IMG/VR virus record: IMGVR_UViG_3300027231_000029
Coordinates: 1-20,413 of that record
Strand: one strand, 5' to 3'
Origin: a virus
Length of the DNA stretch: 20,413 nucleotides
This document shows positions 1 to 20,413 of the stretch, piece after piece. Each line of letters starts with the position of its first letter. Within the stretch, counting starts at the first letter, position 1. Made by a program: the position numbers and the translations under genes. The notes under the pieces are model-generated. The model searched no databases. It was not told the DNA's origin and saw only the letters and a list, made by a program, of their open reading frames with translations.

Positions 1-911
1 GCTGTTACCGCTGCGAAGTTGTAACCGTTTTTAGTGATGGTTAAACGAAGCACATCAGCAACCGTTTGCGAAGCAAAGTTGATTTGATACGTTCCATCAG
101 GACTTTCAGCAATAGATGTAATAGTTACCGAAGCACTATCAGTTACATTGTAAAGAGCCATATCACCAGCAACCAAGCCTTCAACTAATACAGGGTTCAA
201 GAATGAACCGTATTGTGTTTTCAAAGTAGCTTTGAATGATGTTTGACCGATTGCAGAATATGTTGAAGTAACATCTAACAAGCCGTTTAACAAGCTAATA
301 TCTGTGCTCATTTCGTCTGCTTCCAATGTACGAAGTCTCTCATCTTGTACATCTAAATGCCAATCAAAAGCTAAGTCAATTTTTTGAGTCGTTGCACCTG
401 AGCCAGTCTTGATTAATTTAGCAGAAATTGAACCGTTGTCGATTCTAATTGGCGCCAAGTAACCATCATTAATCATTTCACCTACCAATTGCTTTGATTT
501 AGTAATACCAAACAATCCCGAAACTTTACATTTCTTATCGTTTATCTTACCAACCATTTGAGGAGAAACAGCACCAGCGTTATTTCCTAAAGTAGTAATC
601 ATTGTTTTAACTGAACGAATACCAACTTGTCTTTCGATTTTAGTCTTGTCATCAAAAGTTTCAAAGTCAGAATCTGCGCGCTCATCTACCATGTTCTTAA
701 CGAACGGCAATGGGTACCAGCGTAAAGTTTCATCAGCGTTATTTACCAATGCGGTAAAATAAGCTAAGTTAAATGTATCTGTCAAATCAATTTCATTGAT
801 AGTACCATCTTCTTTAAAGTATGAAACCTCAATGAATTTCTCTACCACTTCCATGATAGGGGTACAGCCAAACCCTGTATTTGCGACTGTAAGACTGCAA
901 CAATTTGCCAT
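1..911 (-). CDS. Phage structural protein, probable tail protein (3' end outside window)
   Basis: An open frame of 303 codons starts at ATG 911 and runs off the left edge without a stop, so the C-terminus is missing. The start is preceded by an A/T-rich leader and a promoter-like sequence. The product begins MANCCSLTV, has no signal peptide or membrane segment, and is rich in Thr, Val, Ser and Gly. The last visible 80 residues look like an all-beta domain. It lies last in a block of capsid and connector genes, where tail tube or tail sheath genes usually sit, so a major tail protein is the best inference. I recognise no family motif. Confidence 0.6.
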   Translation of the reverse strand, partial: MANCCSLTVANTGFGCTPIMEVVEKFIEVSYFKEDGTINEIDLTDTFNLAYFTALVNNADETLRWYPLPFVKNMVDERADSDFETFDDKTKIERQVGIRSVKTMITTLGNNAGAVSPQMVGKINDKKCKVSGLFGITKSKQLVGEMINDGYLAPIRIDNGSISAKLIKTGSGATTQKIDLAFDWHLDVQDERLRTLEADEMSTDISLLNGLLDVTSTYSAIGQTSFKATLKTQYGSFLNPVLVEGLVAGDMALYNVTDSASVTITSIAESPDGTYQINFASQTVADVLRLTITKNGYNFAAVT

Positions 912-943
912 AATTTTTAATTTTAAAAGTTATTATTATTCAT

Positions 944-971
944 CAAATTTAATTCAATTTATAATTGCCAA
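944..971 (-). promoter_or_regulatory. Candidate Bacteroidota promoter for the tail gene
   Basis: On the minus strand TTG (971-969) is followed after 17 bases by TAAATTTG (951-944), matching the TTG-N17-23-TAnnTTTG form known for Bacteroidota primary sigma factors. The expected transcript start is about 25-30 bases before the ATG at 911, in a gap between two genes. The region is very AT-rich, so a chance match is possible. Confidence 0.4.
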
Positions 972-980
972 TTTTTTTTG

Positions 981-1679
981 TTAGCAATACCCACCGCAAT
1001 CGGTCGGCTTTCTTAATTCAAGCGAAATACGCAACTCAACACCGCTTAATTTATCCTCAAACAATGTACTTTCAAAGCCTTTGTTATTCACGTAAACACC
1101 AAAGCGAGAAAGGTTAGTTAGTTCGTATTCTCTTATCTGTTGCACTCTCACTTGTTTGTTAAGCGTATCAATGAAGTGTTGTACCAATCTTTGCATAGGC
1201 TTGATGCTATTCGTGTAAAAGTCATCAACTTCCCACGCTTCAAAGTTAGCGTGAGTTAAAAAGAACAAACGCAAATCACTCACGCGCTCGAACTCATCAA
1301 CATCTTCATTGAACCTTTCGCTAAATATTTCAAGCAAATAGACAAGCGGTGTTTTCTGTGTATCGAACTGGCGCTTAGTTAAAGTGATGTTTGTTTCTTT
1401 AACCGTACCGTGAAAGAAGTAAACCGTTGGCAACGTGAATGAAGTTACAACTATTGCAGCGCTACCACTTAGAGTAATCACACAGCCCGAAATCGAACTT
1501 ACGGTATAATCATTATTCCCTATCGATAGCACAATGCTTGGTTGAATCCATTTAACATCATCAACGGTAATGGTGTAAACGCCCGCGCTTGGGTTACTTG
1601 TTGCCGTAATTGTTACGGTCTTATTCACCGCAGTTAGTACGCTATTCAAGTAATCTATTATATCTGTTTTGTACATCAT
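981..1679 (-). CDS. Probable head-tail connector or tail-completion protein
   Basis: This 232-residue protein has no recognised motif. Residues 1-100 look beta-rich. The rest is mixed, with a possible helical stretch around the LQRLVQHFIDTLNKQ-like segment, and it ends in a short tail with two Cys (DCGGYC). The ATG at 1679 overlaps the stop of the previous gene as ATGA, so the two are translationally coupled. Its place after the capsid gene and a DUF6712-like gene, and before the tail gene, is where neck and tail-terminator proteins are encoded. The function is inferred from position only. Confidence 0.55.
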   Translation of the reverse strand: MMYKTDIIDYLNSVLTAVNKTVTITATSNPSAGVYTITVDDVKWIQPSIVLSIGNNDYTVSSISGCVITLSGSAAIVVTSFTLPTVYFFHGTVKETNITLTKRQFDTQKTPLVYLLEIFSERFNEDVDEFERVSDLRLFFLTHANFEAWEVDDFYTNSIKPMQRLVQHFIDTLNKQVRVQQIREYELTNLSRFGVYVNNKGFESTLFEDKLSGVELRISLELRKPTDCGGYC

Positions 1680-2239
1680 AATATTGCGCTGTATTTAGGT
1701 TGTAATTGCAAGCCATCGTACTCAGGATATGTTGCCGCGTTTACGTGAATATAGTATTGAACCGCCTCCCAATCGGATATGATTCCATTGTGTCTAATCT
1801 CGCCCATACGCGCTGCATTCTCTCCCGTCATTACTATACCTACATCGGCTAAAGACTTAGCAACACCGCTCTGTGAATGATGCGCCTGAGTACCTTGTAC
1901 GTATAAGCAATAAATAATGCCTTTTAATATTTCTTTCATTCCTCTGCTCTCGAATATTCTGCCCTCTGTGTAATACTCTTGCAATAGACTAACACCGTTA
2001 TTTAAGCCACTTACTTGAATTGCCAATGGATTAAAAACATTAACGTATCTTGCACCAACTGGCACGTTATTTACTACCGTTGCAATGAATAGGTCGCCAA
2101 GCGTTAAGCCTAACAATTTGCGGATATATGTTTTTTCAAACTCATCAATATAGGCTTGTAATATTGGAGTCGTGTATGTTGTTTGAGCGATGTAATAAAG
2201 CCCAGTGAAGTCTGTTGTTTTAACTAATATTGATGCCAT
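1676..2239 (-). CDS. Head-tail connector-like protein (DUF6712-like)
   Basis: This 187-residue protein starts MASILVKTTDF. Its mainly helical N-terminal half (YIDEFEKTYIRKLLG) is characteristic of a family of Bacteroidota phage proteins annotated as DUF6712, thought to be adaptors like HK97 gp6. It would form a ring under the portal joining head and tail. It is the first gene after a strong intrinsic terminator and is coupled by ATGA to the next gene. The family name is from memory of sequence style and needs a profile search; the structural role is supported by gene order. Confidence 0.55.
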   Translation of the reverse strand: MASILVKTTDFTGLYYIAQTTYTTPILQAYIDEFEKTYIRKLLGLTLGDLFIATVVNNVPVGARYVNVFNPLAIQVSGLNNGVSLLQEYYTEGRIFESRGMKEILKGIIYCLYVQGTQAHHSQSGVAKSLADVGIVMTGENAARMGEIRHNGIISDWEAVQYYIHVNAATYPEYDGLQLQPKYSAIL

Positions 2240-2257
2240 AATTATAAATTTATCTTT

Positions 2258-2288
2258 AAAAAAAAGGTGGGTTTTTTACCGCCCACCT
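2258..2288 (-). terminator. Intrinsic terminator after the 59-residue gene
   Basis: The minus strand reads AGGTGGG, a 10-base loop, CCCACCT, then a run of T (eight A on the plus strand at 2258-2265). The 7-bp G/C-rich stem with an immediate U-tract is a textbook Rho-independent terminator. It lies between 2319-2498 and the connector genes. Confidence 0.85.
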
Positions 2289-2318
2289 CCAAACAAAACA
2301 AACAAACAAAAGTTTTTT

Positions 2319-2498
2319 TTAGATTATTTCAGCAATACCTTTCGCTACTAACAACGAAGCAATATCACCGCTTTCTTTATACACCTCACCTTTTTTAAGG
2401 TGTTGAGTATCTTTGATTATTTTAATTGACACGTCGCCAACAATAGCAGCAACTTCTGCAACTTCGATAACCTCTACTTCTTTTACTTTCTTAGCCAT
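2319..2498 (-). CDS. Small protein encoded just after the capsid gene
   Basis: An ATG at 2498 opens 59 codons ending in TAA at 2321-2319. The product starts MAKKVKEVEV, has a Val/Glu-rich N-terminus, and ends in a compact domain with the motif HLKKGEVYKESGDIASLL followed by VAKGIAEII. This resembles small Lys/Val-rich proteins often found beside phage capsid genes, possibly a beta-barrel-like fold. The gene stands alone between two intrinsic terminators, which suggests separate dosage control. Its function is unknown; a capsid accessory role is a positional guess. Confidence 0.7.
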   Translation of the reverse strand: MAKKVKEVEVIEVAEVAAIVGDVSIKIIKDTQHLKKGEVYKESGDIASLLVAKGIAEII

Positions 2499-2519
2499 TT
2501 TTTATAGTTTTAAAATTAA

Positions 2520-2547
2520 AGGGTGAGGTGTTTTAATTCCTCACCCT
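2520..2547 (-). terminator. Intrinsic terminator after the major capsid gene
   Basis: The minus strand carries AGGGTGAGG, a 10-base AT loop and CCTCACCCT, a perfect 9-bp stem, followed by TTTAATTTT. It starts only a few bases beyond the capsid stop codon. The T-tract is interrupted by AA, so read-through is likely. Confidence 0.75.
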
Positions 2548-2552
2548 ATTAA

Positions 2553-3785
2553 CTATGCGTTTAACGCTGTTTTCGCAGTTGCGAATGAACCAGTAACCAA
2601 AGATAGAACTCTGTTAGACGGCACGTAGCAAACCAATCTCATTTCCGCAAGGATAGTGATTAAGTTTTTAGTGAAATCATCATTCTCATGACCCATTGAG
2701 ATAGTAGCATCTTGTCTCATTCTCACGTTAACTTGAGAGAAATCACCAAGTAAGAAAGTACCAGCTGTGATACCAGTGTTTTTAATAACTGGGATACCAG
2801 CGAAAGTAGTAACACCGTTGTTAACTACGAATAATGAAGGTGCAACATAACCGTTATCAGTTGCTTTAGTCAACTCCATGAATGTAGCATCTGTTGGGTG
2901 TAACACGATTGCAGAAGGTAAGTAGTTAGCAGCCTCAACTTGGTTGATTGCAGTACGCAATACATCGAAGTTGTTAGCAGCAGTTCCAAACGTACCGGCA
3001 AAAGAACCAGCAGCATAAGTAGTTGATTGAGTAATGATACCATTCAAGTTCGGAGTAGTACCGTTACCACTTAATACACCGCTATCAGCTTTCAATGCAA
3101 TAAGTTCAATTAAGTTGTTTCTGATTTCTGCTTCCATGAAAGCAACATCGTCTAACATCTCCATTGATACTTTAGTGTAAGCCGTTACTTTTTCTACTTT
3201 CGCAGATTTTTCGTTTACGTCGAAATCTTCTTGAGTCTTAGCAGCACCTTCCGCAGTCATGCCAGCAGTACCAGGATCATTGTTAGCCATCTCAGCCCAT
3301 TGAACATACATCTTGTCAGTACGACCGAAGTTAGTAAGGTCAATGATGAAAGGTCTTCTTCTCTTAGTTGTTACCAAGCCAGTTGAAAAAGAAGCTAATT
3401 GATAAGGAATTGAGTTAGTACCAACAGCATCGATGTTAGCAGTGGTCATAGTACCAGCAGCTTTAACATTCATCTGAGCGCTAAACCCTTTCTTTTTCAT
3501 GTTAGCACCGTTTTCTTTAACGATTGCTCTGTAACCGTCAACGAATAAGTCAGCAAGTGATTTGTAAGATTCTGTTTTCTCTACGGCTGCCTCATTAGCT
3601 GCTTTCAATTTAACAATCTCACCGTTCACTTCGCTTTTTAATTCTTCTTTAGCTGCTTTAACTGCCTCTAATTCGGCTTTTAAACTTGCTACTTCGTTTA
3701 ATGATTCGGCTTTCACCGCATCAAGTTTTTTACCAACTTCAATGTTGATTGCGTCAACTAACGCTTTTTGGTCTTGTGCTTCCAT
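2553..3785 (-). CDS. Major capsid protein, HK97 fold
   Basis: At 410 residues this has the usual length for an HK97-type capsid precursor. Residues 1-75 form a charged Ala/Glu/Lys coiled coil typical of the scaffolding delta domain. Residues 95-110 (MKKKGFSAQ region) are a plausible cleavage zone. Residues from about 115 onward show the family pattern: a conserved SIPYQ segment, an E-loop-like region with TAEGAAKTQ and a spine-helix region with LSGNGTTPNLNGI. It would be cut by the protease encoded directly upstream, only 3 bases away, and assembles the icosahedral head. A strong terminator follows. Assignment by motif style and gene order is firm; the exact cleavage site is not. Confidence 0.93.
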   Translation of the reverse strand: MEAQDQKALVDAINIEVGKKLDAVKAESLNEVASLKAELEAVKAAKEELKSEVNGEIVKLKAANEAAVEKTESYKSLADLFVDGYRAIVKENGANMKKKGFSAQMNVKAAGTMTTANIDAVGTNSIPYQLASFSTGLVTTKRRRPFIIDLTNFGRTDKMYVQWAEMANNDPGTAGMTAEGAAKTQEDFDVNEKSAKVEKVTAYTKVSMEMLDDVAFMEAEIRNNLIELIALKADSGVLSGNGTTPNLNGIITQSTTYAAGSFAGTFGTAANNFDVLRTAINQVEAANYLPSAIVLHPTDATFMELTKATDNGYVAPSLFVVNNGVTTFAGIPVIKNTGITAGTFLLGDFSQVNVRMRQDATISMGHENDDFTKNLITILAEMRLVCYVPSNRVLSLVTGSFATAKTALNA

Positions 3786-3788
3786 TTT

Positions 3789-4658
3789 TTAGAAATTTAG
3801 ATTTTTAATGATTTGATTTACGTCGAATTTTGGCTTTATCGGTTCGCTTGATTTTGCTTCGCTCGGCACTTTTGCAAGTGTGGGCTTATCAAAGGTTTCA
3901 GCTACTTCAATCTCTTTTAACACTTGTTTAATCTGCTTTATTTGCAGTTCAAGTGTGTGCATCATATCATCAGATTGAGAGCCGTTTTTAACGGTGTGCA
4001 TCAACTGATTTAATTTGCTGTCTAATGCTAATGTTATTGATTCTTTGTTGCCGCTCTTAACGCCTAAGAATGGAGTTAAAGAGTTTGCACCGAAGGCAAC
4101 AGTTGAACCTTCGAAAAGGTTTATTTCTTTTACTAAGTATAAGTACCCGAACTTCTCCGCTTCTTGTGGGTTTACCAGCTTGCTCAATACTTCATTCCAC
4201 GCAACGGGGCTTTTCTCTGCCTCTATTAAAGAGAGTTGATTGTACTTAAAGCCGATTGAATGATTGTCGTATATGCCCTCTTTATAATTGATAAGAGTAT
4301 CATTCCCAAGTGTTGTATTGGCAATCTTAGATTCAAAATAAATACCAGTAATTCCATTCTTAGTTGTTTCTTCCAGCACTTGCAACTTACCTACTAAGGT
4401 CGTCAGGTCGTGGTTCAATGCGTGTTTAATCTTTGCTACTGCTGTGCTATTCACACCGCGCTCTTCGATTGACTTCTTAGCCGAACCCATTATTAACACA
4501 TCCTTATCTGAATCAAAGAAGTTGTAAGAATTGAAAAAGCCCGTAACGATACGGGACGATGTGCTAACATCTAAAATATTAGCATCAGCACTTTTAACTG
4601 AGTAATGAGCCGACTTCTTATCGACTTCACTTAGTATATTTTTTTTCGCTTCTTCCAT
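3789..4658 (-). CDS. Prohead maturation protease, HK97 family (S78-type serine protease)
   Basis: This 289-residue protein has the caudoviral prohead protease domain in residues 35-190: VTGFFNSYNFFDSDKD, then ALNHD with candidate catalytic His83, then a stretch ending DNHSIGF with candidate nucleophile Ser134. These match the His and Ser positions of HK97 gp4-type proteases. The C-terminal third is Lys/Glu-rich and probably a scaffold or self-cleaved tail. It lies between portal and capsid, the canonical order, and removes the capsid delta domain during maturation. The start is the ATG at 4658 after a very A-rich leader. Confidence 0.9.
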   Translation of the reverse strand: MEEAKKNILSEVDKKSAHYSVKSADANILDVSTSSRIVTGFFNSYNFFDSDKDVLIMGSAKKSIEERGVNSTAVAKIKHALNHDLTTLVGKLQVLEETTKNGITGIYFESKIANTTLGNDTLINYKEGIYDNHSIGFKYNQLSLIEAEKSPVAWNEVLSKLVNPQEAEKFGYLYLVKEINLFEGSTVAFGANSLTPFLGVKSGNKESITLALDSKLNQLMHTVKNGSQSDDMMHTLELQIKQIKQVLKEIEVAETFDKPTLAKVPSEAKSSEPIKPKFDVNQIIKNLNF

Positions 4659-4703
4659 TTCTTTTCAAAAATAAATACAAAAACTATTCGCAATTTTTTT
4701 TCT

Positions 4704-5966
4704 TTAATTGATATGATGGTTTGCTTCCTCTACACCTCGCTTCATTACATCGCTTAATATGTTCACCGCAACATCACGACTTATCTCTCCATTTAACACC
4801 GCTCTATTCAAAGTGATTATCGTATTTACATTGATGCTGTTTTTTTCTGCTTCTGTTTTTTCGGATTGTTCTTCTTTTTGTTTGTCCTCTTGCAACACTG
4901 GCAAATATGAATAGTCAGCAACTAAGTACAACCCTTGTTTCTCTAAACCGAATGCAGCGTTTAAGATGCTCATAAAGTCATCGGCTTGCGGTTGTATTGT
5001 ATTCTGATAAGTTGATTTAACACCGTTGTTTTTATTCTCGAATGTTGCGCCCTTTGTGCTTGGGAATATATCGCGGTCAGCACCGTAAGCAGCGCATATT
5101 GTTTGAAAATCGCTCTCTATGCACTCCAATAGCATCAGGTCTTTAATCGGAAAAGTCATCGGCTGCCACTTCAAAGAACTATTGGTGATGATTTTACGCT
5201 TCTGCCCGTCAAATATGCCGTAGCTTTTACTCATTTCACGTTCTATTCTATCGCGTTCCTCTTTGCCTAAAGGTATGGCGCCTCCATCGGCTTGGCTTTC
5301 ATTGCTTAATATACCTTCTGCACCACGTTCAACTATTAACACATTTTCACTTTTAAGCGCACCAATGATATTCGATAAAGGCAACTGCAAAGAATCAATC
5401 TTACTTTGTGATGTTATAAGGTTACCGCCAACTCCCTCATTCTTATATATCATATCGGAAGGCTGCACATTAAAGTAAGTGCCTTGATCATATACCTTAT
5501 AAGACTTAATAATTCCATCGACCGTTGTTTGATTGTATAGCTTACCCGTTGGAATAACCTCAACATCGCTTGGTAGTAAGTTCCACATTAACGAAGGTAA
5601 CGCGCTTGGTAGTCCTTTAATCTCGTATATGAAGGCATTGCCAAACACAGATTTAAAAACATAGTATTCAAATAAAAACTCCTCGCGCGTTCGCAAAGGG
5701 TTAGGTCTATTCAATAGGTTTAATACCTCATGCTCTTTAATCTCCTCACCAGTCTTTTTATCGTATAGCTTTATATCCATGTTCTTAAACATATCGGCTA
5801 ACTGGTTGATTACAGATTGAAGATGAGGAATAGTGTTATAAATTCTTAGTTTATTTTCCGTATCAATAAGAATGGGGTTCTTACGGTCGTATATTGAGGT
5901 CGAGTACATACCGTTGAAGGTGCTAAGCCCGAACATGCGAGCCACTAAATTAGATACATAACTCAT
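4704..5966 (-). CDS. Portal protein, HK97 family
   Basis: This 420-residue protein, the normal size for the HK97 portal family, starts MSYVSNLVARMFG. It contains the typical run INQLADMFKNMDIKLYDK followed by a segment of the LLNRPNPLRTREEFLFEYY type. Further on it has a wing/stem region with KEERDRIEREMSKSYG and the crown-side PMTFPIKDLMLLE. It forms the dodecameric ring at the packaging vertex through which DNA enters and leaves and to which the terminase docks. The C-terminus is Lys/Glu-rich. Position between terminase and protease agrees with the assignment. Confidence 0.92.
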   Translation of the reverse strand: MSYVSNLVARMFGLSTFNGMYSTSIYDRKNPILIDTENKLRIYNTIPHLQSVINQLADMFKNMDIKLYDKKTGEEIKEHEVLNLLNRPNPLRTREEFLFEYYVFKSVFGNAFIYEIKGLPSALPSLMWNLLPSDVEVIPTGKLYNQTTVDGIIKSYKVYDQGTYFNVQPSDMIYKNEGVGGNLITSQSKIDSLQLPLSNIIGALKSENVLIVERGAEGILSNESQADGGAIPLGKEERDRIEREMSKSYGIFDGQKRKIITNSSLKWQPMTFPIKDLMLLECIESDFQTICAAYGADRDIFPSTKGATFENKNNGVKSTYQNTIQPQADDFMSILNAAFGLEKQGLYLVADYSYLPVLQEDKQKEEQSEKTEAEKNSINVNTIITLNRAVLNGEISRDVAVNILSDVMKRGVEEANHHIN

Positions 5967-6015
5967 TTGAATAATTTTTTTTAAAATTAATTATAAAAGT
6001 AATCGGTAATTTTTT

Positions 6016-7257
6016 TTATTCAAAGATGTGCGGCAGTAAGGCTTGTATGAAGTTCGCCAGTCCAGCCATCGCATCGGGTGCATCGTCGTGCTTACTCTTA
6101 CCGTCCTTCTTATACTCGTATATTTGCTGCATCATTGCTCTGTATTCATCTGTTTGCTTCTCAGGGTGAACGTACACGAACTTATTCTTTATGATGTGGT
6201 AAGCCATCAATATTCGTGTGTGCTTGTTTGCGGTGTTCTTAATGCTCAATACCTTATCCTCTTGCACCGATTGACGAAGTAAGCGAATGAAACCGCTTCC
6301 TTGATTGTTTGCTTCAATACGGGTGTAGTCTGCATTCAACTCTTTTATCTTAGCTGCAACCATTGGACAAGTTATATCTATTGTGTCCTGAGTGAAGATA
6401 GCATCGGTAATGTATATTTGATTGCCGTATATCTTAGCAAATACAGCGCATAGGTAGTCGCTACCTTCGTCTGCTATATCAACGTACCCTAATACGCTTT
6501 CGGGCAAACCTTCGGGCAACTTATCAAAGTAATTAAAGTCTGTGCGCTTGAATAATGAGCCGTTCAAATCCACCTCCCAATTACCGTTCACAAATACATC
6601 GTATTCGTGCGCTGGCATATTTGCCCTAAGTGATTCAACGTAATCTTTTGGAATATGTGGGTTATCACTAATCTTTGCAGGAATATAAGCCCACGTTGGC
6701 GGTAGTGTGTTGTCCTTCCATTTATCGTATATCCTTGACTTAACCCAACCGCCTGATGGGTTACACGTTGCTAAGATTTGAATAGGGCAGTTAGGTGAAC
6801 CCGTCCAGCTTCCACTTCTCTCGATTACTTTGTTTAATGTTGCTTCTTGCAGTTCGTTAATCTCATCTAAGCCAGCGCCATTTATCTCAAGCCCTCTAAA
6901 CCTATTTAGTTCTTTGTCTGTGTCGAATGATTCAGCTAAGAATATTATTTGGCTTCCATTGGTAAATGTAACCGTCATCGTCTGCTGATTGAACTCCTTA
7001 ACGTATTGCTGAAAGCCGTCATCAAGCAATCTTTGAAAGGTTACTAATATAGTTCTACGAAGTGTTGGTAATGATTCACGTACCACTAACCACCTACTTT
7101 TATCGTACTTGAAACAATTAGAAAGTAAGCAAAGCAGCAGCCAATAAGATTTGCCGCCTCGAATAGCACCCCCGTAAAGTGTAAAGGTCTTGGTATCAGC
7201 TACTCTCTTCGCTTCAATCTGTTTGTTAAACGGTATTATCCTTATCGCTTCCGCCAT
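6016..7257 (-). CDS. terL: Terminase large subunit (packaging ATPase and nuclease)
   Basis: This is a 413-residue packaging motor. The N-terminal ATPase has a Walker A GGAIRGGKS at residues 29-37, a Walker B ending GLDE with Glu132, and a coupling-like ATCNPSGG at 163-170. The C-terminal RNase H-like nuclease has GYVDIADEGSD with Asp260, IEANNQG with Glu315, and HDDAPDAM with Asp391, Asp392 and Asp395. I chose ATG 7257 rather than the TTG three codons upstream. It overlaps the small subunit gene by 32 bases in another frame. All active-site residues are present, so the enzyme looks intact. Confidence 0.95.
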   Translation of the reverse strand: MAEAIRIIPFNKQIEAKRVADTKTFTLYGGAIRGGKSYWLLLCLLSNCFKYDKSRWLVVRESLPTLRRTILVTFQRLLDDGFQQYVKEFNQQTMTVTFTNGSQIIFLAESFDTDKELNRFRGLEINGAGLDEINELQEATLNKVIERSGSWTGSPNCPIQILATCNPSGGWVKSRIYDKWKDNTLPPTWAYIPAKISDNPHIPKDYVESLRANMPAHEYDVFVNGNWEVDLNGSLFKRTDFNYFDKLPEGLPESVLGYVDIADEGSDYLCAVFAKIYGNQIYITDAIFTQDTIDITCPMVAAKIKELNADYTRIEANNQGSGFIRLLRQSVQEDKVLSIKNTANKHTRILMAYHIIKNKFVYVHPEKQTDEYRAMMQQIYEYKKDGKSKHDDAPDAMAGLANFIQALLPHIFE

Positions 7258-7531
7258 TCCAATCAATAATTATAGGCTTCTCGTTTAGTTCTTTGCCGTT
7301 GCTGGTAACGTCTGTTTTCTTAGGAATGAAGTAAGGCATCAATGCGGCTAGGTACTTTAAGAACGCGGCTTTATCTTCTTTGTAAACCTCATTTAATGCT
7401 TCCTGCACTTTAGGTACTTGACCTTCCATTATTTCCATGAATAAGGCTTTAGCATCAGCGGTAACTTTACCCTCTGCGCCTTTAGGTCTTCCGCCTTCTC
7501 CCTTTTTCCATGATGTACTAGTCTTGCCCAT
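7226..7531 (-). CDS. Probable terminase small subunit
   Basis: This 101-residue protein begins with a Gly/Lys-rich segment (WKKGEGGRPKGAEGK) seen in many phage small terminases and in the DUF5681-type family. A helical region at about 25-75 follows, then an acidic, polar tail. It would bind the packaging site in phage DNA and hand it to the large subunit, whose gene it overlaps by 32 bases. There is no clear HTH by eye, so assignment relies on the N-terminal motif and the immediate neighbour. The ATG at 7531 overlaps the end of a 49-residue gene. Confidence 0.7.
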   Translation of the reverse strand: MGKTSTSWKKGEGGRPKGAEGKVTADAKALFMEIMEGQVPKVQEALNEVYKEDKAAFLKYLAALMPYFIPKKTDVTSNGKELNEKPIIIDWNGGSDKDNTV

Positions 7532-7667
7532 AATTGCCCTTTTTTAAGGCTGCCTTCTTATACTTATAACAAAGCATCTCACTTTCACTATTTTGCCTCC
7601 TCTCAACTTCCTTCAATGCCTCTTTAATTATCTTACTGTAATACTGCTTAATCTTCTTGTCGCTCAT
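7518..7667 (-). CDS. Small basic protein before the terminase genes
   Basis: A 49-residue frame begins MSDKKIKQYYSKI and ends NYGQD. It is rich in Lys and Glu and predicted helical, without membrane segment or known motif. The start is well supported: the stop of the lipoprotein gene and this ATG overlap as TAATG, and the gene's last 14 bases overlap the small terminase start. It could be a DNA-binding accessory to packaging, but that is only a positional guess. Confidence 0.65.
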   Translation of the reverse strand: MSDKKIKQYYSKIIKEALKEVERRQNSESEMLCYKYKKAALKKGNYGQD

Positions 7668-8077
7668 TACTTACGCTTATAATGTTTTCGCTTAGTGTCC
7701 TTACTACTTGGATTAACTCTTACTAAAGTTAATTCATTTTTCGATACCGTAAAAGTATAAGATTGACTTCCCCAGCTTATTACATCATTATCGATAGTGC
7801 AAGCCGCAGTTATTGAACTAACGCCCTGTGATACTCTCGGCATGAAGCTAAACGATTCTTGTTGATTCTTAACTTGTCCTTGCTCAATTACTAAATAGAA
7901 CTTAAACAATACTGTATCTTGCCATTTCATTTTATCGGGACTGCTAAGGCTATCCAGCAACCAACTACCGTATAGGTCTGTATTAACTGGATTTGATACT
8001 GGCGTGGTTTCTTCTTTTGGCTTGGTGCAAGATGCGATTACTATAACCGCAAATAATGCTAAGATTGATTGTTTCAT
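7667..8077 (-). CDS. Phage-encoded lipoprotein with a lipocalin-like body
   Basis: This 136-residue protein has a short signal peptide (MKQSILALFAVIV) ending in the lipobox IASC with Cys17, followed by a Lys/Glu/Thr/Pro linker. The mature part (about 35-120) has the pattern YGSWLLDSL and alternating beta strands, seen in Bacteroidota lipocalin-like lipoproteins. The C-terminus is very basic (KDTKRKHYKRK). It should be exported and lipidated in the infected cell. No Asp follows Cys17, so outer-membrane sorting is possible. It follows a small membrane protein gene. Candidate roles are superinfection exclusion or envelope modification; neither is shown. Confidence 0.75.
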   Translation of the reverse strand: MKQSILALFAVIVIASCTKPKEETTPVSNPVNTDLYGSWLLDSLSSPDKMKWQDTVLFKFYLVIEQGQVKNQQESFSFMPRVSQGVSSITAACTIDNDVISWGSQSYTFTVSKNELTLVRVNPSSKDTKRKHYKRK

Positions 8078-8096
8078 ATTGATTGATTTTGTTTGT

Positions 8097-8243
8097 TTAC
8101 TTGTTTAACATAAAGTAGCAAGCTATAAGCGAATAAACGCTAAACGCTATTGCAAAGCTGGCGAAGTAGGTTAGTGCTGCAAATGAGCCAATCACCCAAA
8201 CTATTAATATTCCTTTTACGATTGCTTTTAATTTCCTATTCAT
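8097..8243 (-). CDS. 48-residue membrane protein
   Basis: The frame starts MNRKLKAIVKG and is almost entirely hydrophobic from residue 11 to 45 (ILIVWVIGSFAALTYFASF, then AIAFSVYSLIACYFM), long enough for two short membrane passes with a basic N-terminus inside the cell. The ATG overlaps the stop of the upstream gene as ATGA, which strongly supports the start. The lipoprotein gene follows 19 bases after the stop. Small size and two hydrophobic segments would fit a holin or an exclusion protein, but the endolysin gene is far away at the right edge. Function unknown. Confidence 0.75.
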   Translation of the reverse strand: MNRKLKAIVKGILIVWVIGSFAALTYFASFAIAFSVYSLIACYFMLNK

Positions 8244-8536
8244 CCTATTTGTTTTAATACCTCAATAAAGTAAGGTCGTTTATATGTTTCTCGTTTCGCT
8301 TGTATTACTTTCAACTTATTGATCGGGCAATCTATCATCCACCATTTGCCTCTGCCGTAAAATCTTTGTTTAAGAACGTGCATTAAATCGCATTCTTTCG
8401 GGAGGTTGTAAATATGGAACTTGTCCCTTATATACTCGTAATATTCATTTACCTTCTCCCTGGTCATATCTTCAATGCAATCATTCAGCATCTTGTCAAT
8501 TAGAACTCTTTTCTCTGCATCGAAATTTCCGCTCAT
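8240..8536 (-). CDS. Conserved-looking phage protein of unknown function
   Basis: This 98-residue soluble protein has helical, charged residues 1-45 (DKMLNDCIEDMTREKVNEYY), then RFYGRGKWWMIDCPINKLK and a basic C-terminus. I do not recognise a family. The start is ATG 8536, preceded by the A-rich leader AAAAAACAAACG also seen before other genes here. It is coupled by ATGA to the small membrane protein gene. Confidence 0.65.
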   Translation of the reverse strand: MSGNFDAEKRVLIDKMLNDCIEDMTREKVNEYYEYIRDKFHIYNLPKECDLMHVLKQRFYGRGKWWMIDCPINKLKVIQAKRETYKRPYFIEVLKQIG

Positions 8537-8547
8537 TCGTTTGTTTT

Positions 8548-8979
8548 TTACGAATTTATAAAAATTTCTTCATTCGGCAACGGTATGTGAATATTAAACC
8601 ACTCTTTTGCAAAGTTTCTTATCTGCTCATGATATTGCTCTTGTTCAAACTTGCTGTTTTTAGTCGTGCTTTTTGGTGCTATTATCACTTCTCCTGTTTC
8701 TTCGTTAGCTAAAACAATGCTATTGAATTTCATCTTCATTATCTCGTGAACCTCCTCAATGGTAAACACTTCACCACACGTTTCATAGAATTGCATTTTA
8801 ACTAAAGGATAAACACACCCCCATAAATATGAATTTTGATTGTTACTGCGCTTCCTTCTTTTCTTTTCAATGGTAATTGTTATCTCTCTCCCTTCAAATT
8901 GTTCAAAGGCTTTCGATATGCTGCCTTTATTCGTGGCGCACTTACCTTCAATCACTTTGCTGTTTACGCTTGCTTTCAA
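8548..8979 (-). CDS. NinB-like recombination accessory protein (tentative)
   Basis: The 143-residue protein contains EKKRRKRSNNQNSYLWG at about 38-54. This resembles the basic-Arg-Ser-x-x-Gln-Asn-x-x-x-Trp signature of the NinB/Orf family, which binds single-stranded DNA and helps phage recombination. The remainder (IEEVHEIMKMKFNSIV and an acidic C-terminus) is compatible but not diagnostic. The frame appears to start with TTG at 8979, two bases after the DUF3820 stop, because no in-frame ATG lies ahead of the conserved part. A generic Bacteroidota phage protein of unknown function is the alternative. Confidence 0.5.
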   Translation of the reverse strand: MKASVNSKVIEGKCATNKGSISKAFEQFEGREITITIEKKRRKRSNNQNSYLWGCVYPLVKMQFYETCGEVFTIEEVHEIMKMKFNSIVLANEETGEVIIAPKSTTKNSKFEQEQYHEQIRNFAKEWFNIHIPLPNEEIFINS

Positions 8980-8980
8980 T

Positions 8981-9157
8981 TTAATTCAATTTACCTTTCA
9001 TTTCTAACTCCAAGATATCTTTAACATCCTCGATGTATTCTTTCAGTTGACCTTTCGCTTTGCCGTCTTTAAGAATGCTTAACAAGTATTCAGCTGGTAC
9101 ATCGCCCAGTTCCCAGCCTTCATAATTGCCAAACGGCATTAAATCGTAATCACCCAT
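8981..9157 (-). CDS. DUF3820-like small protein
   Basis: A 58-residue frame starts MGDYDLMPFGNYEGWELGDVP and continues AEYLLSILKDGK. The MPFG-x-Y-x-G-x-x-L-x-D-[VL]-P-x-x-YL pattern is the hallmark of the DUF3820 family, small proteins found in phages and bacteria and sometimes fused to exonuclease domains. The C-terminal third is a charged helix. The ATG lies one base after the nuclease stop. In this neighbourhood a DNA-metabolism accessory role is plausible. Confidence 0.7.
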   Translation of the reverse strand: MGDYDLMPFGNYEGWELGDVPAEYLLSILKDGKAKGQLKEYIEDVKDILELEMKGKLN

Positions 9158-9158
9158 T

Positions 9159-9446
9159 TTACAAAAGTTTTATACCTATTATTCGACAAATATCTTCAAT
9201 GCTTTCAACTTTATCAACTTGCCCTAACCAGCCGTCAAAGAACTTTTGTTCACCCTCCGTTAACTTCCTTGCGCTTTTTGGCTTGCTGCCGTCTTTAATT
9301 TCAAAAGCGTAGTTCTTTTTTTCGTAACCCACCAAAATATCAAAGCAGTTTTTAAGCTGGTGAGTATGTAATACAGTTACACCTAACCTCCTTAGTTGTT
9401 CTACTATTTGCTTTTGGTTACTATCGATTCTTGCAATTCGTCGCAT
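9159..9446 (-). CDS. VRR-NUC/resolvase-like PD-(D/E)XK nuclease
   Basis: This 95-residue protein has the compact PD-(D/E)XK pattern: CFDILVGYEKKNYAFEIKDG with Asp36, Glu49 and Lys51, preceded by DSNQKQIVEQLRRLG and followed by LTEGEQKFFDGW. Small phage enzymes of this type (VRR-NUC or Holliday-junction-resolvase-like) cut branched DNA after recombination or before packaging. The ATG at 9446 lies 43 bases inside the previous gene in another frame. The segment encoded in the overlap (RRIARIDSNQK) fits the family, so the early start is probably right. Confidence 0.7.
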   Translation of the reverse strand: MRRIARIDSNQKQIVEQLRRLGVTVLHTHQLKNCFDILVGYEKKNYAFEIKDGSKPKSARKLTEGEQKFFDGWLGQVDKVESIEDICRIIGIKLL

Positions 9447-9748
9447 TCGTCAAACTTATAACTAAAACCAGTAAATCGCAAATGTTGAGGTTTGTTTGCT
9501 GCTTCAATCATCAATTCGTTTATCTGCTTTGCTTTGCTTTTCCACTTTAAATACGAAGTTAACACGTATCGATTCCCGACTGGTATCTCTGTGTCTATAT
9601 GCCCTTCAATCCTAAAGGTTCTCACGTTCAAATCTAATTCACTCGCTACAAATCTCGATGCTGCGCTTATCGTTGGGCATACCATTTCGAGGTGTCTTTG
9701 TTCACCTACTATTCGGTAGATGTACGTTGTTCTTTCAGGCGCTTTCAT
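9404..9748 (-). CDS. Phage protein of unknown function
   Basis: This 114-residue mixed alpha/beta protein starts MKAPERTTYIYRIVGEQ. It has no signal, membrane segment or recognised motif. Residues 25-45 (ISAASRFVASELDLNVRTFR) look helical and the C-terminus is acidic then polar. The ATG overlaps the preceding stop as ATGA, and the 3' end overlaps the nuclease gene, so it belongs to a tightly coupled set with that enzyme. Confidence 0.6.
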   Translation of the reverse strand: MKAPERTTYIYRIVGEQRHLEMVCPTISAASRFVASELDLNVRTFRIEGHIDTEIPVGNRYVLTSYLKWKSKAKQINELMIEAANKPQHLRFTGFSYKFDECDELQESIVTKSK

Positions 9749-10011
9749 GCTTTTAATTTTAAACTGTAAAACTTAACTTTTGATTTGAATACGGTCGTCG
9801 GACGGGTGCGGAAGTAGTAGCCATGTATTGCATCTCCATTTGGTCTGCAATTCCATTTAATTGAATCAATAACAACTAAATCATATTCATCATCAGATTC
9901 ATTCGGTATAATCACCTTTACCGAATTATTAAAACCAACAAAAGGCTTACCGTTTACCAAAGTGCCGTTTGAATCGTAAACGTAGATTAATCTTGTGTCT
10001 TTATTTTCCAT
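9745..10011 (-). CDS. Phage protein of unknown function, beta-rich
   Basis: This 88-residue protein starts MENKDTRLIYVYDSNG and is mostly short polar beta strands with an acidic patch NESDDEYDL. No family recognised. A leader with two ACAAAC copies precedes the ATG. The 3' end is coupled by ATGA to the next gene, and the 5' end overlaps the preceding small gene by 25 bases. Confidence 0.6.
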   Translation of the reverse strand: MENKDTRLIYVYDSNGTLVNGKPFVGFNNSVKVIIPNESDDEYDLVVIDSIKWNCRPNGDAIHGYYFRTRPTTVFKSKVKFYSLKLKA

Positions 10012-10157
10012 TGTGTTTGTTTTTGTTTGATTAATACTTTAACCTCATCCACCTTGCTAATCGGTACACGAAAAGCGATGGTTGTTGTTTTCTCATTATA
10101 CTTAGGCTTGTTACCCGAACCTTGTCGAGCGCCACCCCAGCCTTTTTTAGTTTTCAT
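9987..10157 (-). CDS. Small basic protein, possible ribbon-helix-helix DNA binder
   Basis: The 56-residue product starts MKTKKGWGGARQGSGNKPK and continues with TTTIAFRVPISKVDEVKVLI. The GGARxGSGxK start followed by a T-x-x-[IV]-x-[FV]-RVP strand and a helix resembles small phage ribbon-helix-helix proteins. I chose ATG 10157 over an upstream TTG at 10172. It overlaps the previous gene by 11 bases. It is a candidate repressor or DNA-end binding protein; the fold is inferred from pattern only. Confidence 0.6.
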   Translation of the reverse strand: MKTKKGWGGARQGSGNKPKYNEKTTTIAFRVPISKVDEVKVLIKQKQTQWKIKTQD

Positions 10158-10299
10158 ATAAGTACATTTCAAGTCTTTGAAACAAGCTATTCATTGACGC
10201 TTCTTCATCCATTGTGATAGTTCCGTTTTCTTGTTTTTTTTCAAGCGATTCGTATGCACTTAATACTGCTTTGAAATATTTTTTGTCTTCTGTTTTCAT
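10147..10299 (-). CDS. 50-residue acidic helical protein
   Basis: A frame from ATG 10299 to TAA at 10147 encodes a helical, Glu/Lys-rich protein (MKTEDKKYFKAVLSAYESLE...QRLEMYLYEN). No family recognised. It is the first gene after a strong consensus promoter and has the leader AAAACAAACAATATG, identical to that of the gene at 17376-17609. This strongly supports translation. Function unknown. Confidence 0.7.
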   Translation of the reverse strand: MKTEDKKYFKAVLSAYESLEKKQENGTITMDEEASMNSLFQRLEMYLYEN

Positions 10300-10321
10300 A
10301 TTGTTTGTTTTAATTTGTTCT

Positions 10322-10352
10322 CAAATATACAACTACTTTTCTATTCTGCAAA
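10322..10352 (-). promoter_or_regulatory. Internal Bacteroidota-type promoter
   Basis: The minus strand reads TTTG (10352-10349), 19 bases, then TATATTTG (10329-10322), a full match to the TTTG/TAnnTTTG form. It lies in the gap between 10364-10576 and the 50-residue gene and would start transcription about 15 bases before that gene's leader. It would feed the nuclease and terminase side of the leftward run. Confidence 0.65.
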
Positions 10353-10363
10353 CTTTTCCAAGA

Positions 10364-10576
10364 TTATTTTAAATATTTTTTAATTTTCGTGTATTCGTTG
10401 TTGAACTCAATATAAGTTAAATCACTGCAATCGTGGTCCATGTAGTTCTTTACTATTTCAATAAACTTTTGCCTTCTATCGGGTGCAACCTTCTCAATTA
10501 TATTGAACTCATCACCTACATTCATTGAAATAAGCAATCCCCACACCTTATCGTTATAATCCAAACTTTGCGACAT
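10364..10576 (-). CDS. 70-residue acidic protein of unknown function
   Basis: The product starts MSQSLDYNDKVWGLLISMNVGDEF and continues IIEKVAPDRRQKFIEIVKNYM. It is acidic and alpha-helical, with a VGDEF-x-I segment that may be a small wing. I chose ATG 10576; a TTG three codons upstream is less likely. It overlaps the preceding gene by 23 bases. No family recognised. Confidence 0.55.
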   Translation of the reverse strand: MSQSLDYNDKVWGLLISMNVGDEFNIIEKVAPDRRQKFIEIVKNYMDHDCSDLTYIEFNNEYTKIKKYLK

Positions 10577-10970
10577 AGTTATCAATTTGCGTTTTTAAAT
10601 TCTCGTTCTGTTTCATCAAACTTAAATTAAGCCGTTCTAAGCGCTTATTTTTATCGAGTAATGTAATCACTTCACTTGGCTTTAAATCGTTTATTAGATA
10701 CTCTCTTTTTGCCTTAGAATGTATTTTCTCAATGTAATCTTTATACGATTGAATTCTTAAAGCCATATTTTCCCAGTTATTCTTTTTCGCCCCAGCTGAC
10801 TTTTTCGCCATCATTTCGCAAAGTGCCAAGTCGAATGATAAATCAATCATGATCTCCTCTTTAAATAAATCGTTTAGGCTATCCGTTTCTCTCTCCTCTG
10901 CTATCTTAGAACGGGAAAGGGTCTGCATCCGCTTGAACGCTCTCAGTTTCAAATCCTTCATTTTTTGCAT
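10554..10970 (-). CDS. Coiled-coil protein next to the helicase-like ATPase
   Basis: A protein of up to 138 residues, highly charged. The C-terminal part (LLDKNKRLERLNLSLMKQNENLK) is a clear coiled coil. The start is uncertain: ATGs lie at 10970, 10961 and 10928, all inside the preceding ATPase gene; 10961 has the most A-rich leader. Its place just after a DnaB-like ATPase gene makes a loader or primosome role possible, but no motif supports this. Confidence 0.55.
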   Translation of the reverse strand: MQKMKDLKLRAFKRMQTLSRSKIAEERETDSLNDLFKEEIMIDLSFDLALCEMMAKKSAGAKKNNWENMALRIQSYKDYIEKIHSKAKREYLINDLKPSEVITLLDKNKRLERLNLSLMKQNENLKTQIDNYVAKFGL

Positions 10971-11886
10971 GGTTTAAAGTTGTTAGTGTTTGTTGTACCG
11001 GTGTTGTTTCAAGTACGTTATTACCTCCAATAGTGAATTTACAATAGTCTTGCATTGTAAACAATAACGGTGCTTCTCTCGGTGTAACACTACCTCCTGT
11101 TAATGTTTCTTTAACCTTTCTTACGTGTACTTCCGTTACATTGAATGCTGTTGCGTGTTGTGTCATACGGTGAATACTTATGAAGTCATCGGCTCTATTG
11201 GCGAACTTTTGCCCTCCTTCGGTGTCGGCTTTTTCGGGAGGCATCAAATGCCCTTCGTTTACGTGGTCTTTTGGGAACTTCTTACGCGCTGCCTCAGTTA
11301 CCAGGTGCGTATTAACGTAAAGACTTTTATGTGTTTGCTTGCAGAAGATACGCATCAAAGCGCATATCTCGTAGTCTTCTTCGTGCTTGTTGTTACCCAG
11401 TCCCATGCCTTTAAGTGAATTGTACGGGTCAATAAGTAAGCCGTTTGACTTCGTGCCGCTGCTCACTTCCAATATTTGCTTTGCATCAAATAACCTATCG
11501 TTCCGAATGAAATTAAACATTTCGCTCATTTCATCATACGTTCTATGCAACTGCATTTCAGGTATCTTAAAAATATTGATGCCCGTTAAAAACTGCGCTA
11601 TCTTAACTTTCAATGAACCTATTGAATTTTCGGCTGAAAATATATCCCACTTCAAATTATACTTTTTGCTTAAGACACAAAAATACCACAATATCCAGTC
11701 GGTCTTACCCACGTTATCGTGCCCGTTAATGAATACAAGTTGCTCAGGCTTGTAAGCTAAATGCTGGTCAGCTACTTTGTCGCCAATACCAAGCCCTCTT
11801 TTTATCGCACCGCTTCGCAAACCTTCTACGAATGCGCGTCCCTCTGATGGCTCAAAGATGTTTTCTGCTGCTATTAATTTACTCAT
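10906..11886 (-). CDS. DnaB/RecA-like replicative helicase ATPase
   Basis: This 326-residue protein has a RecA-type core: Walker A GHDNVGKT at residues 55-62, an ENS segment at 86-88, Walker B GLLIDPYN with Asp153, a sensor-like VNTHL around His194, and basic KVKE near 257-260. The length is short for DnaB, which also has an N-terminal domain; here only about 45 residues precede the core. This fits the single-domain helicase-like ATPases (DnaB-C, RepA or Twinkle type) that Bacteroidota phages place beside a DUF1376-like protein. The start overlaps the initiator stop as ATGA. The C-terminus is disordered and ends DPFPF, like the acidic-hydrophobic tips that bind partners. Confidence 0.8.
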   Translation of the reverse strand: MSKLIAAENIFEPSEGRAFVEGLRSGAIKRGLGIGDKVADQHLAYKPEQLVFINGHDNVGKTDWILWYFCVLSKKYNLKWDIFSAENSIGSLKVKIAQFLTGINIFKIPEMQLHRTYDEMSEMFNFIRNDRLFDAKQILEVSSGTKSNGLLIDPYNSLKGMGLGNNKHEEDYEICALMRIFCKQTHKSLYVNTHLVTEAARKKFPKDHVNEGHLMPPEKADTEGGQKFANRADDFISIHRMTQHATAFNVTEVHVRKVKETLTGGSVTPREAPLLFTMQDYCKFTIGGNNVLETTPVQQTLTTLNHAKNEGFETESVQADADPFPF

Positions 11887-12692
11887 AGTTCTTCGTGTTT
11901 ACCAAAGTTAGCCCAAGGCGCTGGGTTATTGCTTAACTGTACTTCGGCCTTTTTAGGTGGGTTTGTTTTTAGCCAGTTAGCAAAATGCTTTTTAACTTCT
12001 TCTGCATCCTCTCTCGGTTTTTCGATTAAATTCTGTATTGCAAAAAAATCTTTTAATGAAAGTGCTATTAATTCCCTATTGGTTTGATGCTTCATAATTA
12101 ACGGGTCAATCCATTGCTTGGAACTTAATAAATAATTCCAAAGTTGTTTTGACTTTTCTCTTTTGTCTTCTACATTACTATTACTATTATTATTTAAATC
12201 TTTATTTATATTTATATATAGCTTAAGCATTTGCTTAAGCACTTGCTTTAAACTATCTTCATTTTTAGTATCTAATTTTTCAAAATCAATTTCATTTTTT
12301 AAATACTCTATAAATTTATAATCATCACCATGAACGCGCTTTACAAACTTTATGAAGTATCCTATTTTTCCAGCAAGTCCCCTTTTTTCTGTGAACTTTT
12401 CTCTTGCTTGTATTACTTCTGCTGCAAAATGCTGTTTTAATCTTCCTTCATCATCTTGCTTAAATTTATGCTTAAGCACTTGCTCAAACATTTGCTTAAA
12501 TCTTTCAAATTCAGAAAACTTAACATTTGCTAAAACAGCTAATGCTTCAACATCGTTTGGCAAACTTTTTTTATCGTATTGATGAAGTATTAAATTAAGA
12601 TACCAGCCTCTTAAGTCTGCATCCATTTCTGCTGTCGCTACTAACCACTTATCTATATAAAAAAGTGCTGCTGGGTCTTTTCCATTAGACAT
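11883..12692 (-). CDS. Replication initiator/primosome protein, DUF1376-like, carrying the likely origin
   Basis: This 269-residue protein starts MSNGKDPAALFYIDKWLVATAEMDADLRGWYL, the typical DUF1376-like N-terminal winged-helix domain (about 1-95). A Lys/Asp/Asn-rich linker (about 120-175, with LNNNSNSN) follows, then a C-terminal helical domain ending KKHFANWLKTNPP as in Bacteroidota primosomal proteins. By analogy with lambda O, the N-terminal domain binds origin DNA and the C-terminal domain contacts the helicase encoded next (ATGA overlap). Two clusters of 12-bp repeats and an AT-rich tract lie inside the gene. Family placement is by eye; the initiator role is inferred from gene order and repeats. 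Confidence 0.75.
   Translation of the reverse strand: MSNGKDPAALFYIDKWLVATAEMDADLRGWYLNLILHQYDKKSLPNDVEALAVLANVKFSEFERFKQMFEQVLKHKFKQDDEGRLKQHFAAEVIQAREKFTEKRGLAGKIGYFIKFVKRVHGDDYKFIEYLKNEIDFEKLDTKNEDSLKQVLKQMLKLYININKDLNNNSNSNVEDKREKSKQLWNYLLSSKQWIDPLIMKHQTNRELIALSLKDFFAIQNLIEKPREDAEEVKKHFANWLKTNPPKKAEVQLSNNPAPWANFGKHEEL
12216..12251 (-). repeat. Three tandem 12-bp iteron-like units (cluster A)
   Basis: Minus-strand units TTAAAGCAAGTG, CTTAAGCAAATG and CTTAAGCTATAT follow one another exactly at 12251-12240, 12239-12228 and 12227-12216. They contain the 8-bp palindrome GCTTAAGC twice on the plus strand. They encode LKQVLKQMLKLY (residues 148-159) in the linker. Confidence 0.75.
12453..12500 (-). 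repeat. Four tandem 12-bp iteron-like units (cluster B)
   Basis: Minus-strand units TTTAAGCAAATG, TTTGAGCAAGTG, CTTAAGCATAAA and TTTAAGCAAGAT run from 12500 to 12453. They share the consensus YTTAAGCAARTG with cluster A, about 200 bp away. They encode residues 65-80 of the N-terminal domain. Confidence 0.75.
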
Positions 12693-12900
12693 TTTGCCCT
12701 CCTTCCTGAATCTTGTTTATTTCAGTTCTCAATTTCTTAGCTAATCTTATAGCTGTTGATTTGTCTAAGGAAATAAATAGATTTCTATCTCCTTCTGTAA
12801 TTGATAAAACGACATCATCCGATTCTCTAACACATTGGATAAATGATGAATCTTCTTTGTAAGACGAAGTTCCTTTTCCGTAAAAAAATATTTTTACCAT
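12685..12900 (-). CDS. 71-residue protein of unknown function after a structured leader
   Basis: The product starts MVKIFFYGKGTSSYKEDSS, continues with a beta segment (DDVVLSITEGDRNLFISLDKS), and ends with a basic helix TAIRLAKKLRTEI. I chose ATG 12900. A longer frame from TTG 13059 exists, but its extra 53 codons cover a promoter-like box and several stem-loops, so they are more likely a 5' leader. The gene overlaps the initiator start by 8 bases. Possibly a small regulator of replication; no family recognised. Confidence 0.6.
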   Translation of the reverse strand: MVKIFFYGKGTSSYKEDSSFIQCVRESDDVVLSITEGDRNLFISLDKSTAIRLAKKLRTEINKIQEGGQNV

Positions 12901-13040
12901 AATAATAACAGGTTTTACTAAACCTATAAAAATAAGTAGCCGCTTCGGGTACTTGCGCGGAGGTAGACTAATACCTATAACAAGTAACCCGATTAAGCTG
13001 TTTTTAAATATCTTAGTTGATTTAGTCTTTTCCGCTAAGA
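12901..13040 (-). ncRNA. Structured RNA leader or small RNA with attenuator-like folding
   Basis: Between MazG and the 71-residue gene the minus strand can fold into ordered elements. First comes a 5' hairpin TCTTAG/CTAAGA (13040-13011). Next, TCGGGTTACTTG (12992-12981) pairs with CAAGTACCCGA (12955-12945), 11 bp with one bulged T, enclosing a small hairpin AGGTA/TACCT. The alternative pairs AAGTACCCG (12954-12946) with CGGCTACTT (12942-12934) ahead of ATTTTTA. Last is AGGTTT/AAACCT (12925-12910) before the ATG. The middle segment can pair either way, as in transcription attenuators. Function not known. Confidence 0.5.
12928..12954 (-). terminator. Terminator-like hairpin in the leader
   Basis: AAGTACCCG, loop AAG, CGGCTACTT gives 8 of 9 paired positions and is followed on the minus strand by ATTTTTA. 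One mismatch and a short U-tract make it conditional or weak, in line with an attenuator. Confidence 0.5.
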
Positions 13041-13046
13041 GATGCA

Positions 13047-13054
13047 CAAATATA
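13047..13054 (-). promoter_or_regulatory. Promoter -7 box ahead of the structured leader
   Basis: TATATTTG on the minus strand (13054-13047) is identical to the box of the 10322-10352 promoter. No good TTG lies 17-23 bases upstream, so the -33 element is missing or atypical. Transcription from here would begin at about 13040, the base of the first hairpin of the leader. Confidence 0.35.
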
Positions 13055-13059
13055 AACAA

Positions 13060-13335
13060 TTAATCCTTTCGCGTTTCGTTTTTATCAATCTTTTTGAGTA
13101 GTTCTTTTTCGATGTCGATTGAGAAGTGATGCGCATAATTTAAGCACGTCAAAATAACGTCTGCTAATTCTTCGCCTAAATTGTTTTCTTTGCCTTTACG
13201 TTTAAGTAATGATTCATAAATAGCCTCTTCAACTTCTTCTTCAATTTTACGAATGAATTGTAAGTCTGTTGTTTCAGGTGTTATGTAACCACGCTTCACA
13301 ATAGAAGCGTAGTTACGTTTGATTAGTTCTTGCAT
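13060..13335 (-). CDS. MazG-like nucleotide pyrophosphohydrolase
   Basis: This 91-residue protein has the MazG pattern of an all-alpha NTP pyrophosphatase: IEEEVEEAIYE around Glu33-Glu37 and GEELADVILTCLNYA with Glu56 and Asp59, giving the ExxE...ExxD metal-binding set. I chose ATG 13335, which joins the preceding stop as TAATATG, over a frame starting 16 codons earlier inside that gene. Phage MazG proteins hydrolyse (d)NTPs, and some act on alarmone-related nucleotides to keep host metabolism active; which substrate applies here is not visible. Confidence 0.8.
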   Translation of the reverse strand: MQELIKRNYASIVKRGYITPETTDLQFIRKIEEEVEEAIYESLLKRKGKENNLGEELADVILTCLNYAHHFSIDIEKELLKKIDKNETRKD

Positions 13336-13336
13336 A

Positions 13337-15496
13337 TTAGAATAGTGTTGATTGTGATTTTTCCAATACAGCACTCTGCACATTCTTTTTAGCTTGGTTG
13401 TAGTAGCTTTCTTTTAATTCAAAACCGATAGCTTTTCTATTCATTTTAACTGCTTGAAAAACCTCTGAACCAATACCCATAAATGGAGTAAGTACCGTAT
13501 CACCTTCATTAGAATATAGTAAGATCAATCTTTCAATAGTATCTAATTGCAAAGGACAAATATGCTTTTCGTCATTTTCTTCTCTGCCATTTCTATAACC
13601 TTGCAATGTATTTCCGTAATCAATATCCATCCAAACTGGAGAAGCTATTTTTTGCCACAAATCAACTGGTATATTTGTGTTTGTTACTGGATTGGTTCTT
13701 TCTCCATCTTTTCTAAATACCATTACATAGTCAGGTATTCCAACGCGGCTCATAGTACTATCTTTTTTTACTTGCTTATGAAGTAAACCAAGCGCCTTAG
13801 TTCTTTGCATTTCAACAACAGGGTCTTTCCAAATCGTTATACGTGAATGATAAATAAATCCAGCTTCACTAAATGCTTTTAAAAGTAAGCCGCTAAAGTC
13901 GCGAAGTCCTATAAATCCTTCCTTTCCTTTTTGTATAGGTAAGTCCATGCAATGAACAGCTACATTTCTACCGCTTTGCAAAACTCTGTAAAGTTCCTTT
14001 ATTAAGAATCCAAACTGAATCAAAAATTCATTGTAATCTTTGCTATTACCCATATCTTCTAAGTGGCTTGAGTAGGTGTAAAGTTCAGCGAATGGTGGAG
14101 AGAATACACTTAACCCTACCGATTCGGTAGGCACATCTTTAATTAACTGGATGCAATCACCGCGTTTAATGTGATAGAATTCATTTGTTTCTTCTGTTGT
14201 GTCAACATTACCGACATTCATCAGTTCATTGTTTAGGTTAGCGTTAATCGCTTTGCTCATTTCGTCTTGCATAAGTTCAAATTGTTTTTGTTTGTTATCT
14301 ATTGATTGTTTTACGTTTGCCATCGTATCGGTAGTAATTAAATGAATGTTCACTTCATTCTTTTGCCCGAACCTATAAGAACGTCTTATTGCTTGGTATA
14401 ATCCCTCAAAGCTAAAATCTAAAGAAGCAAATATTTGATTTCGGCAATTTTGATAGTTCATACCAAATGACGCTATTTTTGTTTTGGTTATAAGCACTCT
14501 GAATTCATTATTTGCAAAACCTAAAAGCATTTTTTCTTTGTAATCTGAACTATCTGAACCTTTAACCTCAACAGCATCAGGTATTAGTTTCTTTAAGTAT
14601 TCGCCTTCCTCATTTTGCTTAATCCATATGATGAAGTTTTCATCGCTATTATTCACCAACGAAATAGCATCTTCCATTCTTTCAATCTTAGTTAACCTCA
14701 ACTCTTGATTAAAGTTAGTAGCCGAAATAATAGCATCATTAAATAGCTGACCGTTATCGCGTTTAGGTGTTACTATTTTACGTTCCAAAATATTAAGAGT
14801 AGGTAAATTATAACCTTCCATCGTAAATCCTATATCCTGTGGCTTATTTAACATTATCGCCCACGTTCCAATGAATTGATAGAATGTTTTAACCGCATGA
14901 CCTTTAAGCCTCCATTTTGCAGTTTCTCCGCCATCATGTACAAAGTACATTGCAAGCATTTCATTTCTACCCATAACATCTAAGAACTCGCTATGGTTTC
15001 CAAGTTCCATTGGGTCATTTGGTGAAGGTGTTGCAGTACAAGCTAATTTGTAAGGTGTGTTTTTAAACTTATCGATAATATTCTTTTTTGTTTCACCTTC
15101 AAAGTTTTTAAGGATAGAACTTTCATCTAAAACAATACCCGAAAAAATAGAGCAATCAATATTATCTAATTGCTCATAGTTTTGTATTACTATGTTTGTG
15201 GTATCAATTCCAAATCGTTTTGCCTCGTTTAGTGTTTGACCTTTAACCGCTAAAGGTGCAAGTATTAATACTGGCTTATTAGTGTGCTTTGCCACATTCT
15301 CTGCAAATGTTAATTGCATCAATGTTTTACCCAAACCACAATCAGCAAATATAGCATACTTACCAGCTTTTAAAGCGCGCTTAACTATGAATCTTTGAAA
15401 CGGGAATAAGTGATTGTTTAAATCATTGTCATCTACTTCAAAGCCACTTTCGATGTGCTTCTTTTGTTTCTTTTCTAAGAATTCTAAATAATCCAT
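13337..15496 (-). CDS. Fused SNF2-type helicase and beta-class DNA methyltransferase
   Basis: This 719-residue protein has two enzyme halves. Residues 30-420 form a superfamily 2 translocase: CGLGKT (53-58), LDESS (123-127), TATP (154-157) and QAIRRSYRFGQ (368-378). Residues 440-715 form an amino-methyltransferase with catalytic SPPF (466-469) ahead of the AdoMet-binding TPFMGIGS (670-677). This is the permuted beta-class order, with a possible target-recognition region between. SPPF suggests N4-cytosine or N6-adenine methylation. No nuclease motif is seen. Likely role: modifying phage DNA against restriction while tracking on it. A leader AAAAAACAAACAA precedes the ATG. Confidence 0.88.
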   Translation of the reverse strand: MDYLEFLEKKQKKHIESGFEVDDNDLNNHLFPFQRFIVKRALKAGKYAIFADCGLGKTLMQLTFAENVAKHTNKPVLILAPLAVKGQTLNEAKRFGIDTTNIVIQNYEQLDNIDCSIFSGIVLDESSILKNFEGETKKNIIDKFKNTPYKLACTATPSPNDPMELGNHSEFLDVMGRNEMLAMYFVHDGGETAKWRLKGHAVKTFYQFIGTWAIMLNKPQDIGFTMEGYNLPTLNILERKIVTPKRDNGQLFNDAIISATNFNQELRLTKIERMEDAISLVNNSDENFIIWIKQNEEGEYLKKLIPDAVEVKGSDSSDYKEKMLLGFANNEFRVLITKTKIASFGMNYQNCRNQIFASLDFSFEGLYQAIRRSYRFGQKNEVNIHLITTDTMANVKQSIDNKQKQFELMQDEMSKAINANLNNELMNVGNVDTTEETNEFYHIKRGDCIQLIKDVPTESVGLSVFSPPFAELYTYSSHLEDMGNSKDYNEFLIQFGFLIKELYRVLQSGRNVAVHCMDLPIQKGKEGFIGLRDFSGLLLKAFSEAGFIYHSRITIWKDPVVEMQRTKALGLLHKQVKKDSTMSRVGIPDYVMVFRKDGERTNPVTNTNIPVDLWQKIASPVWMDIDYGNTLQGYRNGREENDEKHICPLQLDTIERLILLYSNEGDTVLTPFMGIGSEVFQAVKMNRKAIGFELKESYYNQAKKNVQSAVLEKSQSTLF

Positions 15497-15631
15497 TTGT
15501 TTGTTTTTTATTGTTTATAAAATGCCTCTGCATGAATCTCGCACACACCTTTAACCTCCGATTGTATCCATTACTCATCGGCTAATGTTCTGTAATTAAA
15601 CTAAGAGGGAAAGAACGTCGTTTGTTTGATT

Positions 15632-16285
15632 TTAAATTTTTGTAAAATATTCAAGTTGTTGTTTAAAGTATTCATTTGCTAACCTAATCTTCTCCAGCAT
15701 CTCGTTTACGTCTGCTTGATCAACTTTAAACTTCTTGGTGAATAATCCGAAGTCGTTGGGTATTCTCGGGTCAAACCAAGCCAACACCGCAACATCGCAC
15801 TCACGCAAATAAGCATCTGAAAGAACTTGCCAAAACCGCATTGGTGAATTGGCTTTTAAATCTTCACTATCGCGAATCTCTTTAAGGTGGTTTACGGTGT
15901 TTAAACATTTCACCTCCAGCGCCCCGTTTAACTCTCTTATCCACCCATCACCACTACCACCGTAGTTCAATGAATCAATTTTGATAAAGCTTGTTTCTTC
16001 GATAGTCCACCCGTTCAATCTCGCTAAGTGCTTTTTCGCCAGCGGTTCGTTATCAATTCCCCATTGCATCGCCTGAGTAGTAAACACCTCTTCACGAATA
16101 CCCGTTAAACTTTCGGCAACCTTTTCCATTATGTACGTCTTAGCGCCGTCGCTTAACACTTCACCTTTCAATTTAGGCTTGGTCATTAGTCTGTAAATTT
16201 CCGATGAGGTGAAAACACCCAAACGGGCAGCGTGCCACTCAGGGCTACGCTGTTCCGCTTCTACTATTATTCTGCTGTGTTCCAT
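15632..16285 (-). CDS. YqaJ/lambda-Exo-type recombination exonuclease
   Basis: This 217-residue protein shows the YqaJ viral recombinase pattern: EQRSPEWHAARLGVFTSSE at residues 11-29, WGIDNEPLAKK with Glu80, GGSGDGWI with Asp113, and LEVKCL with Glu124 and Lys126, the acidic/Lys active site of the lambda exonuclease fold. It would resect double-stranded ends to single strands for the annealing protein encoded just upstream, which overlaps it by 19 bases. The pair forms a Red-like recombination system. All expected catalytic residues are present. Confidence 0.88.
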   Translation of the reverse strand: MEHSRIIVEAEQRSPEWHAARLGVFTSSEIYRLMTKPKLKGEVLSDGAKTYIMEKVAESLTGIREEVFTTQAMQWGIDNEPLAKKHLARLNGWTIEETSFIKIDSLNYGGSGDGWIRELNGALEVKCLNTVNHLKEIRDSEDLKANSPMRFWQVLSDAYLRECDVAVLAWFDPRIPNDFGLFTKKFKVDQADVNEMLEKIRLANEYFKQQLEYFTKI

Positions 16286-16965
16286 TTTGTTGTTGGTTTA
16301 GATTGAATTGCTGTAATATCATATACTTCCTCTTGAGTCATTATACCCATTGACACCTCAGGCGCGAATTGACGCGTGAAGAATGCAGCTGCCCGGTAGC
16401 GCATCATTAATTGTGGCATTGTTTTCCATTTGCTACCAGCCTTTTCAACCCATTTCTCAGCGTGTGCCATTTCCATCGTTACCCAAACACCTTCTACTTT
16501 GTCGCCTGTTGCTAAGTCAATCGCTACACCTCTGCATCTACCACCGTTGTTTTCATCTTCTTCAAATCTTAACGGTGAAAATTTACGGCTCGCGTTTAAA
16601 GTTGCGATTAAGAATTGAGAACTCCACGAAGGTTTGCCATGCACGATGTACAAGTTCTGCATAACCATTAACTCACTCGCACCTATTCTCTTTGCTACAT
16701 CGATAGCGATAAGGCAGTTGCTAATGTTATTCTTATATTGCACTGGCACCAAGTCGCTAACACTTAAAGCCTTTGCTACTCTCATCGCGTGCTCAAAGCC
16801 TTCTTTGTTACCGAATGTACTTAGTTCACCGCCTTGTTGAGGTGCTGGATGCAATGTTATATTGCTTTCTGTTTGCTCACCTACTTGGTGCGCCTCGCCT
16901 TCATTCACCAATTCAATGATCGGCTCAATGTTGACATCTGTGATTGTTGTTTGTTTGTTTTCCAT
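16267..16965 (-). CDS. RecT-like single-strand annealing protein
   Basis: This 232-residue protein has a disordered N-terminus (1-55). The core includes AMRVAKALSVSDLVP, NLYIVHGKPSWSSQF and later KWKTMPQLMMRYRAAAFFTR and MGIMTQEEVYD. These segments are typical of the RecT-type annealing proteins of Bacteroidota phages (the HGKPSW...MPxLMxRYRAA...EEVYD series). It should coat single strands and anneal complementary ends, partnering the YqaJ exonuclease encoded next. The leader before ATG 16965 is a CAAACAAC variant of the motif seen before other genes. Confidence 0.8.
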   Translation of the reverse strand: MENKQTTITDVNIEPIIELVNEGEAHQVGEQTESNITLHPAPQQGGELSTFGNKEGFEHAMRVAKALSVSDLVPVQYKNNISNCLIAIDVAKRIGASELMVMQNLYIVHGKPSWSSQFLIATLNASRKFSPLRFEEDENNGGRCRGVAIDLATGDKVEGVWVTMEMAHAEKWVEKAGSKWKTMPQLMMRYRAAAFFTRQFAPEVSMGIMTQEEVYDITAIQSKPTTKWNTAE

Positions 16966-16975
16966 GTTGTTTGAT

Positions 16976-17179
16976 TTAGTAAATTTTTAACTTCTCGACT
17001 TGCTTATTGTATCTCTCTTTAAGTCGTTCAAGTACCATCATTTGAATTTTCTCTTGATGCTCTATTGACTTTTTAAAGCTATTGTAATTCTGTTTAGCAA
17101 TCTTTTGCTGCACCCATCTGATGTCGAAATCAATTTTACCTATCGTGTCAAGCGTTTCTTGAATTTTACTTTTTAGCAT
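16976..17179 (-). CDS. 67-residue coiled-coil protein
   Basis: I chose ATG 17179, which follows the previous stop as TAATATG, the same junction seen at 13337 and 17930. The product starts MLKSKIQETLDTIGKIDFDI and is almost wholly helical and charged with heptad-like spacing (QQKIAKQ, ERLKERYNKQVEKLK). No family recognised. It lies between the HTH gene and RecT; it may be an accessory of recombination. Confidence 0.6.
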   Translation of the reverse strand: MLKSKIQETLDTIGKIDFDIRWVQQKIAKQNYNSFKKSIEHQEKIQMMVLERLKERYNKQVEKLKIY

Positions 17180-17180
17180 A

Positions 17181-17357
17181 TTACTTTGTTTTACGTTTTG
17201 CAATGTTTATATTCTCCTCGCTTGCTTCTATAAAGTTCACACCGTCAATAGTGGTAACGGGAAGCCTCCTCGTTTCGATTAAATAATAGATGCGCACTGG
17301 TGATTGATTCACCAGCCTTGCGAAGTTCGCTTGTTTTAATAGTTCTTTTTTTGCCAT
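17181..17357 (-). CDS. Small MerR/excisionase-like HTH protein
   Basis: A frame from ATG 17357 to TAA at 17181 encodes 58 residues. KELLKQANFARLVNQSPVRIYYLIETRRLP then VTTIDGVNFI is the layout of a MerR/excisionase-type winged helix: helix, turn, recognition helix, then a short wing ending in a hydrophobic 'DGVxFI'. There is no effector domain. It is the second gene of the leftward transcript and is the most likely DNA-binding regulator near the divergent promoters; autoregulation is inferred. Confidence 0.7.
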   Translation of the reverse strand: MAKKELLKQANFARLVNQSPVRIYYLIETRRLPVTTIDGVNFIEASEENINIAKRKTK

Positions 17358-17375
17358 TTTATTTTAGTTTATAAA

Positions 17376-17609
17376 TTACATTGTTATTAAAAGTATTCTA
17401 TTATCTGATTTGTTTTGCTTAACCCAACAATGATTAGAACCAAAGCCATACTTAAATCCTGATGTGTGCATCAATTTAAGCGCTTCTTTTAGGTGTTCTA
17501 ATGTTGGCTCTAATAACGCTGCTCTTATGATACCGTCAAGAGTTACTAAATCAAATTGATAGTCTTTAGTGTATGGATTAGATAATGATGATTCGATTTG
17601 TACTTTCAT
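17376..17609 (-). CDS. First gene of the leftward transcript, unknown function
   Basis: This 77-residue protein starts MKVQIESSLSNPYTKDYQFD, with a middle helix LEPTLEHLKEALKLMHTSGF and a polar C-terminus. No family recognised. The ATG at 17609 has the leader AAAACAAACAATATG and a consensus promoter about 25 bases upstream, so expression is well supported. First position suggests an early leftward product. Confidence 0.7.
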   Translation of the reverse strand: MKVQIESSLSNPYTKDYQFDLVTLDGIIRAALLEPTLEHLKEALKLMHTSGFKYGFGSNHCWVKQNKSDNRILLITM

Positions 17610-17635
17610 ATTGTTTGTTTTAAATTGTATAGAGG

Positions 17636-17669
17636 CAAATGTAGTAAACTTTATTTACAAACGAACAAA
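17636..17669 (-). promoter_or_regulatory. Leftward promoter of the divergent pair
   Basis: The minus strand has TTTG (17669-17666), 22 bases, then TACATTTG (17643-17636). The -7 box is a full TAnnTTTG match and lies about 27 bases before ATG 17609. A 13-bp repeat (17645-17657) lies in the spacer. The spacing is at the long end of the usual range. Confidence 0.55.
17645..17657 (+). repeat. 13-bp direct repeat, copy 1, inside the leftward promoter
   Basis: TAAACTTTATTTA is repeated identically at 17705-17717, exactly 60 bp away. It contains the near-palindrome TAAA-C-TTTA. It lies between the -33 and -7 boxes of the leftward promoter. Confidence 0.7.
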
Positions 17670-17684
17670 ATAAATAAAAATAGA

Positions 17685-17706
17685 TATTAACACTATATTG
17701 TTAATA
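17685..17706. promoter_or_regulatory. Palindromic operator candidate between divergent promoters
   Basis: TATTAACA, spacer CTATAT, TGTTAATA is an 8-bp perfect inverted repeat (22 bp in all). Its right arm covers the TTG of the rightward promoter, so a bound protein would block that promoter. Symmetry suggests a dimeric repressor. Confidence 0.6.
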
Positions 17707-17726
17707 AACTTTATTTATTATTTTTG
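17698..17726 (+). promoter_or_regulatory. Rightward promoter of the divergent pair
   Basis: TTG (17698-17700), 18 bases, then TATTTTTG (17719-17726) matches the Bacteroidota form. Transcription would start near 17733, giving a leader of about 50 bases with CAAACAAACAAAAAC before ATG 17784. Confidence 0.5.
17705..17717 (+). repeat. 13-bp direct repeat, copy 2, inside the rightward promoter
   Basis: Identical to 17645-17657. It lies in the spacer between the -33 and -7 boxes of the rightward promoter and overlaps the end of the palindromic operator by two bases. Confidence 0.7.
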
Positions 17727-17783
17727 TTGGAATTAAAAAACTTTACCTACATTTACCACATCAAACAAACAAAAACAGATAAT

Positions 17784-17930
17784 ATGAAAGCAACAGTAAT
17801 TAGAAAAGAAGGAAACGAAGTAAAAGAAATTACGTTTTCTAAAGTAAAAATAGCGCGAGGATATATTAAGGATGTCGAAGTATTAACACGAAATGGTGAA
17901 GTTAGTTATACACTTGTTAAAGGAAAATAA
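17784..17930 (+). CDS. First rightward gene, 48-residue basic protein
   Basis: The product starts MKATVIRKEGNEVKEITFSK and is a Lys/Val-rich, probably beta, protein. I chose ATG 17784, after the ACAAAC leader and inside the transcript predicted from the promoter, over a frame opening at 17724. The TAATATG junction couples it to the next gene. No family recognised; an early role is likely by position. Confidence 0.7.
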   Translation: MKATVIRKEGNEVKEITFSKVKIARGYIKDVEVLTRNGEVSYTLVKGK

Positions 17931-17931
17931 T

Positions 17932-18267
17932 ATGTACGACATTAACAAATTCTTAGAACACAGACGCTATATAGTTAGCGCGATTGACAAATTAGATTTT
18001 AACTTTGATGGTGTGGGCGATTACGATACCGATACCTTTGAATTTGAAATTGATATGGGTAATGTTAGCCTCGTGGTTAACGCGACTATCATGGAGACTT
18101 TTGTTTCTTATAGCAGAGAGACACGAGACGAGCCAGCAGACTATTTACTTGAACGCGAATTGAACGAGATTAACGAGGCTTATTATATCACCAGCGAAGG
18201 CGACGAAATTCCTTGTACCGATAACGAAATAGAAGCAATTAAAAACGTAATTAAATCTTTAATATAA
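17932..18267 (+). CDS. 111-residue acidic protein of unknown function
   Basis: The product starts MYDINKFLEHRRYIVSAIDK and is strongly acidic (DFNFDGVGDYDTDTFEFEID, then many Glu). ATG 17932 fits the TAATATG junction; a longer frame upstream lies inside the previous gene. Strongly acidic small early proteins sometimes mimic DNA to block host enzymes, but nothing beyond charge supports that here. Confidence 0.7.
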   Translation: MYDINKFLEHRRYIVSAIDKLDFNFDGVGDYDTDTFEFEIDMGNVSLVVNATIMETFVSYSRETRDEPADYLLERELNEINEAYYITSEGDEIPCTDNEIEAIKNVIKSLI

Positions 18268-18455
18268 TGAATGCATACCAAACAGAACGCGCTTACCTAA
18301 AGGTGATTGACACTATTGTAAGCTGCAAGACAAAAGACCAGTTAAGAACTGCAGAACGAATGGCGGACTTTTTTATTAGCCGATTCAAAAAGCCAAGCGT
18401 TTTAAAGTTGAACGTGAAGACACTTATTCAAAATCATTCAATTAATTGTATATGA
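18267..18455 (+). CDS. 62-residue basic helical protein
   Basis: MNAYQTERAYLKVIDTIVSC begins a basic, helical protein with KTKDQLRTAERMADFFISRF. Its ATG overlaps the previous stop as TAATG, and its own stop overlaps the next ATG as ATGA. No family recognised. The pattern of QLRTAERMADFF is common among small phage proteins that are otherwise uncharacterised. Confidence 0.7.
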   Translation: MNAYQTERAYLKVIDTIVSCKTKDQLRTAERMADFFISRFKKPSVLKLNVKTLIQNHSINCI

Positions 18456-18787
18456 AAATAGAAATTGCGAATAAAATCGAAACAATGATTAGAAATGAGG
18501 AGAAGCATCTTGATTGGCTGCAAAGCAACAACGCACCTCAGGAATTCATTGAACTTTCTAAATGGCATGTTATTCATTATACTGAAAGGCTTAAAGAATA
18601 TCGCGAATCTTTAGCAACACCACAAAAAGAATGGAAAACTTTTATGATTGAAACATTGAGCCAAAAAACAGATGTTCCTTATAGATTCTTTTCGCAGTAT
18701 TATTCTATGGAAGATGCAAGAGAGCATCATAAGAGAGCAATATCAATTATAGAAGTGAAATTAAACATTGAGCCAGTAAATAGTTAA
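18452..18787 (+). CDS. 111-residue helical protein of unknown function
   Basis: The product starts MKIEIANKIETMIRNEEKHL and is almost all helix with many Glu, His and Lys (EKHLDWLQSNNAPQEF, HYTERLKEYRESL). I chose the ATG at 18452, coupled as ATGA, over a TTG two codons earlier. No known motif or membrane segment. Confidence 0.7.
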   Translation: MKIEIANKIETMIRNEEKHLDWLQSNNAPQEFIELSKWHVIHYTERLKEYRESLATPQKEWKTFMIETLSQKTDVPYRFFSQYYSMEDAREHHKRAISIIEVKLNIEPVNS

Positions 18788-18988
18788 GAAACGTTCTTTA
18801 AGATATAAACGTGACTAAGCCCCACAACACTGTACAGTCAGTGCATGGTGCAGTTATTAAAGAAACGGATTAACGCTATCCACGTTTATTTTACGGCATT
18901 GGTGGTTCACAATAAGCAAATCCACTTAGAGGTTTTACCACCAATGCTTTTTAAAACAGTATTAACCACCGCTAGTCGGTATAAATTG
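18788..18988 (+). other. Structured non-coding stretch (stem-loops) in the rightward run
   Basis: Otherwise genes here are packed, yet this 200-bp stretch has no convincing gene and several inverted repeats. ATAAACGTG/CACGTTTAT (18805-18813, 18881-18889) encloses a CAC-AA-CACTG/CAGTG-CATG-GTG hairpin (18823-18850). Then GCATTGGTGGT/ACCACCAATGC (18896-18906, 18937-18947), a perfect 11-bp stem, is followed by TTTTT. Last is ACCG/CGGT (18968-18980). A frame from ATG 18845 runs through but looks non-coding. It may be a long 5' leader, an attenuator or a small RNA. Confidence 0.5.
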
Positions 18989-19222
18989 ATGAGTATGAGA
19001 AAGATTATTATTCACATTGAATCAGATGAAATAAGCGATGAAGAGGCGGTAAGAAAAGTTGCTAATGTAATAGCTGGCGGTAGAATAAGTAAAACCAAAC
19101 AATGGCTACAATACTGCTTTATGACTACGTGGCTAGATACTTATGTTTACGCAGCACCAAAACACACAGGATTAACAGATACATTTAAAGTAGGAATTAA
19201 ACAACCCCAAAATGAAAGATAA
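18989..19222 (+). CDS. 77-residue protein of unknown function
   Basis: The product starts MSMRKIIIHIESDEISDEEAV and continues RKVANVIAGGRISKTKQW, with a C-terminal part TWLDTYVYAAPKHTGLTDTF. A beta strand then helix opening is followed by Gly-rich and aromatic segments. I chose ATG 18989 (18995 also possible) because the upstream extension from 18845 is mostly stem-loops. No family recognised. Confidence 0.6.
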   Translation: MSMRKIIIHIESDEISDEEAVRKVANVIAGGRISKTKQWLQYCFMTTWLDTYVYAAPKHTGLTDTFKVGIKQPQNER

Positions 19223-19239
19223 AATTTTAAAAAAATAGT

Positions 19240-19416
19240 ATGAAAACAGCAGAAGAAATAATGAACAAGCATTTCAAAGAATGTTTTGAAACGCACAACG
19301 AAAAGGTATCCGACAAGTATATTCTTTACTTTCATAAAGCTATGAAGGAATACGCTCAACAAGAACGTGAAAAGGCAGTATATGAACTTTTAGGATTAAT
19401 TCAAAATAAAAAGTAA
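19240..19416 (+). CDS. 58-residue helical protein
   Basis: MKTAEEIMNKHFKECFETHN opens a Glu/Lys-rich helical protein ending ELLGLIQNKK. The pattern AxxIMNKHF...YILYFHKAMKEYAQQE recalls small Bacteroidota phage proteins of unknown role. The stop joins the next ATG as TAATATG, supporting both genes. Confidence 0.65.
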   Translation: MKTAEEIMNKHFKECFETHNEKVSDKYILYFHKAMKEYAQQEREKAVYELLGLIQNKK

Positions 19417-19417
19417 T

Positions 19418-19570
19418 ATGCCTAACAATTATTGCGCCCGATGTGGCAAACCTATTCCAGTTGATAAATGGTATTTATGTGTTGATTGCGATAGGTTACA
19501 ACCTCGCTATTTAGCAAGCAAGAAACCTCCAATAACACCAGCTACAAAGATAGCACCTTTGAATTTATAA
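19418..19570 (+). CDS. 50-residue zinc-ribbon protein
   Basis: The product begins MPNNYCARCGKPIPVDKWYLC and continues VDCDRLQ, giving two CxxC pairs (Cys6/Cys9, Cys21/Cys24) that would bind one zinc in a rubredoxin-like or zinc-ribbon knuckle. The rest is a Pro/Lys-rich tail. Its last 64 bases overlap the minus-strand two-membrane-segment gene, tail to tail. Short zinc ribbons may bind nucleic acid or protein; no target is evident. Confidence 0.65.
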   Translation: MPNNYCARCGKPIPVDKWYLCVDCDRLQPRYLASKKPPITPATKIAPLNL

Positions 19571-20154
19571 CTATTGTACCACTTAGGGGAAGGCTTGAAG
19601 GTGAATGCTCTCAGGCTTTCTCCTTTTATGTTGGGATTGCTATTCTCAACTATTACAGATAGCGAATCATCTTTAAGCCAGTTGCTTTTTTTTTTAGCTA
19701 TGATGAACGTCTGCTCGTTGGGGACTTGAATATTGTATAGGCTAAAATTCTTTTCCGTTATAACAGCATCAAATTTAAAGTAAGTGCTATCAATACTAAA
19801 TGAATCAATGAAGGCAGTACAAGGCAGCTGCTCACGAAATACGTGATTGATTGTGTCGTGCTTGAAAATTGATTTATACTTTATCAACACCTCCGTATCT
19901 TTTAACTTTAATCTTTTTTCCATTGCCAGCACCTCATCGCTCTTTTGGTCAACAAGTAATTGCATTGCAGCATTGTACTCAATTAGATTACCGTTTGCAT
20001 CTTCATACTCTTTAACCTTATCGCTATAATTCTGCAAGTCAATAACAAGCGATGTGCTTCTTTTTCTATCGTTGCACCCTTTAAATAGTAGCATGATTGT
20101 TAGAAAGCCTAAAACCAAAATTGTTATATCTCTTATTGCTACCTCCTTATTCAT
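19507..20154 (-). CDS. Two-membrane-segment lysis-cassette protein, spanin-like candidate
   Basis: The 215-residue product starts MNKEVAIRDITILVLGF, with a membrane segment at about 10-24, a helical, coiled-coil-prone region (about 36-90), a central soluble part with FIDSFSIDSTYFKFD and NPNIKGESL, and a final hydrophobic segment (201-215) at the very C-terminus. I chose ATG 20154, with GGAG 8 bases upstream and inside the end of the endolysin gene, over a frame opening 16 codons earlier. Topology and position after an M15 endolysin fit a lysis role, such as a spanin-like protein joining membranes, but no lipobox is present. Confidence 0.65.
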   Translation of the reverse strand: MNKEVAIRDITILVLGFLTIMLLFKGCNDRKRSTSLVIDLQNYSDKVKEYEDANGNLIEYNAAMQLLVDQKSDEVLAMEKRLKLKDTEVLIKYKSIFKHDTINHVFREQLPCTAFIDSFSIDSTYFKFDAVITEKNFSLYNIQVPNEQTFIIAKKKSNWLKDDSLSVIVENSNPNIKGESLRAFTFKPSPKWYNSYKFKGAIFVAGVIGGFLLAK

Positions 20155-20413
20155 TGCAGTCTCCTTTTTTATACCCTCTACCGTTCGGACTTTCTTTGTC
20201 AACGGTTAATATCTGCATTCTATTCGCGCCCTCTTTATAACTAACATGAATCCAAGTTGGTTCACCGTTTACCGGGTGCTCGCAAATTAGCTGATCCCAC
20301 TCTAAATTAGCTTTAATATGTTGAAACAGCAGTGAATTTTTAATCTTACCATTGCCAGTAAAGTCAATCGCTTCACCTTTGCAATGTTGCGACTTCGCTT
20401 GTCCGAACTTATC
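20147..20413 (-). CDS. M15-type peptidoglycan peptidase, probable endolysin (5' part outside window)
   Basis: The last 88 residues of a minus-strand gene are visible. SQHCKGEAID carries the S-x-H-x(6)-D zinc motif (fragment residues His10 and Asp17), and later PTWIHVS gives the third ligand His56, with Trp ahead. This is the signature of the peptidase M15 family, in which phage members cut peptide cross-links of peptidoglycan. The stop overlaps the start of the next gene by 8 bases. The start and any other domain lie beyond the right edge. Confidence 0.82.
   Translation of the reverse strand, partial: DKFGQAKSQHCKGEAIDFTGNGKIKNSLLFQHIKANLEWDQLICEHPVNGEPTWIHVSYKEGANRMQILTVDKESPNGRGYKKGDCNE

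What the first reader, a model, noticed from the sequence alone, without database searches (positions are those of the whole stretch)
12901..13054. Attenuator-like RNA leader with two mutually exclusive stems
A -7 box identical to another phage promoter lies ahead of a 140-base region in which segment 12945-12955 can pair either upstream (11 bp with one bulge) or downstream into a hairpin followed by ATTTTTA. Additional hairpins flank it. Such three-part folding is the sign of transcription attenuation, riboswitches or small RNAs. It sits just before the replication genes, so it could tune them. I recognise no known riboswitch class.
Basis: partly seen in the sequence, partly recalled or inferred. 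Interest (0 to 1): 0.65.

Follow-up and report, generated by a model that had tools for sequence, protein, structure and literature searches.

The report
Kissing-loop leader RNA of Flavobacteriia phages
Ahead of its DNA-replication genes this phage carries a folded leader RNA in which two hairpin loops pair with each other; related phages keep the fold with different letters, often fused to a transcription stop signal, so it is probably an undescribed control switch for early phage genes.

Summary
A conserved structured RNA lies on the minus strand at 13046-12938, but it is not the switch first proposed. In 12 related leaders 92.7% of 395 cells pair and 20 of 33 pairs change on both sides (0 of 500 shuffles). 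The key helix was missed: the loop of the 5' hairpin P1 (13028-13022) kisses the loop of hairpin P2 (12971-12965), with 5 of 7 pairs changed on both sides.

The same design (promoter, P1, P2 with kissing loops) stands before the matching replication operon in other Flavobacteriia phages, where P2 is usually an intrinsic terminator: 45 of 58 loci against 6 of 1160 shuffled, and 7 of 7 cultured phages examined. Rfam gives no match to the leader. Best reading: a kissing-loop transcription attenuator that works like the guanidine-IV riboswitch but is not a member of it. Direction of control and trigger are not shown, and the window's own copy lacks a clean U-run.

The parts
13047..13054 (-). promoter-like -7 box TATATTTG (Bacteroidota type, recalled) directly before the RNA
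   Evidence: same place in relatives
13011..13040 (-). hairpin P1 (stem 13040-13035 with 13016-13011)
   Evidence: helix 1: 95.8% of cells paired, 3 of 6 pairs with two-sided change
13022..13028 (-). kissing strand C in the loop of P1
   Evidence: helix 4: 98.8% of cells paired, 5 of 7 pairs with two-sided change
13032..13034 (-). strand B in the loop of P1, pairs with B'
   Evidence: helices 2 and 3: 100% and 83.3% of cells paired; 2 of the 3 pairs with two-sided change
12938..12999 (-). hairpin P2: outer stem 12999-12996/12941-12938, middle stem 12991-12981/12955-12946 with one bulge, inner stem 12975-12973/12964-12962
   Evidence: helices 5, 6 and 7 (100%, 80.7% and 100% of cells paired); -24.3 kcal/mol
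12965..12971 (-). kissing strand C' in the loop of P2
   Evidence: partner of C
12958..12960 (-). strand B', partner of B
12910..12925 (-). separate short hairpin just before the start codon of the 71-aa gene
   Evidence: similar stretch before the start codon in many relatives
12685..12900 (-). 71-aa gene (DKSTAIR protein, phrog_33177, unknown function), first gene behind the leader
11883..12692 (-). DUF1376 / primosomal-type replication protein, second gene

Best explanation
The leader is a cis-acting attenuator gated by an intramolecular kissing loop. RNA polymerase starts a few bases before hairpin P1. P1 folds first and shows strand C in its loop. When P2 is transcribed its loop (C') pairs with C, while the lower stem of P2, an intrinsic terminator in most group II relatives, tries to close. 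Competition between kissing and full closure of P2 sets how much transcription reaches the replication genes. By precedent with guanidine-IV, kissing should favour read-through. Shown: the fold with its covariation (group I), its place after a promoter-like box and before genes, and the terminator in group II. Inferred: that termination is conditional, the direction of control and any trigger. For the window's own copy (group I) termination is inferred from relatives at the matching operon position; control there may instead act on translation.
For: Covariation including the pseudoknot. Same architecture before the matching gene in 45 of 58 loci against 6 of 1160 shuffled regions; 4 or more U in the 8 nt after P2 in 45 of 49 elements. 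With promoter box and U-run required, 0 hits at score 52 or more and 1 at 50 or more in 119 unrelated viral loci, against 60 distinct elements at 50 or more in all loci then held. Start codons only 9-19 nt behind the terminator in seven leaders before other genes, so those genes must be reached by read-through (inference). 7 of 7 cultured phages examined have it. Kissing of P1 with the loop of a terminator stem is the proposed on-switch of guanidine-IV (passages).
Against: No experiment shows termination or its control. The window copy and the other group I copies lack a clean U-run, and the terminator scan finds none on this strand there. Isolated kissing helices of -6.0 to -15.4 kcal/mol may be too stable to switch without help. 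No trans RNA partner was found and no ligand or protein is known. Linker length does not rise with helix length as a simple spanning model would want (r = -0.34). 13 of 58 loci score below 52.
Confidence: 0.5

Rival explanations
1. Protein-binding leader: a phage or host protein binds the kissing complex and causes antitermination or autogenous repression; the RNA by itself does not switch.
For: Compact fold right at the 5' end of the transcript; several leaders with different kissing words in one phage, as a shared protein factor might use. The first gene product has a predicted fold that ranks closest to PUR-type single-strand nucleic-acid binders, though only at Z 7.1.
Against: The DKSTAIR protein is not the general factor: records G005 and G006 have the leader but no match to it, and in FCV-1 the first gene behind it is another one. 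No other candidate was tested.
Confidence: 0.18
2. Ligand-binding riboswitch of a new class, with kissing stabilised by a small molecule.
For: Pseudoknot plus terminator before several unrelated genes, a usual riboswitch sign; guanidine-IV has this design.
Against: The kissing strands vary widely (39 distinct words in 49 elements) and no nearly invariant pocket is shared by groups I and II as I read them; downstream genes are DNA metabolism and homing genes, with no common metabolite.
Confidence: 0.12
3. Stand-alone small RNA gene: promoter, structured RNA and terminator make a short RNA that acts in trans; the gene behind it is incidental.
For: In group II the unit has its own promoter-like box and terminator.
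Against: Start codons follow 9-19 nt behind the terminator in seven leaders before other genes; the position before the replication operon is kept; kissing words do not recur elsewhere in the phage beyond chance.
Confidence: 0.1
4. Attenuator with the two mutually exclusive stems that the first reader proposed.
For: Both pairings can be drawn in the window sequence.
Against: The downstream hairpin is not conserved and is 18.5 kcal/mol weaker than P2.
Confidence: 0.03

Closest known systems
Guanidine-IV riboswitch (mepA / GGAM-1 motif)
   Same: A 5' hairpin whose loop kisses the loop of a second hairpin that is itself an intrinsic terminator, before genes; kissing is proposed to hinder the full terminator stem (passages of PMC11611296 and PMC7736828).
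   Different: Longer and highly variable kissing helices, no highly conserved nucleotides in common, phage DNA-metabolism genes instead of guanidine exporters, several copies per phage; in group I an extra helix from the P1 loop and no clean U-run.
Intrinsic-terminator attenuators of bacteria in general
   Same: Promoter, leader RNA and terminator before the first start codon (group II).
   Different: No leader peptide or alternative antiterminator stem was recognised; the alternative state would be a loop-loop pairing.
HK022 put antitermination RNAs (recalled, not compared here)
   Same: Structured RNA at the very start of early phage transcripts.
   Different: As I recall, put has no built-in terminator and no kissing pair; no sequence comparison was made.

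Membership tests
Guanidine-IV riboswitch | P1 loop pairs with the loop of the terminator hairpin P2 | tested here: met
   Group I; group II (pairing; terminator in group II only)
Guanidine-IV riboswitch | Highly conserved nucleotides across members | tested here: not met
   39 distinct kissing words among 49 elements; groups I and II share architecture, not sequence
Guanidine-IV riboswitch | Controls guanidine exporter genes (mepA, sugE) | tested here: not met
   Downstream genes: DKSTAIR/replication operon, ERF, helicase, HNH, GIY-YIG, unknown
Guanidine-IV riboswitch | Match to a curated covariance model | tested here: inconclusive
   No Rfam match to the leaders; I did not check that Rfam 15 holds a guanidine-IV model
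Guanidine-IV riboswitch | Binds guanidine | not testable with these tools
   Needs binding assays
Intrinsic-terminator attenuator | Terminator between promoter and first start codon | tested here: met
   Group II only: 45 of 49 elements have 4 or more U after the stem. Not met for the window copy
Intrinsic-terminator attenuator | Termination is conditional | not testable with these tools
   Needs transcription assays or Term-seq
Any RNA family in Rfam 15 | Match at the gathering score | tested here: not met
   0 in the window, 0 in 14 loci; in 5 loci of cultured phages 1 match, DUF805b, elsewhere in morran9-1. Lax search of the leader: three matches at E 1.4-4.1, far below gathering; 11 loci at E up to 1: none
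HK022 put RNA | put sequence and structure; acts on RNA polymerase without a protein | not tested
   Recalled only; no put sequence was compared

The most novel reading that the evidence does not exclude
A new class of phage regulatory RNA: a ligand-free kissing-loop gate built into a terminator, used by a broad set of Flavobacteriia phages as a portable start module (promoter, kissing hairpins, terminator) for replication, recombination and homing genes, each copy with its own private kissing sequence so that leaders do not cross-pair.
Probability: 0.3. Interest if true: 0.8.

Novelty: new variant of a known kind. Interest (0 to 1): 0.62.

Why it matters
If true, it is a conserved RNA control point at the entry to the replication operon of many Bacteroidota phages. 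It would be a second natural case of the kissing-terminator design, whose way of working is still debated for guanidine-IV, and it can be tested directly because cultured phages carry it (morran9-1, Harreka_1, JQ, phi10:1, phi19:1, phi18:3, FCV-1).

Tried and rejected
The protein reading of the TTG frame was rejected: in-frame stops in L033, L037, L009 and L038, 4 of 4 relatives read. A trans partner for the kissing words inside the phage was not found: 32 extra occurrences of 21 words against 28.8 expected, of which 27 and 20.5 come from three AT-rich words that are probably false hits. A linker-length test of geometry gave no support (r = -0.34). Whether the kissing pair changes faster than the terminator stem stayed open: mean identity 0.88 over 8 comparable pairs against 0.97 for the stem. 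A DNA search of named phages showed nothing in the leader itself. Two scans of bacterial genomes for the DKSTAIR protein confirmed no relative, so hosts are inferred from cultured phages. For the DKSTAIR model no Foldseek match is below E 0.2 and no structural match reaches Z 8. The gap 15497-15631 of the window shows no unusual fold (z +1.22).

Caveats on counts. In the hand-made table I mistyped the 3' strand of P1 in L040, so I rely instead. In one search one measure, further pair types, was reached by 5 of 500 shuffles, and helix 6 shows only 80.7% because the alignment is out of register there. Hits count overlapping matches of one element apart. Elements are picked for complementarity, so their pairing is not independent covariation evidence; shuffles, position and unrelated DNA are the controls. 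One search also asked for the promoter box and the U-run, one search did not. The HNH leader of G003 scores only 47, where shuffles also give hits. Group I rows dropped before the alignment: identical copies of the window leader, L041/L009/L010 (like L033) and L047/L048 (like L046); of the 21 stretches, L311 and L322 are not the leader by eye. In one search, 9 of 58 loci score below 48: the window (group I), L017, L096, L107, L118 and L125 show the pattern by eye, L132 doubtfully, L325 one gene further upstream, L022 not at all. Harreka_1 and phi10:1 were read by eye in the gaps printed; the near-identical leader of phi19:1 scores 56.

Full report
Where it is. The window is a virus record of 20,413 bases. 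On the minus strand run RecT, a YqaJ exonuclease, a helicase-methylase, a MazG-like gene (13383-13060), the leader, a 71-aa gene (12900-12685), a DUF1376/primosomal-type protein and a primase/helicase-type protein. The leader is thus the 5' region of the replication operon.

Check of the observation. The leader folds at -37.8 kcal/mol, better than all 200 shuffles (z -3.78). The -7 box is there, but TAnnTTTG is no commoner in the window than chance (31 against 30.1). Both pairings of 12945-12955 can be drawn, yet P2 (-24.3 kcal/mol) far outweighs the small downstream hairpin (-5.8).

Relatives of the leader (group I). Searches with the neighbouring genes and a pattern scan gave 12 distinct leaders, aligned as A3. 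With the structure written out, pseudoknots included, 92.7% of 395 cells pair (shuffled mean 76.0%), 20 of 33 pairs have a two-sided change, and the covariation score is 0.457 against 0.169. None of 500 shuffles reaches any of these three; a fourth measure, further pair types, is reached by 5 of 500. Sliding the partner strand by 1-3 columns drops pairing to 37-52%. The loop-loop helix has 98.8% of cells paired and 5 of 7 pairs changed on both sides. Shuffles do not remove relatedness, so these are not probabilities.

The wider family (group II). A descriptor (promoter-like box, P1, loop strand C, complementary C' inside a second stem) found 54 distinct hits at score 55 or more against 3 in one shuffle of the same 1.29 Mb. 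A fairer test is position. Of 58 distinct DKSTAIR-type genes with 260 nt upstream, 45 have the element at score 52 or more against 6 of 1160 shuffled upstream regions, and 52 at 45 or more against 121 of 1160. In 119 unrelated viral loci (1.04 Mb), with box and U-run required, none reaches 52, one reaches 50 and seven reach 45. Of 49 elements, 45 have 4 or more U in the 8 nt behind the second stem, and 36 have TAnnTTTG just before P1 against 61 of 980 shuffled stretches. Ordinary minimum-energy folds, made without the kissing pair, give P2 and mostly P1 in cultured-phage leaders: z -5.19 (FCV-1, first leader), -4.15 (morran9-1), -4.15 (phi19:1), but only -1.65 in JQ and -1.64 for the HNH leader of G003.

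Hosts and spread. A DKSTAIR protein occurs in phages of Flavobacterium, Olleya, Tenacibaculum and Cellulophaga (11 records). The window's helicase part is closest, among named phages, to F. columnare phages (53% identity). I looked at the six phages behind and at FCV-1; all seven have the leader before the matching replication genes. The first FCV-1 leader is found in 70 phage records, 69 of them at 95% identity or more. Two scans of bacterial genomes confirmed no DKSTAIR relative.

More than one copy. Record G003 has four leaders, before ERF, an HNH gene (score only 47), DKSTAIR and an unknown gene; FCV-1 has two. Elsewhere a helicase gene, another HNH gene and a GIY-YIG gene follow such leaders. 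For ERF, two HNH, one GIY-YIG and three unknown genes the start codon is 9-19 nt behind the terminator, which leaves no room for another promoter; I infer that they are reached by read-through. Kissing words do not recur elsewhere in the same phage beyond chance. The leader is not tied to the DKSTAIR gene: G005 and G006 have it without that gene, and so has FCV-1 with another first gene.

How it probably works. [quoted passage not shown] The phage leaders share that design. Shown: the fold, its conservation, its place, and the terminator in group II. Inferred: that kissing against closure controls expression, in the same direction. Unknown: any trigger. Against a simple switch stand the strength of many kissing helices taken alone (-6.0 to -15.4 kcal/mol) and the missing U-run in group I (for the window). 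In eight of the 12 group I leaders (L038, L040, L043-L046, L049, L061) the P2 stem ends 11-16 nt before the start codon (counted from the sequences), so translation may be the controlled step there; in the window it is 37 nt.

Novelty. No Rfam family matches the leaders. Eight searches of the held library listed no paper whose title or shown abstract start describes this element; four of the lists were cut short, so this is not proof of absence. I read passages of two papers only. I file it as a new variant of the kissing-loop terminator kind and not as a guanidine-IV riboswitch, because two defining features were tested and not met.

Noticed in passing
window 12685-12900 (-): The 71-aa DKSTAIR protein (phrog_33177, unknown function) is predicted as four strands and a helix (pLDDT 78). 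Its best structural matches are PUR repeats (Z 7.1, 6.9, 6.6), then MRP1/MRP2, PC4 and Whirly, single-strand nucleic-acid binders; all are below Z 8, so this is only a lead.
   Followed up: partly
window 12910-12925 (-): A short GGT...AAACC hairpin stands just before the start codon of the DKSTAIR gene in the window and in many relatives, independent of the kissing leader; it may be a separate translation or protein-binding element.
   Followed up: no
L324:12838-12872 (Flavobacterium phage morran9-1): A DUF805b RNA (Rfam RF02914, E 9e-12) lies just before gene gp040 of this cultured phage.
   Followed up: no
L101:733-841 (+) and L111:1284-1396 (+): Two leaders have an unusually long linker (38-40 nt) of similar sequence between P1 and P2, holding a stretch close to ATTAAAAACCATAAAA; it may be an extra element.
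   Followed up: no
window 13337-15496 (-): One gene joins an SNF2/DEAD-type helicase to an N6/N4 DNA methylase; in L109 a helicase gene of the same PHROG families stands behind a kissing leader.
   Followed up: partly
L146:8593-9141, L171:4512-5018, L117:3603-4304: Free-standing HNH (NUMOD4) and GIY-YIG endonuclease genes sit directly behind their own kissing leaders, so mobile genes may carry or capture this control module.
   Followed up: partly

Follow-up and report, generated by a model that had tools for sequence, protein, structure and literature searches.

A small winged-helix gene and its putative operators at two divergent early promoters change together as a cassette in Flavobacterium-type phages

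In the immunity region of lambdoid phages, back-to-back divergent early promoters have operators in common, and between phages such as lambda and 434 operator and regulator specificity have been exchanged together, the regulators Cro and CI being HTH_3-type proteins. To our knowledge, the early gene control of flavobacterial phages has been little described. Cox of P2-like phages and Apl of phage 186 are small winged-HTH proteins, encoded first in an early operon and acting on two opposed phage promoters, and Apl is known to repress both pR and pL (PMC7498355). These proteins double as excisionases of integrating phages, their promoters lie face to face, and their direct repeats are spaced one helical turn (about 10-11 bp) apart. 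BldC, which is not a phage early regulator, consists of a MerR-type winged HTH alone, about 60 residues with no effector domain, and binds A+T-containing direct repeats (PMC5859096) that form contiguous 9-bp units.

The locus described here resembles the lambdoid immunity region in its back-to-back promoters, an arrangement opposite to that of Cox and Apl, and resembles the latter in having a small winged-HTH gene at or near the start of an early operon; the weak profile matches of this HTH family also lean to Cox. BldC (6amk, 6ama) is among the best fold matches of the HTH protein, at about 17% identity. In contrast to the closely spaced repeats of these systems, the two boxes found here are 60-61 bp apart, 60 bp being equal to 5.7 helical turns.

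The window, by which we mean the whole stretch of DNA analysed, is the 20,413-bp IMG/VR record IMGVR_UViG_3300027231_000029 (positions 1 to 20,413). RecT (PHROG 561) and head genes place it among the tailed phages, and its capsid protein finds its best annotated matches in Flavobacterium phages, at 46.6% identity. Leftward from 17610 run a 77-aa gene, the 58-aa HTH gene, a 67/75-aa gene, RecT, a YqaJ exonuclease and, further on, the head genes, and a rightward set of small genes begins at 17784. The gap at 17610-17783 is, from its sequence, most likely the early control region of a Flavobacterium-type phage, with two divergent promoters. The features of the region are as follows.

16267-16965, minus strand: RecT (PHROG 561, E 4e-63), further down the leftward operon; its tree serves as the phylogenetic yardstick
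17181-17357, minus strand: candidate regulator, a winged-HTH protein of 58 aa and type A, encoded first or second in the leftward early operon
17376-17609, minus strand: 77-aa accessory gene between the HTH gene and the gap, from ORF maps of relatives and the L095 leader
17637-17644, minus strand: leftward -7 box TACATTTG, a perfect fit to TAHHTTTG
17645-17657, plus strand: left box TAAACTTTATTTA, abutting the leftward -7 and inside the leftward spacer
17666-17669, minus strand: leftward -33 TTTG, with a 21-nt spacer, from the sequence
17685-17706, no strand: perfect 8+6+8 palindrome TATTAACA-CTATAT-TGTTAATA, arms invariant at 8/8 positions in type A
17698-17726, plus strand: originally predicted rightward promoter, TTG (17698-17700)-N18-TATTTTTG (17719-17726), matching consensus
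17705-17717, plus strand: right box TAAACTTTATTTA, core invariant at 9/10 columns in type A
17723-17755, plus strand: alternative, conserved rightward promoter, TTTG at 17723-17726 (or TTG at 17727-17729) and -7 TACATTTA at 17748-17755
17784-17930, plus strand: 48-aa gene, first of the rightward early operon, function not assigned, from ORF maps
17932-18267, plus strand: 111-aa gene (p111), function not assigned, from identity comparison among relatives

Searches of Pfam and PHROG at E 0.1 gave nothing for the 48-aa gene, and neither p111 nor the HTH protein found a match in 50,697 phage records or, by pattern-based search, in GTDB genomes. In the ORF maps of L008, L009, L013, L019 and L095 the 77-aa gene is missing at the equivalent place; in the window it belongs to the leftward operon, and L018 has a homologue in its rightward operon. 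A-rich short leaders (AAACAAACAAAAACA) precede many of the small genes here and may act as exchange points.

Searches of IMG/VR with RecT, the HTH protein and the right-hand genes yielded about 18 contigs that share the gap. In each, the position just upstream of the 67-aa gene (one inserted gene further in L014) is occupied by the gene of a small HTH protein of one of four types: type A in the window, L003, L008, L009, L012, L013, L018, L019, L021, L023, L024, L026 and L095; type B in L006, L010, L011, L014 and L020, plus the diverged L028; type C in L030; and type D in L025. HTH type and site type agree at 17 loci with zero mismatches, counting L028 as a degenerate B, though independent cases are fewer than this and modest in number because several loci are near-copies (L003 of the window, L012 of L008, L026 of L024). 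L006 has RecT, 67-aa, 111-aa and 62-aa proteins that are 97%, 99%, 95% and 98% identical to those of the window, yet its HTH and sites are of type B. Conversely, L026 has only 73% identity to the window in RecT and 61% and 53% in right-hand genes, and its type A HTH is identical over 57 residues and accompanied by type A sites. The same holds more widely for the 111-aa gene, which is 95% identical to that of the window in type B L006 and L011 and 52-61% identical in type A L021, L023, L026 and L095. Identical RecT proteins accompany type A in L008 and L009 and type B in L006. Explaining the types on a RecT tree with 17 rows takes 7 changes, which is not below the number for shuffled labels, and for type A at least 5 changes are forced by well-supported branches. 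RecT, p67, p111 and p62 thus do not track operator type, and the comparison demonstrates that the putative operators and the HTH type are conserved or replaced jointly as one cassette, with flanking genes reassorting independently.

The original prediction noted identical repeats 60 bp apart and an 8+6+8 palindrome covering the -33 of its rightward promoter, and both are present: TAAACTTTATTTA starts at 17645 and 17705, a start-to-start distance of 60 bp, with just these two copies in the whole 20,413-bp record, and the palindrome occupies 17685-17706. Among 20,000 first-order Markov sequences modelled on the gap, an exact 13-mer repeat at least 20 bp apart arose in 1.1% (P about 0.011) and an 8-arm palindrome with a loop of up to 12 in 27% (P about 0.27). 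By itself, therefore, the palindrome is unremarkable in so A+T-rich a gap, and it is conservation in relatives that marks repeat and palindrome alike as real. Across nine aligned type A gaps, each box is invariant at 9/10 columns of the core consensus AAACTTTATTWAT. The conserved core of the palindrome is AACA (17689-17692) N6 TGTT (17699-17702), with arms invariant at 8/8 positions and the centre at 0/6, and such fixed arms about a variable centre are the pattern expected from a protein-bound dyad. Paired boxes on the same strand occur in every type A record (17 records searched), always 60 bp apart except in L009, where the palindrome centre is one base longer and the distance is 61. The prediction had staked itself on conservation of these elements in related phages, and boxes, spacing and palindrome arms are all conserved there. 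Outside the type A pairs, the 17 records contain only scattered one-mismatch matches to the box, and a search of the type B, C and D gaps found no boxes. An exact TAATAAACTTTATTTATTA occurs in five stretches of IMG/VR, three within gaps of this phage family and the others in L113 and L114; the L113 copy is taken as chance because it lies inside a coding ORF. We also considered the boxes as longer palindromes (TAATAAA-CTTTA-TTTATTA, 17702-17720) and dropped this description, since relatives keep the asymmetric core AAACTTTATTWAT and not the symmetry.

The other types have sites of their own. Type B gaps carry TTTGCGCAA once per promoter, in inverted orientation and at the -33, in four of five loci (L006, L011, L014 and L020), and within the L006, L011 and L014 records this sequence is confined to these promoters; L028, with its B-like HTH, has one degenerate TTTGCGAAA only. 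AACA-N7-TGTT is present in the type C and D gaps and absent from type B, so that the palindrome is common to A, C and D and the box confined to A; two proteins, one for each element, might be involved. TTAACAA sites form an array in type C, which in L030 is a near-perfect large inverted one, TTAACAAAACTTATTAACAAG-CGA-CTTGTTAATATCTTTTGTTAA. The locus thus has what marks a divergent early-promoter operator region: conserved putative operators at both promoters, matched to a linked candidate regulator gene.

Flavobacterium promoters have a -7 element TAHHTTTG, with transcription starting 4-5 nt downstream, and a weak -33 (PMC6847099). The gap contains the features of such Bacteroidota promoters: a -7 TAHHTTTG, A+T-rich upstream DNA and a weak -33. 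A scan for E. coli sigma-70 promoters, the wrong consensus for this DNA, gave no excess over shuffles and was set aside. The leftward half of the proposed divergent pair stands: its -7 fits the consensus and 17636-17644 is invariant at 7/9 columns among type A gaps, with a spacer of 21 nt, or of 22 nt if a script counts from TTG (17668-17666). The rightward half fares less well, as the proposed -7 TATTTTTG is kept in just 3/9 aligned type A gaps (the window, L095 and L024). By comparison, TAYWTTTR is found at 17748-17755 in 9/9, its last base being the consensus G in five and A in four, the window included, and a TAnnTTTR box also occurs in type B, C and D gaps. With 17748-17755 as the -7, each of the two leaders would measure about 23-24 nt, and the right box would lie directly upstream of the -33, outside the spacer. 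Either rightward -7, TATTTTTG or TACATTTA, may be in use in the window. The suggested symmetry of one repeat in each promoter spacer hinges on a rightward -7 that is not conserved in 6/9 type A gaps and, to that extent, is not supported.

The AlphaFold2 model of the HTH protein (mean pLDDT 90.6) has a helix-turn-helix, a two-stranded wing and a last helix, and Foldseek matched it to BldC, HiNmlR, SoxR, CadR, RacA and the Xis of mycobacteriophage Pukovnik. Probabilities to the MerR, BldC, RacA and Xis folds were about 0.8-0.97, with modest E-values of 0.15-0.6. The model points to a small winged helix of MerR/Xis/BldC-like (MerR/Cox) fold. Profile matches were weak: Cox (4lhf) was best in the PDB, at E 0.2, and single family members matched PF10743 at E 0.045 and phrog_9834 at E 0.014, the latter outscored by phrog_57 (terminase small subunit), the best PHROG and itself of weak E; the window protein had no match in Pfam. 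The gene is under purifying selection, and in seven type A relatives most of the nucleotides that differ from the window are at third codon positions. The distance from the leftward -7 to its start is 27-29 nt in eight loci, four of type A and four of type B; there it is thus the first gene of the leftward transcript, so that its product could control its own promoter. It is our best candidate, on this comparative evidence, for a regulator of both promoters. As originally suggested, then, the two divergent promoters appear to share a protein-binding regulatory region with the small HTH gene as nearest candidate, as HTH and operator types change together.

We think it probable that the HTH protein is a small self-regulating repressor and that phages exchange its gene and its operators as a single unit. 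The HTH protein would be made from the leftward promoter, would bind the palindrome, the two direct boxes or both and, as it accumulated, would shut both early promoters, a negative feedback like that of Cro, Cox or Apl; cassette types A, B, C and D would differ in operator specificity, as heterospecific ('heteroimmune') variants. The main rival reading, which we consider unlikely, is that, in the same cassette, the HTH protein is instead a MerR-like activator, bound in an overlong spacer, remodelling the promoter and switching early transcription on. MerR proteins do bind within such promoter spacers, the HTH has a MerR-type fold, and the left box sits between -33 and -7 in a 21-22-nt spacer. 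However, at 58 aa the protein is without the MerR dimerisation and effector part, basal firing would be needed if it is encoded behind its own promoter, type B sites cover the -33, which is a repressing position, and a leftward -7 that matches consensus should need no help.

Some co-inheritance is expected from linkage, since the HTH gene and the gap adjoin, and the sites might be bound by another protein, supplied by the host or encoded elsewhere by the phage, with the HTH gene co-travelling through adjacency alone; the AACA-N-TGTT palindrome, common to three HTH types, could belong to such a common factor. We consider this quite unlikely. Linkage alone is the weaker account because differing genes or a non-coding element separate the HTH gene from the gap in the window, L018, L021, L023 and L024, with the type pairing unbroken, and because p67, on the other side of the HTH gene, does not track the sites; a host factor, moreover, poorly explains wholly different sites alongside identical RecT. 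Direct repeats in an A+T-rich gap adjoining recombination genes could also be iterons or some other replication or recombination element, not operators, but this is very improbable: there are only two boxes, the conserved sites lie against or across promoter boxes, type B has the same promoters with a wholly different site arrangement, and integrase and resolvase families were not found in 13 possibly incomplete records of relatives.

The original prediction also envisaged a protein that chooses between the promoters, which would amount to something like a lysis-lysogeny decision. In contrast to the integrating phages of Cox and Apl and to the lambdoid phages with their HTH_3-type Cro and CI, the records of 13 relatives, which reach 44.5 kb and may be incomplete, yielded no integrase or resolvase (PF00589, PF00239), ParA or HTH_3 (Cro/CI-type) gene, leaving such a choice, and lysogeny, without support. 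Since these genes were not found, nor relatives of the HTH protein or p111 in GTDB, a lysogeny (CI/Cro) switch seems unlikely, with the caveat that the relatives' records are probably incomplete, and an early autorepressor is likelier.

Two further elements lie at these loci. An apparently non-coding element of ~291 nt is found rightward of the gap in L013, L019 and L021 and leftward and inverted in L018 (87% identity between L018 and L019), starting a few nt from an early -7 box. Its ends are complementary, GTTC(T/A)TTGAGGG and CCCTCATTGAAC, followed by a T-run in three; it had no credible Rfam match and no match in phage records, and it folds no better than shuffles (MFE z-score -0.37). In L014 (L097 about 2600-3180), a NUMOD4-HNH_3 endonuclease ORF lies between the type B HTH gene and the 67-aa gene, fused in frame to a second HTH that is about 61% identical to the type A HTH of the window.

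The L014 endonuclease-HTH fusion may be a driver of cassette exchange. It is conceivable, if on balance doubtful, that non-integrating phages trade 'immunity-like' cassettes of this kind, each a MerR-fold autorepressor of ~58 residues with operators at two divergent early promoters, such that near-identical phages carry mutually blind types, with the L014 homing endonuclease perhaps driving the exchange. The four natural types, each joining a tiny regulator to the DNA sites it probably recognises, offer a ready test set for two questions: how DNA is read by a minimal MerR-fold protein that has no dimerisation domain, and whether phages that apparently do not integrate have immunity types that can be exchanged.
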